NCBI RefSeq assembly: GCF_018417595.1
Contig: NZ_CP070982.1
Location: 562,001 to 626,000, forward strand
From: Pseudomonas entomophila
GTDB taxonomy: Bacteria; Pseudomonadota; Gammaproteobacteria; Pseudomonadales; Pseudomonadaceae
DNA: 64,000 bases
Reading direction: 5' to 3'
Under the pieces are notes generated by a model that did no database searches, was not told the DNA's origin, and saw nothing but the letters and a program-made list of their open reading frames with translations. The translations under genes were made by a program, and so were the position numbers. Shown in pieces: positions 1-64,000 of the stretch (its first letter is position 1; each line of letters starts with the position of its first letter).

Positions 1-515
1 CCGGCACCTTCCGCCTGCGCAGCCTCGATGGCCAGAGCCTGCCGATGGCCAGGGCCTACCTGGAGCAGATGGGCGCGGCCCAGACCATCCGCCAGAGCTT
101 CTTCGCGCAGAACCCGGAAGAGCCGCAGGTGCAGTTCAAGCTCGAGCCGTACACCCTCGACCCGTCGGTGAGCCGCGCCGAGTTCCGCTTCGGCGACACG
201 GTGATCGACTACCGCCACGGCCCGATCGTCTCCACCAGCCTGAAGTGGCCGACCGAAGCCCAGGACGGCAACAGCAGCCTGACCCTGGAGCAGCTCAACG
301 GCCGCCCCATGGCGCTGGAGAAGAACGGCGGCCCGTGGTCGCTGTTCCGCCTGCTCGACCTGATGCAGACCGAGTACCTCAAGGGCCGCGACACCATGGT
401 GCTCAAGGCCAATGTCGGCGGCATGCGCGCCAACTACCTGCTGACCAGCCAGCGCACGCCGAACCCGTTCGACATGAACGTGCTGCGCGGCTTCCGCCTG
501 CCAGGGGAGCTGTGA
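1..515 (+). CDS. tssM: TssM (IcmF) C-terminal part, type VI secretion membrane-complex protein
   Basis: The reading frame is open from the window edge to the TGA at 513-515, so only the last ~170 residues are present. TssM is the inner-membrane protein that spans the periplasm and, with TssJ and TssL, forms the trans-envelope channel of the T6SS. The visible part is the C-terminal periplasmic region, with the LKWP and GPWSLFRLLD segments typical of IcmF proteins. It ends in FRLPGEL. The next gene overlaps its stop by one base (TGATG), as in the tssM-stp1-stk1 order of P. aeruginosa H2-T6SS. The 5' end is outside the window. Confidence 0.9.
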   Translation, partial: GTFRLRSLDGQSLPMARAYLEQMGAAQTIRQSFFAQNPEEPQVQFKLEPYTLDPSVSRAEFRFGDTVIDYRHGPIVSTSLKWPTEAQDGNSSLTLEQLNGRPMALEKNGGPWSLFRLLDLMQTEYLKGRDTMVLKANVGGMRANYLLTSQRTPNPFDMNVLRGFRLPGEL

Positions 516-1243
516 TGCAGCCTGCCACCCCCTGGCGCAGCGCGGCGCGCACCGACCCGGGCAAGGTCCGTGCGCGCAATGAGGACGCCTTTCTCGACTG
601 CCCGCAGCAGGGGCTGTGGGCAGTCGCCGATGGCATGGGCGGCCACGAGGCTGGCGATGTCGCCAGCCAGATGATCGTCGAGAGCCTGGCCGAACTGCCG
701 GCCAGCAGCACGTTCGACGAGCGCGTGGTCGCCGTGCGCCAGTGCCTGCACTGGATCAACCGGCGGCTCGGCCAGGAGCTCACCGTGAGCGTCGAAGGCC
801 AGGCGCGGATCATCGGCAGCACCGTGGTCACCCTGCTGCTCGAAGGCCGCCGCGGTGCCTGCGTGTGGGCCGGCGACAGCCGCTGTTATTTATGGCGCGG
901 CCAGCGCCTGTACCAACTGACCCGTGATCACTCGCTGCAGCAGCAACTGATCGACAAGGAGCGCATGAGCGCCGAGCAGGCCCGCGAGCACCCCTCGGCG
1001 CGGGCCTTGACCCGTGCAGTCGGTGCCAGTGCCAGCCTGACCCTGGAAGTGCTGGAGTTCGAGGCGTGCCCGGGTGATGTGTTCCTGCTGTGCAGCGACG
1101 GCCTGTACGACGGCGTGGAGAGCGGTGGCCTGGGCCACGCGCTGGACCTGGCCTCGCCTGGCGAAGCCCTGCAACGCCTGTTCGAAACCGCCCTGGGCGG
1201 TTCGGCGAAAGACAACCTGACCGCAGTGGTGATCCACCGATGA
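515..1243 (+). CDS. stp1: Stp1/PppA-type PP2C serine/threonine phosphatase of the T6SS
   Basis: This is a 242-residue soluble phosphatase of the PP2C (PPM) family. Metal- and phosphate-binding motifs are visible: RNEDAF (21-26), ADGMGGHE (38-45), CSDGLYDG and a C-terminal DNLTAVV. In T6SS clusters such an enzyme reverses phosphorylation by the partner kinase and damps assembly. The ATG at 515 overlaps the tssM stop by one base, and the stop overlaps the kinase start, so the three genes are translationally coupled. A longer open frame begins upstream inside tssM, but its residues do not belong to the family. Naming as stp1 rather than pppA rests on gene order. Confidence 0.88.
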   Translation: MQPATPWRSAARTDPGKVRARNEDAFLDCPQQGLWAVADGMGGHEAGDVASQMIVESLAELPASSTFDERVVAVRQCLHWINRRLGQELTVSVEGQARIIGSTVVTLLLEGRRGACVWAGDSRCYLWRGQRLYQLTRDHSLQQQLIDKERMSAEQAREHPSARALTRAVGASASLTLEVLEFEACPGDVFLLCSDGLYDGVESGGLGHALDLASPGEALQRLFETALGGSAKDNLTAVVIHR

Positions 1244-2298
1244 ACCTTGGCAGCGGCGACGCGCTGGATGTGCTCGACGCACTCGAGCAAGACAGCGAGT
1301 CGACCTATTTCGCATTCAACCAGGCCATCGCGCCCGAGCCCGCCCGCACCGGCAAGGGCCGGCGCAAGCGGCGGGGCAAGGGGCGGGCACCTGCCACCGC
1401 GCAGGCGCCGGCCGCCACCCCGGCGCGTGCGCTGCCACCGTTGCCCGACGTGCTCGCCGGGCGCTACCGCCTGGAGCGCCTGCTCGGTGCGGGCGGCATG
1501 GGCCGGGTGTACCGCGCCCGCGACCTGTTGCAGGAGCGCTTCGGCGACCCGCAACCGCTGCTGGCGCTGAAACTGATGAGCGACCAGTTGGCCACCGCTC
1601 CGGACGCCAACGCCCTGCTGTTCAACGAGTACGCCCTGACCAGCCGCCTGCGCCACCCCAATCTGGTACGCCTGCAAGGCTTCGCCGTCGATCCGGAGAG
1701 CGATCGTGGCTTCATCACCATGGAACTGATGCGCGGCACTTCCCTCGATCGCCTGCTCTGCGACCAGCCGATGGGCCTGGCCTGGGCGCAGGTGCGCGAG
1801 ATCGCCGTGCCGCTGCTCGATGTGCTCGCCTGCGTGCACAGCCAGGGCGTGGTACATGGCGACCTCAAGCCCAGCAACGTGATGCTCACCGACGACGGCC
1901 TGCGCCTGTTCGACTTCGGCCTGGGCATGGCCCTGGAAGGCCCGCTGGCCGGCCTGCCGCACCTGAGCCATGGCCGCTTCGAGGCCTGGACCCCAGCGTA
2001 TGCCGCGCCGGAGCTGTTCGAAGGCGGCACCCCAAGCACCGCCAGTGACCTGTATGCGGTGGCCTGCGTGCTGTACGAACTGGTCACTGGTCGTCACCCG
2101 TTCGACCGTGTGCTGTCGTTAAAGGCCCGCGAGCAGGGCCTGCAGCATTCGCTGCGGGTGCCGGAAAACATGCCGGCCAAGGCCTGGGCGGCCTTGCGCA
2201 TGGCCCTGGCCTTCGACCCCGGGCAACGCAGCATCGGCGCCGCGCAGCTGCGCGATGCGTTTGCCGCGCGTGGCTTTTGGTCGAGATTTGGAAAGTGA
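1240..2298 (+). CDS. stk1: Stk1/PpkA-type serine/threonine protein kinase of the T6SS
   Basis: This is a 352-residue Hanks-type kinase. An acidic N-terminus is followed by a basic linker (39-50). The kinase fold then starts near 72: glycine-rich loop GAGGMG (83-88), catalytic lysine K111, HGDLKPSN (206-213), DFG (225-227) and APE (256-258). The catalytic loop reads HGD instead of HRD, common in bacterial kinases without activation-loop control. No transmembrane helix or sensor domain follows the kinase, unlike long PpkA, which fits the cytoplasmic Stk1 type. The start overlaps the stp1 stop by four bases. The likely role is post-translational control of this T6SS; the substrate is not identifiable here. 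Confidence 0.85.
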   Translation: MNLGSGDALDVLDALEQDSESTYFAFNQAIAPEPARTGKGRRKRRGKGRAPATAQAPAATPARALPPLPDVLAGRYRLERLLGAGGMGRVYRARDLLQERFGDPQPLLALKLMSDQLATAPDANALLFNEYALTSRLRHPNLVRLQGFAVDPESDRGFITMELMRGTSLDRLLCDQPMGLAWAQVREIAVPLLDVLACVHSQGVVHGDLKPSNVMLTDDGLRLFDFGLGMALEGPLAGLPHLSHGRFEAWTPAYAAPELFEGGTPSTASDLYAVACVLYELVTGRHPFDRVLSLKAREQGLQHSLRVPENMPAKAWAALRMALAFDPGQRSIGAAQLRDAFAARGFWSRFGK

Positions 2299-2305
2299 GT
2301 GGCCT

Positions 2306-2365
2306 TCTGTGGGAGCGATTTTATTGTGTTGGCTACACCGGCCTCTTCGCCGGCAAGGCCAGCCC
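2306..2365. repeat. Degenerate REP-like sequence after stk1
   Basis: The stretch begins TGTGGGAGCG, the head of Pseudomonas REP elements, and contains a GGCCTCTTCGCCGG stem region, but the two halves no longer match well. It lies directly behind the stk1 stop and may aid 3'-end formation. The rest of the 414-base gap to hcp is AT-rich and holds the control sites listed separately; I see no gene in it. Confidence 0.4.
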
Positions 2366-2419
2366 ACTCAACACAACCCTATTGTTTTCACGTTTTAGGT
2401 TTTTGACTTCTCAGTCAAC

Positions 2420-2541
2420 TGCGCAAGAAGTTGCGCACTCAAATGTGGATAAGTGTGTGGATAGTTCGATGCAGGCCTTGGTACTCGTCATGTACAGAAG
2501 ACTGCGCAACTTTTTGCCACCACTGCGCAAGAAGTTGCGCA
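2420..2541 (+). promoter_or_regulatory. Three phased inverted repeats upstream of hcp (putative enhancer-binding sites)
   Basis: Two identical 18-bp copies of TGCGCAAGAAGTTGCGCA lie at 2420-2437 and 2524-2541. A third, half-degenerate copy (TGCGCAA, then CTTT, then TTGC) lies at 2503-2520. Their centres are 83 and 21 bp apart, close to eight and two helical turns, so all face the same side of the DNA. They sit about 90-210 bp upstream of a sigma-54-type promoter, where bacterial enhancer-binding proteins normally act. An Sfa2/VasH-type T6SS activator is an obvious candidate, but no such gene is in the window. Confidence 0.6.
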
Positions 2542-2626
2542 ACTTTTGAATGGTTAAAGTTGAAAAGAACACTCAAATGGATGTTCGTGCTTTGTAATTA
2601 TCTGATTTTAATGGATAAATAAAAAC

Positions 2627-2642
2627 TGGCACGCCATTTGTA
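2627..2642 (+). promoter_or_regulatory. Sigma-54 (-24/-12) promoter for hcp-vgrG-rhs
   Basis: The sequence TGGCACGCCATTTGTA matches the sigma-54 consensus, with GG at 2628-2629 and the -12 G at 2640, exactly 12 bp apart. The only deviation is T for C in the -12 GC. Transcription would start near 2653, about 60 bases before the hcp start. RpoN control of hcp operons is known for several T6SSs. Confidence 0.75.
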
Positions 2643-2712
2643 TTAACTAGTCGCCCCGAGGTGGCAAATTCCTGCCACCCGGCGACTATTTTCCAAGCAA
2701 GGAGAGCGACAC

Positions 2713-3231
2713 ATGGCAACTCCCGCCTACATGGCCGTCACCGGCGAAAAACAAGGTCTGATCACCGCTGGCGCCTTCACCGCCGACTCGGTGGGCAACA
2801 CCTACCAGGAAGGCCACGAAGACCAGGTCATGGTCCAGGGCTTCGAGCACGAAGTGATCATCCCGCGTGACCCGCAGTCCGGCCAGCCGACCGGCCAGCG
2901 CGTGCACAAGCCGGTGAAGATCACCAAGGTCTTCGACAAGGCCTCGCCGCTGCTGCTGGCCGCCCTGACCTCGGGCGAGCGCATGACCAAGGTCGAGATC
3001 AAGTGGTACCGCACCTCGGCCCAGGGCACTCAAGAGCACTACTACACCACCGTCCTGGAAGACGCGATCATCGTCGACATCAAGGACTACATGCACAACT
3101 GCCAGGACCCGGCCAACGCCCACTTCACCCACCTGGAAGACGTGTACTTCACCTACCGCAAGATCACCTGGACCCACGAAGTGTCCGGTACTTCCGGTTC
3201 CGACGACTGGCGCGCGCCGGTCGCGGGCTAA
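2713..3231 (+). CDS. hcp: Hcp (TssD), T6SS tube protein
   Basis: This 172-residue protein is the usual Hcp length. It starts at an ATG preceded by AAGGAGAG, a strong ribosome-binding site. Hcp hexamers stack to form the inner tube expelled by sheath contraction, and also act as chaperone and carrier of small effectors. Family features include the beta-barrel signature around HEVIIPRD, RVHKPVKITKVFDKASPLL and the C-terminal KITWTHE strand. It is the first gene behind the sigma-54 promoter and is separated from vgrG by a REP pair, which may reduce readthrough and explain strong hcp expression relative to vgrG. Confidence 0.95.
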   Translation: MATPAYMAVTGEKQGLITAGAFTADSVGNTYQEGHEDQVMVQGFEHEVIIPRDPQSGQPTGQRVHKPVKITKVFDKASPLLLAALTSGERMTKVEIKWYRTSAQGTQEHYYTTVLEDAIIVDIKDYMHNCQDPANAHFTHLEDVYFTYRKITWTHEVSGTSGSDDWRAPVAG

Positions 3232-3278
3232 GGCTCGGGGTCTCTGGGTGATCGACGCTAGCGTTGCATCGCCCATGA

Positions 3279-3406
3279 GATCGAGCGCCGCCCGCGCGGC
3301 GCATCGCGGATGAATCCGCTCCTACAGCGGTTGGTTGCCCGACACGGCACTGCCTGCCTGTAGGAGCGGATTTATCCGCGATGCGCCGCGTGAGCGGCGC
3401 TCGATC
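3279..3406. repeat. Inverted REP pair (BIME-like) between hcp and vgrG
   Basis: Two opposed elements share the head CTGTAGGAGCGGAT and tail segments of the GCGCCGC type. One runs from about 3279 to 3335 and the other from about 3358 to 3406. Together they can fold into a long stem, likely ending or attenuating the hcp transcript. The outer arms also carry the GATCGAGCGCCGC palindrome seen elsewhere in the window. Confidence 0.7.
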
Positions 3407-3443
3407 CCGAGGACGTTCCACCACCCAGTAAAGAGGAACAAGG

Positions 3444-6400
3444 ATGTTTGCCGCCGCCGACCAGACCCATTTCAGCTTGCACATCGACGGCCTGGAGCAC
3501 GACTTCCAGGTACTCGCCTTCGACGGCAGCGAAGCCATCAGCCAGGTGTACGCCATCGACCTGGAACTGGTCAGCGAGCACCCCTCGCGGGACCTGGAAA
3601 GCCTGCTGCACAAGCCCGCGTTCCTCCAGCTCGGTGACGACGGCCGCGGCCTGCACGGCCTGATCTATCGCGCCGCGCAAGGCGAGGCGGGCAAGCGCCT
3701 GACCCGTTACCAGGTCACCCTGCGCCCGCAACTGGCCTACCTGGCCCACCGCATCAACCAACGCATGTTCCAGCAGCTGAGCGTGCCGAAGATCATCGCC
3801 CAGGTACTGGAAGAGCACGGCATCCTCGCCAATGCCTACCAGTTCCAGCTGGGCGCCGTGTACCCGGAGCGTGAGTACTGCGTGCAGTACGACGAGTCCA
3901 ACCTGCAGTTCGTCCAGCGCCTGTGCGAAGAAGAGGGCATCCACTACCACTTCCGTCACAGCGCCGAGGGCCACCAACTGGTGTTCGGCGACGACCAGAC
4001 GGTGTTCCGCAAGCTGGCCCCGGTGGCCTACCAGCAGGACGCCGGGCTGGTGGCCGACACGCCGATGATCAAGCGCTTCGGCCTGCGCGTGGAAACCCGC
4101 ACCAGCAGCGTCACCCGCCGCGACTACGACTTCAAGAAACCGCTGATCCAGCTCGAAGGCGAGTCAGTCAGCCACGCCGAGCCGGAGCTCGAAGACTACG
4201 ACTACCCCGGGCGCTTCCTCGACCGCGCCCGCGGCAAGCACCTGGCCACCCGCGCCCTGGAGCGCCACCGCAGCGACTTCCGCCTGGCCGAAGGGCGCAG
4301 CGACCAGCCGTTGCTGGCCAGCGGGCACTTCCTGACCCTGAGCGCGCACCCCAACGCCGCCTGGAACGACCTCTGGCTGCTCACCGAGGTGCACCACCAG
4401 GGCCGCCAGCCCCAGGTGCTGGAAGAAGCCATCACCAGCGACGTCGACGCCAAGTACGACGGCTTCCAGCAGGGCTACCGCAATTTCTTCAGCGCCACCC
4501 CGTGGGACGCCACCTACCGCCCGCCGCTCGAACACCCCAAGCCGCGCATCCTCGGCACCCAGCGCGCGGTGGTCAGCGGCCCGGCCGGCGAGGAGATCTA
4601 CTGCGACGAATACGGCCGTATCAAGGTGCAGTTCTTCTGGGACCGCGAAGGCCGCTCGGACGACAAGTCCAGCGTGTGGATGCGCGTGGCCTCCGGCTGG
4701 GCCGGGCAGGGCATCGCCAGCCTGCAGCTGCCCCGGGTCGGTATGGAAGTGCTGGTCAGCTTCCTCGAAGGCGACCCCGACCAGCCCCTGGTGACCGGCT
4801 GCCTGTACCACGGCGTGAACATGCCGCACTACAAGCTGCCCGACCTGAAAACCCTCGCTACGATCAAGAGCAAGGAATACAAGGGCAGCCGCAACAACGA
4901 ACTGCGCATCGACGACACCACCAGCGAAATCAGCATCGCCCTGCGCAGCGACCACGGCGCCAGTGCGCTGAACCTCGGCTACCTGACGCACCCACGCCCG
5001 AGCGGCGGCGCCCCCCGTGGCGAAGGCTTCGAGCTGCGCACCGATCGCCACGGCGCCGTGCGCGCAGCCGGTGGCCTGCTGATCACCACCGAACCCCGCG
5101 CCAACGAAGCCAAGCACCACAAGGACCTGCCCGAAACCGCCGAACGCCTGGCCACCGCCAGCGAGCAGCAGGACAGCCTGGCGGAACTGGCCAAGCAGAT
5201 GCAGGCCCAGGAGCCCGGCGACCAGGACGCCGTGGCCAAGCGCCTGCACGAACAGCACCAGGGCATCCTCGGCAGCGGCCCGGTCAACCAGAGCGCCAAC
5301 GAGTTCCCCGAATTCGCCCAGCCGCACCTGGTGCTGTCGAGCCCGGCCGGCATCGCCCTGACCACCCCCGGCCCCAACCACATCACCACCGGCGAGCACC
5401 TGGCGCTGAGCAGCACCGGCCACACCAGCATGTCCGTCGGCAAGCGCCTGCTGGCCAGCGCCAGCCAGGGCATGCGCCTGTTCGTGCAGAGCCTGGGCTG
5501 GAAACTGGTGTCGGCCTCCGGCGACATCGACATCCGCGCCCTCAAGGACAACATCAACCTGCTGGCCAAGCTGGACATCACCGCCAACGCCGACCGCATC
5601 GTGCTCACCGCCAAGACCGAGCTGGTGATCCAGGGCGGCGGCAGCGCCACCACCTACAACGCTGGCGGCATCACCCATGTCACCAGCGCCAACTACACCG
5701 CCCATGCGGCGCAGTTCGCCCATATCGGCGCCGCCAGCAAGGCCGGCACCTTCCCCGAACCGCCGAAACCCGGCAAGGGCGACCTGGAGCTGCTGTACCA
5801 GTACGCCAACAGCAAGGGCGTGAAGACCGGCGACTACGACGTGATCGACGCCCTGGGCAAGTCGATCAAGGGCAGTTTGGATAGCAAAGGTTTCAACCAG
5901 GCAGCAGGGGCCGCCGTTGGGCCACTGTGGGTCGACTTTGGCCTCGACCCTGCTGATACCTGGGCCGATGGCAGCCACTTTGGTGCCTCTGCCTGGCCTG
6001 CACAGGCGGGACTGGGAGAACCGTCTGCCGCGCAGATGGCGGAAGTTGGCGAGGTGCTTAGCAGTGCAAAAGGTGAAGGCGGATTGCTAGCTAAGGGGAT
6101 GTCGGCAATGCAACAAGGCATGGACAAAGGCAAGGGACTGATGCAGAACGCGATGGCACAAGGAAAATCGATGGCCCAGGGCCTGATGGGCCCCGGCGGC
6201 AACGGCCTGCTGGAACAGGGCAAGGCCCTGGCCGGCACGGGCCTGCAACTGGCGAAAAGCGGCCAGGCTGCTTTGCAGAAGGCGCAACAGGTCAAGGCCG
6301 CTGTCGGCGGCGACACCGGCGCCATGGCCCAGCTGGCCAGCAACGTGGTGCCCGGCGCGGCGCCCACGCTCAAGGCCGCCAGCGCCCTCAAGCAACTGCC

Positions 6401-6470
6401 GAGCCTGCCCAAGCTCAGCGCCCCCACCAATCCAGGCAAGGGCCTGCTGAGCCATGAGGTGCTGGCATGA
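3444..6470 (+). CDS. vgrG: VgrG (TssI) spike protein with C-terminal extension
   Basis: This 1008-residue protein starts at an ATG after GAGGAACAAGG. The first ~560 residues are the gp27/gp5-like VgrG core, with regions such as FHLHIDGL-like start, EYCVQYDESNLQFV and the gp5 OB-fold segment around IKVQFFWDREG. A DUF2345-type region follows to about residue 790. The last ~200 residues are an unusual Gly/Met/Lys/Ala-rich tail (for example MQQGMDKGKG). The trimer caps the Hcp tube. The tail has no enzyme motif, and since vgrG overlaps the rhs start by four bases, it probably helps load the Rhs effector. The PAAR tip protein is encoded separately at 14481. Confidence 0.93.
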   Translation: MFAAADQTHFSLHIDGLEHDFQVLAFDGSEAISQVYAIDLELVSEHPSRDLESLLHKPAFLQLGDDGRGLHGLIYRAAQGEAGKRLTRYQVTLRPQLAYLAHRINQRMFQQLSVPKIIAQVLEEHGILANAYQFQLGAVYPEREYCVQYDESNLQFVQRLCEEEGIHYHFRHSAEGHQLVFGDDQTVFRKLAPVAYQQDAGLVADTPMIKRFGLRVETRTSSVTRRDYDFKKPLIQLEGESVSHAEPELEDYDYPGRFLDRARGKHLATRALERHRSDFRLAEGRSDQPLLASGHFLTLSAHPNAAWNDLWLLTEVHHQGRQPQVLEEAITSDVDAKYDGFQQGYRNFFSATPWDATYRPPLEHPKPRILGTQRAVVSGPAGEEIYCDEYGRIKVQFFWDREGRSDDKSSVWMRVASGWAGQGIASLQLPRVGMEVLVSFLEGDPDQPLVTGCLYHGVNMPHYKLPDLKTLATIKSKEYKGSRNNELRIDDTTSEISIALRSDHGASALNLGYLTHPRPSGGAPRGEGFELRTDRHGAVRAAGGLLITTEPRANEAKHHKDLPETAERLATASEQQDSLAELAKQMQAQEPGDQDAVAKRLHEQHQGILGSGPVNQSANEFPEFAQPHLVLSSPAGIALTTPGPNHITTGEHLALSSTGHTSMSVGKRLLASASQGMRLFVQSLGWKLVSASGDIDIRALKDNINLLAKLDITANADRIVLTAKTELVIQGGGSATTYNAGGITHVTSANYTAHAAQFAHIGAASKAGTFPEPPKPGKGDLELLYQYANSKGVKTGDYDVIDALGKSIKGSLDSKGFNQAAGAAVGPLWVDFGLDPADTWADGSHFGASAWPAQAGLGEPSAAQMAEVGEVLSSAKGEGGLLAKGMSAMQQGMDKGKGLMQNAMAQGKSMAQGLMGPGGNGLLEQGKALAGTGLQLAKSGQAALQKAQQVKAAVGGDTGAMAQLASNVVPGAAPTLKAASALKQLPSLPKLSAPTNPGKGLLSHEVLA

Positions 6471-9400
6471 CCGACGCCAAGAAACGCGAAGCCCAGGTCG
6501 CCGTCGCCCCGCTCAACACCATCGACGCCAAGGACGTCGGCCGTGGCGCCGCCGCCTTCGACGCCTGGCTGCAGTCGGTCAGCGGCGGCTACGTCACCCT
6601 CGAACGCATCAAGACCGTAGCCGGCGCGCTGCCGGTGGTGGGCAATATCATGGCCCTGGTCGATGCCTTGGGCGACGTGGTGACCCTGGTCAAGAGCAAG
6701 AACCGCCAGTTGCTCGACTGGGTGAGCCTGGGCATCAACCTGATCGGCGTGCTGCCGGCGCCACCGACCATGGCCGCGGCGCGCATGAGCCTGCGCCCGA
6801 CCCTGTTCCTGGTGCGCCAGGAGCTGCGCAACAGCGCCAAGATGCTGCTGGGCGATTCGCTGATCCAGGTGCTGATCGGTCACCTCAACGCGACCATTGC
6901 CGGGACCATCGACGATTTCGTGGCCAAGGCCCAACCGAAGATCGCTAGCATCCTCGCCGACGCCGGTGCGCTAGGCACCAAGATGACCAACGAGATCGCC
7001 ACTGGCCTTGAGAAAGTGGTCAAGGGCCAGTTGGATGCCAAGGGCGATCGCGACAAGGCGGGCAAGCAGATGTCGGCTGCCGCCGACAAACTGCTCAACG
7101 ACCCCAAGGCCGCATTCAGCAACTTCTTCGGTGCGGTGCACAGCGCCTACAAGGCGGCAGGCAAGGGGCTGGCCAACAGTGCCACCAGCAAGCTGCTGCC
7201 GGATCAGATCAAAGCCAAGGTCTTGGCCAACACCAGTCAACTACGCGCGCTGGGACCGGAGATGGCCCGACAGTTTGCCAAGCTGGCGGACCCTGCCACG
7301 CAGATGAGCATCGGCTGGATGTTGACAGTGCTGGGCGGGGCGGTGAAGGGCTTCCGCAAGCGCAACAAGAACGGGCAGCCGGGGGTGAGCAAGCCGGGGA
7401 CCACTACGCGGGTCGAACGTGCGAAGACTAAAGGGGAGTTAGGTACAAGTAGCTCACAGCATCCTCCACTCAATGCGACCAGTCCTTTGAGTTGCAATTG
7501 CCCTGCGGAGCCAGAAGACAACACGGGCAGTCGGATCAGCTTCGCCCTAGGCTCGGAGTTCATCATCCACACTGACTTCAACCTTCCTGGGGCATTTCCC
7601 ATCGAATGGCAGAGGGTCTATCACTCACGATTGGCCGAATACGACCAAGGAAATTTGGGGGCCCGCTGGGTCACCAGTTTTACCACGCGCCTTGATGTAG
7701 TAGGTAAAGGAGTGGTGTTTCTGGATCGAGATGGCCGCAGCCATGAATTTACTTTGCCCAAGATCGGCAAGGCTGTTTTCAACGCAATTGAAGACTTGCT
7801 GCTGACTCGTATCAGTGAGCATGAATTGGTCATCAGTCGGGGCTTCGAGCGGCGCGAGCACTACCTCTGTGTTGGCGGTTGCTACTACCTGCAGAAAATT
7901 ACTTTGCAGAATGGTGCTGGTTGCATGCTGCATTACGAGCACCATCATGATGGGCGTCCAGTACTGTCGGACATCATCTCCTTCCAAGACGATATCTCAC
8001 AGATTCACCGGCACTTGGGCACGCTGATCGATGGGCAGGGACACATCACTGGTTTGTGGGAGATGCGTGATGGCCAGCCACTACGACAATTGTGTGCTTA
8101 CCACTATGACGACCAGGGAGACCTGATTGCCGCGCAAGATGAGCATGGCGCGGCTTGGCACTACCAATATCAGAGTCATCTGGTAACTCGATATACCGAT
8201 CGCACCGGTCGTGGCATGAATCTCGAGTGGGATGGCAGTCATGCTCATGCCAAGGCGATTCGCGAATGGGCTGATGACGGCAGTTTTGACACGCGACTGG
8301 AGTGGGACGAGCACATTCGTCTCACCTACGTTACCGACGCCCATGGCCAAGAGACTTGGTACTACTACGATATTCTCGGTTACTTGTATCGCGTCCGGCA
8401 TCCGGATGAGCGTTCTGAATGGTTGTTCCGGGACGAACGAAAGAAGCTTGAGCGTCATGTTCATCCTGATGGCAGTGAAGATCGATTCAGCTATGACGAG
8501 CAGGGCAACATGCTTGTGCACGTTCGTGCTGATCACAGCCAAGTGCATTACGCCTATGATGACCGGCGCCGTCCGATTCGCATCCGTGACGCGGAAGGCG
8601 GTGTATGGGAACGCCATTATGATCTGAAGGGAAATCTCAGCGAGACAATTGATCCGCTGGGCAACAAGACTGAGTTTTCCCATACCCCGTCGGGTTTGGT
8701 TAAAGCAATCAAAGATGCGAACGGCAATGAGAAGAAACTTGCTTATAACGATGCAGGACAACTGGTCGAGTACACGGATTGTTCCGGAAAGACCAGCCAA
8801 TGGGCCTACAACACGTTAGGTCAGCTCGTATTGTTCACTGATGCTGCAGGCTACGAAACGGCCTACGAATACAAAGGAGGCGAGGTCTCCAGGATCATTC
8901 ACCCGGACAAGACGGACGAGCGTTTCGAGCACGATGCCGAGGGGCGCCTTCAGGCTCATGTCGATGCACTTGATCGTTGCACGACCTGGTCCTACAACGC
9001 AGCGGGCTTGCTAGCGGAACGTGTCGATGCCGCCGAGCATACCCTGCGCTATCGTTGGGACAAACTAGGACGGCTGGTGGGTCTTGAAAATGAGAACGAA
9101 AGCAAGGCTCAGTTCCTGTACGACCCTGTGGGAAGGCTTCTACAGGAAACGGGTTTTGATGGTCTGATTACCCGTTATCACTATGATTCGAACACTGGGC
9201 GGCTGACCTGCACTGAGATGGGGCAGCGTCGAATCGATCTTGAATTCGACGCGGTTGGAAGGCTTTTATCCCGCAGTGCCCATTTGGGGGAGCAGCATCA
9301 AGAGGAGAGTTTCTCCTATGATGGCAACGGCAGTCTTATCCAAGCCATCAATGGTGCGAGCAAGCTGCAATGGTTCCACGATGCAGCAGGCAATGTGACC

Positions 9401-11170
9401 CGCGAACACCAGTTCTATCTGGCCAGTGGAACACCGATGGTTGCAGTGTGGCAGCACGAATACGATGTACTGAACGAGCGTGTGGCGACGATTAGGCCCG
9501 ATGGCCACAAGCTCAGCTGGTTGACCTACGGCAGTGGCCACTTGCTGGGCATGAAACTGGACCAGCATGAATTGATTGCCTATGAGCGAGACGACTTGCA
9601 CCGTGAAGTCGTTCGACATCAGGGTAATAAGCTGGTGCAGACCCAGGCTTGGGATGCTGCTGGCCGCCTTCAGGGGCAGTTGCTTGGACGTGATGATGGC
9701 GGGACGACACTGCTCAAGCGTGAATATCGTTACGACGCTGTTGGTCAGTTAACAGATGTCCATGATACCCGCCGTGGACATTTGGCATATCAATACGATC
9801 CGGTAGGAAGACTTTTGCAGGCGACCAGCCGACTGGGTGTGGAAACGTTCGCCTTCGACCCTGCTGGTAACTTGCTCGACGAAAAGACCCAGCAACTGAA
9901 TCGTCCGCTGGAAGGTGATCCTCGACGCAACAAGCTGATGGACAACCTGCTGCGTGAATACGCCGGTACTCACTATACATACGATGAGCGAGGTAACCTG
10001 ACCCAGCGACTGCGCAATGGTGAGCGCGCTCGATTGCAATGGGATTTGTTTGATCGCCTGACCCGCTACGATGATGAAAAGGTCAGTGTCGAATTTGCCT
10101 ATGACGCGTTGGGGCGGCGTTTGCACAAACACTCCGCAGCTCACTATCAAGATGACCCACGTGCCGGTAGCGGTTGGAACCAGATGCAAAGGGCGAAGCG
10201 TCAGCGCGACTTGGGTTGTGGGTTTACGCTGTACGGTTGGGACGGCGACACACTCGCATGGGAAAGCTCACCGCCGCAGGATGAAGGTGACACAGGCCGT
10301 ACAGTTCACTACCTGTATGAACCCGACGGTTTTGTCCCTGTGGCTCAGGCCGTCCGCAAGAGCCCTGTGCGCCTGCACAAGATCCCTGACTGGAGTCAAC
10401 GCGACTATGACTTCGATGCGGACCCCCTGTGGCAGTACGAAACAAAGCCAAATCCGATTGATGTACTTGCCTGGTACCACTGTGATCACCTTGGTACGCC
10501 GATGGAGCTTACCGATCACAATGGTGAAATGGCATGGGCTGGCCAATACAAGGCGTGGGGCGAGGTCAAGGAGGAGCGCTCGACGTGGGCCATCCAGCAG
10601 GGGCTGACAAATCCGATTCGTTTCCAGGGGCAGTATCACGATCAGGAAACGGGCCTGTATTACAACCTCAATCGATACTATGATCCCCGAGTAGGTCGAT
10701 TCATCAGTCAGGATCCTATTGGCTTTGCGGGCGGGTTGAACCTGTTTGCCTATGCGCCAAACCCCGTGGAATGGGTCGACCCTCTTGGATTAGCTAAAAG
10801 GAAAAGACCACCTTCCCAGTACGCGAAACGAGATGGTGATGGTGCGACACCCGCGCAAATGAAAGCGAGCAAGAAGGGTGGCGGCACGCGACAAGGTCAA
10901 GCAGCTTGCCGCAAGAAACTGATCCAGAAGGCTAAGGCCAACTCGGGTGGGGTCTACACTTGCTGGCGTTGTGGACACACCTCCACCAACCCGGACGATA
11001 TGCACCTTGGCCATAAGAACGTACCGACCTCCAAAGGGGGCAACCTGGCGCCGGTCAACACCGACCTGGAAGGGGCTTCATGTAACTTGAGTGCAGGCAA
11101 CAGTGGTTACGTTAAAGAAGGAATGTCATGTGTTGAACGAGGAAGCTGTGGAGCACCTTATGGGCGATAG
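6467..11170 (+). CDS. Rhs-family T6SS effector with HNH-like nuclease tip
   Basis: This 1567-residue Rhs protein starts at an ATG overlapping the vgrG stop. Residues 1-330 form an N-terminal delivery region with hydrophobic segments near 46-70 and 84-105. A DUF6531-type start of the Rhs shell follows at about 345 (SRISFALGSEFIIHTDFN), then many YD repeats building the cocoon. The conserved core end reads QDPIGFAGGLNLFAY, then the self-cleavage motif DPLGLA ending at residue 1443. The 124-residue variable tip has C1499/C1502, H1513, GH1516, a GGN, and C1539-N1540, the pattern of HNH nucleases with a zinc site, so it probably cuts DNA. Base composition falls sharply after ~7450, as in other horizontally shuffled Rhs cores. 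No EagR (DUF1795) chaperone gene is next to it. Confidence 0.92.
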   Translation: MTDAKKREAQVAVAPLNTIDAKDVGRGAAAFDAWLQSVSGGYVTLERIKTVAGALPVVGNIMALVDALGDVVTLVKSKNRQLLDWVSLGINLIGVLPAPPTMAAARMSLRPTLFLVRQELRNSAKMLLGDSLIQVLIGHLNATIAGTIDDFVAKAQPKIASILADAGALGTKMTNEIATGLEKVVKGQLDAKGDRDKAGKQMSAAADKLLNDPKAAFSNFFGAVHSAYKAAGKGLANSATSKLLPDQIKAKVLANTSQLRALGPEMARQFAKLADPATQMSIGWMLTVLGGAVKGFRKRNKNGQPGVSKPGTTTRVERAKTKGELGTSSSQHPPLNATSPLSCNCPAEPEDNTGSRISFALGSEFIIHTDFNLPGAFPIEWQRVYHSRLAEYDQGNLGARWVTSFTTRLDVVGKGVVFLDRDGRSHEFTLPKIGKAVFNAIEDLLLTRISEHELVISRGFERREHYLCVGGCYYLQKITLQNGAGCMLHYEHHHDGRPVLSDIISFQDDISQIHRHLGTLIDGQGHITGLWEMRDGQPLRQLCAYHYDDQGDLIAAQDEHGAAWHYQYQSHLVTRYTDRTGRGMNLEWDGSHAHAKAIREWADDGSFDTRLEWDEHIRLTYVTDAHGQETWYYYDILGYLYRVRHPDERSEWLFRDERKKLERHVHPDGSEDRFSYDEQGNMLVHVRADHSQVHYAYDDRRRPIRIRDAEGGVWERHYDLKGNLSETIDPLGNKTEFSHTPSGLVKAIKDANGNEKKLAYNDAGQLVEYTDCSGKTSQWAYNTLGQLVLFTDAAGYETAYEYKGGEVSRIIHPDKTDERFEHDAEGRLQAHVDALDRCTTWSYNAAGLLAERVDAAEHTLRYRWDKLGRLVGLENENESKAQFLYDPVGRLLQETGFDGLITRYHYDSNTGRLTCTEMGQRRIDLEFDAVGRLLSRSAHLGEQHQEESFSYDGNGSLIQAINGASKLQWFHDAAGNVTREHQFYLASGTPMVAVWQHEYDVLNERVATIRPDGHKLSWLTYGSGHLLGMKLDQHELIAYERDDLHREVVRHQGNKLVQTQAWDAAGRLQGQLLGRDDGGTTLLKREYRYDAVGQLTDVHDTRRGHLAYQYDPVGRLLQATSRLGVETFAFDPAGNLLDEKTQQLNRPLEGDPRRNKLMDNLLREYAGTHYTYDERGNLTQRLRNGERARLQWDLFDRLTRYDDEKVSVEFAYDALGRRLHKHSAAHYQDDPRAGSGWNQMQRAKRQRDLGCGFTLYGWDGDTLAWESSPPQDEGDTGRTVHYLYEPDGFVPVAQAVRKSPVRLHKIPDWSQRDYDFDADPLWQYETKPNPIDVLAWYHCDHLGTPMELTDHNGEMAWAGQYKAWGEVKEERSTWAIQQGLTNPIRFQGQYHDQETGLYYNLNRYYDPRVGRFISQDPIGFAGGLNLFAYAPNPVEWVDPLGLAKRKRPPSQYAKRDGDGATPAQMKASKKGGGTRQGQAACRKKLIQKAKANSGGVYTCWRCGHTSTNPDDMHLGHKNVPTSKGGNLAPVNTDLEGASCNLSAGNSGYVKEGMSCVERGSCGAPYGR

Positions 11171-11642
11171 CGAACAGACCGTACTAATCAAGGTGTTCGT
11201 GGCGGACGACGATGGTCCTGTCTACGAGGAGCTCCCTGCTCTCCAGAAAGGGCCGAGTACCTATGAGCTGTTGTCCTCCCCAGGCCTGGCACTGAACCTG
11301 GCCAAGGGAGACCTGGTCTCGATCATCGATCCTAATACGCCTGCCCAGGTGTTGAAGCGAGGTGGTAATTTTTGCATCCAGATCTATGCAGACCACATTC
11401 CCGATAAAGACATCACTTCCCTCGAGCGTGATGTAAATGCTTTGTTGGGGGGGACACTTGATGGTGTTCACGAAGGGAACTTGGCGTTGAGTGTGCCCGC
11501 GCGAAACGGTATGGACAGACTTGAGGAAGTCTTCGACGGATTCACCGAAAGGACGGGTATTCAGTGGTATTACGCTAATATCTACAAGAATTTCGAGGAC
11601 GAAGATGACGAGACGTTGTTGAACTGGTGGTTGGATAGTTAA
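11130..11642 (+). CDS. Probable cognate immunity protein of the Rhs tip (DUF4265-like)
   Basis: This gene overlaps the rhs 3' end and is the first gene behind it, the standard place for the immunity gene. I chose the GTG at 11130 because GAAGGA lies eight bases ahead; ATG 11160 is the alternative. The 170-residue soluble, acidic protein has an N-terminal block (EELPALQKGPSTYELLSSPGLALNLAKG) like DUF4265 proteins, and a C-terminal half resembling a small alpha/beta domain. Its pI-acidic character suits binding a basic nuclease tip. The DUF assignment is by recall of the pattern and is moderately sure; the immunity role is inferred from position. Confidence 0.65.
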   Translation: MLNEEAVEHLMGDSEQTVLIKVFVADDDGPVYEELPALQKGPSTYELLSSPGLALNLAKGDLVSIIDPNTPAQVLKRGGNFCIQIYADHIPDKDITSLERDVNALLGGTLDGVHEGNLALSVPARNGMDRLEEVFDGFTERTGIQWYYANIYKNFEDEDDETLLNWWLDS

Positions 11643-11760
11643 TTTATACTTTTTGGGTGAGCTCACCATTATTGGTCTCACGCTGTGGGCGTGCTGCAGG
11701 GCGGTTTGACAGTGATCGCCCTTGCGGTGTTACTCGCAGGTATAGGAAGCCCGCAGCGCC

Positions 11761-12105
11761 ATGATATACAACTACCACGAAGCCCCGCCCAGCCGCGAGC
11801 AGGCTGAAGTATGCAAACGCTACGAGGTATCGCCGAAGGCACCGGAAGATCGTGTGGCGATTGCTTTGGACAGGCTCAAGGAAAGCCCTATCTATGGTGT
11901 GCGTATCGAGTGTCCGGAAGGTGGCAGGGTAAGTTGGTTCTTTTATTGCGGTGAGTACTCTGAGGAGGATGACTTTTACCAGGTCATCCACACGCGGCAC
12001 TTACACGAAGAACTGCCCGAGGTGGTGAACTATCTGTACCTGCCTGAGGGAAGCAAGTTCATCATCGACCGGGAAGGCTACGAAGATGTCTGGTTCGAGG
12101 AGTGA
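11761..12105 (+). CDS. Imm33-like (DUF2185-type) immunity protein
   Basis: This 114-residue acidic protein begins at an ATG with AGGAAG upstream. The pattern VAIALDRLKESPIYGVRIECP, then WFFYCGEYSEEDDFYQVIHTRHL and a final GYEDVWFEE, matches the Imm33 family of polymorphic-toxin immunity proteins. It is not the nearest immunity gene to the Rhs tip, so it most likely guards against a tip that was formerly here or that neighbours deliver. About 120 bases without a recognisable gene separate it from the DUF4265-like gene. Confidence 0.65.
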   Translation: MIYNYHEAPPSREQAEVCKRYEVSPKAPEDRVAIALDRLKESPIYGVRIECPEGGRVSWFFYCGEYSEEDDFYQVIHTRHLHEELPEVVNYLYLPEGSKFIIDREGYEDVWFEE

Positions 12106-12365
12106 GCCCGCAGATAGCTAATGTGCTACCTGTCGTGGGCAGTGAATAGCGGCCCACGATCGATTTCTACCTTGTATGCACGACTTCAACGCTGGGTGGT
12201 CAAGCACTGGTTGCAGGAGCGGCCAGTTACGTTCATGAGGACAGGATGTCGTGGCACAACGTCTAGCAAGGTGTCATTCACGTCTTTTTTGAGTTTCGTA
12301 TCTCTTCGTCTGAGCACTCGGCAGGATAGTCGTGTCATCGGGAATGCCATCACCGCTTGAACGTC
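12106..12365. other. Gene-free spacer between immunity gene and displaced rhs fragment
   Basis: This stretch has lower GC than the core genome and no recognisable gene. A 79-codon open frame at 12121-12360 has no family features and no convincing ribosome-binding site. The stretch ends where homology to the vgrG-rhs junction begins, so it marks a recombination boundary. Confidence 0.5.
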
Positions 12366-12586
12366 GAGGTGCTGGCATGACCGACGCCAAGAAACGCGAA
12401 CCTCAGGTTGCCGTCGCCCCGCTCAACACCATCGACGCCAAGGACGTCGGCCATGGCGCCGCCGCTTTCGACGCCTGGCTGCAATCGCTCAGCGCTGGCT
12501 ACGTCACCCTCGAACGGATCGAGACCGTGGCTGGCGCGCTGCCGGTGGTGGGCAACATCATGGCTTTGGCCGATTGTCCATGTTAG
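12366..12586 (+). pseudogene. Displaced 5' fragment of the rhs effector gene
   Basis: Bases 12366-12574 repeat 6456-6664 almost exactly, including ten bases of the vgrG end before the ATG. The frame from 12377 encodes the first ~65 residues of the Rhs protein with a few substitutions, then diverges at ALADCPC and stops. The delivery domain, shell and tip are missing. This is a remnant of a second rhs copy whose remainder was lost or swapped. The immunity-like gene right behind it (12599) is probably the partner of the lost tip. Confidence 0.85.
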
Positions 12587-12598
12587 TGAGGAATTTAC

Positions 12599-13027
12599 AT
12601 GTCGGCAGTAGACACGTTGAAGGGCTTTCTTGAGGCCATGCTGGCTTGGGAGGTTTCACTGAACTCCAAAAAGCGAAGCTCGGATTATAAGGAACACTCA
12701 GATTTTCGTGATCAGATCAACAAGGGGGTGAGAGAAGAACTGGCCGCGATCTTCGATACATTTCTTACTGAACGAGCGGTTGCTGATTTTGGTAAAGCAA
12801 AGATGGATACGCTTGGGACCGGTCGGCCGCCCGAGTATGAGCAAGAAATTCTTGCGGATACATTGACCCCTGAGGGCAAGGGGGTGAGTGTTGAAACGCT
12901 TCGTGATAAAGGGTTGAAAAAACGGTTCAAATATGTGTTTGTTGAATCTCCAGAAGGGCTCAGGTTGAGTGAGGTATATATACTCCGCGGTGAACAAGAG
13001 GGGTGGGCGCGTAGATCTTCAGTCTAG
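12599..13027 (+). CDS. NTF2-fold-like immunity protein, C-terminus possibly frameshifted
   Basis: This 142-residue AT-richer gene follows the rhs fragment. FLEAMLAWE near the start and the KKRFKYVFVESPEGLRLSEVYIL strand region resemble NTF2-fold immunity proteins (Imm-NTF2). Members usually end in a W-R-(I/V)-D segment; here the frame reads GWARRSSV and stops. Dropping one G from the GGGTGGG run at about 12999-13005 would instead give GWRVD and run on for about ten residues. A one-base insertion is therefore possible. The family call is moderate, and the protective role is inferred from the neighbourhood. Confidence 0.5.
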   Translation: MSAVDTLKGFLEAMLAWEVSLNSKKRSSDYKEHSDFRDQINKGVREELAAIFDTFLTERAVADFGKAKMDTLGTGRPPEYEQEILADTLTPEGKGVSVETLRDKGLKKRFKYVFVESPEGLRLSEVYILRGEQEGWARRSSV

Positions 13028-13189
13028 GTGTACAGTCCGGGAATGAGAGGGTGCGGATTGATAGTGAATCGATCTGGGCTTTTCGTCCAGGCCTCACAGA
13101 TTACCTTGAAGGGAGTGCACCATCGCAAGGCCTTGAGGTGTCTGGCGAAGCTGTAGGCCATCACAAAGGCCAGAAGGGGGAAAGAGCGG

Positions 13190-13642
13190 TTGGATCAGGC
13201 AATCTTCGAGCAATGGAAAATGCAACTTGAGTCACTCGACCGTTACGAAAACCAGGCGGACTGCCAAATGTTTCTCGCAATGGTGGAGGCGGTAACGCAC
13301 TGCCTCAGCGATGACGTCATCGATGTGCTGCTGGGGACCTTTGGCAATGCGCACGACCATGGTGTGCAGGAATCAGTGATGCGGGTGCTCGACCAAGCAC
13401 CGCCCCAGCAATATGCAGCGCGGCTGGCCGCCGGTTTCGAAGCGCTGATGGAGGCTTCCAGCGAGCGCGAATGGCCGCTGATTCTGTTAGGGCGGCTTTT
13501 CAACAGCCATGATGACAGCGGCGCGGCTGCACTGCTGGAACAGGTGGCAAAAGGTGATGTACTGCATGCCTTCCTGCGCAGCGATAGCTTTATCGAGGAA
13601 TATCCACAAGCCGAAGTGCTTCTGCCCAGATATGGCTTGTGA
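13190..13642 (+). CDS. Imm30-like immunity protein
   Basis: This 150-residue acidic, mostly helical protein starts at TTG 13190 with a GGGGGAAAG stretch upstream. The layout, a short helical repeat with a conserved LLGTFGNAHDHGVQESVMRVLD block followed by a W(P)LILLGRLFNS block, resembles the Imm30 family (Ll.vFdD..VM..l and RiLN motifs). It lies within the run of immunity-like genes behind rhs. The 160 bases before it hold an open but unrecognised frame (from about 13014) that may be the remains of another tip or immunity gene. Confidence 0.45.
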   Translation: MDQAIFEQWKMQLESLDRYENQADCQMFLAMVEAVTHCLSDDVIDVLLGTFGNAHDHGVQESVMRVLDQAPPQQYAARLAAGFEALMEASSEREWPLILLGRLFNSHDDSGAAALLEQVAKGDVLHAFLRSDSFIEEYPQAEVLLPRYGL

Positions 13643-13714
13643 GGGGCATTGTTTGATGAGTGACAGGTTTACAAGGATGCAGACGCTGAGGCTGCACAAC
13701 GAAGGAGCGTTGAA

Positions 13715-14368
13715 TTGACGGATACTCAGATGCCCCGCCTGGAAAAACTGTTGTCGATCTCAGGCGAGCCCCTGGCCCTGCCCGACACGCTCGATGCACG
13801 AAGCCGGGACTTGGCAGGCACGAGGGCCGATGAGTTGGAAAGCCTGCTGTTGCGGCGCAATGGTTTCTATGCGTTTGAAAGCGCGTTGCATGTGTTTGCC
13901 ACAGGAGCGACCGCGCCGGGTAGCGAGTCCAGCCTGCAACAGTGGAATGCCCCGGAGCTGTGGCGCTTTGAATTCCCTGAGTTGGAGGAAGCGCCAGTGC
14001 TGTTTTTCGCCGAAGACGTGTTCGGCGTGCAGTTCTGCCTGCGCCAGGGCCAGGTGCACACGTTCGAGCCGGAGACCGGCAAGTTCGAATACCTGGCCGA
14101 TGACCTGGAGGGCTGGGCCGCGGAAATCCTGGCCGATTACAAGTTCCTGACCGGATGGCCCCTGGCGAATGCCTGGCAAGCGCTGCACGGTCCCTTGGCC
14201 CAGGGCCAGCGCTTGCTGCCCATCACGGGGTTTGCCTTCGGCGGTGCATTCGCGGTGGAGAACCTGCGCACGGGCGATGCCATCGAGGGTATGCGCTACC
14301 GGGGCTGCATCGCACAGCAGATGAAGGGGATGGCCGCTGGCACCGTGGTGAAATTCACGGTCTCCTGA
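13715..14368 (+). CDS. SMI1/KNR4 (SUKH) family immunity-like protein
   Basis: This 217-residue protein starts at TTG 13715, seven bases after GAAGGAG. The SUKH pattern is clear: LLRRNGFYAFESALHVF, then WRFEFPELEEAPVLFFAEDVFG with the conserved acidic/aromatic residues, TFEPETG, and WPLANAWQALHGPL. SUKH proteins are immunity proteins against many nuclease and deaminase toxins. GC rises back to core values here. It stands directly before the PAAR gene, an arrangement common at T6SS loci, but no toxin gene is attached to it in the window. Confidence 0.75.
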   Translation: MTDTQMPRLEKLLSISGEPLALPDTLDARSRDLAGTRADELESLLLRRNGFYAFESALHVFATGATAPGSESSLQQWNAPELWRFEFPELEEAPVLFFAEDVFGVQFCLRQGQVHTFEPETGKFEYLADDLEGWAAEILADYKFLTGWPLANAWQALHGPLAQGQRLLPITGFAFGGAFAVENLRTGDAIEGMRYRGCIAQQMKGMAAGTVVKFTVS

Positions 14369-14480
14369 TGGCCCCTCGGGATGCCAAACGGATTGATGGC
14401 CTATGGCCTTCGATCCACTGCGCTATGTTAGGCTTTCACCATCGGCAGCGACGCCTCCCCTCTGACACGGAGTTCACCCC

Positions 14481-14744
14481 ATGAAAGACATCATCCGCCT
14501 TGGCGATTCCACCACCCACGGTGGCAAGGTGCTCGGCTCCTTCGGCAATACCAACGTCAACGGCAAGCCCATCGCCGGCGTCGGGCACATGGTCAGCTGC
14601 CCGCTGTGCAAGGGCGTGTTCCCGATTGTCGAGGGCAGCGCCACCTATAACGTCGACGGCACGCCGGTGGCCCTCGACGGGCACAAGACCGCTTGCGGCG
14701 CGGCGTTGATTGCCAGTGGGCCGAAGAGTGGTGTGGCCAGCTGA
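14481..14744 (+). CDS. PAAR-domain spike tip protein
   Basis: This 87-residue protein is a bare PAAR domain with no fused effector. Visible features are the start MKDIIRLGDSTTHGG, the zinc-ligand histidine in THGG, GVGHMVSCPLC and the late GHKTACGA motif. PAAR proteins form the sharp cone on the VgrG trimer and carry effectors. It is probably the tip of the VgrG-Rhs spike encoded 8 kb upstream. The spacing from SUKH is 112 bases, so it may have its own promoter. Confidence 0.9.
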   Translation: MKDIIRLGDSTTHGGKVLGSFGNTNVNGKPIAGVGHMVSCPLCKGVFPIVEGSATYNVDGTPVALDGHKTACGAALIASGPKSGVAS

Positions 14745-14863
14745 GGTTGGCCCGTGCCCTGTGGCTGCGGGTTTACCCCAGAGTGCGCCGCAGGACTCAC
14801 CCTCACATTCGCGTGCAAGCGGCTCCCATGGGGAGCCTCCAGCACCGCTTGACGCTCGTGCGG

Positions 14864-15076
14864 CTAGTCGACCCATCCTGAAAGAGCAGCAGCTGCATAC
14901 GACCAACGGTTGGAGGCATACGCTGCAACAAGGGTGGGTAGCGTGATTGTCAGTTGCATTTCCATGAACTTTGATAGCTGCACTTTGAGCAAGTGCAACG
15001 TGCACCTTGTCAAGGTGAAGCCGATTAGCATCACGCTCAAGATGATGACGACTCTCATTGCCTCGGTGGCATCCAT
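14864..15076 (-). CDS. Possible small membrane protein, unrecognised
   Basis: A 70-codon frame reads on the minus strand. It has a hydrophobic stretch (VVIILSVMLIGFTL, residues ~9-22) and a second moderately hydrophobic region. GC is lower than in the flanking core genes. The ribosome-binding site is weak. It lies 20 bases downstream of another small minus-strand frame, so the two could be cotranscribed. No family is recognised, and this may be a chance frame. Otherwise the 14745-15096 gap shows nothing clear. Confidence 0.25.
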   Translation of the reverse strand: MDATEAMRVVIILSVMLIGFTLTRCTLHLLKVQLSKFMEMQLTITLPTLVAAYASNRWSYAAAALSGWVD

Positions 15077-15096
15077 GCTTCGTGCTCATTGATGGA

Positions 15097-15246
15097 TCAA
15101 GTGATGGGTACGCCGCTTTCACGGCGCCACGATTCCAAGCGCAATCGGTTGCCGTTCGTTCCTGTGATTTTGTAACCCCGCCATCTGGCAAACCGCTGTA
15201 TGGTGCTGGCCAGCACTGAACGTTCTTGTCCCTTGACCCAGGTCAT
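15097..15246 (-). CDS. Small basic protein of 49 residues, unrecognised
   Basis: The frame starts MTWVKGQERSVLASTIQRFA and is rich in Arg/Lys, with an amphipathic helix and a YKITGTNGNRLRLESW beta-like segment. GGGAAG lies a few bases before the ATG. It is the true-looking end of a much longer antisense frame that runs through fdnG and is not itself coding. The composition (basic, a short DNA-binding-like motif) would suit a small nucleic-acid-binding protein, but no function can be assigned. Confidence 0.35.
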   Translation of the reverse strand: MTWVKGQERSVLASTIQRFARWRGYKITGTNGNRLRLESWRRESGVPIT

Positions 15247-15363
15247 CCCACTTCCCGATTTCTTGACTAGTCTTAACCGTTGGCGGCGTCTGCCTGCCGC
15301 CACCGTGAAGTCCCTGAGGCGCCGGCCATGTCCCGCGCGCCCGAACCTGATCAGGAGTGCACG

Positions 15364-18300
15364 ATGGACCTCAACCGTCGGCAATTCTTCAAGGTCGCCG
15401 CCGTCGGCCTTGGAGGCTCGAGCCTCGCGGCGTTGGGCATGGCCCCGACACCCGCGTTCGCCGAGCAGGTGCGCCACTTCAAGCTGGCGCATACAAAAGA
15501 AACCCGTAACACCTGCCCCTACTGTTCGGTCGGCTGCGGCCTGATCATGTACAGCCAGGGGGACGCGGGTAAAAACGTCAAACAGAACATCATCCACATC
15601 GAGGGCGACGCGGACCATCCGGTCAACCGCGGCACCCTGTGCCCGAAAGGCGCCGGCCTGCTGGACTTTATCCACAGCCCCAGCCGCCTCAAGTACCCCG
15701 AGGTGCGCAAGCCGGGCAGCAACGAGTGGACCCGCATCGAATGGGACGAAGCCCTCGACCGCGTCGCCGACCTGATGAAACAGGACCGCGACGCCAATTT
15801 CATCGAGAAGAACGCCCAGGGCCAGACGGTCAACCGCTGGCTCACCACCGGCTTCCTCGCCGCGTCCGCCGCTTCCAGCGAAGCGGGCTACATGACGCAC
15901 AAGGTGATCCGCTCGCTGGGCATGCTGGGGTTCGATAACCAGGCGCGTGTCTGACACGGCCCGACGGTGGCAAGTCTTGCCCCGACGTATGGCCGTGGCG
16001 CGATGACCAATCACTGGTCTGACATCGCCAACGCAAACCTGGTCCTGGTGATGGGCGGCAACGCCGCTGAAGCGCACCCGTGCGGCTTCAAGTGGGTGAC
16101 CGAAGCCAAGGCGCACAACAAGGCGCGGCTGATCGTGGTCGACCCGCGGTTCACCCGTACCGCTTCCGTGGCTGATTATTACGCGCCGATTCGCACCGGC
16201 AGCGACATCGCCTTCATGGGCGGGCTGATCAACTACCTGCTGAGCAACGACAAGATCCAGCACGAGTACGTGCGCAACTACACCGACGTGTCGTTCATCG
16301 TCAAAGCGAACTATGGCTTCGAGGATGGGCTGTTCAGCGGCTACGACGCGGCCAAGCGCACCTACGCCGACAAGTCCGGCTGGGGCTACGAGCTGGGCGA
16401 GGACGGCTATGCGAAGGTCGACCCGACGCTGCAGCACCCGCGTTGCGTCTACCAGCTGATGAAGCAGCACTACAGCCGCTACACGCCTGAGCTGGCGAGC
16501 ATGACCTGCGGCATGCCCCAGGACCAGATGATGAAGATCTGGGAAGAGATCGCCACCTGCTCGGTGCCGGGCAAGACCATGACGATCCTCTACGCCCTGG
16601 GCTGGACCCAGCACTCCATCGGTGCGCAGATCATCCGCAGCGCAGCGATGGTGCAGTTGCTGCTGGGCAACGTCGGCATGCCGGGTGGCGGGGTCAACGC
16701 CTTGCGCGGGCACTCCAACATCCAGGGCCTGACCGACCTGGGGCTGCTGTCGAACTCGCTGCCGGGCTACCTCACCCTGGCCGGCGACGCCGAGCAGGAC
16801 TACGCCGCCTATATCGACAAGCGCGCCTCCAAGCCACTGCGGCCGGGGCAGCTGTCGTACTGGCAGAACTACGGCAAGTTCCATGTCAGCCTGATGAAGG
16901 CCTGGTATGGCGCCAACGCCACGGCACAGAACAACTGGGGTTACGATTGGCTGCCCAAGCTCGACGTGCCGGCCTACGACGTGCTGCGCATGTTCGAGAT
17001 GATGGGCCAGGGCAAGGTCAACGGCTACATGTGCCAAGGCTTCAACCCGATCGCCGCGCTGCCGGACAAGAACCGCGTCACCGCGGCCCTGGCCAAGCTC
17101 AAGTGGCTGGTGATCATGGACCCGCTGGCCACCGAGACTTCCGAGTTCTGGCGCAACGCTGGCGCGTTCAATGACGTCGACACGGCCAACATCCAGACCG
17201 AGGTGATCCGCCTGCCCACCACCTGCTTCGCTGAGGAAGACGGCTCGCTGGTCAACAGCAGCCGCTGGCTGCAGTGGCACTGGAAGGGCGCCGACGGCCC
17301 GGGCGAGACCCGCACCGACGTGCATATCATGAGCGAGCTGTTCCTGCGCCTGCGCAAGCGCTACCAGGCCGAAGGCGGCGCCTACCCCGACCCGATGCTC
17401 AACCTCAGCTGGCCGTACAAGGTCCCGGAAGAGCCTTCGCCGGAGGAGCTGGCCAAGGAGATGAACGGCTGGGCGGTCAGCGACCTCACCGATGCCACCG
17501 GTGCCACCCTCAAGGCCGGCCAGCAACTGGCCGGCTTCGCCCAGATGAAGGACGACGGCAGCACCGCGTCCGGCTGCTGGATCTTCGCCGGCAGCTGGAC
17601 CGAGCAGGGCAACCAGATGGCCCGGCGCGACAACAGCGACCCGTACGGCATGCACCAGATTCAGAACTGGGCCTGGGCCTGGCCGGCCAACCGGCGGATT
17701 CTCTACAACCGTGCCTCCAGCGATCCGCAAGGCAAGCCGTGGGACCCGGAGAAGAAGCGCCTGGTGTGGTGGAACGGCAAGGCCTGGACCGGCACCGACG
17801 TGCCGGACTTCAAGGCCGATTCGCCGCCCGAAGCGGGGATGAACCCGTTCATCATGAACCCCGAGGGCGTGGCGCGGTTCTTCGCCGTCGACAAGATGGC
17901 CGAAGGGCCGTTCCCCGAGCACTACGAGCCGTTCGAGACACCCATCGGCATCAACCCGCTGCATCCGCAGAACAAGAAGGCCATCAGCAACCCGGCCGGG
18001 CGGATCTTCGATTCGGTGTGGGACACCCTGGGCACGCATGACGAGTTCCCCCATGCGGCGACCACCTACCGGCTGACCGAGCACTTCCACTTCTGGAGCA
18101 AGCATTGCCGGCTCAACGCCATCGCCCAGCCCGAGCAGTTCGTCGAGATCGGCGAGGTGCTGGCCAACGAGAAAGGCATCAAGGCCGGCGACCGGGTGCG
18201 GGTGTCCAGCAAGCGCGGGCATATCGACGCGGTGGCGGTGGTGACCAAGCGGATCCGCCCGCTGCAGGTCAACAACCAGACCGTGCACCAGATTGGCATC

Positions 18301-18432
18301 CCGTTGCACTGGGGCTTCACCGGCAGCACGCGGCACGGCTACCTCACCAACACCCTGGTGCCGTTCCTCGGTGATGGCAACACCCAGACGCCGGAGTCCA
18401 AGTCGTTCCTCGTCAAAGTGGAGAAACTCTGA
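15364..18432 (+). CDS. fdnG: Formate dehydrogenase-N/O alpha subunit, selenocysteine at residue 197
   Basis: This 1022-residue molybdopterin enzyme oxidises formate on the periplasmic side. It has a twin-arginine signal (RRQFFK, residues 5-10) and an AFA cleavage site near 33. The 4Fe-4S ligands C51, C54, C58 and C93 follow. The TGA at 15952-15954 is in frame and occupies the place of the catalytic selenocysteine, within NQARV-U-HGPTV; the SECIS hairpin follows it. Without recoding, the gene would look split at 15954/15967. The ATG at 15364 is preceded by AGGAG. It begins a tight operon with fdnH, fdnI and fdhE, and the Sec-incorporation genes lie just beyond. Confidence 0.96.
15952..15999 (+). 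promoter_or_regulatory. UGA(Sec) codon and bacterial SECIS hairpin in fdnG
   Basis: The hairpin begins directly after the UGA. An outer stem pairs CACGGCC with GGCCGTG, and the apical stem is GGCAAG opposite CTTGCC with AGUCU in the loop region. This corresponds to the GGUCU-type loop that SelB recognises in E. coli fdhF and fdnG. It lets SelB deliver Sec-tRNA at the codon. Confidence 0.85.
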
Positions 18433-19382
18433 TGGCCAGCCAAGACATCATCGCCCGCTCGGCCACCACCACCGTGCCGCCCTCGGTACGCCAGCAGCAG
18501 GAAGTCGCCAAGCTGATCGACACCACCAAGTGCATCGGCTGCAAGGCCTGCCAGGTGGCGTGCTCGGAGTGGAACGAACTGCGTGACGAGGTTGGCCACA
18601 ACCACGGTACCTACGACAACCCCCAGGACCTCAGCGCCGAGACCTGGACCCTGATGCGCTTCACCGAGCACGAGCGCGACGATGGCAACCTGGAGTGGCT
18701 GATCCGCAAGGACGGCTGCATGCACTGCGCCGAACCAGGCTGCCTGAAGGCCTGCCCGAGCCCGGGGGCGATCATCAAGCACGCCAACGGCATCGTCGAC
18801 TTCAACCAGGACCATTGTATCGGTTGCGGCTACTGCATCACCGGCTGCCCGTTCAACATCCCGCGCATCTCGCAGAAGGACCACAAGGCGTACAAGTGCA
18901 CCCTGTGTTCCGACCGCGTGACCGTGGGCCTGGAGCCGGCCTGCGTGAAGACCTGCCCGACCGGGGCGATCGTCTTCGGCAGCAAGGAGGAGATGAAGGT
19001 GCATGCCGACGAGCGTATCGTCGACCTGAAGTCGCGGGGCTACGACAAGGCCGGGCTGTACGACCCGGACGGGGTGGGCGGCACCCACGTGATGTATGTG
19101 CTGCACCATGCCGACACGCCACGGATCTACGCCGGCCTGCCGGATCAACCGGTGATCAGCCCGCTGGTGGGGTTGTGGAAGGGCTTCAGCAAACCGCTGG
19201 CGCTGCTGGCCATGGGCGCGGCGGTGCTGGCCGGGTTCTTCCACTACGTGCGCGTGGGCCCGCAGCGGGTCGAGGAGGACGAACACCCGGCACCTGTGGA
19301 CAGCAGCGTGCATCAGGTCGACCCCGCAGTACATGTCTATGATCCGAACCGCCCGGGCGGGCAGGGGGAGCAGCGGCCATGA
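18432..19382 (+). CDS. fdnH: Formate dehydrogenase beta subunit, 4Fe-4S electron carrier
   Basis: This 316-residue subunit passes electrons from FdnG to the cytochrome subunit. It carries four ferredoxin-type cysteine groups: [35 protein letters not shown] and [13 protein letters not shown] single C-terminal membrane anchor is seen at about 255-275 ([17 protein letters not shown]). The start overlaps the fdnG stop by one base (TGATG), and its end overlaps fdnI by four bases, so translation is coupled. Confidence 0.95.
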
Positions 19383-20035
19383 ACGACAACAAACCCATCC
19401 TGCGCTACAACGCCAACGAGCGGAGCAACCACTGGATCGTAGCGATCCTGTTCGTGCTGGCCGGGCTGTCAGGGCTGGCGCTGTTCCACCCGGCGTTGTT
19501 CTGGCTCAGCCACCTGTTCGGCGGCGGGCCATGGACGCGGATCCTGCACCCGTTCATCGGTGTGGGCATGTTCGTGTTCTTCCTCGGGCTGGTGCTGCGC
19601 TTCTGGCGCGCCAACTTCATCACCGCCAACGACCGCCTGTGGCTGCGCCGCATCGACCGGGTGATGCTGAACAAGGAAGAGGGCGTGCCGCCGATCGGCA
19701 AGTACAACGCCGGGCAGAAGCTGCTGTTCTGGACCTTGCTGGCGTGCATGCTGGTGCTGCTGGTCAGCGGCGTGGTGATCTGGCGCGCGTACTTCAGCCA
19801 TTGGTTCGGCATCGAGGTCATTCGCCTGTCCGCGCTGCTGCATGCCCTGGCGGCGTTCGTGCTGATCCTCAGCATCATCGTGCATATCTATGCCGGGATC
19901 TGGATCAAGGGCTCGATTGGCGCGATGCTGCATGGCTGGGTGAGCCGCGCCTGGGCGCGCAAGCACCATGAACTGTGGTACCGGGAAGTGACCGGCGACA
20001 AGACGCCACACAACCACGGTGGAAAAGAAGGATGA
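19379..20035 (+). CDS. fdnI: Formate dehydrogenase gamma subunit, cytochrome b556
   Basis: This 218-residue membrane protein has four hydrophobic helices (near residues 18-38, 55-75, 115-135 and 152-172) and histidines placed to bind two b-type haems (for example H19 and the late HALAAF and HIYAGIW histidines). It takes electrons from FdnH to the quinone pool. The ATG lies within the fdnH stop region (ATGA). Confidence 0.93.
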
Positions 20036-20039
20036 CCGT

Positions 20040-20966
20040 TTGAGCACGATACTCGAACCCGGGCAGATCGAAGCGTCGGCGGTGATGCCGCCGTTCCTGC
20101 ACCTGCCCCCCGCCAACCTCTTCGAGGTGCGCGCCGCGCGGCTGGAGCACCTGGCCGAGGGCAACGCCCTGGGGGACTACCTGCGGCTGATGGCCCGGCT
20201 GTGCCGGATTCAGCAGCGGCTTGTGGATAACCCGCCTGCTGGCTTGCCAGTGGCCGAAGAGCGCCAGCGCCTGTGTATAAGTCATGGTTTGCCGCCCCTG
20301 GCGGCCGACAGCCTGGTGCGTGAAGGGCCTTGGCTTGGCTGGTTGCAGGCGTTGATCGAGCACTTCGAGACCGAACCCGACGGGCCACTGGCCGAGGCGC
20401 TGGATGCGTTGCGTGGCAGCGACGATGCCCAGCGCAAGGGCTGGGCTATTGCCCTGCTCGGTGGCCAGTACGATGCGCTGCCAGCGGCGTTGGTGCCCTT
20501 CATCGGTGCCGCGTTGCAGGCGGCGTGGTCCAGCTGGCTGCTGGCCTTGCCTGCGCCCGAGCTCAAGCCTGCGGGCAGCCTGGCCCAGTGCCCGGCCTGC
20601 GGATCGCCGGCCATGGCCGGGGTGGTGCGCAACCGTGGCAAGCACAATGGCCTGCGTTACCTGGCCTGTTCGCTGTGTGCCTGTGAATGGCACGTGGTGC
20701 GGGTCAAGTGCGTGTACTGCGAGTCGAGCAAGGATTTGCGCTACACCAACCTCGACGATGACCGACATGCACCGGGCAAGGCGCCGCTGCGCGCCGAGTG
20801 CTGCCCGGGGTGCGAGAGCTATCTCAAGCAGTGCTACCTGGAGAACGACGCCGCAGCCGAGCCGCTGGCCGATGACCTGGCGAGCCTGGCGTTGGACATG
20901 CGTTTGGACGAGGAGGGTTTCCATCGGCTGGCGCCCAACCTGCTGCTGGCGCCGGGTGGGGAGTGA
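20040..20966 (+). CDS. fdhE: FdhE, formate dehydrogenase maturation protein
   Basis: This 308-residue cytoplasmic protein is needed for assembly of active formate dehydrogenases. Four CxxC pairs bind iron: CPACGSP, CSLCACEW, CVYCESS and CCPGCESY. I chose TTG 20040, five bases after the fdnI stop, because AAGAAGGA sits seven bases ahead and the N-terminus (MSTILEPGQIE) then matches family length. GTG 20019, overlapping fdnI, is the alternative. It is the fourth gene of the formate dehydrogenase operon. Confidence 0.92.
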   Translation: MSTILEPGQIEASAVMPPFLHLPPANLFEVRAARLEHLAEGNALGDYLRLMARLCRIQQRLVDNPPAGLPVAEERQRLCISHGLPPLAADSLVREGPWLGWLQALIEHFETEPDGPLAEALDALRGSDDAQRKGWAIALLGGQYDALPAALVPFIGAALQAAWSSWLLALPAPELKPAGSLAQCPACGSPAMAGVVRNRGKHNGLRYLACSLCACEWHVVRVKCVYCESSKDLRYTNLDDDRHAPGKAPLRAECCPGCESYLKQCYLENDAAAEPLADDLASLALDMRLDEEGFHRLAPNLLLAPGGE

Positions 20967-20998
20967 GTGACTACACTGCAGTACCGAGCCGCCCTTTT

Positions 20999-21076
20999 CG
21001 TGGGTAAACCCGCTCCCACAGGAAGTGTGCTGGCATCATGGCCGGTGCTGTATCTGTGGGAGCGGGTTTACCCGCG
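20999..21076. repeat. Inverted REP pair after fdhE
   Basis: Arms of 23 bp lie at 20999-21021 and 21054-21076 and pair with one mismatch (head CTGTGGGAGCGGG). The 32-base centre holds nothing else. It separates the structural fdn operon from selA and likely stabilises or ends the fdn transcript. Confidence 0.8.
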
Positions 21077-21120
21077 AATGGGCCAGAAAGGACAACGGAT
21101 CAGTTCAAGGTAGTACCTGA

Positions 21121-24467
<3,347 letters not shown>

Positions 24468-24473
24468 TTTCAA

Positions 24474-24569
24474 GGAAGGCAATCGCGCCCGGTGGCGCGG
24501 CCGGGCTTCAAACCCGGTTGGGGACGGCAGCCGTTCCCGGGCAGGTTCGACTCCCGCTGCCTTCCGCCA
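24474..24569 (+). tRNA. selC: tRNA-Sec (anticodon UCA)
   Basis: This 96-base gene aligns end to end with E. coli selC. It has an eight-pair acceptor stem (GGAAGGCA with TGCCTTCC), the long variable arm around GGGGACGGCAGCCGTTCCC, the T-arm GGTTCGACTCC, the anticodon TCA at 24508-24510 in the loop CTTCAAA, and an encoded GCCA end. A T-run follows at once. It completes the selA-selB-selC group. Confidence 0.97.
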
Positions 24570-24621
24570 TTTTTTTCTGAGGGTGGTCAGTTGCTGGGCG
24601 ACAGCCTTGCAGCGCTTTCAA

Positions 24622-24648
24622 GATCGAGCGCCGCCCGCGCGGCGCTCG
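24622..24648. repeat. GC-palindrome repeat, copy B
   Basis: A GC-rich palindrome begins GATCGAGCGCCGCCCGC. It shares its preceding bases (CCTTGCAG...CTTT) with copies at 56064 and 57022, and part of it is in the REP pair at 3279. It lies between tRNA-Sec and the convergent ansA, where it could act as a two-way terminator. Confidence 0.5.
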
Positions 24649-24687
24649 GTCTGATAGACGACACGGCTCCTTTGGCGAACGCCCTAC

Positions 24688-25677
24688 CTAAGCGCGTTCG
24701 CCACACAGGTCCAGGGCGAACCAATGCTCCGCCGCTTGTACGTCCAACCCTGCGCCCAGCAGTGCAAACAGTTTGCCCAGCGCCGCCTCACGGGTCATGC
24801 CACCCCCGCTGACCAGCCCGGTGTCACGCAAGCGGCTGCCGGCCGCGTAGGTGTCGAACACCACCGAGCCTTCCGGGCATTGGCTGATGGCGACGATCAT
24901 CACGCCACCCTGGCGGGCATCGTGCAGCACGTCGAGCAGTGCCTGGTCGTCGGACGGCCCGGTGCCACTGCCGTAGCACTCCAGTACCAAGCCCTGGATG
25001 CCACTGTCGAACAGGCCACGCAGGTGCTCGGCGGCAAGGCCAGGGAACACCGGCATGACCGCCAGCTTGACCGGCTGGCGCGGCTGGCGGTAGTCCAGGC
25101 GGGTAGGTAGCTCAGGCGCGCGCTCGCCCTCACGATGGCGGGGCAGCACGGTGAAGGCGTCGAACGCCTCGCTGCGCAGCTTCGAGGCGCGGCAGCCGTG
25201 CAGCAGCTGGCCGTGGAAGTACAGCTGCACGCCGTCTTCCAGGCCGCTTTCGAACAGATTCAGGGCGCCGACCAGGTTGGCCCAGGCGTCGCTGTCCGGC
25301 GCACCGGCTGGCAGCATGGAACCGGTCAGCAGCACCGGCACCGGCAGGCCCAGCAACAGGAACGACAGGGCTGCGGCGCTGTAGGCCAGGGTGTCGGTGC
25401 CGTGCAGCACCAGCACGCCGTCATGGCCGTCGTGTTCGACGGCCTCGACGATGGCGTCGCGCATCGCCAGCCAGTTGGCCTGTTGCATGTTGGCGCTGTC
25501 GATCAGCGGGTTCAGCTCACGCAGCGACCATTGCAGCGTCGGCGCATCGCCGCAGGCGGCGAAGTGGTCACGCATGCGCGCTTCGAAGCCACCGGCCGGC
25601 GCGAGGCCTTCGGCGGTCTGCAACATGCCGATGGTACCGCCGGTGTAAAGGACGAGAAGATTCTTGACTACACGCAT
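24688..25677 (-). CDS. ansA: L-asparaginase, cytoplasmic type I-like
   Basis: This 329-residue enzyme hydrolyses asparagine to aspartate and ammonia. Both catalytic signatures are visible: YTGGTIG (11-17) and VLHGTDT (90-96). There is no signal peptide, which fits the cytoplasmic type, although glutaminase side activity cannot be judged. It is convergent with tRNA-Sec and lies about 160 bases downstream of the AGCS carrier, with a REP pair between them. Confidence 0.9.
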   Translation of the reverse strand: MRVVKNLLVLYTGGTIGMLQTAEGLAPAGGFEARMRDHFAACGDAPTLQWSLRELNPLIDSANMQQANWLAMRDAIVEAVEHDGHDGVLVLHGTDTLAYSAAALSFLLLGLPVPVLLTGSMLPAGAPDSDAWANLVGALNLFESGLEDGVQLYFHGQLLHGCRASKLRSEAFDAFTVLPRHREGERAPELPTRLDYRQPRQPVKLAVMPVFPGLAAEHLRGLFDSGIQGLVLECYGSGTGPSDDQALLDVLHDARQGGVMIVAISQCPEGSVVFDTYAAGSRLRDTGLVSGGGMTREAALGKLFALLGAGLDVQAAEHWFALDLCGERA

Positions 25678-25700
25678 GGAAACATTCCGTAGCGATGTCA

Positions 25701-25780
25701 GGCCTTATCGCCGGCAAGCCGGCTCCTACAGGTGCAAAGCATGCCTGGGGTGAGGCAATCCCCTGTAGGGCGATAGGGCC
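25701..25780. repeat. REP pair between alsT-like gene and ansA
   Basis: GGCCTTATCGCC and GGCGATAGGGCC form the outer arms, and CTCCTACAGG and CCCCTGTAGGG the inner pairs, somewhat degenerate. The pair lies just before the ansA start on the minus strand. Confidence 0.6.
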
Positions 25781-25838
25781 CGAAGACAAAGAAAGGGTCA
25801 GCCGCCCACGGACGGGGCGGCTGGGGCAGGGGAGAATA

Positions 25839-27281
25839 TCAGCGCTGAGCGTGCGCCTGGGCGGCGGCTTTGTCAGTGGCTGTTTCAGCCTGCGGATTGG
25901 CCGGCCAGGCGGCACGGTCCAGGTCCAGGTCGGTGAACTTGCTGGAGTCGAACACCGGCTGCTGGACGCCCGCCTTGCGCTGCTCGTCGTAGTCGCGCAT
26001 CACGCGCAGGCCGACCTTGAACAGCATGGCCAGGGCGATCAGGTTGACGAAGGCCAGGCAGGTCATGGTGATGTCGGCGAAGGCGAACACGGTCGACAGG
26101 TCCTGCGTCGAACCCCACACCACCAGCGCCAGCACCAGGCCGCGGAAGATCATCAGCACGACGCGGTTGCGGCTGAGGAACTGCAGGCTGTTCTCGCCCA
26201 GGTAGTAGTTGTAGAGGATGCAGGTGAAGACGAACAGCGACAGCGCGACGCTGACGAACAGGCGGCCCCAGTCACCGACCACGGCGGCCAGCGAGTTCTG
26301 GGTCAGGACGATGCCGTCACCTTCGAAACCAGGGGTGTAGAAGCCCGACAGCAGGATCAGCAGCGCGGTGCAGGTGCAGATCACGAAGGTATCGAGGAAC
26401 ACGCTGAAGGCCTGGACCACGCCCTGGGCGCCCGGGTGTTTCACGGCGGCCACGGCGGCGACGTTCGGCGCGCTGCCCAGGCCTGCTTCGTTGGCGAACA
26501 CGCCACGCTTCACGCCCATGACGATGGCGCTGCCAAGCAGGCCGCCGAACGCAGGGTCGAGGCCGAAGGCGCTCTTGAAGATGGTCTCCAGCATGGCCGG
26601 CACGTGTTCGATCTGGGTGCCGATCACGTACAGGGTCACGCCGATGTAGGCCAGGGTCTTGACCGGAACCAGCAGGTCGGACACTGCGGCGATGCGCTTG
26701 ATACCGCCGATGAAGGTCAGGGCCAGCAGGGCCGCCAGGACGATACCGGTGTGTTTGGGGTCGAAGGCAAAGGCGTTCTGCAGCGAGTGGGTCACGGTGT
26801 ACGACTGCAGGCCGATGAAGGCGAAGCCGTAGGTGACCAGCAGCAGGATCGAGAACACGATGGCCATGCTTTTCAGCTTCAGGCCGTGCTGGATGTAGTA
26901 CGCCGGGCCGCCACGGTACAGGCCGTCGCCGTCGGCGCGCTTGTAGACCTGGGCCAGGGTGCACTCGAAGAAGCTGCTGGACATGCCCACCAGCGCGGTG
27001 ACCCACATCCAGAACACGGCGCCTGGGCCGCCGAGGGTCACGGCGATACCGACACCGGCGATGTTACCGGCGCCGACACGGCCGGCGAGGCTCAGCATCA
27101 GGGCCTGGAACGAGCTCAGTTGGCCTGCCTGGCCGCGAAGGGATTCCTTGAAGACACCGAACATGTGGCCGAAGTGGCGGAACTGGACGAACCGCGAACG
27201 GATGGTGAAGTAACCGCCGAGTCCGACGATCAGCACGATGAGCAGTTTCCCCGAAAGGAAATCGTTGAGTGCTTCGAGCAT
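25839..27281 (-). CDS. AGCS-family alanine/glycine:cation symporter
   Basis: This 480-residue inner-membrane protein has about eleven hydrophobic helices. The AGCS signature is clear: GAGNIAGVGIAVTLGGPGAVFWMW and GVFANEAGLGSAPNVAA. It imports a small neutral amino acid with sodium or protons. The closest named types are AlsT/AgcS and DagA; the substrate cannot be fixed here. The hydrophilic C-terminal tail (~60 residues) is normal for Pseudomonas members. It is divergent from the XRE regulator, which may control it. Confidence 0.88.
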   Translation of the reverse strand: MLEALNDFLSGKLLIVLIVGLGGYFTIRSRFVQFRHFGHMFGVFKESLRGQAGQLSSFQALMLSLAGRVGAGNIAGVGIAVTLGGPGAVFWMWVTALVGMSSSFFECTLAQVYKRADGDGLYRGGPAYYIQHGLKLKSMAIVFSILLLVTYGFAFIGLQSYTVTHSLQNAFAFDPKHTGIVLAALLALTFIGGIKRIAAVSDLLVPVKTLAYIGVTLYVIGTQIEHVPAMLETIFKSAFGLDPAFGGLLGSAIVMGVKRGVFANEAGLGSAPNVAAVAAVKHPGAQGVVQAFSVFLDTFVICTCTALLILLSGFYTPGFEGDGIVLTQNSLAAVVGDWGRLFVSVALSLFVFTCILYNYYLGENSLQFLSRNRVVLMIFRGLVLALVVWGSTQDLSTVFAFADITMTCLAFVNLIALAMLFKVGLRVMRDYDEQRKAGVQQPVFDSSKFTDLDLDRAAWPANPQAETATDKAAAQAHAQR

Positions 27282-27417
27282 TGAAAAATGACCTCGATTC
27301 TTATTCTTCGTGTGGAAAGACCAGCGGACGGCAGGCGCACCGCTATTCGTTGGGGCGCATGGTTGGTCATGACAACAGCGGTTACAATTTCGCGGGTTGC
27401 TCCATTTTGGTGCGACT

Positions 27418-27436
27418 TGATGCTAGAATTGCATCA
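27418..27436. promoter_or_regulatory. Palindromic operator in the carrier/regulator divergent promoter
   Basis: TGATGC and GCATCA are perfect inverted arms around a 7-base centre (TAGAATT). A further GCATCAT half lies at about 27441-27447. The site is in the 180-base gap between the AGCS gene and the XRE-type regulator, just before the regulator start, so autoregulation is likely. It also argues for the ATG at 27462 over the upstream ATG 27420, which falls inside the palindrome. Confidence 0.5.
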
Positions 27437-27461
27437 CTCGCATCATCTGGACCCCCGCATC

Positions 27462-28274
27462 ATGGGCGATCACTTCGCTGTCAACCTCAAATTCGCCTGT
27501 AGTCACTACCGCTCTATCTCCGAGGTTTGCCGGCAGCTGTCGATCAACCGGGCACAATTCAACAAGTACCTGAGCGGGCAAAGCCGCCCGACGGCGTACA
27601 ACCTCAAGCGCATCGGTGACTTCTTCGGCGTGGAGGACTACGAGCTGGGCTTGCCCCACGAGCAGTTCGCCCGCCTGATCGGTGCGCGCAACCCGCTGGC
27701 GCAGGCCGCCCAACAGAGCAATCCGATCAGCGAGCTGTTCAAGCCGCTGAACGACCATGTTGGCAACCTGTCGCGCTATTGCGGCTACTACTTTGAATAT
27801 TCCAATTGCATGTCGGTGCCAGGCTCGATCCTGGTGTCGCTGGTGCACCTGCGCGAAGAGCGTGAGCGCTACCTGTTCGAGCGCCAGGAGCGCCAGGAAC
27901 GCAGCAGTGCCAGCGACCCGCACGCCGAGGTGCGTTGCCGCTACCTGGGGGCGGCGTTCCAGTTGCAGGACCGCTTGTTCCTGGTCGACTACGAATCGTT
28001 GACCTTGAACGAGATGAGCCAGACCATCCTGATTCCCAGCTTCAAGAGCCGCATCAGCCGCCTCAATGGCTTGAAGATTGGTGTTTCCAGCGGTGACCGG
28101 CGCAACCCGGCCTGTACGCGTGTGGTCTGGGAATACCTGGGGGAAGAGATCAACCGGATCAACGCGTTCCGTCAGGTCAGGCTGTACCGCCCGGACGATC
28201 CACGCATCGATGACGACATCCGTGATCGCCTGAGTGCCGGGGTGATCAGCAACGGGCTGTTCGAGATCGAGTGA
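27462..28274 (+). CDS. XRE-type helix-turn-helix transcription regulator
   Basis: This 270-residue protein has a Cro/cI-like helix-turn-helix at about residues 18-62 (SISEVCRQLSINRAQFNKYLSGQSRP). A C-terminal region of about 180 residues of unrecognised sensor type follows. I chose ATG 27462; earlier in-frame ATGs at 27420 and 27288 add residues unlike the family and lie within the operator region. It probably governs the divergent carrier gene, though it may act elsewhere. No cofactor-binding motif is evident. Confidence 0.75.
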   Translation: MGDHFAVNLKFACSHYRSISEVCRQLSINRAQFNKYLSGQSRPTAYNLKRIGDFFGVEDYELGLPHEQFARLIGARNPLAQAAQQSNPISELFKPLNDHVGNLSRYCGYYFEYSNCMSVPGSILVSLVHLREERERYLFERQERQERSSASDPHAEVRCRYLGAAFQLQDRLFLVDYESLTLNEMSQTILIPSFKSRISRLNGLKIGVSSGDRRNPACTRVVWEYLGEEINRINAFRQVRLYRPDDPRIDDDIRDRLSAGVISNGLFEIE

Positions 28275-28295
28275 CCCAGCGCTGTCTGCCACCCG

Positions 28296-28333
28296 CTGCG
28301 CGGGTGATCGCGGCTGAAGCCGCTCCTACAGGA
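28296..28333. repeat. Single REP element overlapping a gene end
   Basis: The sequence GATCGCGGCTGAAGCCGCTC followed by CTACAGG is a standard REP unit. On the minus strand its head CTGTAGGAG supplies the TAG stop of the alpha/beta hydrolase. Confidence 0.8.
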
Positions 28334-29180
28334 TGAAGGCGCTCACCGCATCAGCCACCTGGTCCGCCACCTCCGGCCGGTCGCGCAGGTGCGCGGCGAT
28401 GCCGTGGTCGCAGTCGGTGAGCATCAGGCATTCCACGTGGGGCGCCGGCACCGAACGCAGCAGCGTGTGGGTGACTTCCTCGGGGATCGGGCTGTAGCGC
28501 TCGACGCCGGCCAGCCGACGAGTGCCGGCTGAAGTGCCCGCGCCTTGGCCGTGGACCTTCGAGTTGAGCCCGTCATACTCACCGACCACCAGCAGTACCC
28601 GGCCCTGGAACTGACGCAGGAAGGCGTAGCTGTCGCAATCGAGAAAAGCGAACGGCTTGCGGATCGCTTCAGTGAACGCGGGGCCAAAGGGCGCATCATG
28701 GGCCGCATCGGGGTACACCGCCGGGCAGATCAGCACCAGCTTGCGCACGCTCGGGCGTTGGGCGGCCAGCTTGAGGGCGATGGCGCCGCCCAGGCTGTGA
28801 CCGATGAGGGTGTCGCTGCGGGCGTCGAGGTGCTGGTGGAAGCGCAGGGCCTCCTGCAGGTTGCTGGCCAGTGAGGCGTCCTTTGCCCCGGGTTCGCTGG
28901 CCAGGCTGTGGCCGGACAGGTTGCCGGTCAGCGAGCCGATGCCTTGTTGTTGCAGGCGATACAGCAGCGGGTTGAGCCGGGTGAAGTCCGAGCGGGCGCC
29001 GCCCACCACGAATACCGGCGCCGCGCGTTCGCTGCCTGGGACCAGCAGGCGGGCCTGCTGCCGATAGCCGTCGAATACCTCGTCGATGAAATGCTCCGCA
29101 CCAGGGGCGGGTTCGTCGAATTGCCAGCGGTTGCGCTGCGGGATGGTCGATGCGGCGTCCACGGAAGTCTCCTTGAGCAT
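28326..29180 (-). CDS. Alpha/beta hydrolase
   Basis: This 284-residue serine hydrolase has the nucleophile elbow GHSLGG, a following acid in VVGEYDGLN, and a late histidine in CDHGIAAH, completing a plausible triad. No signal peptide is visible. The start at 29180 (MLKETSVDAAS) is chosen over a longer frame whose extra residues look non-coding. The substrate is unknown. The stop codon is provided by a REP element. The gene is divergent from the sugar-nucleotide genes. Confidence 0.8.
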   Translation of the reverse strand: MLKETSVDAASTIPQRNRWQFDEPAPGAEHFIDEVFDGYRQQARLLVPGSERAAPVFVVGGARSDFTRLNPLLYRLQQQGIGSLTGNLSGHSLASEPGAKDASLASNLQEALRFHQHLDARSDTLIGHSLGGAIALKLAAQRPSVRKLVLICPAVYPDAAHDAPFGPAFTEAIRKPFAFLDCDSYAFLRQFQGRVLLVVGEYDGLNSKVHGQGAGTSAGTRRLAGVERYSPIPEEVTHTLLRSVPAPHVECLMLTDCDHGIAAHLRDRPEVADQVADAVSAFIL

Positions 29181-29332
29181 GCCTGGCGCAGTATAAGTGG
29201 CTGTTCGGCAAAGGGGGAACCCGGTAGAGGGAGCGGCAAATCGGCGCGTGGCGGGCCTGTGTTGGACTTCCCCTGCCGGAAACCGCAAAATGGCCCCTTT
29301 CCTCCTTCGACCTGAGCGGACCTGTTGACTCT

Positions 29333-30217
29333 ATGCGTATGCGCCTGATGCTGTTGGGTGGTGGCAATGCCCTCGGGCAAGCGCTGATTCGCCTCGGGGC
29401 CGAGGAAGACATCGCGTTCCTGGCGCCACGCCCGCCGGAAGGCGGCTGGGATCCGGCCAGCCTGACGCTGCTGCTCGACGAGCACCGCCCCGATGCGCTG
29501 GTCAACCTGGCGTACTACTTCGACTGGTTCCAGGCCGAGTCTGTCAGCGAGCAGCGCCTGGCCCAGCAGGAGCGTGCGGTGGAGCGGCTCGCCGAACTGT
29601 GCCAGCACCACGAGATCGTGCTGGTGCAACCCTCCAGTTATCGCGTGTTCGATGGCTCGCGCGCCACCGCCTACAGCGAGAAGGACGAGCCAGTGCCGCT
29701 CGGCCTGCGTGGCCAGGCCCTGTGGCGTATCGAACAGAGCGTGCGCGCCACCTGCCCGCAGCATGTGCTGGTGCGTTTCGGCTGGTTGCTGGATGAAAGC
29801 CTGGATGGCGCGCTCGGGCGTTTCCTGACCCGCGCCGAACAGCCCCAGGAGTTGCTGCTGGCCGACGACCGCCGTGGCAACCCGACCCCGGTGGACGACG
29901 CTGCCCGGGTAATCCTCTCTGTGCTCAAGCAGCTCGACTGCAAGGCGCCCCTGTGGGGCACCTATCATTACGCTGGCAACGAGGCCACCACGCCGTTGGC
30001 GTTGGGCCAGGCGATCCTCGCCGAGGCCGTGCAGTGGCGCCAGCTGGCCGTGCAGCAACCCACCGCGCAGGCCCACGCCGCGCGCCCGGATGCCAGCGAA
30101 GAGCCGCAGCACGCGGTGCTGGCCTGCAAGAAGATCCTTCACACCTTTGGCATCAAGCCGCGCGCCTGGCGCGCCGGCCTGCCGCCTCTACTGGACCGTT
30201 TCTACCGACATGGCTGA
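29333..30217 (+). CDS. RmlD-like sugar-nucleotide SDR
   Basis: This 294-residue protein has an N-terminal Rossmann start (LMLLGGGNALGQAL) and the RmlD-like VNLAYYFDWFQAE, VQPSSYRVFDGS and LVRFGWLLDESLDG blocks. It resembles dTDP-4-dehydrorhamnose reductases. The nucleotide loop (GGGNALG) is non-standard, and the YxxxK pair is not clear, so activity is uncertain. It overlaps the epimerase gene behind it by eight bases. The pair corresponds to PA4069-PA4068. Confidence 0.75.
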   Translation: MRMRLMLLGGGNALGQALIRLGAEEDIAFLAPRPPEGGWDPASLTLLLDEHRPDALVNLAYYFDWFQAESVSEQRLAQQERAVERLAELCQHHEIVLVQPSSYRVFDGSRATAYSEKDEPVPLGLRGQALWRIEQSVRATCPQHVLVRFGWLLDESLDGALGRFLTRAEQPQELLLADDRRGNPTPVDDAARVILSVLKQLDCKAPLWGTYHYAGNEATTPLALGQAILAEAVQWRQLAVQQPTAQAHAARPDASEEPQHAVLACKKILHTFGIKPRAWRAGLPPLLDRFYRHG

Positions 30218-31142
30218 TGCCCCCATCCTGATCACCGGCGGTGCCGGCTTCATCGGCTCCCACCTGTGCGATGCGTTGCTGGAAAAAGGCTACGCAGTGC
30301 GCATCCTCGACGACCTGTCCACTGGCAAGCGCGCCAACCTCCAGCTCGGCCATCCGCAGCTTGAACTGCTCGAAGGCGATGTTGCCGACGCGGCCCTGGT
30401 GGCTCGCGCCGCCGCTGGTTGCCGGGCCGTGGTGCACCTGGCGGCGGTGGCTTCGGTGCAGGCCTCGGTGGAAGACCCGGTCAAGACCCACCAGAGCAAC
30501 TTCATCGGCACCCTCAACGTGTGCGAGGCCATGCGCCTGAATGGCGTGCGCCGCGTGCTGTTCGCCTCCAGCGCGGCAGTGTATGGCAACAACGGCGAGG
30601 GCCAGTCCATCGTCGAGGACACCCCCAAGGCGCCTCTGACCCCCTATGCGGTGGACAAGCTGGCCAGCGAGCAGTACCTGGACTTCTACCGCCGCCAGCA
30701 TGGGCTGGAGCCGGTGGTGTTCCGCTTCTTCAACATCTTTGGGCCGCGCCAGGACCCTTCGTCGCCGTACTCCGGGGTGATCAGCATCTTCTGCGAGCGG
30801 GCCCTGGCCGGCCAGCCGATTTGTGTGTTCGGCGATGGCGAGCAGACCCGCGACTTCCTCTATGTCGGCGATCTGGTCCAGGTGATGGTGCAGGCCCTTG
30901 AGCAGGATGCGGTCGAAGAGGGTGCGGTGAATATCGGTTTGAACCAGGCGACTTCGCTGAACCAGTTGCTGGCGGCGCTGGAACAGGTGGTCGGCCCGCT
31001 GCCAGCGATCAGCCATGGGCCGGCGCGCTCCGGCGACATCCGCCATTCCCGGGCGGACAACACGCGGTTGCTGGCGCGTTTCGACTTCCCTGCGCCGACG
31101 CCGTTCACCGAAGGTTTGGCGCGGTTGCTCGGCAAGGCCTGA
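30210..31142 (+). CDS. NAD-dependent epimerase/dehydratase, UDP-glucose 4-epimerase-like
   Basis: This 310-residue extended SDR has the NAD-binding loop ITGGAGFIGSHL (residues 8-19), the catalytic Ser in FASSAAVYG, and YAVDK (Tyr/Lys) near 145-149. FFNIFGPRQDP is typical for WbpP/GalE-like enzymes. It likely interconverts UDP-sugars for surface polysaccharide. The ATG overlaps the upstream gene. No glycosyltransferases lie nearby, so its pathway is open. Confidence 0.82.
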   Translation: MADAPILITGGAGFIGSHLCDALLEKGYAVRILDDLSTGKRANLQLGHPQLELLEGDVADAALVARAAAGCRAVVHLAAVASVQASVEDPVKTHQSNFIGTLNVCEAMRLNGVRRVLFASSAAVYGNNGEGQSIVEDTPKAPLTPYAVDKLASEQYLDFYRRQHGLEPVVFRFFNIFGPRQDPSSPYSGVISIFCERALAGQPICVFGDGEQTRDFLYVGDLVQVMVQALEQDAVEEGAVNIGLNQATSLNQLLAALEQVVGPLPAISHGPARSGDIRHSRADNTRLLARFDFPAPTPFTEGLARLLGKA

Positions 31143-31156
31143 TAGCGGCTATCGCC

Positions 31157-31417
31157 TCACGTGAGGTTCGCCGGCAAGCCGGCAGTCCAGGAGCGATCCT
31201 GGCCCTGGCCGGCGAACCGCTCACGAATGCCGTACAACTCGCCTATGGCAATCACCCGGGCCCAGAGCCCGTCCATGATCGGAAACACCGGGCGACCTTT
31301 CTCCGTCAGTACATATTCCTTACAGGCTCTGCCATCGGACGCCGGTTGCTGCGTGAGCAGGCCAGCCTCGACCAGCCGCTGTTGCAGGGGCGTGGCGAGA
31401 TGGCGAGCCGTTTGATC
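31157..31417 (-). pseudogene. N-terminally truncated HxlR-type regulator remnant
   Basis: The last ~86 codons of a longer minus-strand frame read like the second half of an HxlR/MarR-type winged helix: LQQRLVEAGLL, then KEYVLTEKGRPVFPIMDGLW. The helix-turn-helix part is missing, and upstream residues (Arg/Pro/His-rich) are non-coding in style. No start codon with a ribosome-binding site is found. It is a decayed gene in the 490-base gap between the epimerase and oprG. The remainder of the gap holds a REP pair and no other gene. Confidence 0.55.
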
Positions 31418-31557
31418 GGCGCGTACATGTGCTGCCATTCGATTGGTAGCGGGTTGGGGGCGGTCGTGGCGACCTGGGTGTATGGGCGGTGGGGCTGTGT
31501 GCGGGCTGGGGCGGGGGCAGTGCAATGGTTTGGCTTGCTGGTTGAGGCAGCTGCGCC

Positions 31558-31619
31558 TTGTAGGAGCCAGCCTTGCTGGCGAATGCGCAGGGCTTCGCCA
31601 GCAAGGCTGGCTCCTACAA
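31558..31619. terminator. Perfect inverted REP pair behind oprG
   Basis: Arms of 25 bp (31558-31582 and 31595-31619, beginning TTGTAGGAGCCAGCC) pair without a mismatch around a 12-base loop. The structure lies 13 bases past the oprG stop on its transcript, so it probably forms the 3' end of oprG mRNA, although it lacks a T-run. Confidence 0.65.
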
Positions 31620-31632
31620 GGGCGGCGGTGAG

Positions 31633-32316
31633 TTAGAACTTGTAGCCGATGCCGACCATATAGACCCATGGGTCTACGTCCACGTCGACCTTGGTCTTGC
31701 CAACGCCCAGGGCGCTCGGGCCGTCGATGGTGGCTTTGGTGTCGATGTCGACGTACCAGACCGCGGCGTTGAACAGCAGGTTGTCGGTGATCATGTAGTC
31801 CATGCCCAGCTGGCCGGCGATACCGATCGAGTCCTGCAGCTTCATGTTGCTGAAACCCTGGGCCTTGCGGTTGCTGCTCAGGTCTTCATCGAAGAACAGG
31901 GTGTAGTTGATGCCCACGCCCGCATAAGGCTGGAACTTCGAAGTGGGTTCCATCGGGTAGTACTGCAGCGACAGGGTCGGTGGCAGTTGCTTGATGTCGG
32001 CCAGCTTGCCGTCCAGGCCGGCACCCAGGCCCTTCACGCCGACGGTGTGCTTGAACGGGGTGGCAGCCAGCAGTTCCAGGCCGATGTGGTCGGTGAGCAT
32101 GTAGGCGAAGGCCAGGCCCAGTTGGGTGTCACTGTCCAGGGTCGCCTTGGTGCCCGAAACCTTTGCGCCATCGAGCTTGAGGTCGCCGCTGTTTTCGTTC
32201 GGCGCGGTGGTGATGGCGCCGGAGCGGAGGATGAAATCCCCCGCCTGGTGGGCGTGGGCAACGGGCGCTGCGAGCGCCAGCGCGACGAGCGAGGCACTGA
32301 GCAAGGACTTGTTCAT
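31633..32316 (-). CDS. oprG: OprG/OmpW-family outer membrane protein
   Basis: This 227-residue protein has a signal peptide (MNKSLLSASLVALALAAPVAHA). It then forms an eight-stranded barrel of the OmpW type, with HQAGDFILRSGAI at the start and a C-terminal aromatic strand (YMVGIGYKF). OmpW-like porins move small hydrophobic molecules across the outer membrane. The ATG at 32316 follows GGGAG; an ATG four codons earlier is less good. It matches PA4067 by position and family. An Anr-type promoter precedes it. Confidence 0.92.
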   Translation of the reverse strand: MNKSLLSASLVALALAAPVAHAHQAGDFILRSGAITTAPNENSGDLKLDGAKVSGTKATLDSDTQLGLAFAYMLTDHIGLELLAATPFKHTVGVKGLGAGLDGKLADIKQLPPTLSLQYYPMEPTSKFQPYAGVGINYTLFFDEDLSSNRKAQGFSNMKLQDSIGIAGQLGMDYMITDNLLFNAAVWYVDIDTKATIDGPSALGVGKTKVDVDVDPWVYMVGIGYKF

Positions 32317-32353
32317 GGAAGCTCCCAAAGGACGTGAGTAATCGAGTAGTCCA

Positions 32354-32395
32354 ATGGTACGAAGCTGACTAAACAGAAAGTTTGACCCAGCTCAA
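32354..32395 (-). promoter_or_regulatory. Anr/FNR-type promoter of oprG
   Basis: On the minus strand TTGAGCTGGGTCAA (32395-32382) resembles the Anr box (TTGAT-N4-ATCAA) with one difference in each half. Exactly 22 bases later comes TACCAT (32359-32354) as a -10 element. This places the box at -41.5, the class II arrangement. oprG of P. aeruginosa is known to be induced under low oxygen through Anr. Confidence 0.6.
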
Positions 32396-32425
32396 CGAAG
32401 CGGTTTCACGGGGTGGAACCCAGTC

Positions 32426-33001
32426 TCATTTCAGCTCGTAAGCGTAGATTTTCTCGGCTTCCATCTGGTAGCCCGCGTCGGCCAGCTCGCTGCTGGAAGC
32501 CTTGACTTGCATCGTGCCTTCGATCCAGTAGGGCTGGTAGAGGTCTTCGACGCGCACGCCCATCTCGCTGAAGATGTGCACGATCTGGTTCGACGGCGGC
32601 GGTGGTACGTGGATGCAGGCACCGTAGTAGGGGACCAGGAGGAATTCGGTGGTGCGGCCTTCGTCGTTGACTTCCAGGGGCACGATGTAGCCGGGAATCT
32701 TCACCGGCTGGCCGTTCAGCGCCTTGACCACCGGGGCGTTGGGCGCCTGCTGGCGGGCGGCGGGGGCGGCCTCGGCCGAGAGCGCGTCGCTGATCTGCGA
32801 CAGGTCGTGCAGGGGCGTCAGTTGCGGCGGGATGACCGGTGCGCCTTCGGGGATCAGGGCCGGCCAGTCCAGTTCGCGGGGTTCGGCGGCCCAGAGCAAG
32901 GGCGTGAGCAGCAGCAGGGTCATGAGCAGGAAAAATTGCACTGCCTGTACTGGCCCTTTCGCGGGCTTGCCCGCGAAAAGGGCGATGAGGTTGTGGGTCA
33001 T
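32426..33001 (-). CDS. DUF3299 exported protein of the zinc-linked operon
   Basis: This protein of up to 191 residues has a hydrophobic signal (FFLLMTLLLLTPLLWA) and a mature DUF3299 domain with IPGYIVPLE, FLLVPYYGACIHVPPPPSN and PYWIEGTM. The start is uncertain. ATG 33001 gives a 26-residue leader whose codons run through a REP hairpin; GTG 32941 or ATG 32923 would give a normal signal peptide. It is the last gene of the DUF2796-ABC-permease operon and begins nine bases after the permease stop. The role is unknown, possibly in the metal-handling system. Confidence 0.75.
   Translation of the reverse strand: MTHNLIALFAGKPAKGPVQAVQFFLLMTLLLLTPLLWAAEPRELDWPALIPEGAPVIPPQLTPLHDLSQISDALSAEAAPAARQQAPNAPVVKALNGQPVKIPGYIVPLEVNDEGRTTEFLLVPYYGACIHVPPPPSNQIVHIFSEMGVRVEDLYQPYWIEGTMQVKASSSELADAGYQMEAEKIYAYELK
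32953..32983. repeat. REP-like hairpin inside the annotated DUF3299 N-terminus
   Basis: GCCCTTTCGCGGG and CCCGCGAAAAGGGC pair around a CTTG loop with one bulged base. It lies between the permease stop and the hydrophobic signal of the DUF3299 gene, which supports a later start for that gene. Confidence 0.6.
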
Positions 33002-33009
33002 AAGGGGGC

Positions 33010-34275
33010 TCACAGATGGATCGACAGGCCATCGGCCAGCGACTGCCGATAGGCACGCCAGGCCGGCACGCTGCCCATCAGCAATGCCGCGCCAAGGATG
33101 ACGCCCAGCAGCGTCCACTCGTGGACGCTTGGCCAGGCCAGCGGCAAGTAAAGCCCATAGTTGGCCTGCACATAACCCTGGGCCAGGGCGATTCCGGCAT
33201 ACAGCAGCCCCAGCCCAGCGGCAATGCCGGCCAGTGCCAGGGCCAGCGCCTCGAGCACCAGCAGCCCGGCGATATGCCAAGGCCGTGCGCCCACCGAGCG
33301 CAGGATGGCCATCTCCCGGCGGCGTTCGTTGAGGCTGGTGAGGATCGCCGTGAGCATGCCGATCAGCCCGGTCAGCACCACGAACAGCGACACCACGAAC
33401 AACGCCTGCTCGGCGGTGCCCATCAAGCTCCACAGTTCCTGCAGGGCCACGCCGGGGAGGACCGCCAGCAGCGGCTCGCCGCGGTATTCGTTGATTTCGC
33501 GCTGCAGGCTGAAGGTGGCGATCTTGTTGTTCAGGCCGAGCATGAAGGCGGTGATGGCCGTGGGTTGCAGGTCCATGGTCCGTGCTTGTTCGGCATTGAT
33601 GCGCCCGGCGCCGCGGGCCGGCACGCCGTTGTGCCAGTCGATGTGGATCGCTTCCATGCCGGCCAGGCTGATGTGCAGGGTACGGTCCACGGGCGTGCCG
33701 GTACGCTCGAGCACCCCGACCACGGTGAACGGTTTGTCGTCGTGCTTGACCAGGCTGATGGCGGCCACGCCATGGGCCAGCACCAGCTTGTCGCCGAGCT
33801 TGTAGTGCAGCGCTTCGGCGACTTCGGCCCCCAGCACCACTTCGAACGGGTCGTCGGCGAACGGGCGGCCCTGGCCCAGCGCCAGGTGTTGGCGCCGGCC
33901 GTACTGGTAGTGGCTGAAGTAGTCGCCGGTGGTGCCCATCACCCGGTAGCCGCGGTGCGAATCGCCCAGGGAGATGGGGATCGCCCATTTCACCCGTGGG
34001 TCCTTGGCATAGTGCTCGTAGCTGTCCCAGCGGATGTTGTTGGTGGCATTGCCGATGCGGAACACCGAATACAGCAGCAGGTTCACCGACCCCGAGCGCG
34101 CGCCGACGATCAGGTCGGTACCGCTGATGGTGCTGGCGAAGCTGGCGCGGGCTTCGGTACGTACTCGCTCGACGGCCAGCAGCAGGCACACCGACAAGGC
34201 GATGGCGAACGCGGTGAGCAGGGCGGTGAAGCGGCGGTTGGCCAGGCTGGCCAGGGCAAGGCGGAGCAGGTACAT
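33010..34275 (-). CDS. ABC transporter permease, FtsX/MacB-like
   Basis: This 421-residue membrane protein has one N-terminal helix (residues ~17-36), a large periplasmic domain, and three C-terminal helices (~290-312, ~345-370, ~390-410), the FtsX/MacB layout. SLNERRREMAILRSVGARP is the coupling segment that touches the ATPase. Its start overlaps the ATPase stop by one base. It belongs to the operon corresponding to PA4063-PA4066, which is linked to zinc starvation in P. aeruginosa; this type usually does mechanical work rather than classical import. Confidence 0.85.
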   Translation of the reverse strand: MYLLRLALASLANRRFTALLTAFAIALSVCLLLAVERVRTEARASFASTISGTDLIVGARSGSVNLLLYSVFRIGNATNNIRWDSYEHYAKDPRVKWAIPISLGDSHRGYRVMGTTGDYFSHYQYGRRQHLALGQGRPFADDPFEVVLGAEVAEALHYKLGDKLVLAHGVAAISLVKHDDKPFTVVGVLERTGTPVDRTLHISLAGMEAIHIDWHNGVPARGAGRINAEQARTMDLQPTAITAFMLGLNNKIATFSLQREINEYRGEPLLAVLPGVALQELWSLMGTAEQALFVVSLFVVLTGLIGMLTAILTSLNERRREMAILRSVGARPWHIAGLLVLEALALALAGIAAGLGLLYAGIALAQGYVQANYGLYLPLAWPSVHEWTLLGVILGAALLMGSVPAWRAYRQSLADGLSIHL

Positions 34276-34985
34276 CAGGCCTCCCGGGGCTTGGCGGCGC
34301 GATTGAGCTCGGCCAGGGACAGGTGTCGGTCGAACAGCGGCGCCAGGCTCTGGTCATGGCTGACGAACAGCAGGCTGGACCCGGCCGCGCGGCATTCGTC
34401 GAACAGCAGGCGGATGAACGCCTCGCGGGTGTCGGCGTCGAGCGCGGAGGTGGGCTCGTCGGCGATCACCAGTTCCGGCTGGCCGATCAGCGCACGGGCC
34501 GCGGCCACCCGTTGCTGCTGGCCGATCGACAGGCTGTCGGCGCGGCGGGCGAGCAGGGCAGGGTCGTCCAGGCCCAGGTGCGCGAGCAACTGCGCGGCGG
34601 CCTGGTCGACGCTGCCATGGCGCTGCCTGGCGCGGTCGGCGCGGCTTTTCGAGAAGCGACAGGGCAGCTCGACGTTCTCGCGTACCGAGAGAAACGGCAG
34701 CAGGTTGAACTGCTGGAAGATGTAGCCAGTGTGGTCGACCCGGAAGCGATCGCGGGCGCCCTGGCCCAGCGCCGCGAGGTCCTGGCCGAGCAACTGGATA
34801 CTGCCCTGGCCCGGGCGGTTCACACCGCCCAGCAGGCCGAGCAGGGTGGTCTTGCCGCTGCCGCTGGGGCCCTTGAGGAACAGCGCCTCGCCCGGTTCCA
34901 GGCGAAACGCCGGGATGTCCAGCAGCGGCGCCTGGCCGGGCCAGGCGAACACCAGGTCATGCAGGTCGATCAACGGCTGGCGCAT
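34275..34985 (-). CDS. ABC transporter ATP-binding protein, LolD/MacB-like
   Basis: This 236-residue ATPase has the Walker A GPSGSGKTT (~residues 39-47), the signature LSIGQQQRVA, the Walker B LVIADEPT and the switch histidine in LLFVSHDQ. It sits in the same operon as its FtsX-like permease. Its start comes directly after the stop of the DUF2796 gene with no gap. Confidence 0.9.
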   Translation of the reverse strand: MRQPLIDLHDLVFAWPGQAPLLDIPAFRLEPGEALFLKGPSGSGKTTLLGLLGGVNRPGQGSIQLLGQDLAALGQGARDRFRVDHTGYIFQQFNLLPFLSVRENVELPCRFSKSRADRARQRHGSVDQAAAQLLAHLGLDDPALLARRADSLSIGQQQRVAAARALIGQPELVIADEPTSALDADTREAFIRLLFDECRAAGSSLLFVSHDQSLAPLFDRHLSLAELNRAAKPREA

Positions 34986-35528
34986 TCAGAACACGACCAC
35001 GGCCTTGGCGGGCGTCGCTTCCACGCCTTTCTGGCCGTTCGGGCCGATCAGTTGCACGGTGACTTTCTGGGTTTGCGGGAAGGTCTTGAACAGCGGCGCG
35101 AGGTCGATGCGGGTGAGCTTGTCGGGGTTGGCGCACGTCAGCTGGTAATGGGCTTCGATGTCGGCGTGCTGGTGACCTTGCGCCGGCTTGTCGCTGGCCT
35201 CGAACAGCGGGCTCTCCAGCTCCTGGTTCTCCTCGGTGCAGCCAGCGGCCTGGGCCAGGCCGAACAGCTTCAGCGGTTGTTCCAGCTGCTGGCGGGCGGC
35301 GGCTACCTTGGCTTTGTCTGCGTCGGTGCTGGCGACGTGCTCGAAGCCCACCAGGTTCATCGTCGGGCTGTCCAGCCCCAGTTCGAGGGTATTGCCGTCG
35401 AGCACCACGTTAAGCTTGGCCACGCCATGCTCGTGGGCACCGAGGGTGTCGTGGTCATGATCGTCGTGGGCATGGGCCACGGCCAGGGGAAGCAGGGCGA
35501 AGGGCAGGGCGAGCAGCAGACGACGCAT
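34986..35528 (-). CDS. DUF2796 (ZrgA-like) zinc-binding periplasmic protein
   Basis: This 180-residue protein has a signal peptide (MRRLLLALPFALLPLAVAHA), then a histidine/aspartate-rich stretch HDDHDHD and HEHG, and a second cluster GHQHADIEAHY. Such motifs bind zinc. The DUF2796 family includes V. cholerae ZrgA, part of a zinc-uptake system, and PA4063 of the Zur regulon. It leads the operon with the ABC genes and DUF3299, and a Zur-like palindrome lies upstream. The exact step (zinc capture or delivery) is inferred. Confidence 0.83.
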   Translation of the reverse strand: MRRLLLALPFALLPLAVAHAHDDHDHDTLGAHEHGVAKLNVVLDGNTLELGLDSPTMNLVGFEHVASTDADKAKVAAARQQLEQPLKLFGLAQAAGCTEENQELESPLFEASDKPAQGHQHADIEAHYQLTCANPDKLTRIDLAPLFKTFPQTQKVTVQLIGPNGQKGVEATPAKAVVVF

Positions 35529-35561
35529 GGACGGCTCCAGGGGCGGCTTGGAATGATTTAG

Positions 35562-35577
35562 TAATGTTATAACAACT
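35562..35577. promoter_or_regulatory. Zur-like operator upstream of the DUF2796 operon
   Basis: A perfect TGTTATAACA palindrome (35565-35574) within TAATGTTATAACAACT matches the GTTATA core of gammaproteobacterial Zur boxes. It is 37 bases before the DUF2796 start, in an AT-rich stretch unlike its surroundings. Confidence 0.65.
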
Positions 35578-35663
35578 TCTAATTGCCTCGCCAGCCTGCC
35601 TGGCACAGGTTTCATGTTCGTGGGAGCATGGCTGCATTCAAGCCCAGGATCGAGGAAGGCAGC

Positions 35664-36008
35664 GTGAGAATTCGTGGACAGATCGGTGACTGGCCGGTGG
35701 ACTTGACCATCGAGCTGGCGCCTGAAGAGTGGGCGCAGCTTGGGCGTCGGCTGGAGATGCCTGCCGTGGTCGAGGCCGTTCAGGCCAGTACCGGCCCGGT
35801 GCCGCGCCAGGATGACGGGCAGTGGCTGGCCACGCGCGAGGTGCTGCGTGTAGCGAGGCAGATGAGTGGGCCGGAATTGCTGGAGCGCCTGGAAGGGTTG
35901 GCCGGCAGTGTGGCGGCGGGCAAGCGGCTGCTGGTGCGGTTGCGCCATAGCAGTGAGGTGAAGGTGGAAAGTGGCGTGGATGCGCCGGTGTATCACTGGG
36001 TGGGGTGA
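35664..36008 (+). CDS. Conserved hypothetical protein
   Basis: This 114-residue soluble protein is divergent from the zinc operon. I chose GTG 35664 because GAGGAAGG lies five bases ahead and the product then opens MRIRGQIGDWPVDLTIEL; ATG 35628 upstream has its GGGAG too close. The N-terminal half is a predicted beta-sheet pair, and the middle is helical (WLATREVLRVARQMSGPELLERLEGL). No family is recalled with certainty; the position corresponds to PA4062. No function is assigned. Confidence 0.6.
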   Translation: MRIRGQIGDWPVDLTIELAPEEWAQLGRRLEMPAVVEAVQASTGPVPRQDDGQWLATREVLRVARQMSGPELLERLEGLAGSVAAGKRLLVRLRHSSEVKVESGVDAPVYHWVG

Positions 36009-36021
36009 TCGCGGTGTTGCT

Positions 36022-36050
36022 GCCATTCGCCAGCCTTGCTGGCGAATGGC
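36022..36050. terminator. REP-core hairpin between convergent genes
   Basis: GCCATTCGCCAGC and GCTGGCGAATGGC form a perfect 13-bp stem with a CTT loop. It lies between the convergent hypothetical gene and cnoX and could end both transcripts. Confidence 0.6.
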
Positions 36051-36058
36051 GACGGGTG

Positions 36059-36946
36059 TCAGAACATCGCTGCTGAGAGCTTGCGACGGTACACGCCGAC
36101 CAGCGGATGCTCGTTGCCCAGCAGCTCGAATACCTGTAGCAGGGCTTTCTGCGGCAAGCCATTCTCGTAACCGCGATTACGCTGGAACAGCTTCAGCAGC
36201 CCATCCAATGCCGCTTCATACTGCTGGCGCGCCAGTTGCTGGATGCACAGCTGGTAGGCCGCTTCGTCATCCTGCGGGTTTTGCGCCAGGCGGGTCTTGA
36301 GCTCGGCGGCCTCCGGCAGGCTGGCGGCCTGGCGCAGGAAGGTCAGCTGGGCCTTGGCGCCGGCCAGGGCGGCCTTGTGCTCGTCGGTCTTGACTGCGTC
36401 GAGCACCACTTGCGCCTCGCCCAGCTCGCCCCGTTCAGCCAGGCAACGGGCGTAGAGGATCAGCGCCTCGGCATTGCTGTTGTCTTCACCCAGCAGCACT
36501 TGCAGCAGGGCTTCGGCTTCGCTGAAACGGCTTTCGGCGAACAGCGCCTTGGCCTGCTCCAGCGGCGCGGCGGTGGGTGGCGCGGGCATCTGCACATGGG
36601 GTTCGAGCATGGCGCGGATGGCTGATTCCGGTTGGGCGCCGGCAAAACCGTCGACCGGCTGGCCGTCCTTGAACAGCACAACGGTCGGCAGGCTGCGGAT
36701 GCCGAACTGGGCCACCACCTGCTGCTCGACGTCGCAGTTGATCTTGGCCAGCAGCAGCTCGCCCTGGTAGCCCTCGGCGATCTTCGCCAGCAGCGGCATC
36801 AACGCCTTGCAGGGCGCGCACCATTCGGCCCAGAAGTCCACCAGCACGGGCTTGTGAAAGGAGTTCTCGATGACCAGCTGCTGGAAGGTGGCATCTGTGG
36901 CATCGAAGATGTACGGCAGGCTTGTGTTACCAGGAGCTTGGCTCAT
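36059..36946 (-). CDS. cnoX: CnoX (YbbN), thioredoxin-fold chaperedoxin with TPR tail
   Basis: This 295-residue protein has a thioredoxin domain to about residue 118, with WAEWCAPCK (active-site CAPC) and a cis-proline in RSLPTVVLF. A TPR-like helical domain follows to the end. The family protects proteins from oxidative aggregation and hands them to GroEL/DnaK. E. coli CnoX has lost the CxxC pair; here it is intact, so a redox role is possible. The ATG at 36946 is chosen because the 17 earlier codons in the frame look non-coding. Confidence 0.88.
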   Translation of the reverse strand: MSQAPGNTSLPYIFDATDATFQQLVIENSFHKPVLVDFWAEWCAPCKALMPLLAKIAEGYQGELLLAKINCDVEQQVVAQFGIRSLPTVVLFKDGQPVDGFAGAQPESAIRAMLEPHVQMPAPPTAAPLEQAKALFAESRFSEAEALLQVLLGEDNSNAEALILYARCLAERGELGEAQVVLDAVKTDEHKAALAGAKAQLTFLRQAASLPEAAELKTRLAQNPQDDEAAYQLCIQQLARQQYEAALDGLLKLFQRNRGYENGLPQKALLQVFELLGNEHPLVGVYRRKLSAAMF

Positions 36947-36974
36947 CGTGACTCTCGCAAACGTGAATGCCCCA

Positions 36975-37634
36975 CTATAAAGGCTCGCGGCTGGCATGGT
37001 ACAGGCTGACCCGGCGGAATTCGTGCGGCTCGGCCAGGTCCGGCAGGGTCAGCGCTTGGAGAACGCCTAAATAGCGGTATAGCGGGTGGCTGAAGTCGCG
37101 CACGCGCGAGTCGGCCACCAGCGCCTGGCGGCCGCGGCTGAGGAAGGCGTCCAGCAGCGGCAGGTTGGCGCGGTCGTAGAGCACGTCGGCGACCAGGATC
37201 AGGTCGAAGCGGTCGGCTTCGGCGAAGAAGTCGCTGCTGTAGCCCAATTCGACCTGGTTCAGCGCGGCGTTGGCGCGGCAGGCGTCGAGGGCCAGCGGGT
37301 CGAGGTCGCAGGCCACCACTTCCAGGGCGCCGGCCCGGGCGGCGGCAATGCCCGCGATGCCGGAGCCCGCGCCGAAGTCCAGCACGCGCTTGCCCCGCAC
37401 CCACTCCGGGTGTTCGGCAAGGTAACGGGCCATGGCCAGGCCGCTGGCCCAGCAGAAGCTCCAGTAGGGCGGCTCTTCCAGGATGCGCCGGGTTTCCTCG
37501 CTGCTGAAGGCGCGATCCATGTTCCGGTCGTCGATCAGCCAGAGTTTCAGGGCGCAGTCGGGCAGCTCGCTGACCACCAGGCGCGCTTCGCCGATCAGGC
37601 CACTCAGGGCCTGTTGCAGGGCTTGCGGGGCCAT
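36975..37634 (-). CDS. Class I SAM-dependent methyltransferase (ETF-beta lysine methyltransferase-like)
   Basis: This 219-residue enzyme has the SAM loop [20 protein letters not shown], the acidic residue in [10 protein letters not shown], and [18 protein letters not shown] before it. This resembles the METTL20/ETFB lysine methyltransferase group. A protein substrate is thus likely, but not shown. The start at 37634 lies one base downstream of the YbaY-type gene's stop, so the pair is probably cotranscribed. Confidence 0.78.
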
Positions 37635-37635
37635 C

Positions 37636-38088
37636 CTACGGGGCCTTTTCGAAACGCAGCGGGCCGGTGGCCTGAGTTTCGGCCTGGGCAATACGCACGG
37701 GCGGCAGGTGCAGGATCAACTGGCCCGATTGGCTGGCGCGGCCACGCAACTCGACCCGACCACCGGCAGGAAATACTTCCGGGTTGAAGCGCAGGTGATA
37801 GGGCAGGGCCTGACCGGTGCCGGTCAGGGTGCTGCTGGCGAGCAGTTGCTGCGGGCGGCCACGCTCGTCGATGACCAGCAGGGCCAGTTCCACGTCGGCG
37901 CCGGCCGGGATTTCCAGCAGGGTGCCGCTCAGTTCGCGCTGGTAGGCCGGCAACGGCCCCAACGGCTGTGCTTTCTTGGCTATCTTGGCCGGTACGGGCG
38001 CGGGGGCTGGCTCGGACTTGGGCCGGTCGCTGCCGCAGGCGGCGAGCAGGGCGGCGCAGCACAGCACGATGAGTGCGCGATGGTGCAT
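37636..38088 (-). CDS. YbaY-family lipoprotein
   Basis: This 150-residue protein has a lipoprotein signal ([20 protein letters not shown]; lipobox LAAC). A proline-rich linker is followed by the YbaY domain ([23 protein letters not shown] and [12 protein letters not shown]). It is likely anchored in the outer membrane. Its role is unknown. AAGGA precedes the ATG at 38088. It is divergent from nrdR. Confidence 0.83.
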
Positions 38089-38193
38089 GGGGGAGTCCTT
38101 CACGGGCAGATTTGCATGGATGGTAAACCCTTTGGCTTGTCTTGCCAGTGCAATGCGCTACCATGGCCCTCCCTTTTTTTGTTGCCTGCCACC

Positions 38194-38658
38194 ATGCACT
38201 GTCCGTTTTGCGGTGCCAACGACACCAAGGTCATCGACTCGCGTCTTGTCGCCGAGGGCGAGCAAGTGCGCCGCCGCCGCGAGTGCGTCGCCTGCGGCGA
38301 GCGCTTCACCACCTTCGAGACCGCCGAGCTGGTCCTGCCCCGGCTGATCAAGCAGGACGGCACGCGCCAGCCCTTCGACGAAGACAAGCTGCGCGCCGGC
38401 ATGCAGCGGGCGCTGGAAAAGCGCCCGGTGAGCATCGAGCGCCTGGAAGCGGCGCTGGCGCACATCAAGAGCCGGCTGCGCGCCACCGGTGAGCGCGAGG
38501 TGAAGTCGCTGGTGGTGGGTGAAATGGTGATGGCCGAGCTGCGCAAGCTCGACGAAGTCGCCTACATCCGCTTCGCCTCGGTCTACCGGCGTTTCCAGGA
38601 CCTCGACGAATTCCGCGAAGAAATCGACCGCCTGGCCCGCGAGCCGGCTAAAGAGTAA
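38194..38658 (+). CDS. nrdR: NrdR, ribonucleotide reductase transcription repressor
   Basis: This 154-residue repressor has the N-terminal zinc ribbon CPFCG...CVACG (residues 3-34) and an ATP-cone domain ([17 protein letters not shown]). It senses ATP/dATP and represses nrd genes. It leads the riboflavin genes, as in other gammaproteobacteria, and ends two bases before ribD. The ribosome-binding site before the ATG is poor. Confidence 0.96.
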
Positions 38659-38660
38659 GC

Positions 38661-39788
38661 ATGTCCAGCCAAGCCATCCTCGACGCCCACTACATGGCCC
38701 GGGCCGTGGAACTGGCCCGCAAGGGCCTCTACACGACCCACCCCAACCCACGCGTCGGTTGCGTGATCGTGCGCGATGGCGAGGTGGTCGGCGAAGGCTG
38801 GCATGTGCGTGCCGGCGAGCCCCATGCGGAAGTCCATGCCCTGCGCCAGGCCGGTGAGCGTGCCCGCGGCGCCTGCGCCTATGTCACGCTCGAACCGTGC
38901 AGCCACCATGGCCGCACGCCGCCGTGCGCCGAGGCGCTGGTCAAGGCGGGTGTGGCGCGAGTGGTGGCCGCCATGCAGGACCCCAACCCGCAAGTGGCCG
39001 GCAATGGCCTGCGGCGCCTGCGCGAGGCAGGCATCGAGGTCGCCAGTGGCGTGCTCGAAGCCGAGGCGCGGGCACTGAACCCCGGTTTCCTCAAACGCAT
39101 GGAGCATGGCCTGCCGTTCGTCCGCGCCAAGCTGGCCATGAGCCTGGACGGCCGCACCGCCATGGCCAGCGGCGAGAGCCAGTGGATCACCGGCCCCGCC
39201 GCCCGCGCCGCGGTGCAGCGCCTGCGCGCCCGCTCCAGTGTGGTGTTGACCAGCGCCCAGAGCGTCTTGCAGGACAACGCCCGGATGACGGTGCGCGGCG
39301 AGGAGCTTGGGCTGGACAGCGAGCTCACCGCCCTGGCCCTGTCGCGCCCGCCGCTGCGGGTGTTGGTCGACGGTCGCCTGCGCCTGCCGTTGGAAGCACC
39401 CTTCTTCCAGGCCGGCCCGGCGCTGGTGGTCACTGCCGCGGGCGACGACCCACGCTACGCCGCCGCTGGCCATGAACTGCTCAACCTGCCGGGCGACGAC
39501 GGCCAGGTCGACCTACCCGCGTTGCTGCGCCGCCTGGCCGAACGTGGCGTCAACGACATCCTGCTGGAGGCCGGCGCCGGCCTGGTCGGCGCGTTCGCCC
39601 GCCAAGGCCTGGTCGATGAGTTCCAGCTGTTCGTCGCCGGCACCTTCCTCGGCTCCGGGGCCCGCCCGCTGCTGGACTGGCCCTTGTCGAAAATGAGCGA
39701 GGCGCCACGGCTGAAAATCACCGAAATGCGCGCGGTCGGCGATGACTGGCGAGTCACTGCCATCCCCTTGCCGGCCCCCGGCGTATAA
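38661..39788 (+). CDS. ribD: RibD, bifunctional riboflavin deaminase/reductase
   Basis: This 375-residue enzyme has an N-terminal deaminase with zinc ligands in HAEVHAL and EPCSHHGRTPPCAEAL, and a C-terminal reductase (from ~residue 150, KLAMSLDGRTAMASGES). It converts the pyrimidine product of RibA in two steps. It starts at an ATG two bases after the nrdR stop and stands at the head of the riboflavin operon. Confidence 0.95.
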   Translation: MSSQAILDAHYMARAVELARKGLYTTHPNPRVGCVIVRDGEVVGEGWHVRAGEPHAEVHALRQAGERARGACAYVTLEPCSHHGRTPPCAEALVKAGVARVVAAMQDPNPQVAGNGLRRLREAGIEVASGVLEAEARALNPGFLKRMEHGLPFVRAKLAMSLDGRTAMASGESQWITGPAARAAVQRLRARSSVVLTSAQSVLQDNARMTVRGEELGLDSELTALALSRPPLRVLVDGRLRLPLEAPFFQAGPALVVTAAGDDPRYAAAGHELLNLPGDDGQVDLPALLRRLAERGVNDILLEAGAGLVGAFARQGLVDEFQLFVAGTFLGSGARPLLDWPLSKMSEAPRLKITEMRAVGDDWRVTAIPLPAPGV

Positions 39789-39829
39789 TGCCTGGCCTGC
39801 CCCGCGCAGCCCGTATCTAGGAGAACACC

Positions 39830-40495
39830 ATGTTCACCGGCATCATCGAATCCATCGGCACCATCCGCAGCATGACCCCCAAGGGCGGTGACGTGCGCGT
39901 CTACGTGGAAACCGGCAAGCTCGACCTGGGCGACGTCAAGCTGGGCGACAGCATCGCCGTCAACGGCGTGTGCCTGACCGCCGTCGAGCTGCCCGGCGAC
40001 GGCTTCTGGGCCGACGTCAGCGTCGAAACACTGAAGCGTACCGCCATGGTCGACCTCAAGAGCGGCAGCCGGGTCAACCTGGAAAAGGCCCTGACACCGA
40101 CTACCCGCCTGGGCGGCCACCTGGTCAGCGGCCATGTCGACGGCGTCGGCGAGATCGTCTCGCGCGCCGATAACGCCCGCGCCATCCAGTTCCGCGTGCG
40201 CGCCCCGAAAGAGCTGGCCAAGTACATCGCCCACAAGGGCTCGATCACCGTCGACGGCACCAGCCTGACGGTCAACGAAGTCGATGGCGCCGAGTTCGAG
40301 CTGACCATCGTCCCGCACACCCTGTCCGAAACCATCATGGCCGACTACCGCGCAGGGCGTCGGGTGAACCTTGAGGTCGACCTGCTGGCCCGTTACCTGG
40401 AGCGTCTGCTGCTGGGCGACAAGGCCGCCGAACCGAGCAAGGGCAGTGGCATCACCGAAAGCTTCCTGGCCGCCAACGGCTTCTTGAAATCCTGA
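39830..40495 (+). CDS. ribE: Riboflavin synthase alpha chain
   Basis: This 221-residue enzyme consists of two similar lumazine-binding barrels: MFTGIIESIGTI, VNGVCLTAVE and GGHLVSGHVDG in the first, and VDGTSLTVNEVDG in the second. It makes riboflavin from two lumazine molecules. TAGGAGA precedes the ATG. The gene is called ribC in some Pseudomonas annotations. Confidence 0.95.
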   Translation: MFTGIIESIGTIRSMTPKGGDVRVYVETGKLDLGDVKLGDSIAVNGVCLTAVELPGDGFWADVSVETLKRTAMVDLKSGSRVNLEKALTPTTRLGGHLVSGHVDGVGEIVSRADNARAIQFRVRAPKELAKYIAHKGSITVDGTSLTVNEVDGAEFELTIVPHTLSETIMADYRAGRRVNLEVDLLARYLERLLLGDKAAEPSKGSGITESFLAANGFLKS

Positions 40496-40513
40496 TTGAG
40501 AAGGGGGTGCCGC

Positions 40514-41605
40514 GTGGCGCTCAACAGCATCGAAGAACTGGTCGAAGACATCCGCCAGGGCAAAATGGTCATCCTCATGGATGACGAAGACCGCGAGAAC
40601 GAAGGCGACATCATCATGGCAGCCGAGTGCTGCCTGCCCGAGCACATCAACTTCATGGCCAAGCACGCCCGTGGCCTGATCTGCATGCCGATGACCCGCG
40701 AGCGCTGCGAAACGCTCAAGCTGCCGCTGATGGCGCCGCGCAACGGTTCCGGCTTCGGCACCAAGTTCACCGTGTCGATCGAGGCCGCCGAAGGCGTGAC
40801 CACCGGCATCTCTGCCGCCGATCGCGCCCGCACCGTGCAGGCCGCCGCCGCTAAAGACGCCAAGGCCGAGGACATCGTCAGCCCCGGTCACATTTTCCCG
40901 CTGATGGCCCAGCCGGGCGGCACCCTTGCCCGCGCCGGCCACACCGAGGCCGCCTGCGACCTGGCGCGCATGGCCGGTTTCGAGCCCAGCGGCGTGATCT
41001 GCGAAGTGATGAACGACGACGGCACCATGTCGCGCCGCGCCGAGCTGGAAGTGTTCGCCGCCGAGCACAACCTCAAGATCGGCACCATCGCCGACCTGAT
41101 CCACTACCGCATGATCCACGAGCGCACCGTGCAGCGCGTCTCCGAGCAGCCGCTGGACAGCGAGCTGGGCCAGTTCAACCTGGTCACCTACCGCGACGCG
41201 GTGGAAGGCGACGTGCACATGGCCCTGACGCTGGGCAAGATCTGCGCCGACGAACCGACGCTGGTACGTGTGCACAACATGGACCCGCTGCGCGACCTGC
41301 TGATGGTCAAGCAACCGGGCCGCTGGAGCCTGCGCGCCGCCATGGCCGCCGTGGCCGAGGCCGGCAGCGGCGTGGTGCTGCTGCTGGGCCACCCGCTGGA
41401 CGGTGACGTGCTGCTGGCGCACATCCGCGAGAGCGCGGGCGATGCGCAGCCCAAGGCGCCGACCACCTACAGCACCGTTGGTGCCGGTTCGCAGATCCTG
41501 CGCGACCTGGGTGTGCGCAAGATGCGCCTGATGAGTTCGCCAATGAAGTTCAATGCGATATCCGGATTCGATCTGGAAGTTGTAGAATACGTGCCCTCCG
41601 AGTGA
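40514..41605 (+). CDS. ribBA: RibB with degenerate GTP cyclohydrolase II domain (RibBX type)
   Basis: This 363-residue protein starts at GTG 40514 after AGAAGGGGG; the upstream in-frame codon at 40496 lacks support. Residues 1-205 are a full 3,4-dihydroxy-2-butanone-4-phosphate synthase with DDEDRENEGD, GHIFPL and RAGHTEAA. The rest looks like GTP cyclohydrolase II but lacks the zinc cysteines (no SECLTGD...CDCG block) and other catalytic residues, so it cannot be active as such. True GCHII is supplied by ribA at 45060. Such hybrids are known as RibBX. It is in operon with ribE and ribH. Confidence 0.92.
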   Translation: MALNSIEELVEDIRQGKMVILMDDEDRENEGDIIMAAECCLPEHINFMAKHARGLICMPMTRERCETLKLPLMAPRNGSGFGTKFTVSIEAAEGVTTGISAADRARTVQAAAAKDAKAEDIVSPGHIFPLMAQPGGTLARAGHTEAACDLARMAGFEPSGVICEVMNDDGTMSRRAELEVFAAEHNLKIGTIADLIHYRMIHERTVQRVSEQPLDSELGQFNLVTYRDAVEGDVHMALTLGKICADEPTLVRVHNMDPLRDLLMVKQPGRWSLRAAMAAVAEAGSGVVLLLGHPLDGDVLLAHIRESAGDAQPKAPTTYSTVGAGSQILRDLGVRKMRLMSSPMKFNAISGFDLEVVEYVPSE

Positions 41606-41696
41606 CTTGAGGCGGCCTGATCGCCCCTAGACTCGAGTCAAAACCCTCCCGAGGCCGCCACTGCGCGGCCTCGCTCTTGAAGATGAGAACTCCGGA

Positions 41697-42173
41697 ATGA
41701 CCCTGAAGACCATCGAAGGTACCTTCATCGCCCCCAAAGGTCGCTATGCTTTGGTGGTTGGCCGCTTCAACAGCTTCGTCGTCGAAAGCCTGGTTAGCGG
41801 CGCAGTCGATGCCCTGGTACGCCATGGCGTCAGCGAAAGCGACATCACCATCATCCGTGCCCCGGGCGCGTTCGAAATCCCGCTGGTGGCGCAGAAAGTC
41901 GCCCAGCAAGGCGCGTACGACGCGATCATCGCCCTGGGCGCAGTGATCCGTGGCGGTACCCCGCACTTCGAATACGTGGCGGGCGAGTGCACCAAGGGCC
42001 TGGCCCAGGTGTCCATGGAGTTCGGTGTTCCGGTGGCCTTCGGCGTACTGACCGTCGACTCCATCGAGCAAGCCATCGAGCGTTCCGGCACCAAGGCTGG
42101 CAACAAAGGTGCCGAAGCGGCCCTGTCCGCCCTGGAAATGGTCAGCCTGCTGGCGCAGTTGGAGGCCAAGTGA
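41697..42173 (+). CDS. ribH: Lumazine synthase
   Basis: This 158-residue enzyme joins the RibB and RibD products to lumazine and assembles into capsids or decamers. Family blocks are [35 protein letters not shown] and [14 protein letters not shown]. Its stop overlaps the nusB start by three bases. Confidence 0.95.
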
Positions 42174-42670
42174 TTAGCGACGAAAGCGATCGTTTCAACC
42201 CGCGCGATCCAAAACCTGCGGATGCCGGCAAGCCCTCGAAGAGTGCCAAGCGTCGCGAAGCCCGCAAGCTCGCCACGCAAGCCCTCTACCAGTGGCACAT
42301 GGCCAAGCACTCGCTGAACGAAGTGGAAGCGCAGTTCCGGGTCGATAACGATTTCTCCGATGTCGACGGCGCCTACTTCCGCGAGATCCTGCACGGGGTC
42401 CCGGCGAAGAAGGTCGAAATCGACGAGGCACTGAAGCCCTGCCTGGATACGCCACTGGAAGAGCTCGACCCGGTCGAGCTGTCCGTGCTGCGCCTGTCCG
42501 CCTGGGAATTCATGATGCGTGCCGACGTACCATACCGCGTGGTGATCAACGAAGGTGTGGAACTGGCGAAAGTCTTCGGCGCCACCGACGGGCACAAGTT
42601 CGTCAACGGCGTGCTGGACAAGCTGGCTCCGCGTCTGCGTGAAGCGGAAGTCCGGGCGAACAAGCGCTGA
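42170..42670 (+). CDS. nusB: NusB, transcription antitermination factor
   Basis: This 166-residue all-helical protein starts at GTG 42170 inside the ribH stop, four bases after GGAGG. It binds boxA RNA with NusE and promotes rRNA antitermination. Blocks [17 protein letters not shown] and [16 protein letters not shown] are typical. The first ~25 residues are a hydrophilic extension. The ribH-nusB-thiL order is widespread. Confidence 0.95.
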
Positions 42671-42688
42671 TCGCGGCGCTGTCGAGCC

Positions 42689-43645
42689 ATGGGTGAGTTC
42701 GAGCTGATCAGCCACTACTTCGCTGCCGCGCCCTGTGCGCAGGGCGGCGAGGGCGTGGCCCTGGGTATCGGCGACGACTGCGCCCTGCTGGACCTTCCCG
42801 CTGGCGAACAGCTGGCGGTTTCCACCGACACGCTCGTGGCCGGTGTGCACTTCCCCGCAATCTGCGACCCCCTGCTGCTCGGCCAGCGCTCGCTTGCCGT
42901 GGCGGCCAGCGACCTGGCGGCCATGGGCGCCACGCCCATCGGCTTCACCCTCGCCCTCACGCTGCCCGAAGTCGGCCCCGACTGGCTCGCGGCCTATGCC
43001 GACGGCCTTGGTCGCATGGCCCAGCGTTGCAGTATGGCGCTGATCGGTGGCGACACCACCCGTGGCCCGTTGAGCCTCACCGTGACCGTGTTCGGCCGCG
43101 TGCCGGCGGGCCAGGCGTTGCGTCGCAGTGGCGCACGGCCGGGTGACCTGTTGTGCGTCGGTGGTTTTCTGGGTAACGCGGCGGGCGCCCTGCCGCTGGT
43201 GCTGGGCGAGCGCGAGGCGGCCGCCGATGTGGCCGCGCCGCTGCTGGCGCATTACTGGTCGCCGCTGCCGCAACTGCAACTGGGCGAGCGCCTGCGTGGC
43301 CTGGCCTCGGCGGCACTGGACATCTCCGACGGGCTGCTGGCCGACTGCGGGCATATTGCCAAGGCGTCCGGCGTGGCGCTGGAGGTGAACCTGGCGCAGG
43401 TTCCCGTGTCTGCTCCCTTGCAGGCGTTTCTTGGCCGTGAGGCGGCATTGCACGCGGCGCTCACCGGTGGCGACGACTACGTGCTGGCGTTCACCCTGCC
43501 GGAATGCGCGCTTTCATCCCTGGCCGACCAGGTGCACGTCATTGGCCGTGTGCTGGAGGGGCAGGGCGTGACCCTGCGTGACCCGCAGGGCCAGGACATC
43601 ACCCCCGTGCAACGGGGCTATCAACATTTCAGGGAGTCACCGTGA
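42689..43645 (+). CDS. thiL: Thiamine-monophosphate kinase
   Basis: This 318-residue enzyme phosphorylates thiamine phosphate to thiamine diphosphate. It has GIGDDCALL near the start (ATP and metal site), STDTLVAGVHF, AVAASDLAAMGA, GGDTTRG and LDISDGLLAD. The length fits the family. It overlaps pgpA by four bases (GTGA). Confidence 0.95.
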   Translation: MGEFELISHYFAAAPCAQGGEGVALGIGDDCALLDLPAGEQLAVSTDTLVAGVHFPAICDPLLLGQRSLAVAASDLAAMGATPIGFTLALTLPEVGPDWLAAYADGLGRMAQRCSMALIGGDTTRGPLSLTVTVFGRVPAGQALRRSGARPGDLLCVGGFLGNAAGALPLVLGEREAAADVAAPLLAHYWSPLPQLQLGERLRGLASAALDISDGLLADCGHIAKASGVALEVNLAQVPVSAPLQAFLGREAALHAALTGGDDYVLAFTLPECALSSLADQVHVIGRVLEGQGVTLRDPQGQDITPVQRGYQHFRESP

Positions 43646-44145
43646 CCGACCACCCCAACCAGGTGCCTGCGGAGTTCGTTCCGCCTTCGGTCTGGCGCAA
43701 CCCGTGGCACTTCATCGCGTTCGGCTTCGGCTCCGGCACCCTGCCCAAGGCCCCGGGTACCTGGGGGTCGCTGGTGGCGCTGCCGTTCATCCCGCTGTGG
43801 CAGATGCTGCCCGACTGGGGCTACTGGCTGCTGCTGGGCATCAGCATGCTGTTTGGTGTATGGCTGTGCGGCAAGGTGGCCAACGACTTGCGCGTCCACG
43901 ACCACGAGGGCATTGTCTGGGACGAAATCGTCGGCATGTGGATCACCCTGTGGCTGGTGCCGGAGGGCTGGCAGTGGCTGCTGGCGGGGTTCCTGATGTT
44001 CCGTTTCTTCGACATCCTCAAGCCGTGGCCGATCCGTTGGATCGACCGCCATGTGCATGGCGGCTTCGGGATCATGCTCGACGATATCCTGGCCGGCGTG
44101 TTCGCCTGGCTGGGCATGCAGGTGCTGGTGTGGGCGGTGGCCTGA
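43642..44145 (+). CDS. pgpA: Phosphatidylglycerophosphatase A
   Basis: This 167-residue membrane phosphatase makes phosphatidylglycerol. It starts at GTG 43642, overlapping the thiL stop. The family block FGSGTLPKAPGTWGSLVALP and the acidic WDEIVGMWITL are visible, with about four hydrophobic segments. It closes the nrdR-rib-nusB-thiL-pgpA run. Confidence 0.92.
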   Translation: MTDHPNQVPAEFVPPSVWRNPWHFIAFGFGSGTLPKAPGTWGSLVALPFIPLWQMLPDWGYWLLLGISMLFGVWLCGKVANDLRVHDHEGIVWDEIVGMWITLWLVPEGWQWLLAGFLMFRFFDILKPWPIRWIDRHVHGGFGIMLDDILAGVFAWLGMQVLVWAVA

Positions 44146-44161
44146 AACAGGGAGCGTTGTG

Positions 44162-44905
44162 ATGGGGTTCAGGACTGTATTGCTGGCAGTGATGCTGCTT
44201 GTCGCGTGCTCCGGCGCCATGGCCCGGGAGGCGCCGACGCAGGTGCGCCTGGTCAGCGAGGAATGGCTCGACTACACCAACAAGGACGGCACCGGGCTGG
44301 CCTGGGACGTGATGCGCAAGGTGTTCGAGCCTGCTGGCGTCAAGCTCAAGCCGCAGAGCGCGCCGTACAGCCGTGCGGTGGGCTTGGTCAAGCGTGGCGA
44401 GGCGGATGCCTGGGTGGGCTCCTACAAGGAGGAGAACCCCAACAACCTCTACCCGCGCTGGCATTTCGACATGGACCATATCTACGCCCTGGGCCTGGCC
44501 AGCAAACCGTCGCCCACCCTCGACAACATCGGCCAGTTCCGCCTGGCCTGGGTGCGCGGCTACGACTACGGCAGCTACTTGCCTAATGCCAAGAACTTCC
44601 GCGAGATCCAGCGCCGTGAGGGCATCCTGCCGATGCTCGAGCATGACCGGGTGGATTTCTACATCGATGCCGAGACCGAGGTGAACTTCGTGCTCGGCCA
44701 GGCGCCCGACCCCAAGCAGTTCAAGCTCACCCATGTAGCCGAATTGCCGTTGTACCTGGCATTCGCCGACAGCGAACAGGGCAAGGCCCTGCGCGACCTG
44801 TTCGACCGGCGTATGGAGGTGCTGGTGCGCAGCGGCGAGCTGAAGCCGATCTTCGAGCGCTGGAAGCAGCCGTATCCGTTCACCAACGATAGCCAGCCTC
44901 ATTGA
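44162..44905 (+). CDS. Periplasmic solute-binding protein (SBP_bac_3-like)
   Basis: This 247-residue protein has a signal peptide (LLAVMLLVACSGAMA; the cysteine is not in a proper lipobox). A type II binding fold follows, with WLDYTNKDGTGLAWDVMRKVF and GEADAWVGSYKEE. No transporter genes lie nearby, so it may instead feed a signalling or scavenging role. It starts at ATG 44162 with AGGGAG ahead, 16 bases after pgpA. Confidence 0.75.
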   Translation: MGFRTVLLAVMLLVACSGAMAREAPTQVRLVSEEWLDYTNKDGTGLAWDVMRKVFEPAGVKLKPQSAPYSRAVGLVKRGEADAWVGSYKEENPNNLYPRWHFDMDHIYALGLASKPSPTLDNIGQFRLAWVRGYDYGSYLPNAKNFREIQRREGILPMLEHDRVDFYIDAETEVNFVLGQAPDPKQFKLTHVAELPLYLAFADSEQGKALRDLFDRRMEVLVRSGELKPIFERWKQPYPFTNDSQPH

Positions 44906-45059
44906 GCACAGGGCGTGGGAGCGGGCGTTGCCAGGTTCGGCCGCAGCCCTATAAGCATCGAACTTTTCGATCTTAAGCCGCGATATTCAGCCTGCGCACC
45001 GGCGCCGGGCTGCTGATACAATCGGCCGATCTGAAATTGCCACTTTCCAGGAGCACAAC

Positions 45060-45677
45060 GTGCCCGTCGTCTTTGTCGCCGCCTCCAAACTCCCGACTCC
45101 CTTTGCGATCTTCACCATGCATGGCTTCCTTGACGAAGCCACTGGCCGCGAGCACGTGGTGCTCAGCCTGGGTGACATCGCCGATGGCGAGCCGGTGCTG
45201 GGGCGCCTGCACTCCGAGTGCCTGACCGGCGATGCCCTGTTCAGCCAGCGCTGCGACTGCGGCTCGCAACTGGAGGCCGCGCTGCAGGCCATCGCCCGTG
45301 AGGGCCGTGGCGTGCTGCTGTACCTGCGCCAGGAAGGCCGTGGCATCGGCCTGCTGAACAAGATCCGCGCCTACGAGCTGCAGGACGGCGGCGCCGACAC
45401 CGTCGAAGCCAACGAGCGCCTGGGCTTCGCCGCCGACCAGCGCGACTACGCCATGTGCCTGCCGATGCTCGAGCACCTGGGGGTGAAATCGCTGCGCCTG
45501 ATGACCAACAACCCACGCAAGGTCAAGGCGCTGACCGACATGAGCATCAAGGTCGCCGAGCGTGTGCCGCTGCACACCGGCCACAACCCGCACAACCGCC
45601 TGTACCTGGCCACCAAGGCCGACAAGCTTGGCCACATGATGGGCAACAAGCACCAGGGCGAGGTGCCCCAGGCGTGA
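45060..45677 (+). CDS. ribA: GTP cyclohydrolase II
   Basis: This 205-residue enzyme performs the first step of riboflavin synthesis. It carries the zinc cysteines and catalytic block [20 protein letters not shown], the [11 protein letters not shown] motif and VRLMTNNP-type end ([11 protein letters not shown]). It starts at GTG 45060 after CAGGAG. It supplies the activity missing from ribBA. It overlaps the following membrane-protein gene by four bases. Confidence 0.95.
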
Positions 45678-46093
45678 CCCGCAACGAGGTGAAGCGCCGT
45701 CTGGCCCTGGCCTGGTGGCAGTACCTGGCCGTGGGCCTGGTGCCGTTGCCGGTGATGGCCTGGGCGTTCGGCGGTGGCGAGCCGTTGATCCCGGTGCTGG
45801 CCATGCCGTTGTTCATCGCCGGGGCCGCGACCATGTTTCTCAGCCTGCCGCGTTTTGGCACTTACAAGCGGGTATTGATCGCCACCGACAAGCAACTGGG
45901 CACGCCGGAAGAACCCGGCGCCTGGATCGAGCTGGCCCGGGTGCGGCGCCTGGCCATGCTGTTCGCCTGCTTCCCGGCCTGGGTCGCGGCGTTGTCGGTG
46001 CTGGTGGGGTTGGAGGCGGTGCCGCAGATCTTGCTGGCGCTGTCCACCGTGGTGATCCTGTACCTCTACCGCATTCCACGTCAGTTGGGCTGA
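45674..46093 (+). CDS. Conserved membrane protein of unknown function
   Basis: This 139-residue protein starts at GTG 45674 in the ribA stop. Four hydrophobic segments are visible (near 14-32, 37-58, 90-108 and 115-133). Its place matches PA4046. Since both neighbours overlap its ends by one to four bases, it is part of the ribA-btuF transcription unit. No function can be given. Confidence 0.75.
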
Positions 46094-46905
46094 TGCGGGC
46101 ACTGCTCGCCGGTATCGCGCTGCTGTGCTGCGGCACCGTGGCCGAGGCTGCGCCACGCGTGGTCAGCCTGGCGCCGTCGATGACCGAGATCGTCCTGGAG
46201 CTGGAGGCCGGCGACCTGCTGGTCGGCGTGCTCGATGGCGGCGAGCGTCCACAGGCGCTGGCCAGCCTTCCCTCCGTCGGTCGTCATGGCCAGCTGGATA
46301 TGGAGCGCCTGCTCAGCCTAAAGCCCGACCTGCTGCTGCTCTGGCCCGGGAGCGTGGCGCCGGCCCAGCGTGACCAGCTCAGGCGCCTGGGCATCGCCAC
46401 GTTCAGCGGCGAGCCCGGCGACCTCGACCAGTTGATCGAGCAGATCGAAACCATTGCCCAGCGCATTGGCCGTGACGAGCAAGGCCGTGCCTATGCCGCC
46501 AGCTTGCGCGAGCGGCTGCAAGGGCTGCGGGAACATTACCGGCGCGAAGTGCCCCTGCGGGTGTTCTACCAGGTCTGGGACAAGCCGCTGTACACCTTGG
46601 GTGGGCGTCAGGTGGTCAGTGATGCCTTGCGCGTCTGCGGGGCACGCAATGTGTTTGATGACCTGACCCAGCCTGCGCCGCAAGTCAGCGTGGAGTCGGT
46701 GCTGCTGCGCGACCCGGAAGTGATCCTGGCGGGTGATCAGGCGCAGCTGGCCAGTTGGCGCAACTGGCCGCAGCTGAGCGCCGTGAAAGGTGAGCGCTTG
46801 CTGGTGGTGCCGGACAAGGGGCTTGAGCGGCCCAGCGGGCAGATGATCGAGGCCACCGCCCGCTTGTGCGCATTGCTTGGGGCTAGAGTGCCGGCGTCCA
46901 GGTGA
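46093..46905 (+). CDS. btuF: BtuF-like cobalamin-binding periplasmic protein
   Basis: This 270-residue protein has a signal peptide (RALLAGIALLCCGTVAEA) and the class III binding-protein fold: RVVSLAPSMTEIVLELEAGD, VGRHGQLDMERLLSLKPDLLLLW and a late KGERLLVVPDKGLERPS. It delivers B12 (or possibly an iron chelate) to an ABC importer, which is not in the window. It overlaps the convergent btuB-like gene by 23 bases at the 3' ends, which supports the B12 assignment. Confidence 0.82.
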   Translation: MRALLAGIALLCCGTVAEAAPRVVSLAPSMTEIVLELEAGDLLVGVLDGGERPQALASLPSVGRHGQLDMERLLSLKPDLLLLWPGSVAPAQRDQLRRLGIATFSGEPGDLDQLIEQIETIAQRIGRDEQGRAYAASLRERLQGLREHYRREVPLRVFYQVWDKPLYTLGGRQVVSDALRVCGARNVFDDLTQPAPQVSVESVLLRDPEVILAGDQAQLASWRNWPQLSAVKGERLLVVPDKGLERPSGQMIEATARLCALLGARVPASR

Positions 46906-48757
46906 CGCTCAGCAGCCAGGTGCGGCCTTCCTCGCGATAGCCGTACTGGCTGCCATCGAAGCTGTACAGAGCGCGGCTGTAAGCCTTGTCCAGCAGGTTG
47001 TCGAGCTTCAGTTCCAGCCGAACCTCGTCAGTTGCCGCCCAGCCTCCGCGCAAGCCAAGCAGGCCATAGCCGCCCAACGCATTGCGATTGGCCTCGTCAT
47101 CGTAACTACCGCTCACCGCCTGCCAACTGCCCCCCACGCTGAAGCGTTCGAACTGTCGATCCAGGTCCAGGCTCAAGGTGCGTCGGGCGCGGCGGGCGAG
47201 GGTGTGCCCGGTGTCTCGGTCGCGTGGGTCGATCAGGGCCAGGCCCAGTTGACTGCGCCATTCGCCCCACTGCTGCTCAAGGCCCAGCTCGAAGCCGTTG
47301 ATCCGGGCCGAGGCCACGTTGCGGGGGATGGAACCTGCGCCGAAGATGATCGCATCACGCAGGTCGGTGCGGTACAGCGAAGCCCCCAGGCGGCTTTCTT
47401 TGCTCAGTTGGCTGCGCCATTGCAGCTCGTAGCTTTTCGAGCGCTCGGGGTCGAGGTCCGGGTTGCTGTACTGCGGGTAGTAGAGGTCGTTGAACGTCGG
47501 TGCACGGAAACCTTCGCTGTAGGATAGCAGCACATCATTGTCGGTATTGACCGGTAGTGTGAGACTGCCGCTCCAGGTGGTCTGGCCGCCGAACTGCTGG
47601 TTCTGGTCGCGACGCACGCCCAGCTCGGTGGAGAAGTGTTCACCGGCAAATCGATGCTGGATGAACGCGGCGCGGTTGAAGCGGCTGTCCTCGGTGAAGT
47701 CGGTGCTGGCATGGACGCGATCCTGGTACCAGTCGGCACCCATCAGCAGGTTGTTGCGCTCATCCACGACAAAATCGTTCTGCCAGGTCACCTGGTCGCG
47801 ATAGGTGTTGAACACGAAGCGCTCGTCACTGAGTTTGTCGCGTTTGTCATCGCGGTTCTCGCTGTGGCCCAGCTCCAGGCGCGAGTGCCAGGCATCGGTG
47901 AGCTGGGCATCGAGGTAGGTGCCCAGGCTACTGACCGCGAAATCGGTGTAGGGCTTCTGGCCGACGCTCTGGAAGGTGGCCATGTCGAAGCGGCCGAATG
48001 GGTTGTCGTACTCGCTGCGCCCGTGACTGTCGAGCAGGTTCAGGCCTGCCTCGAAACGCTCATTGAAGGTGTGGCCCAGGCTGAGGTTGAACGTGCGATT
48101 GCGATAGGCGTCATGGTCGTTATCGCTGGCGAACGAGGGCCCTGTCGAGTCGATGCCGGCCGTTTCGTCCAGGCTGGCGCCGAGGTTGAAGCGCGTTGCG
48201 CCATTGCCTCCGGACAGGCCGAGGCTGCGTTGCCAGGTCTGGTTGCTGCCGGCCGCCAGGCGCAGACGCGGTTGAAGACCCTGGCCATCGCCACGGCGGG
48301 TGAAGATCTGGATCACCCCGCCGATGGCGTCGCTGCCGTACACCGCCGAGCGCGAGCCGCGCAGCACTTCCACCCGCTCGATCTGGTCGACGTCGAGAAA
48401 CTGCAGGCCGCTGTCGCCGGACGTGGCGTTGGCGATGCGCACACCGTCGACCAGCACCAGCGTCTGGGCGGCCTTGGTACCACGCACGAAGATGCCCGGC
48501 AGGCTGCCGCGACCACCGGTCGGCGCGACCTGCACGCCGGGCACCCGGGTGAGCAGGTCGGTGACGCTGGACGGTTGCAGGCGGTCGATGTCGCTGCGGG
48601 TAAAGACCGTGTTGGCGGCGCTGGTGGCGGTGCGCGATTCGACCTGGCGGCTGGCGCTGATCAGTACGTCGGGGAGCTTGAGCGCATCATCGCGGGAGGG
48701 GGCGGCGGCCAGTGCGGCGGCGGGGAGGCAGAGCAGGGGAAGGGCGTGGATCTTCAT
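46883..48757 (-). CDS. btuB: BtuB-like TonB-dependent outer-membrane receptor
   Basis: This 624-residue receptor has a signal peptide (MKIHALPLLCLPAAALAAA), a TonB-box-like stretch (LPDVLISAS), a plug domain (to ~150, with VLVDGVRIANATSGD and RVEVLRGSRSAVYGSDAIGG), and a 22-strand barrel ending in aromatic residues. It resembles BtuB. The TonB-linked substrate is probably cobalamin. No cobalamin riboswitch is visible in the short gap to dxs upstream. The ATG at 48757 follows GGAAC; the earlier ATG is four codons before. Confidence 0.85.
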   Translation of the reverse strand: MKIHALPLLCLPAAALAAAPSRDDALKLPDVLISASRQVESRTATSAANTVFTRSDIDRLQPSSVTDLLTRVPGVQVAPTGGRGSLPGIFVRGTKAAQTLVLVDGVRIANATSGDSGLQFLDVDQIERVEVLRGSRSAVYGSDAIGGVIQIFTRRGDGQGLQPRLRLAAGSNQTWQRSLGLSGGNGATRFNLGASLDETAGIDSTGPSFASDNDHDAYRNRTFNLSLGHTFNERFEAGLNLLDSHGRSEYDNPFGRFDMATFQSVGQKPYTDFAVSSLGTYLDAQLTDAWHSRLELGHSENRDDKRDKLSDERFVFNTYRDQVTWQNDFVVDERNNLLMGADWYQDRVHASTDFTEDSRFNRAAFIQHRFAGEHFSTELGVRRDQNQQFGGQTTWSGSLTLPVNTDNDVLLSYSEGFRAPTFNDLYYPQYSNPDLDPERSKSYELQWRSQLSKESRLGASLYRTDLRDAIIFGAGSIPRNVASARINGFELGLEQQWGEWRSQLGLALIDPRDRDTGHTLARRARRTLSLDLDRQFERFSVGGSWQAVSGSYDDEANRNALGGYGLLGLRGGWAATDEVRLELKLDNLLDKAYSRALYSFDGSQYGYREEGRTWLLSVTWTPAL

Positions 48758-48772
48758 GGGCAGTTCCATTGC

Positions 48773-48840
48773 AATCGCGGGGCAAGCCTGCTCCCACGCG
48801 GCCTGTCAGGTCGTCGTGGGAGCGGGCTTGCCCCGCGATT
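48773..48840. repeat. Inverted REP pair between dxs and btuB
   Basis: Arms of 26 bp at 48773-48798 and 48815-48840 pair with one mismatch. They fill nearly all of the gap between the dxs stop and the btuB start and leave no room for a riboswitch. Confidence 0.8.
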
Positions 48841-48845
48841 GGGTC

Positions 48846-50741
48846 TTAAAGGCCGAGCTTGGCCATGCGGGCCTTGACCGAGGCTTCGATCCCGGCCGCA
48901 TCCAGCCCGCACTCGGCCAGCATCTGCGCAGGCTTGGCATGCTCGACATAGATGTCCGGCAGGCCCAGGTGCAGCAGCGGCTTGACCACGCCCTCGCGGG
49001 CCAGGAACTCGCCCACGGCAGCGCCTGCGCCGCCCATGATGGCGTTCTCCTCGATGGTTACCAGCAGCTCGTGGCTGGCGGCCATCTCCAGCACCAGCGC
49101 CTCGTCCAGCGGTTTGACGAAACGCATGTCGACCACGGTGGCGTCGATCTGCTCGGCCACTTGCAGGGCTTCAGTCAATTGCACGCCGAACACCAGCAGG
49201 GCGACCTTGCCACCCTGGCGACGGACCACGCCCTTGCCGATTTCCAACGGCTCCAGGTCGCCACTGATCGGCGCATTCGGGCCGGTGCCGCGTGGGTAGC
49301 GCACGGCGGCCGGGCCTTTGTAGTGGTGGCCGGTGCTGAGCATCTTGCGCAGCTCGTTTTCGTCACTCGGGGTCATCACCAGCATGCCGGGGATGCAACG
49401 CAGGTACGACAGGTCGTAGGCGCCGGCATGGGTCGGGCCGTCCTCGCCGACCAGGCCGGCGCGGTCGATGGCGAACAGCACGTCGAGGTCCTGCACCGCC
49501 ACGTCGTGGATCAGCTGGTCGTAGGCGCGCTGCAGGAAGGTGGAGTAGATCGCCACCACCGGCTTTGCGCCCTCGCAGGCCATGCCCGCGGCGAAGGTGA
49601 CTGCGTGCTGTTCGGCGATGGCGACGTCGAAGTAGCGCTCGGGGTAGCGTTCGCTGAAGTCGACCAGGTCCGAGCCTTCCTTCATCGCCGGGGTGATGCC
49701 CACCAGGCGGTTGTCGGCGGCGGCCATGTCGCACAGCCACTGGCCGAACACGGCGGAGTATTTCGGGCCGCTCGGTTTTTTCGGTGTGACCGGTTTGTCG
49801 GCCGGCTCCAGCTTGGTGATGGCGTGGTAGCCGATCGGGTCGACCTCGGCTGGGGCGAAGCCCTTGCCTTTCTTGGTGACCACATGCAGGAACTGCGGGC
49901 CCTTGAGGTCGCGCATGTTGCGCAGCGTGGCGATCAACGTGGGCAGGTCGTGGCCGTCGATCGGGCCGATGTAGTTCCAGCCCAGCTCTTCGAACAGGGT
50001 GCCGGGTACCAGCATGCCCTTGGCGTATTCTTCGGTGCGGCGGGCGATCTCCCAGGCACCGGGCAGGCGCGACAGCACTTTCTTGCTGCCTTCGCGCATG
50101 CTCGCGTAGGTGCGGCTGGAGAGGATCTTGGCCAGGTAGTTCGACAGGCCGCCGACGTTGCGCGAGATCGACATGTCGTTGTCGTTGAGGATGACCAGCA
50201 TGTTGGCATCCACTTCCTGCGCATGGTTCAGCGCCTCGAAGGCCATGCCGGCGGTCAGCGCGCCATCGCCGATCACGGCGATCGACTTGCGCGGGTCGTT
50301 CTGCAGGCGGGCGGCGATGGCCATCCCCAGGGCGGCGCTGATCGAGGTGCTGGAGTGGCCGACACCGAAGGTGTCGTACTCGCTCTCGCTGCGCCGCGGG
50401 AAGGCGGCGATGCCGTCCTTCTGGCGCAGGCTGAGCATGCGGTCGCGGCGGCCCGTCAGGATTTTGTGCGGGTAGGCCTGGTGGCCGACGTCCCACACCA
50501 GCCGGTCATCCGGGGTGTCGAAGACGTAGTGCAGGGCGATCGTCAGCTCGATGACGCCCAGGCCCGCGCCGAAATGCCCACCGGTCTGCCCCACGGTATA
50601 GAGCAGGTCCTGGCGCAGTTCGTCGGCCAGGGTCTCCAGGTCGGCTTCGGCCAGGCGGCGCAGGCCGGCGGGCGTGTCGGCGCGGTCCAGCAACGGCGTG
50701 ACCGGGCGTTCGCGGGGGATCTCTTGAAACGTCGTGGGCAT
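48846..50741 (-). CDS. dxs: 1-Deoxy-D-xylulose-5-phosphate synthase
   Basis: This 631-residue thiamine-diphosphate enzyme makes DXP from pyruvate and glyceraldehyde phosphate, the start of the MEP isoprenoid route. The ThDP motif GDGALTAG...NDNDMSIS and the GHSSTS block are present, as are [11 protein letters not shown] and [12 protein letters not shown]. The start at 50741 ([13 protein letters not shown]) is used. It belongs with ispA and xseB upstream, separated by a REP pair. Confidence 0.96.
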
Positions 50742-50834
50742 CAGGCGTGTCGTTATAGGTGTGAAGACGCGGCAGTTTACCCCATTGTGGGAAAAGCTGC
50801 CCATTCGGACGGGTGTGGCGAAGGTACTGGCTTA

Positions 50835-50923
50835 CCTGTGGGAGCAGGCTTGCCCGCGAACACCGGCAGAGCCGGTGCCATGCACCGAGTCGCTTGCTTC
50901 GCGGGCAAGCCCGCTCCCACAGG
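50835..50923. repeat. Inverted REP pair between ispA and dxs
   Basis: Arms of 26 bp at 50835-50860 and 50898-50923 pair with one mismatch (head CCTGTGGGAGC). The centre is CACCGGCAGAGCCGGTG, a small hairpin of its own. Confidence 0.8.
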
Positions 50924-50940
50924 TCAGGTGTTGTCGGGTC

Positions 50941-51828
50941 TTAATGGCGGCGTTCGACGATATAGCGGGCCAGGGCCCGCAGCGGCTCGGCATTCTCGCC
51001 AAAGCCTTGCAGCGCCGCCAGTGCCTGGTCGCGCAGTTCCAGGGCATAGCCCTTGGCCGTTTCCAGCCCAAGCAACGCCGGGTAGGTTGGTTTGTCGCGG
51101 GCGATGTCGGCGCCCTGGCGTTTGCCCAGGGTGGCGGTGTCGCTCTCCACGTCGAGGATATCGTCCTGCACCTGGAACGCCAGGCCGATGGCCTGTGCAT
51201 AGACCTGCAGGGCATCGAGCTGGGCCGGCTCGGCGCGGGCGCTGGCCAGGGCGCCAAGGCGCACGCTGGCTTCGATCAGCGCGCCGGTCTTGTGCCGGTG
51301 CATGTATTCCAGGGCTTGTTGGTCGAGCTTGACGCCCACCGAACCCAGGTCGATGGCCTGGCCGCCGACCATGCCGGCGGGGCCGGCGGCCTTGGCCAGG
51401 GCCTGGACCATCTGCAGGCGGATACCGTCGGCTTGCGAACTCAGGCGCGGGTCGAGCAGGGCACTGAAGGCCAGGCTCTGCAAGCCGTCGCCGGCAAGGA
51501 TGGCGCAAGCTTCGTCGAAGGCTTTGTGGGTGGTCGGCTGGCCACGGCGCAGGTCATCGTCGTCCATGGCCGGCAGGTCGTCGTGGACCAGCGAGTAGGC
51601 GTGGATCAGTTCCACCGCGCAGGCGGCGCCGTTGGCCTGTTCGGCCGGGGCGCCCAGCGCTTCGCAGGCAGCGTAGGCCAGCAGCGGGCGCACACGCTTG
51701 CCGCCGTTCATCACGCTGTAGCGCATGGCGGCGTAAAGGCGTTCGAGTTCTTTCGACGGGGCCTGGAACAGCGGTTCGAGGGCAGCGTCGACCCGCGCCT
51801 GGGCGCTTTGCTGGTACTGGGCGATCAT
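50941..51828 (-). CDS. ispA: Farnesyl diphosphate synthase
   Basis: This 295-residue prenyltransferase builds FPP from IPP and DMAPP. The first and second Asp-rich motifs are [14 protein letters not shown] and DDILDVESD. The start ATG 51828 overlaps the xseB stop (ATGA). The longer upstream frame is not coding. Confidence 0.95.
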
Positions 51829-52067
51829 GCCTCGGGCTCCGCGTCGAACGGCTGGGCGGCCAGTTCGCCGTCGCGTTCCAGCAGGATCTGCACCTTCTGC
51901 TCGGCCTGGGCCAGGGCGCCCTGGCAATCGCGGGTCAGGGCGATGCCTTGCTCGAAGGCGGCCAGCGACTCTTCCAGCGACAACTCGCCGTTCTCCAGGC
52001 GCTCGACCAGGGCTTGCAGGTCGGCGAGGGACTGTTCGAAATCGATGGAGGCTTTTTTGCGGGCCAT
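51825..52067 (-). CDS. xseB: Exonuclease VII small subunit
   Basis: This 80-residue helical protein ([37 protein letters not shown]) is the XseB subunit that binds the large XseA. The xseB-ispA-dxs order is conserved in gammaproteobacteria. Confidence 0.95.
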
Positions 52068-52300
52068 GGCGACGGTCTCGGTGGTGTTCAGAACGGCGCG
52101 ACACTAGCAGAGCGGGGCAGGGGGAGCAAATTGCCCGGGCCTATCGTTCGTCGCATTTTGTTGCACTTGCCTGTAGCGAACCCTCTTGCATTCTGTGCGA
52201 TAGCCGCATTGTGAGGGGGCAGGCCCTCTGCCATAATCCGCGCGCTCTGGCCTGCGGGTCAGCGGCCCTCCCTTCTTGATGTCACGTAACGGACTACGTT

Positions 52301-53704
52301 GTGAGCTTCCTTTCGATCGAATTCGGCCTCTGTTTCACGCTGTTCTTCATGCTTTATTGGTGCCTGTGCTGGAGCGTGCGGTTGCAGAACCTGCTGCTGC
52401 TGGCGGCGAGTTATGGCCTGGTGGCGAGTTTCAGCCTGCAATCGCTGTACATCCTGCTGGGCTACAGCACGCTGGTGTACCTGCTCGGGTTGTTGGCGGG
52501 GCGCCACCCCGGGCGCGGGTTCAATGGCGTCTTGCTGCTGACCCTGGTGCTGGGCTGCTTCTACCTGTTCAAGTACCAGGAGTTCTTCGTCGGCGGGATC
52601 CAGGGCGCGCTGGCCAGTGCTGGGTTCGAGGTGTCGCTGCCGCTGCTGGAAGTGCTGGTGCCGATTGGTCTGTCGTTCTATGCCTTCCATTCAGTCAGCT
52701 ACCTGGTGTCGATCAGCCGTCGCGAGCTGGCGCCCGCCGCGCCGCTGGACCTGGCCCTGTACCTGGCGTTCTTCCCAAGCCTGGTGGCCGGCCCGGTCAA
52801 CCGCGCCCTGCACATGCTGCCGCAGATCCGCCCGCAGGTCATGCGCCAGGTGCTGGAGCCGCAGCGCGCCCTGGGGCTGATCGCCATGGCGGTGGTCAAG
52901 TTGTTCTTCCTCAGTGCCTGGCTGGGCAGCGAATGGGTCGACCCGGTGTTCGACACGCCCGGCAGCGCCACGCCCGAGCAGGTGCTGCTGAGCGTCTATG
53001 GCTACAGCTTCCTGATCTACTTCAACTTCAGCGGCTATACCAACCTGGTGACCGGTATCGCCCTGTTGCTGGGCTTCCGCCTGCCGGACAACTTCGACGC
53101 ACCCTATGCCGCGCGCAACCTCAAGGAGTTCTGGGGGCGCTGGCACATCAGTCTGTCGCGCTTCATCCGTGACTACGTCTACATCCCGCTGGGCGGCAAC
53201 CGCAAGGGCGTGTGGCGCGGCAACCTGAACATGCTGCTGGCGATGCTGGTGTCCGGTCTGTGGCATGGGGCGAGCGTGAATTTCATCATCTGGGGCGCGC
53301 TGCATGGCGTGGGCCTGGCCATCTCCAAGCTGTTCAATCAATTGCTGCCGGGCTTCGAGCGTTTGCCCGGCGCCGATCTGCTGGCGCGCTTGATGACTTT
53401 CCACTACGTGGCGTTCGCCTGGATCTTCTTCCGCAGCCCTACGTTGGACGGCGCGGTCGAGATGCTCGGTGACATCACACAGCTGAGCCTGGCTGGCCTG
53501 AACAGTGCCACCGGCGTGATGCTGTTGGCCTGCGTGCTGTTCGTGGCTTGCTATCCGTTGTTGCTGGTGCTGTTGCGTCAGAGCGGCGCTGTATTCCAGC
53601 GCTTGCCGTGGCAGCTGTACCCGATCCCGCTCGGGGTTGGTGTGTCGCTGGTGATTTTTGCTTCGCAGTCGGGCGTGCCGGGGTTCATCTATGCAAGCTT
53701 CTGA
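52301..53704 (+). CDS. MBOAT-family membrane O-acyltransferase (AlgI-like)
   Basis: This 467-residue protein starts at GTG 52301. It has about ten to twelve hydrophobic helices. The AlgI signature is present: SFYAFHSVSYLVSISR, FFPSLVAGPVNR, FWGRWHISLSRFIRDYVYIPLGG and the catalytic histidine in SGLWHGASVNFIIWG. It transfers acyl groups from the cytoplasm to an exported acceptor. It is cotranscribed with two SGNH proteins, so a cell-surface polymer is probably acetylated. No alginate genes are nearby. Confidence 0.9.
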   Translation: MSFLSIEFGLCFTLFFMLYWCLCWSVRLQNLLLLAASYGLVASFSLQSLYILLGYSTLVYLLGLLAGRHPGRGFNGVLLLTLVLGCFYLFKYQEFFVGGIQGALASAGFEVSLPLLEVLVPIGLSFYAFHSVSYLVSISRRELAPAAPLDLALYLAFFPSLVAGPVNRALHMLPQIRPQVMRQVLEPQRALGLIAMAVVKLFFLSAWLGSEWVDPVFDTPGSATPEQVLLSVYGYSFLIYFNFSGYTNLVTGIALLLGFRLPDNFDAPYAARNLKEFWGRWHISLSRFIRDYVYIPLGGNRKGVWRGNLNMLLAMLVSGLWHGASVNFIIWGALHGVGLAISKLFNQLLPGFERLPGADLLARLMTFHYVAFAWIFFRSPTLDGAVEMLGDITQLSLAGLNSATGVMLLACVLFVACYPLLLVLLRQSGAVFQRLPWQLYPIPLGVGVSLVIFASQSGVPGFIYASF

Positions 53705-54833
53705 TAGCCGTCAGTTGTTCCAGGTACAGATGGGCGCCGCTCGCGCGCTGTATGCGATCGTGGTCACCACCGTGCTGTTGTTCTGGCTGAACCAGGACTC
53801 GATCAAGCTCTATTGCCAGCAGAAGTACCACGAGAGTTGCGAGATCCCGCTGCTGGGGCAGATGCCGGCCTGGCGTTTCGGGGCCCAGTTGACCCTGGCG
53901 CTGGAAGAGCAACGTGACCGCCTGATCGAACAATGGCAGCCGGCCGAGCAGGTGGCCGAGGCCCCCGCTGCCGAGGTATTGCCTGAATCGGTGCCGGTAG
54001 TGACGGTCAATCTGGAGACCCCGGCGGCCTTGGCCAAGCCGTTGCCGCCTGCGGTCGCCCACCTGCCCGCGCACAACACTCCAGCGCCAGTGCATACCCC
54101 GGCACCTGTCCCGGTCGCGCAGCCGGTGGTTGCCGCGCCGGCACCTGTGCCGACCGTGTTGCAGCCTGGCAAGGTCGCGGCCCTGGCCGCAGGCGACGAT
54201 GTGTTCCTCGTGGGTGATTCGCTGATGCAGGGCGTGGCGCCGCACCTGGCCAACACCCTGCGCAAGCGCTACCAGATCCGCACTGTCAACCTCAGCAAGC
54301 AGAGCACTGGGCTGGCCTATCCCGGCTTCTTCAATTGGCCCAGGACCGTGGCCGAGACCCTCGACCATGAGCCGAACATCCGCCTGATGGTGGTGTTCCT
54401 TGGCCCCAACGACCCCTGGGACATGCCCCAGGGCAAGGGCAAGCCGTTCCTGCGCTTCAAGTCGCCGGAGTGGGAGGTCGCCTACCGTGCCCGTATCGAC
54501 GCGATCCTCGAACAGGCCCGCGCGCACAATGTGCAGGTGCTGTGGGTCGGCCCGCCTAATATGGAGAAGGCGCGGCTGTCCACGGCCATGAATTACCTCA
54601 GCGGGCTGTATCAGGAGCAGACCGCGCTGTTCGGCCAGCACTATGTATCGGCCAACCCGATCCTTGGCTATACCGACGATAGTTTCTCGTACACGGTGCG
54701 GACGTCGGAGGGCAAGCGGGTCAAGGTGCGGGTCGACGACGGCATTCATTTCACCATCACAGGCCAGAAGATGATCGCCGAACAGGTGTTGTCGCTGATC
54801 AGCTTCCCGGGCCTGACCGTTACAGGACATTGA
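53691..54833 (+). CDS. DUF459/SGNH-hydrolase-like membrane-anchored protein
   Basis: This 380-residue protein overlaps the MBOAT gene by 14 bases. One N-terminal membrane anchor (LYAIVVTTVLLFWLN, residues ~18-33) is followed by a long Pro/Ala/Val-rich linker (~100-160) and an SGNH domain (DDVFLVGDSLMQG, FLGPNDPWDM, DDGIHFT). In acetylation systems such as AlgJ/AlgX, SGNH proteins pass the acyl group to the polymer in the periplasm; this is the probable role. Confidence 0.82.
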   Translation: MQASDSRQLFQVQMGAARALYAIVVTTVLLFWLNQDSIKLYCQQKYHESCEIPLLGQMPAWRFGAQLTLALEEQRDRLIEQWQPAEQVAEAPAAEVLPESVPVVTVNLETPAALAKPLPPAVAHLPAHNTPAPVHTPAPVPVAQPVVAAPAPVPTVLQPGKVAALAAGDDVFLVGDSLMQGVAPHLANTLRKRYQIRTVNLSKQSTGLAYPGFFNWPRTVAETLDHEPNIRLMVVFLGPNDPWDMPQGKGKPFLRFKSPEWEVAYRARIDAILEQARAHNVQVLWVGPPNMEKARLSTAMNYLSGLYQEQTALFGQHYVSANPILGYTDDSFSYTVRTSEGKRVKVRVDDGIHFTITGQKMIAEQVLSLISFPGLTVTGH

Positions 54834-54834
54834 G

Positions 54835-56025
54835 ATGCGCCAATGGCATCACCTGCTGGGCCTGGCCCTGCTGATCAGCGCCGTGCCGGGTTGCAGCACC
54901 GGCGCCAACAGTGTGGCCGCCCAGCCCGTGGCACGGCCCGCTGCCGCGCCGGTCGCACGCCAGGAGGGCAACGTTGCCTTGCTCGCCGGCAAGCTGCGCA
55001 ACGCCGGCCGGGCGCCGGTTTCCATCGTCCAGCTGGGCGACTCGCACACCGCCGCCGACCTGTTCAGCGGTGAACTGCGTCGCCTGCTGCAGGCGCGCTA
55101 CGGCGACGGCGGCATCGGTTTGGTGCCGGCTTCGCCGGTGCCGGGGATTCGCAACGACCGGGTGATCATCAAGAGCGAGAAGCGCCAGTGGGAGTTGGTG
55201 TCGGCGCGCAACCAGCAGAGCAGCCAGTTCCCGCTCGGAGGGTACCTGTCGCTGCCCCAGGCCAAGCGCTCCAGCGTGGTGATCCAGGCGCGTGACCAGG
55301 ACAGCCACCGCTACAAGATATCGGCGCTGTACCAGGCCAGTGGCACGGCCTCGCTGCTGGCCAACGGCGGCCAGCGCCGGGTGCTGCCGGCGAGCAATGG
55401 GCAGTGGCGGTTCAGCCCGGCGTTCACCAATGTCGGCTTGCCAGTGCAGTTGGCGGTGGAGGGCGGCAACGTCGCGCTGGGGGGCTGGTATATCCAGGGG
55501 CAGAAGAATGCCGGCGTGACCTATTCGAGCCTGGGTATCAATGGTGCGCGCCTTGAGGTGGTGGACAAGTGGCAGCCCGGTTGGCGCGACAGCCTCAAGG
55601 CGGTGGCGCCGGACCTGGTGATCCTCGCCTATGGCACCAACGAGGCGTTCGACGACACGCTTGACCTGGGGCTTTACCAGGCACAGCTGGATGCAACGCT
55701 CAGCAACCTGCGCAAGGACCTGCCACGGGCGGCGATCCTGCTGGTTGGGCCGCCGGATTCGATCAAGCAGCGCAAGGCGGGCAGTTGCACGGCGCGCCAG
55801 CCACGGCCGCTGGCGTCGGTGATTCGTATCCAGAAGCAGATGGCGCAGCGGCACAAGGCGCTGTTCTGGGACTGGCAGGGGTTCATGGGCGGGCCGTGCG
55901 CGATTGCCGGGTGGCAGGCGAGTGGGTTGGCGCGGCCGGATCTGGTGCACCTGACGGCGGATGGCTATCGCAAGAGTGCGGCGGGGTTGTATGAGTTTTT
56001 GAAAGGGCCGTTGGGGTTGCGTTGA
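54835..56025 (+). CDS. Exported SGNH/GDSL-type hydrolase or acyltransferase
   Basis: This 396-residue protein has a signal with a lipobox-like VPGCS (cysteine ~20). A SGNH domain follows with IVQLGDSHTAADL (block I), LAYGTNEAF (block III) and DLVHLTADGY (block V, Asp/His). It starts one base after the preceding stop. It is the third member of the MBOAT/SGNH cluster and probably acts on the same surface glycan. Whether it adds or removes the acyl group cannot be told. Confidence 0.8.
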   Translation: MRQWHHLLGLALLISAVPGCSTGANSVAAQPVARPAAAPVARQEGNVALLAGKLRNAGRAPVSIVQLGDSHTAADLFSGELRRLLQARYGDGGIGLVPASPVPGIRNDRVIIKSEKRQWELVSARNQQSSQFPLGGYLSLPQAKRSSVVIQARDQDSHRYKISALYQASGTASLLANGGQRRVLPASNGQWRFSPAFTNVGLPVQLAVEGGNVALGGWYIQGQKNAGVTYSSLGINGARLEVVDKWQPGWRDSLKAVAPDLVILAYGTNEAFDDTLDLGLYQAQLDATLSNLRKDLPRAAILLVGPPDSIKQRKAGSCTARQPRPLASVIRIQKQMAQRHKALFWDWQGFMGGPCAIAGWQASGLARPDLVHLTADGYRKSAAGLYEFLKGPLGLR

Positions 56026-56063
56026 GGTTCGGGCGCAGGGCGATAGCCTTGCAGTGTTCTCTG

Positions 56064-56093
56064 GATCGAGCGCCGCCCGCGCGGCGCTCGATC
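56064..56093. repeat. GC-palindrome repeat, copy C
   Basis: This 30-bp palindrome (starts GATCGAGCGCCGCC, ends GCGCTCGATC) is nearly identical to copy B at 24622 and similar to copy D at 57022, and shares the preceding CCTTGCAG bases. It follows the SGNH gene and might act as its terminator. Confidence 0.55.
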
Positions 56094-56289
56094 TCATGGT
56101 CGCTGCAACTCTCCCGGCGAGCACCTCGAAAGGCCGACGCCTAACCTCTGTCAGACATTTCCGAATCTGAAACAAAATCCTTCAGCCGGTTAGCGCTTGG
56201 GACCTATCCTACGCGCTTGCCGGAAGGCTCTGAATTGGCTGGGAAATGCCCCGGGGGTAACGTCGCTGGGTCGTCATATTTGGCGACCG

Positions 56290-56470
56290 GGTGTGAGAAG
56301 CCTGTTGTGTTTCTAGATTCAGGTTGCCTGTAATGGTAGCCGTGCGCGTGCAGGCTTCGGTCTGGCCGTGGTGTCTGGAACACGGTCTTCTCACCTCGCG
56401 TACGGCTGCCACCCTTGTCTGTGAGAAGGATGCCGGTGGTTGCTCTAGAATCCATTTCCAGAGTGACAAC
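56290..56470 (+). ncRNA. Putative structured leader with alternative hairpins before the small-protein pair
   Basis: GTGAGAAG occurs at 56293-56300 and again at 56421-56428, and their common complement CTTCTCAC at 56387-56394 lies between them. The centre can pair with either partner but not both, so two structures compete. The second hairpin ends about 40 bases before the DUF6124-like start. The leader (446 bases gene-free from 56026) is otherwise without a gene; a minus-strand open frame over it looks accidental. Promoter and ligand are unknown. Confidence 0.4.
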
Positions 56471-56471
56471 A

Positions 56472-56717
56472 ATGAAAAAGATCATTCCAGATCCACCTTA
56501 CCCAATTCCTTTCGTCACCATCATCAGCGACCTCGACCCTGAGGAAGCCATGGCCCACGCCAACAAGCTGATGCACACCCTCAGCGACACCATTAGCGCC
56601 TACACCCACTGCCCACGTGACGAACGCCTGGACGTGATGATGGACAGCGCCGAAATCCTCGCTCAACTGGTCATCGCGTTGGTCCGCCACGCCCGGGCCA
56701 AGGGGGCGCCGGTATGA
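56472..56717 (+). CDS. Small protein, DUF6124-like
   Basis: This 81-residue protein (MKKIIPDPPYPIPFV start, then DLDPEEAMAHANKLMHTLSD) resembles the short Pseudomonas proteins annotated DUF6124, but is shorter than most. It is soluble, helical and acidic. AGAGTGAC precedes the ATG. It overlaps the DUF3077 gene by four bases, a standard pairing. The function is unknown. Confidence 0.6.
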   Translation: MKKIIPDPPYPIPFVTIISDLDPEEAMAHANKLMHTLSDTISAYTHCPRDERLDVMMDSAEILAQLVIALVRHARAKGAPV

Positions 56718-56959
56718 GCGACGACCATAAGCCCGGCCCAACCCAGGGCACGACCACCTGCCTCGAGATCTTCCGTATCCAGCCGGGCATTCCTTTCGAT
56801 CACGCTTTCAGCGACCTGTCGGTGCTGCTTGGCTGCGTGGCGCATTTCACCACCGAAGCGGAGATGGAGGGGGATCTCATGGCCGCCAGCGCCGCGCGGA
56901 TTCTCAGCGGGCTGGCCAAGGGGCTGATCGATGACATGGAGTTGGGGTTGAATCGGTAG
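56714..56959 (+). CDS. Small protein, DUF3077
   Basis: This 81-residue protein has the DUF3077 core LEIFRIQPGIPFDHAFSDLSVLLGC and the helical GLAKGLIDDME end. Pseudomonas genomes hold many copies of this family, often paired as here. It begins within the stop of the previous gene. No function is known. Confidence 0.7.
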   Translation: MSDDHKPGPTQGTTTCLEIFRIQPGIPFDHAFSDLSVLLGCVAHFTTEAEMEGDLMAASAARILSGLAKGLIDDMELGLNR

Positions 56960-57021
56960 TTCATCGCGGGAATAGCCCTGTGTGTTCAGGGTGTTCGGCG
57001 GAAAAGTTGTAGCGCTCTTTA

Positions 57022-57050
57022 GATCGCGCGCCGCGCGGGCGGCGCTCGAT
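57022..57050. repeat. GC-palindrome repeat, copy D
   Basis: A variant copy (starts GATCGCGCGCCGCG, ends GGCGCTCGAT), preceded by TTGTAGCGCTCTTTA as in the other copies. It lies between the convergent DUF3077 gene and ribB. Nothing else is found in the 160-base gap. Confidence 0.5.
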
Positions 57051-57119
57051 TTCGAGGCCGCCACAAGGCTGCCGCCTAGCGCCTGGCCGTCGTTACGCGA
57101 TCAAAAAAACCAACAGGGA

Positions 57120-57770
57120 TCAAGCCGGTTCTACATCCAGCTCAACCATCGCCTCGCGATACCGCGCCAGCTCTTCGATGGTCAGCACCGGCAGGTTGTA
57201 CTGGCGCGCATACACCGCCACCTCCTCGCCCCGGGCCATGCTGCCATCGGGGTTCATCAGCTCGCACAGCACCGCCGCCGGGCGCAGGCCGGCCAGCCGA
57301 GCCAGGTCCACCGAGCCTTCGGTGTGGCCACGACGGGTCAGCACGCCGCCATCACGGGCGCGCAGCGGGAACACATGGCCCGGGCTGACGATATGGCGCT
57401 CCTGCGCGGTGGAGCGCAGCGCGGCTTCGATGGTGGTGATGCGGTCCTGGGCCGACACGCCGGTGCTGACCCCTTCGGCCGCCTCGATGGTGACGGTGAA
57501 ACCGGTGCCATGGCGGGCCTGGTTGTTCTGCACCATCGGCGCAAGTTGCAGGGCGTCGACGGTGGCTTCGTCCAGGCACAGGCAAACGATACCGCTGCAG
57601 TCGCGGATCATCATGGCCATGGTCTGCAACGACAGGTTCTCGGCGGCGGCGACGATGTCGGCTTCGTCCTCGCGGTCGTCGTCGTCGAGCAGCAGCACGG
57701 GGCGCCCGGCCTGGAAGGCGGCGATGGCGGCGCTGACGTTGGGGAATTGCTGGTTGAGCAAGGTGGACAT
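57120..57770 (-). CDS. ribB: RibB, second 3,4-dihydroxy-2-butanone-4-phosphate synthase
   Basis: This 216-residue single-domain enzyme has DDDDREDEADIV, HGTGFTVTIEAAEGVSTG, GHVFPLRARDGGVL and RRGHTEGSVDLARL. All catalytic acidic residues are present. It starts at ATG 57770, after AGGAG. It duplicates the first domain of ribBA, but unlike that operon copy it is under an FMN riboswitch, so it probably provides flavin-regulated capacity. Confidence 0.94.
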   Translation of the reverse strand: MSTLLNQQFPNVSAAIAAFQAGRPVLLLDDDDREDEADIVAAAENLSLQTMAMMIRDCSGIVCLCLDEATVDALQLAPMVQNNQARHGTGFTVTIEAAEGVSTGVSAQDRITTIEAALRSTAQERHIVSPGHVFPLRARDGGVLTRRGHTEGSVDLARLAGLRPAAVLCELMNPDGSMARGEEVAVYARQYNLPVLTIEELARYREAMVELDVEPA

Positions 57771-57855
57771 GAAACGCTCCTCGTGAATGATCGATGAACG
57801 TCTCGGGGCGAACAAAATGCGCGCGCAAGGGCGCCTGGATGGCCCCTGCCAAACG

Positions 57856-57986
57856 CCTTCTTTCATCCGGACTATGACCGTCGGCCCTGGAATCTCACCA
57901 GATCTGCTGACCCCCGGCATGGCCGGGGCGCTCGCGGGCTCATCTTTCGATTTACCGCCGGTGGGGACTTTCACCCCGCCCTGAAG
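57856..57986 (-). ncRNA. FMN riboswitch (RFN element) controlling ribB
   Basis: On the minus strand the RFN landmarks occur in order: AGGGCGGGGTGAAAGTCCCC, ACCGGCGGTAAAT, GAGCCCGCGAGCG, GTCAGCAGATCTGGTGAGAT, TTCCAGGGCCGACGGTCATA and AGTCCGGATGAAAGA. The aptamer ends about 85 bases before the ribB ATG. An expression platform with a GCGC-CCTT-GCGC hairpin follows, but its mechanism is not clear. Confidence 0.95.
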
Positions 57987-58028
57987 ACCGGCCAAGCATA
58001 CAGCACGCTGCCAGCATGCTGGCAAGCC

Positions 58029-59612
58029 CTACGACTTTAGTTGCTGCCAGTCCAGCCCGAAGCGCGCCAGGTACTTGCGCAGGCGGTCGGCGTCGTTGGG
58101 GTTGGCCTTTTCCTGGCGCGACACCGCGAACAGCTGGCGCCCGGCCTCGGACAGGCTCGGGGCGCGGCGGCACACGTCCAGCACCGCCTGTAGCTGCACC
58201 TGGTCGAACAGGTCCAGTTCGCGGCCGGCCAGCAGTGGCTCCGCCGCCGGTTCCAGGCCCCAGGCATAACTCAACCGACCAATCTCTTCCTCGACCAGTG
58301 CTTCGTCGATGCGTCCGCTGTCGGCCAGGGTCGCCATGCGCGTGATCGATGCCGACAGCTCGCGGAAGTTGCCGGCCCAGCGCGCTTCACTGGCGTGGGC
58401 GAAGGCCAGGTAGCGGCGCTTGGCCTCAAGGTTGAAACGCACCTGGCGCCCTTGTTCGCGGGCATGGCGCTGCAACTCGAAATCGAGGTTGGGTTCGATG
58501 TCCTCGCGGCGTTCGGCCAGGCCCGGCAGGGCGAAGGTCCACAGGTTGATGCGGGCGAACAGGTCCTCGCGGAACGAGCCGTCGGCGACCTTGGCGCGCA
58601 GGTCGCGGTGGGTGCCGGCGATCAGCTGGAAGTCGCTCTCCACCTCGCGATCGGCGCCCAGCGGGAAGAAGCGCTTTTCTTCGATGGCCTTGAGCAGCAT
58701 GGCCTGTTCGTCGGCACCCAGTTCGCCGATCTCGTCGAGGAACAACATGCCGCCGTCGGCGGCGCGCAGCAGGCCGTCGCGGGCGTTCTGCGCGCCGGTG
58801 AAGGCGCCCTTGGCGTGGCCGAACAGGGTCGACATGGCACCGTCGCCACGCAGGGTGGCGCAGTTCACTTCGATGAAGCGCCCGCCGAGTTGGTGGCGGC
58901 CGCGCTTGAGTTCATGGACGCGGCGGGCCAGGAACGATTTGCCGGCGCCGGTCGGGCCGACCAGCAGCATCGGCGCCTTCGAGCGCAGGGCGACCCGCTC
59001 GATCTGCTCGATGGTGCGGTTGAAGCCCGGGTTGCGTGTGGCGATGCCGGACTTGAGCAGCGACTGCCCCTCGACCTGCTCGCGGCGAAAGCGCGAGGCG
59101 ATCGGGTCGTAGCGCGACAGGTCGAGGTCGATCAGGGTGGCGATGCCGGCCGGGTCGCTGTTTTCGTCCTGCTTGCGCGAGGGCGAGGTCTGTACCAGGC
59201 GCGCCGGCAAGTAGCGCGCCTCGGTGAGCAGGAACCAGCAGATCTGCGCGACGTGGGTGCCGGTGGTGATGTGCACGAGGTAGTCCTCGTGCTCAGTGTC
59301 GAAGCTGTAGTCGCTGGCGAAGTCGTGCAGGGCGCCGTAGACCTCCTCGAAGTCCCACGGGTTGCGCAGCGCCAGCGGGTGCAGGCGCACCTCGGTGCCG
59401 GGCGAGACCTGCTGGATGTCGCCGCGGATGCGGTCGGCCAGGCTCTGGTCGCGGGCGCTCGGGCCGTGGATCAGCTCCAGGCGGTCGATGGGCAGGTCGG
59501 GTTGCTGGCACAGGCCGATGGTCGGCCGCCACTTGTTCCAGCGCGCCGCACCCTTGCCGTTGCGGTCGAGGGTGGTGCCGAGAAAGCCGATGGCGACGAG
59601 GGGCTTGGTCAT
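58029..59612 (-). CDS. rtcR: RtcR, sigma-54-dependent activator of RNA repair genes
   Basis: This 527-residue protein has an N-terminal CARF-like domain (residues 1-180; VAIGFLGTTLD, HITTGTHVAQICWFLL) that senses RNA fragments. The AAA+ domain follows, with Walker A GPTGAGKS, the sigma-54 contact loop GAFTGA, Walker B GGMLFLDEIGEL and R-fingers. A C-terminal DNA-binding domain completes it. It is divergent from the slipin-rtcB genes, which have a sigma-54 promoter. Confidence 0.95.
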   Translation of the reverse strand: MTKPLVAIGFLGTTLDRNGKGAARWNKWRPTIGLCQQPDLPIDRLELIHGPSARDQSLADRIRGDIQQVSPGTEVRLHPLALRNPWDFEEVYGALHDFASDYSFDTEHEDYLVHITTGTHVAQICWFLLTEARYLPARLVQTSPSRKQDENSDPAGIATLIDLDLSRYDPIASRFRREQVEGQSLLKSGIATRNPGFNRTIEQIERVALRSKAPMLLVGPTGAGKSFLARRVHELKRGRHQLGGRFIEVNCATLRGDGAMSTLFGHAKGAFTGAQNARDGLLRAADGGMLFLDEIGELGADEQAMLLKAIEEKRFFPLGADREVESDFQLIAGTHRDLRAKVADGSFREDLFARINLWTFALPGLAERREDIEPNLDFELQRHAREQGRQVRFNLEAKRRYLAFAHASEARWAGNFRELSASITRMATLADSGRIDEALVEEEIGRLSYAWGLEPAAEPLLAGRELDLFDQVQLQAVLDVCRRAPSLSEAGRQLFAVSRQEKANPNDADRLRKYLARFGLDWQQLKS

Positions 59613-59624
59613 CCGTGATTATCC

Positions 59625-59764
59625 AAAAAGATAAATGTGTATCGCAGGATATACGAAAAATGTAATCGATATGTCCGTTGCAGTGCGCTAGTGAATTCGC
59701 CAGATAAAAATAAATCGTTATAAATCAGATAGTTAAAAAATATTTTAAGACTTGAGTGAAAACC
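59625..59764. promoter_or_regulatory. AT-rich activator/IHF region between rtcR and the rtc promoter
   Basis: This 140-base stretch is much richer in A/T than anything around it, with GATAAAAATAAATCG and AAAAATATTTTAAG runs. It lies just upstream of the sigma-54 promoter, where RtcR enhancer sites and an IHF bend are expected. No exact palindromes were identified. It also contains the rtcR promoter. Confidence 0.5.
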
Positions 59765-59780
59765 TGGCACGCCGCTCGCT
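59765..59780 (+). promoter_or_regulatory. Sigma-54 promoter of the slipin-rtcB operon
   Basis: TGGCACGCCGCTCGCT has GG at 59766-59767 and GC at 59778-59779, 12 bp apart, matching the -24/-12 consensus with one change. RtcR-controlled rtc operons use such promoters. Transcription would begin near 59791, over 400 bases before the first gene. Confidence 0.78.
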
Positions 59781-59790
59781 ATATCCCTCC

Positions 59791-60203
59791 CGACCGCATC
59801 GCCAGGCAGGCCCTCGGGTCAGGGGATCAACCCCCGCCGGTGCACGTACCCACCTTCAGGTGTCGGTGTCGTGCATGCCGCCGCCGCAACGACCGGTCTT
59901 TGCGGCGCAAGCCTTGAACAGGCTTGCGAGGCGCTCGTCGGGCCCTGTCCCGACACTACCCTTCCACGGTAGCTACAAACGCAACACCCGCAGGTGGGGC
60001 ACAGGCAACGCAACCAGGGCCAGGATGGTCCGCTTTTGCGAAGGACGCCTGGGCCACCGCTGGCCCACCCGGCCCGCCGGCCGGGCCTGGCGCAACGATG
60101 GCGGCCACCGGAGCAAACGCTCCCGGCCCCGGACTCCGCCAGGCTTCGCCCACGGCGCTCGGTGAGTCGGCGACCACCCGCAACCAAGGATATTGATAAA
60201 AGG
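59791..60203 (+). ncRNA. Long hairpin-rich leader or small RNA(s) of the rtc operon
   Basis: This GC-rich 413-base stretch has no credible gene. Perfect stems follow each other: 59822-59834 (GGGG/CCCC), 59841-59875 (TGCACG/CGTGCA with CACCT/AGGTG inside), 59882-59907 (CGCCGCAA/TTGCGGCG), 59906-59928 (CGCAAGCCT/AGGCTTGCG), 59937-59954 (GTCGGG/CCCGAC) and 59956-59972 (CTACC/GGTAG). More stems lie to about 60150. In other bacteria rtc operons carry Y-RNA-like RNAs next to the Ro60 gene; here there is no Ro60 gene, and I do not see a clear tRNA-like module. Confidence 0.5.
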
Positions 60204-61343
60204 ATGAGCAAGATGAAACTGTTGAAACGCTTTGTGGTGAAGAAAAACGAACGCGGCCTGTTGATGAGCGAAGGCGACTTCGTGTCGATCCTCGAGCCTG
60301 GCCAGTACCAGCGTTTCGACTGGCAAGACCGGCTGACGGTGACCACCTTCAGCCTCCAATCCCCGCTGTTCGACCACCCGCTGGCGCAGTACCTGCGTGG
60401 GCATGAGCCGGCACTGGTCGAACAGCATTTCGAAGCCATGGACCTGGCGCAGCACGAGGTTGGCCTGCGTTTCGAGAACGGCCGCCTGGTCGAGCTGCTG
60501 GCCCCTGATAGCCGCCGCCTGTACTGGAAAGGCCAGGTCGAGCATGGTTTGCAGCGCATCGACTTGAATCAGGGCCGGCGCCTGGACGATGAACTGGTGG
60601 TTCGCCTGAACCGCCCCGGTGTGGTCGGCACGGACCTGGTCCTGCTGGCGCTGGTGCCGGCCTTCCATGTCGGCGTACTGAAGATCGACGGCGTGGTGGC
60701 CGGGTTGCTCGAGCCGGGCCGGCATGGTTACTGGCGCTGCGGCAGCCAGGTAGCGGTGGAGATGGTCGACACCCGCCTGCAGGCGCTGGAGGTGAACGGC
60801 CAGGAGATCCTCACCCGCGACAAGGTCAGCCTGCGCCTGAGCCTGGTGGCCAACTGGCGCTACACCGATGTGCTCGGTGCCCACGGGCAGATGAGCAAAC
60901 CGGTGGAGCATCTGTACCGCGAGCTGCAGTTCGGCTTGCGTGCGGCGGTGGGTACCCGCACCCTCGACGAGCTGCTGGAGGACAAGCAGTCCATCGACGG
61001 TAGCGTCGCCGAGCACCTGCTGGCACAGCTGCAAGGCAGTGGCCTGGAAGTCAGCAGCCTGGGGGTGCGCGACATCATCCTGCCGGGCGAGATGAAGACC
61101 CTGCTGGCGCAGGTGGTGGAGGCGGAGAAGGCCGCCCAGGCCAACGTGATCCGGCGCCGCGAGGAAACTCAGGCGACTCGCTCGCTGCTCAACACCGCCA
61201 AGGTGATGGAAGGCAACCCGACGGCCCTGCGCCTGAAGGAGCTGGAAACCCTGGAGCGGGTGGCCGAGCGCATCGACCGGATTTCGGTGTTCGGTGGCCT
61301 GGATCAGGTATTGAATGGAATGGTCAGCCTCAAGGCGGGTTGA
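60204..61343 (+). CDS. Slipin (SPFH/stomatin-like) protein of the RNA-repair operon
   Basis: This 379-residue protein resembles bacterial slipins: MKLLKRFVVKKNERGLLM near the start, a beta-rich SPFH domain and a helical, Ala/Glu-rich C-terminus (EAEKAAQANVIRRREE) for oligomerisation. It has no strong membrane helix. The start is ATG 60204, or ATG 60213, which has a better-spaced AAAAGG. It is the first gene after the rtc leader. Slipins occur with RtcB or Ro60 in stress RNA operons; the role is unclear. Confidence 0.85.
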   Translation: MSKMKLLKRFVVKKNERGLLMSEGDFVSILEPGQYQRFDWQDRLTVTTFSLQSPLFDHPLAQYLRGHEPALVEQHFEAMDLAQHEVGLRFENGRLVELLAPDSRRLYWKGQVEHGLQRIDLNQGRRLDDELVVRLNRPGVVGTDLVLLALVPAFHVGVLKIDGVVAGLLEPGRHGYWRCGSQVAVEMVDTRLQALEVNGQEILTRDKVSLRLSLVANWRYTDVLGAHGQMSKPVEHLYRELQFGLRAAVGTRTLDELLEDKQSIDGSVAEHLLAQLQGSGLEVSSLGVRDIILPGEMKTLLAQVVEAEKAAQANVIRRREETQATRSLLNTAKVMEGNPTALRLKELETLERVAERIDRISVFGGLDQVLNGMVSLKAG

Positions 61344-61382
61344 CCCTTTGCGACATGACGTAGCGCAACAAGGAACAAGGCA

Positions 61383-62588
61383 ATGAACATACTCGAAGTG
61401 GCGGGCGGCAAGCCGATCAAACTGTGGACCGACGGCGTGCCGGTCGAGGACGACGCCCGCAAGCAACTGATGAACACGGCGAAGATGCCGTTCATCTTCA
61501 AGCACCTGGCGGTGATGCCGGACGTGCACCTGGGCAAGGGCTCGACCATCGGCAGTGTGATCCCCACCGTGGGCGCGATCATCCCGGCAGCGGTGGGCGT
61601 GGACATCGGTTGCGGCATGATCGCCGCGCGCACCTCGCTGCACGCCCGCGACCTGCCGGACAACCTGCACGGCCTGCGCACGGCCATCGAGAAGGCCGTA
61701 CCCCACGGCAAGACCTTCGGCCAGCGTGACCAGGGCGCCTGGGACAACGTACCGAGCCAGGCCGACCAGGTGTGGAGCGGACTTGCCGGGCGCTTCAAGG
61801 CGATCACCGACAAGCACCCGCGGCTGGAGAAGACCAACAACCGCCAGCACCTGGGAACGCTGGGGGGCGGCAACCACTTCATCGAAGTCTGCCTGGACGA
61901 GGCCGACCGCGTCTGGTTCATGCTGCACAGCGGGTCGCGCGGTGTGGGTAATGCCATTGGCAACCTGTTCATCGAACTGGCCCAGGCCGACATGCGCCAG
62001 CACATGGTCAACCTGCCGGACCGTGACCTGGCGTACTTCGAGGAAGGCAGCCGCCACTTCGCCGACTACGTCGAGGCGGTGGAATGGGCGCAGGACTTCG
62101 CCCGGCACAACCGCGAGCTGATGATGCTGGCGGTGGTCGCCGCCACCCGCAAGGTGTTGGGAAGGCCGTTCGAGGCCAGCCTCGAAGCGGTCAACTGTCA
62201 CCACAACTACGTGCAGAAGGAGCAGCACTTCGGCCGCGAGGTATTGGTGACCCGCAAGGGCGCGGTGTCGGCGCAGAAGGGCCAGCTGGGCATCATCCCA
62301 GGCTCGATGGGCGCCAAGAGCTTCATCGTCCGCGGCCTGGGCAACGAGGAATCGTTCTGCTCGTGCAGCCACGGTGCGGGCCGGGTGATGAGCCGCACCA
62401 AGGCCAAGAGCCGCTTCACCGTCGAGGACCAGCAGCGCGCCACCGCCCATGTGGAGTGCCGCAAGGACAAGGACGTGATCGATGAGATTCCAATGGCCTA
62501 CAAGGATATCGATGCGGTCATGCACGCCCAGCGCGAGCTGGTCGAAGTTGTGCACACCCTGCGTCAGGTGGTGTGCGTGAAAGGTTGA
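61383..62588 (+). CDS. rtcB: RtcB, RNA ligase (3'-phosphate/5'-OH)
   Basis: This 401-residue ligase joins RNA ends with 2',3'-cyclic or 3' phosphate to 5'-OH, using GTP and manganese. Metal and guanylate residues are in DIGCGMIA, GGGNHFIE, HSGSRGVGN, CHHNYVQKE and SHGAGR (His for guanylation). CAAGGAACAAGG is before the ATG. It is the central gene of the RtcR-controlled operon; RtcA is not encoded here. Confidence 0.97.
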   Translation: MNILEVAGGKPIKLWTDGVPVEDDARKQLMNTAKMPFIFKHLAVMPDVHLGKGSTIGSVIPTVGAIIPAAVGVDIGCGMIAARTSLHARDLPDNLHGLRTAIEKAVPHGKTFGQRDQGAWDNVPSQADQVWSGLAGRFKAITDKHPRLEKTNNRQHLGTLGGGNHFIEVCLDEADRVWFMLHSGSRGVGNAIGNLFIELAQADMRQHMVNLPDRDLAYFEEGSRHFADYVEAVEWAQDFARHNRELMMLAVVAATRKVLGRPFEASLEAVNCHHNYVQKEQHFGREVLVTRKGAVSAQKGQLGIIPGSMGAKSFIVRGLGNEESFCSCSHGAGRVMSRTKAKSRFTVEDQQRATAHVECRKDKDVIDEIPMAYKDIDAVMHAQRELVEVVHTLRQVVCVKG

Positions 62589-62611
62589 ACCCCTGCACAA
62601 GGATCGGGGCC

Positions 62612-63424
62612 ATGAATCAGGAAGCATTGCATCCACTGTCTACTGCCATGCGTGAGCGGGTGCTGGATGAATTGCAACGTATCGAGCGCGAGCACCAGGT
62701 GACGGTGCTCTACGCCTGCGAGTCCGGCAGCCGGGCCTGGGGCTTCGCCTCGCCGGACAGTGACTACGATGTGCGTTTCATTTACGTACCGCGTGCCGAT
62801 TGGTACCTGCGCGTGGATGAGCCGCGTGATGTGATCGAGCGGCCCTTGAGCGATGAGCTGGACGTCAGCGGCTGGGAGCTGCGCAAGGCCTTGCGCCTGA
62901 TGCGCGGCGCCAACCCCAGCCTGCTCGAGTGGCTGGGCTCACCGCTGGTGTACCGCGCCGACGCCGAGGCTGCGCGAGGCTTGCGGGCGTTGGGTGATGA
63001 ATGCTATTCGCCGCGGGCGGTGCGTCATCATTACCTGTCGATGGCGCGCAAGAACCTGCGCGGCTATCTGCTGGGCGAGACGGTGCGCTACAAGAAGTAC
63101 CTCTACGTGATCCGACCGTTGCTGGCGGTGCGCTGGATCGACCGCGGGCTGGGCATGCCGCCGACGGCATTTCCGGCATTGATGGCGCGTACCGTCGACG
63201 AGCCGGGGTTGCAGGTGGCGATCGATGCGTTGCTTGAGGTGAAGCGGCGCTCGGGCGAGGCTGAGCAGGGGCCGCGTGATGAAGTGCTGCATGCGTTCAT
63301 CGAGGCAGAGCTCGAACGGGCCGACGGGGCGCAGGAGGTTCCAGTGGCGCGCGGGGATACTGGCAGGTTGGATGTGTTCCTGCGCGAGACCGTTTGGCGG
63401 TTTACGCAACCCGTACCTCTTTGA
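62612..63424 (+). CDS. Nucleotidyltransferase associated with RtcB (RlaP-like)
   Basis: This 270-residue protein has a DNA polymerase beta-type nucleotidyltransferase core: CESGSRAWGFASPDSDYDVRF, with the GS and DxD motif residues. The helical rest fits the RlaP family (RNA-ligase-associated pol-beta superfamily). It probably modifies RNA ends together with RtcB. It begins 23 bases after rtcB and ends the operon before a REP pair. Confidence 0.88.
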   Translation: MNQEALHPLSTAMRERVLDELQRIEREHQVTVLYACESGSRAWGFASPDSDYDVRFIYVPRADWYLRVDEPRDVIERPLSDELDVSGWELRKALRLMRGANPSLLEWLGSPLVYRADAEAARGLRALGDECYSPRAVRHHYLSMARKNLRGYLLGETVRYKKYLYVIRPLLAVRWIDRGLGMPPTAFPALMARTVDEPGLQVAIDALLEVKRRSGEAEQGPRDEVLHAFIEAELERADGAQEVPVARGDTGRLDVFLRETVWRFTQPVPL

Positions 63425-63437
63425 TTTGGCGCGAGCC

Positions 63438-64000
<563 letters not shown>

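Follow-up and report, generated by a model that had tools for sequence, protein, structure and literature searches.

Why does an RNA repair operon begin with roughly 412 bases that hold no recognised gene? The question is raised by a locus of Pseudomonas entomophila, which we analysed within a stretch of 64,000 nucleotides (contig NZ_CP070982.1, positions 562,001 to 626,000; here called the window), where such an interval separates a TGGCACGCCGCTCGCT motif from the slipin ATG at 60204. An initial sequence-only reading had called the interval a hairpin array and proposed that it is a small RNA, a substrate or decoy of the ligase RtcB, or a source of the ligand of the regulator RtcR. Comparison with related loci indicates that positions 59790 to 60203 are the structured noncoding 5' leader of an RtcR/sigma-54-type slipin-rtcB-rlaP operon.

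Layout of the locus

The rtcR gene (58029 to 59612, minus strand), which encodes a CARF-type sigma-54 activator (PF06956 and PF00158), is divergent from a plus-strand operon made up of the slipin gene (SPFH/Band 7, PF01145; 60204 to 61343), rtcB for an RNA ligase (PF01139; 61383 to 62588), and rlaP for an RNA-repair nucleotidyltransferase (PF10127; 62612 to 63424). The sigma-54 promoter that had been placed ahead of the interval was found between the two as a -24/-12 motif on the plus strand at 59765 to 59780, a motif also present in nearly all relatives in which rtcR accompanies slipin, and we infer that RtcR itself controls the slipin-rtcB-rlaP operon. A simple scan of the plus strand from 59600 to 60260 revealed no sigma-70-like promoter, including directly before slipin, where a promoter had been named as evidence against the proposal, and no terminator-like site. 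Pfam detected no RNA-binding domain in the slipin. RtcA (PF01137) was not found in the P. entomophila genome, despite the presence of RtcR and RtcB (the control was positive in 5 of 14); excerpts of PMC9650030 report that RtcA and RtcB are necessary for RtcR activity, and RlaP may, as a guess, replace the missing RtcA.

The interval had also been described as lacking a protein gene, and this held up. Every forward frame of the window leader contains a stop codon, across 13 leaders of the window's clade neither an open frame nor the indels are conserved (five relatives have one stop-free frame), and two open reading frames tested in the leader gave no Pfam match; a coding leader was rejected on these grounds.

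Fold statistics of the leader alone

We counted perfect stems of at least 5 pairs with loops of 3 to 9 bases. The first 180 bases, for which six perfect stems had been claimed, contain 2 (shuffle mean 1.5, with 245 of 500 shuffles reaching 2), and six are obtained there only when stems of 4 pairs and stems with inner loops are admitted by eye. All 413 bases contain 6 (shuffle mean 3.5, reached by 56 of 500 shuffles), and the number of perfect stems was therefore discarded as proof of a hairpin array, being at chance level. The whole leader folds at -199.5 kcal/mol, compared to -181.6 +/- 4.9 kcal/mol in shuffles (z -3.65), and none of 100 shuffles was as stable. When its pieces were folded singly, z was -1.5 to -2.1, which is unconvincing without relatives. 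The description as a hairpin array is thus sound for the locus, its noncoding nature, its high GC (70% over 59790 to 59903), its promoter, and the stability of its fold, but not for the stem count. For the GC-rich 3' region of the leader (59986 to 60181, plus strand), a long-range fold is predicted only. Stronger proof comes from the comparison with relatives.

Relatives of the slipin locus

A first draw of 199 genus genomes yielded slipin relatives in 12, a second, overlapping draw of 398 yielded them in 19, and 198 family genomes yielded them in 20; the named slipin loci are the best 80 of 135. In loci with adjacent rtcR and slipin, the leader that follows the promoter motif measures 392 to 533 bases in most Pseudomonadaceae, 441 to 489 bases in Burkholderia, Paraburkholderia, and Rhodocyclaceae (with the exception of L049, 510), 496 in Undibacterium, 495 to 551 in Variovorax, and 252 to 300 bases in Enterobacteriaceae. 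Lengths above 600 have one of three origins: slipins whose front part is duplicated, a false promoter in L112, and the divergent nature of L089 and L113; the promoter pattern also took a false upstream match in L032 and found none in L054 and L063. The slipins of L007, L011, L018 to L020, and L052 carry an internal repeat of their N-terminal part.

A conserved 5' domain

The 5' part of the leader (59790 to 59903, plus strand), which we call D1, consists of a closing helix, GACCG/CGGTC, and two hairpins, GGGG..CCCC and GCACG..CGTGC. It is defined by covariation and by a covariance model, R1. The D1 alignment comprises 34 sequences, that is, 35 distinct ones minus the divergent L113. RNAalifold predicted 26 pairs on this alignment, 8 of which show changes on both sides; in 500 shuffles the mean was 2.6 and none reached 8. 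When the partners were slid by 1 to 3 columns, only 1 to 3 pairs changed on both sides, and the proportion of paired cells was 27 to 44% versus 98.0% in the true register. The number of further pair types was not in excess (18, compared to a shuffle mean of 18.6, with 443 of 500 shuffles reaching 18). The stems, whose conservation in related Pseudomonas had been put forward as a check, are thus conserved in D1, with compensatory change at 8 of 26 pairs, a number that none of 500 shuffles attained.

The window D1 scores 116.8 bits with R1, the window copy being part of the model's alignment as L001; three extra weak matches in the window (E 0.35 to 0.95) look like chance. We scanned 35 sources with R1, including 28 slipin loci from outside the model's family sample. 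In 16 of these 28 loci the model located D1 where it was expected at E 0.01 or better, with E-values of 2.7e-13 and 1e-12 in Accumulibacter, down to 4e-7 in Burkholderia, and 4e-7 in Undibacterium. Weak matches (E 0.03 to 0.5) were obtained in 5 more, four from Enterobacteriaceae and one from Variovorax, and the other 7 gave no match at the expected place (L064, L084, L089, L090, L094, L113, and L125). By sequence comparison, D1 is kept across gamma- and betaproteobacteria. Among the 198 family genomes, 28 had a match at E 0.01. Strong matches (2.6e-24 or better) were present in 19, all of them among the 20 slipin genomes of the family, of which the twentieth, G226, had no match; the other 9 matching genomes had weak matches only, of approximately 24 to 27 bits.

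tRNA-like modules in relatives

Directly 3' of D1, most relatives carry one to three tRNA-like units. Of 111 distinct regions upstream of slipin, 98 contain at least one tRNA-like T arm (two in 66, one in 31, and three in 1), a count that excludes the 45-base upstream region of L092. The nominal background amounted to 7 T-arm motifs over 922,476 bases; since every one of them belongs to one of seven Variovorax loci, it may not represent true background. L051 has a further T-arm or tmRNA-like match between slipin and rtcB, at 5354 to 5450 of that locus, and six more Variovorax loci also have a further match, which may represent an additional tRNA-like unit within the operon. Many of the tRNA calls that ARAGORN made in the relatives' leaders lack a proper anticodon, and some have one. 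The Rfam tRNA model (RF00005) passed its cut-off in six of nine loci scanned (L008, L009, L010, L012, L044, and L070) and did not reach it in L022, L051, and L076. In a comparison with plasmids, the tRNA-like stretch of L010 matched one weak Burkholderia record.

We cut out by pattern 53 distinct modules with both D and T arms. Their acceptor stems pair at 7 of 7 positions in 22 modules, at 6 in 21, and at 4 or 5 in 10. At the anticodon position, where stems were picked automatically and roughly, the loop has 3 to 4 bases (such as UUCG or GAAA) in 33 modules and 5 to 6 in 10; a 7-base loop occurs without U33 in 4 and with U33 in 5 (L039, L044, L049, L089, and L113), and in 1 module no stem was picked. 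The five modules with a 7-base loop and U33 could be read as tRNAs. The modules adjoin each other, with no CCA noticed on inspection by eye. Compared to tRNA, the relatives' modules pass the model in six of the nine loci scanned and differ by an anticodon arm that mostly lacks a usable loop.

This loop bears on the earlier idea that the leader is cut to give the RtcR ligand or is itself ligated by RtcB. The presence of tRNA-like modules in relatives speaks for it, together with excerpts of PMC7790460, which report that 5' tRNA halves with a cyclic phosphate bind RtcR and switch it on. Because 5' tRNA halves are what RtcR reportedly senses (PMC7790460) and most modules have no anticodon loop, the ligand-source reading is disfavoured: the loop that would yield the halves is missing or altered in most modules, and the window has no modules at all. 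YrlA, a Y RNA with a tRNA-like domain, is reported in the same excerpts to be uncut and may competitively inhibit the nuclease (PMC7790460). Sequence comparison gave no evidence for the leader as a substrate of RtcB, and we consider either role, signal or substrate, very improbable. Thus, the earlier proposal stands as far as a structured noncoding RNA beside RtcR is concerned, owing to the covariation in D1, and is unsupported as to a source of the RtcR ligand.

One such module may already be known by a gene number. Excerpts of published work report that PA4581 of Pseudomonas aeruginosa is RtcR (PMC8694187), that PA4582 is part of the rtc operon (PMC8619066), and that the rtc locus of strain PA14 contains an SPFH gene (PMC13086221). 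PA4582 was reported to increase 3.2-fold under hydrogen peroxide (PMC1250226), its protein to reach higher levels in strains that over-express two pumps (PMC7835679), and PA4581.1, a "tRNA gene", to be among the most increased transcripts of a late isolate (PMC8743555). Placed by its gene number alone between PA4581 and PA4582, PA4581.1 would be one of the tRNA-like modules, which suggests that this gene, annotated as a tRNA gene, may not be a working tRNA.

The RNA accompanies slipin

RtcR was found in 8 of 274 genomes of the class, that of P. entomophila included. In the 7 other RtcR loci the next gene is rtcB in four (186 to 246 bases off), a Ro60-like gene behind the promoter in two (L124 with PF05731 and L127 with PF25045), and slipin in one, L125, whose slipin is distant (30% identity) and accompanied by three tRNA-like units. 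The six RtcR loci without slipin have neither D1 nor a tRNA-like unit, apart from a single loose T-like match that L128 shows on its other strand. The RtcR-rtcB and RtcR-Ro60 operons share with the window a regulator of the same family and sigma-54-type control, as well as RtcB in four of them, but differ in that the four loci of the first kind and the two of the second lack both the tRNA-like unit and D1. Conversely, the T-arm motif is present in 15 of 16 slipin loci without a paired rtcR, and the sixteenth has just 45 bases upstream. Some Burkholderiales loci, L045 and L046 among them, have no rtcR in the stretch examined, and their slipin lies behind tRNA genes or tRNA-like units. Among the loci seen, which are small in number, the leader RNA appears to follow slipin rather than RtcR as such.

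This association would be expected if the leader were a regulatory 5' untranslated region acting in cis, whose units are bound or cut (for example, by RNase P, RNase III, RtcB, or slipin) and so determine both how stable the slipin-rtcB mRNA is and how well it is translated, perhaps in a feedback loop. In the loci seen, the RNA immediately precedes slipin and tracks it rather than RtcR, D1 occurs as one strong copy per genome and nowhere else in the 198 genomes, and no terminator-like site separates leader and slipin on the plus strand. Against such control in cis, complete tRNA-like bodies with covarying acceptors, in a tandem pair, exceed the needs of a simple cis switch. We regard it as a real possibility, somewhat behind the reading favoured below.

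Probable replacement of the modules in the clade of the window

The 13 of 111 slipin upstream regions that lack a T-arm motif are those of the window and its near kin. In the window leader, no tRNA or YrlA match was obtained up to E 5, and ARAGORN made no call. Hairpin A (59906 to 59928) occupies the position at which relatives have their first tRNA-like module, and hairpin B (59937 to 59954) that of their second; hairpin C follows at 59956 to 59972, as CTACC..GGTAG in the window and CTGCC..GGCAG in many relatives (all on the plus strand).

We built a tree of RtcR and RtcB by quick search from 68 of 90 rows, after removal of 22 rows that were near-copies belonging to Burkholderia and Variovorax; the counts also leave out another four rows as well as L001, L013, and L014, which are copies of the same genomes. 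The 15 module-less rows of the tree fall on one branch (SH-aLRT 99), which is joined next by L095 (90) and then by L111 (81). L111 has two tRNA-like modules, and L095 has a tRNA-like module in the second slot and the hairpin CGCGA-gt-CCGGC-aat-GCCGG-t-TCGCG in the first. A single loss of the modules is sufficient on this tree, with the L095 lineage as its intermediate. The direction from module to hairpin is taken from the tree and from the outgroups, all of which have tRNA-like units.

Are hairpins A and B then functionless remains of the lost modules? The loss in one clade would fit this, as would the stems of the hairpins, which have little sequence in common between lineages. Against this, all 12 sequences examined from the clade (10 of them distinct) keep the two-hairpin fold in these slots, with z between -1.2 and -3.4, and D1 is strongly conserved in the same leaders. 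Across 9 sequences, 5 of the 6 positions of hairpin B change on both sides; its stems were set by hand, MAFFT having misplaced L004 in the alignment of hairpins B and C, so that pairing is given by construction and only the both-side changes are informative. We consider it unlikely that the hairpins are mere leftovers. Instead, it seems that first one module and then the other was reduced to a hairpin, and that pairing in both hairpins is still maintained.

Comparison with known RNAs

No Rfam family reached its cut-off in the window leader. A Twister-sister ribozyme match (RF02681; 60031 to 60098, minus strand) was dismissed at 19.4 bits and E 2, compared to a cut-off of 34. We found no prior description of the leader in the literature searched; Chen 2014 (Y RNAs) or Burroughs and Aravind 2016 may already cover part of it.

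A close known counterpart is YrlA (RF02553), the partner of Ro60 in rsr-yrlBA-rtcBA operons, which is likewise a noncoding RNA with a tRNA-like part in an RtcR-controlled rtcB operon; Y RNAs are present in some rtc operons (both from excerpts of PMC7790460). The YrlA model matches the relatives' leaders over the T arm of the first module and the D arm of the second, that is, as a permuted tRNA, and stays below its cut-off of 69 bits in every matching locus (42.0 in L009, 36.6 in L010, 32.1 in L012, 26.5 in L008, and 34 in L125). Unlike YrlA, the RNA described here precedes slipin as a leader, and its relatives contain whole tandem tRNA-like modules, whereas the window contains none. Ro60 was not found in the P. 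entomophila genome by PF05731 (control positive in 1 of 14), by PF25045 (control reached in 1 of 14, under its cut-off), or with the Ro60-like protein of L127 as a query, for which there was no positive control. The remark that the leader occupies a place comparable to that of Y RNAs in the absence of Ro60 thus agrees with all three queries. Classification of the leader as YrlA was rejected, given matches below the cut-off in relatives and none in the window, and with Ro60 not found.

Proposed function

Function is inferred here from sequence comparison. The relatives' modules, which are tRNA bodies mostly without a cuttable loop and lie beside a sensor of cut tRNAs, would fit the idea of a competitive inhibitor. 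Decoy action by tRNA mimicry cannot hold in the window, because its leader has no tRNA-like module, and it cannot be the whole function, because the lineage of the window lost the modules and kept the rest; since that lineage kept a folded scaffold, the scaffold should have a function of its own. For this reason we prefer, tentatively and at somewhat less than even confidence, to see the leader as a structured RNA that is induced by damage and partners the slipin-RtcB-RlaP system, similar in logic to a Y RNA and with the mimicry lost here, and we treat regulation in cis as its serious rival. RtcR would sense cleaved tRNAs and the leader RNA would be made, which would then act as a partner of slipin, RtcB, and RlaP, either cut out or still on the mRNA. 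Where tRNA mimicry is present, the RNA might hold or titrate tRNA-binding proteins, whether repair enzymes or tRNA-cutting nucleases unable to cut the leader RNA. In the lineage of the window, the mimicry would be gone and the folded scaffold left. It is a more doubtful extension, and on balance an unlikely one, that slipin and the leader RNA assemble upon damage into an RNA-protein particle analogous to that of Ro60 and its Y RNA, so that RtcR-RtcB repair operons use either Ro60 with a Y RNA or slipin with a tRNA mimic that has no anticodon, and the window lineage represents a case in which mimicry was lost and the scaffold kept.

A conserved slipin-linked RNA that in most of the lineages examined mimics tRNA, mostly with no cuttable anticodon, offers a concrete handle on the targets of bacterial RtcB, slipin, and RlaP. 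The natural series of two modules, one, and none may reveal what tRNA mimicry adds to RNA repair.

Other features of the window

An FMN riboswitch precedes a ribB-like gene at 57851 to 57992 on the minus strand (111.2 bits, compared to a cut-off of 66.2). A long inverted repeat around GTAGGAGCGGCTTCAGCCGCG, at 63435 to 63530, gave microRNA matches that are below the cut-off and look spurious; we take this repeat to be REP-like. A tRNA-Sec gene is located at 24474 to 24569 on the plus strand.
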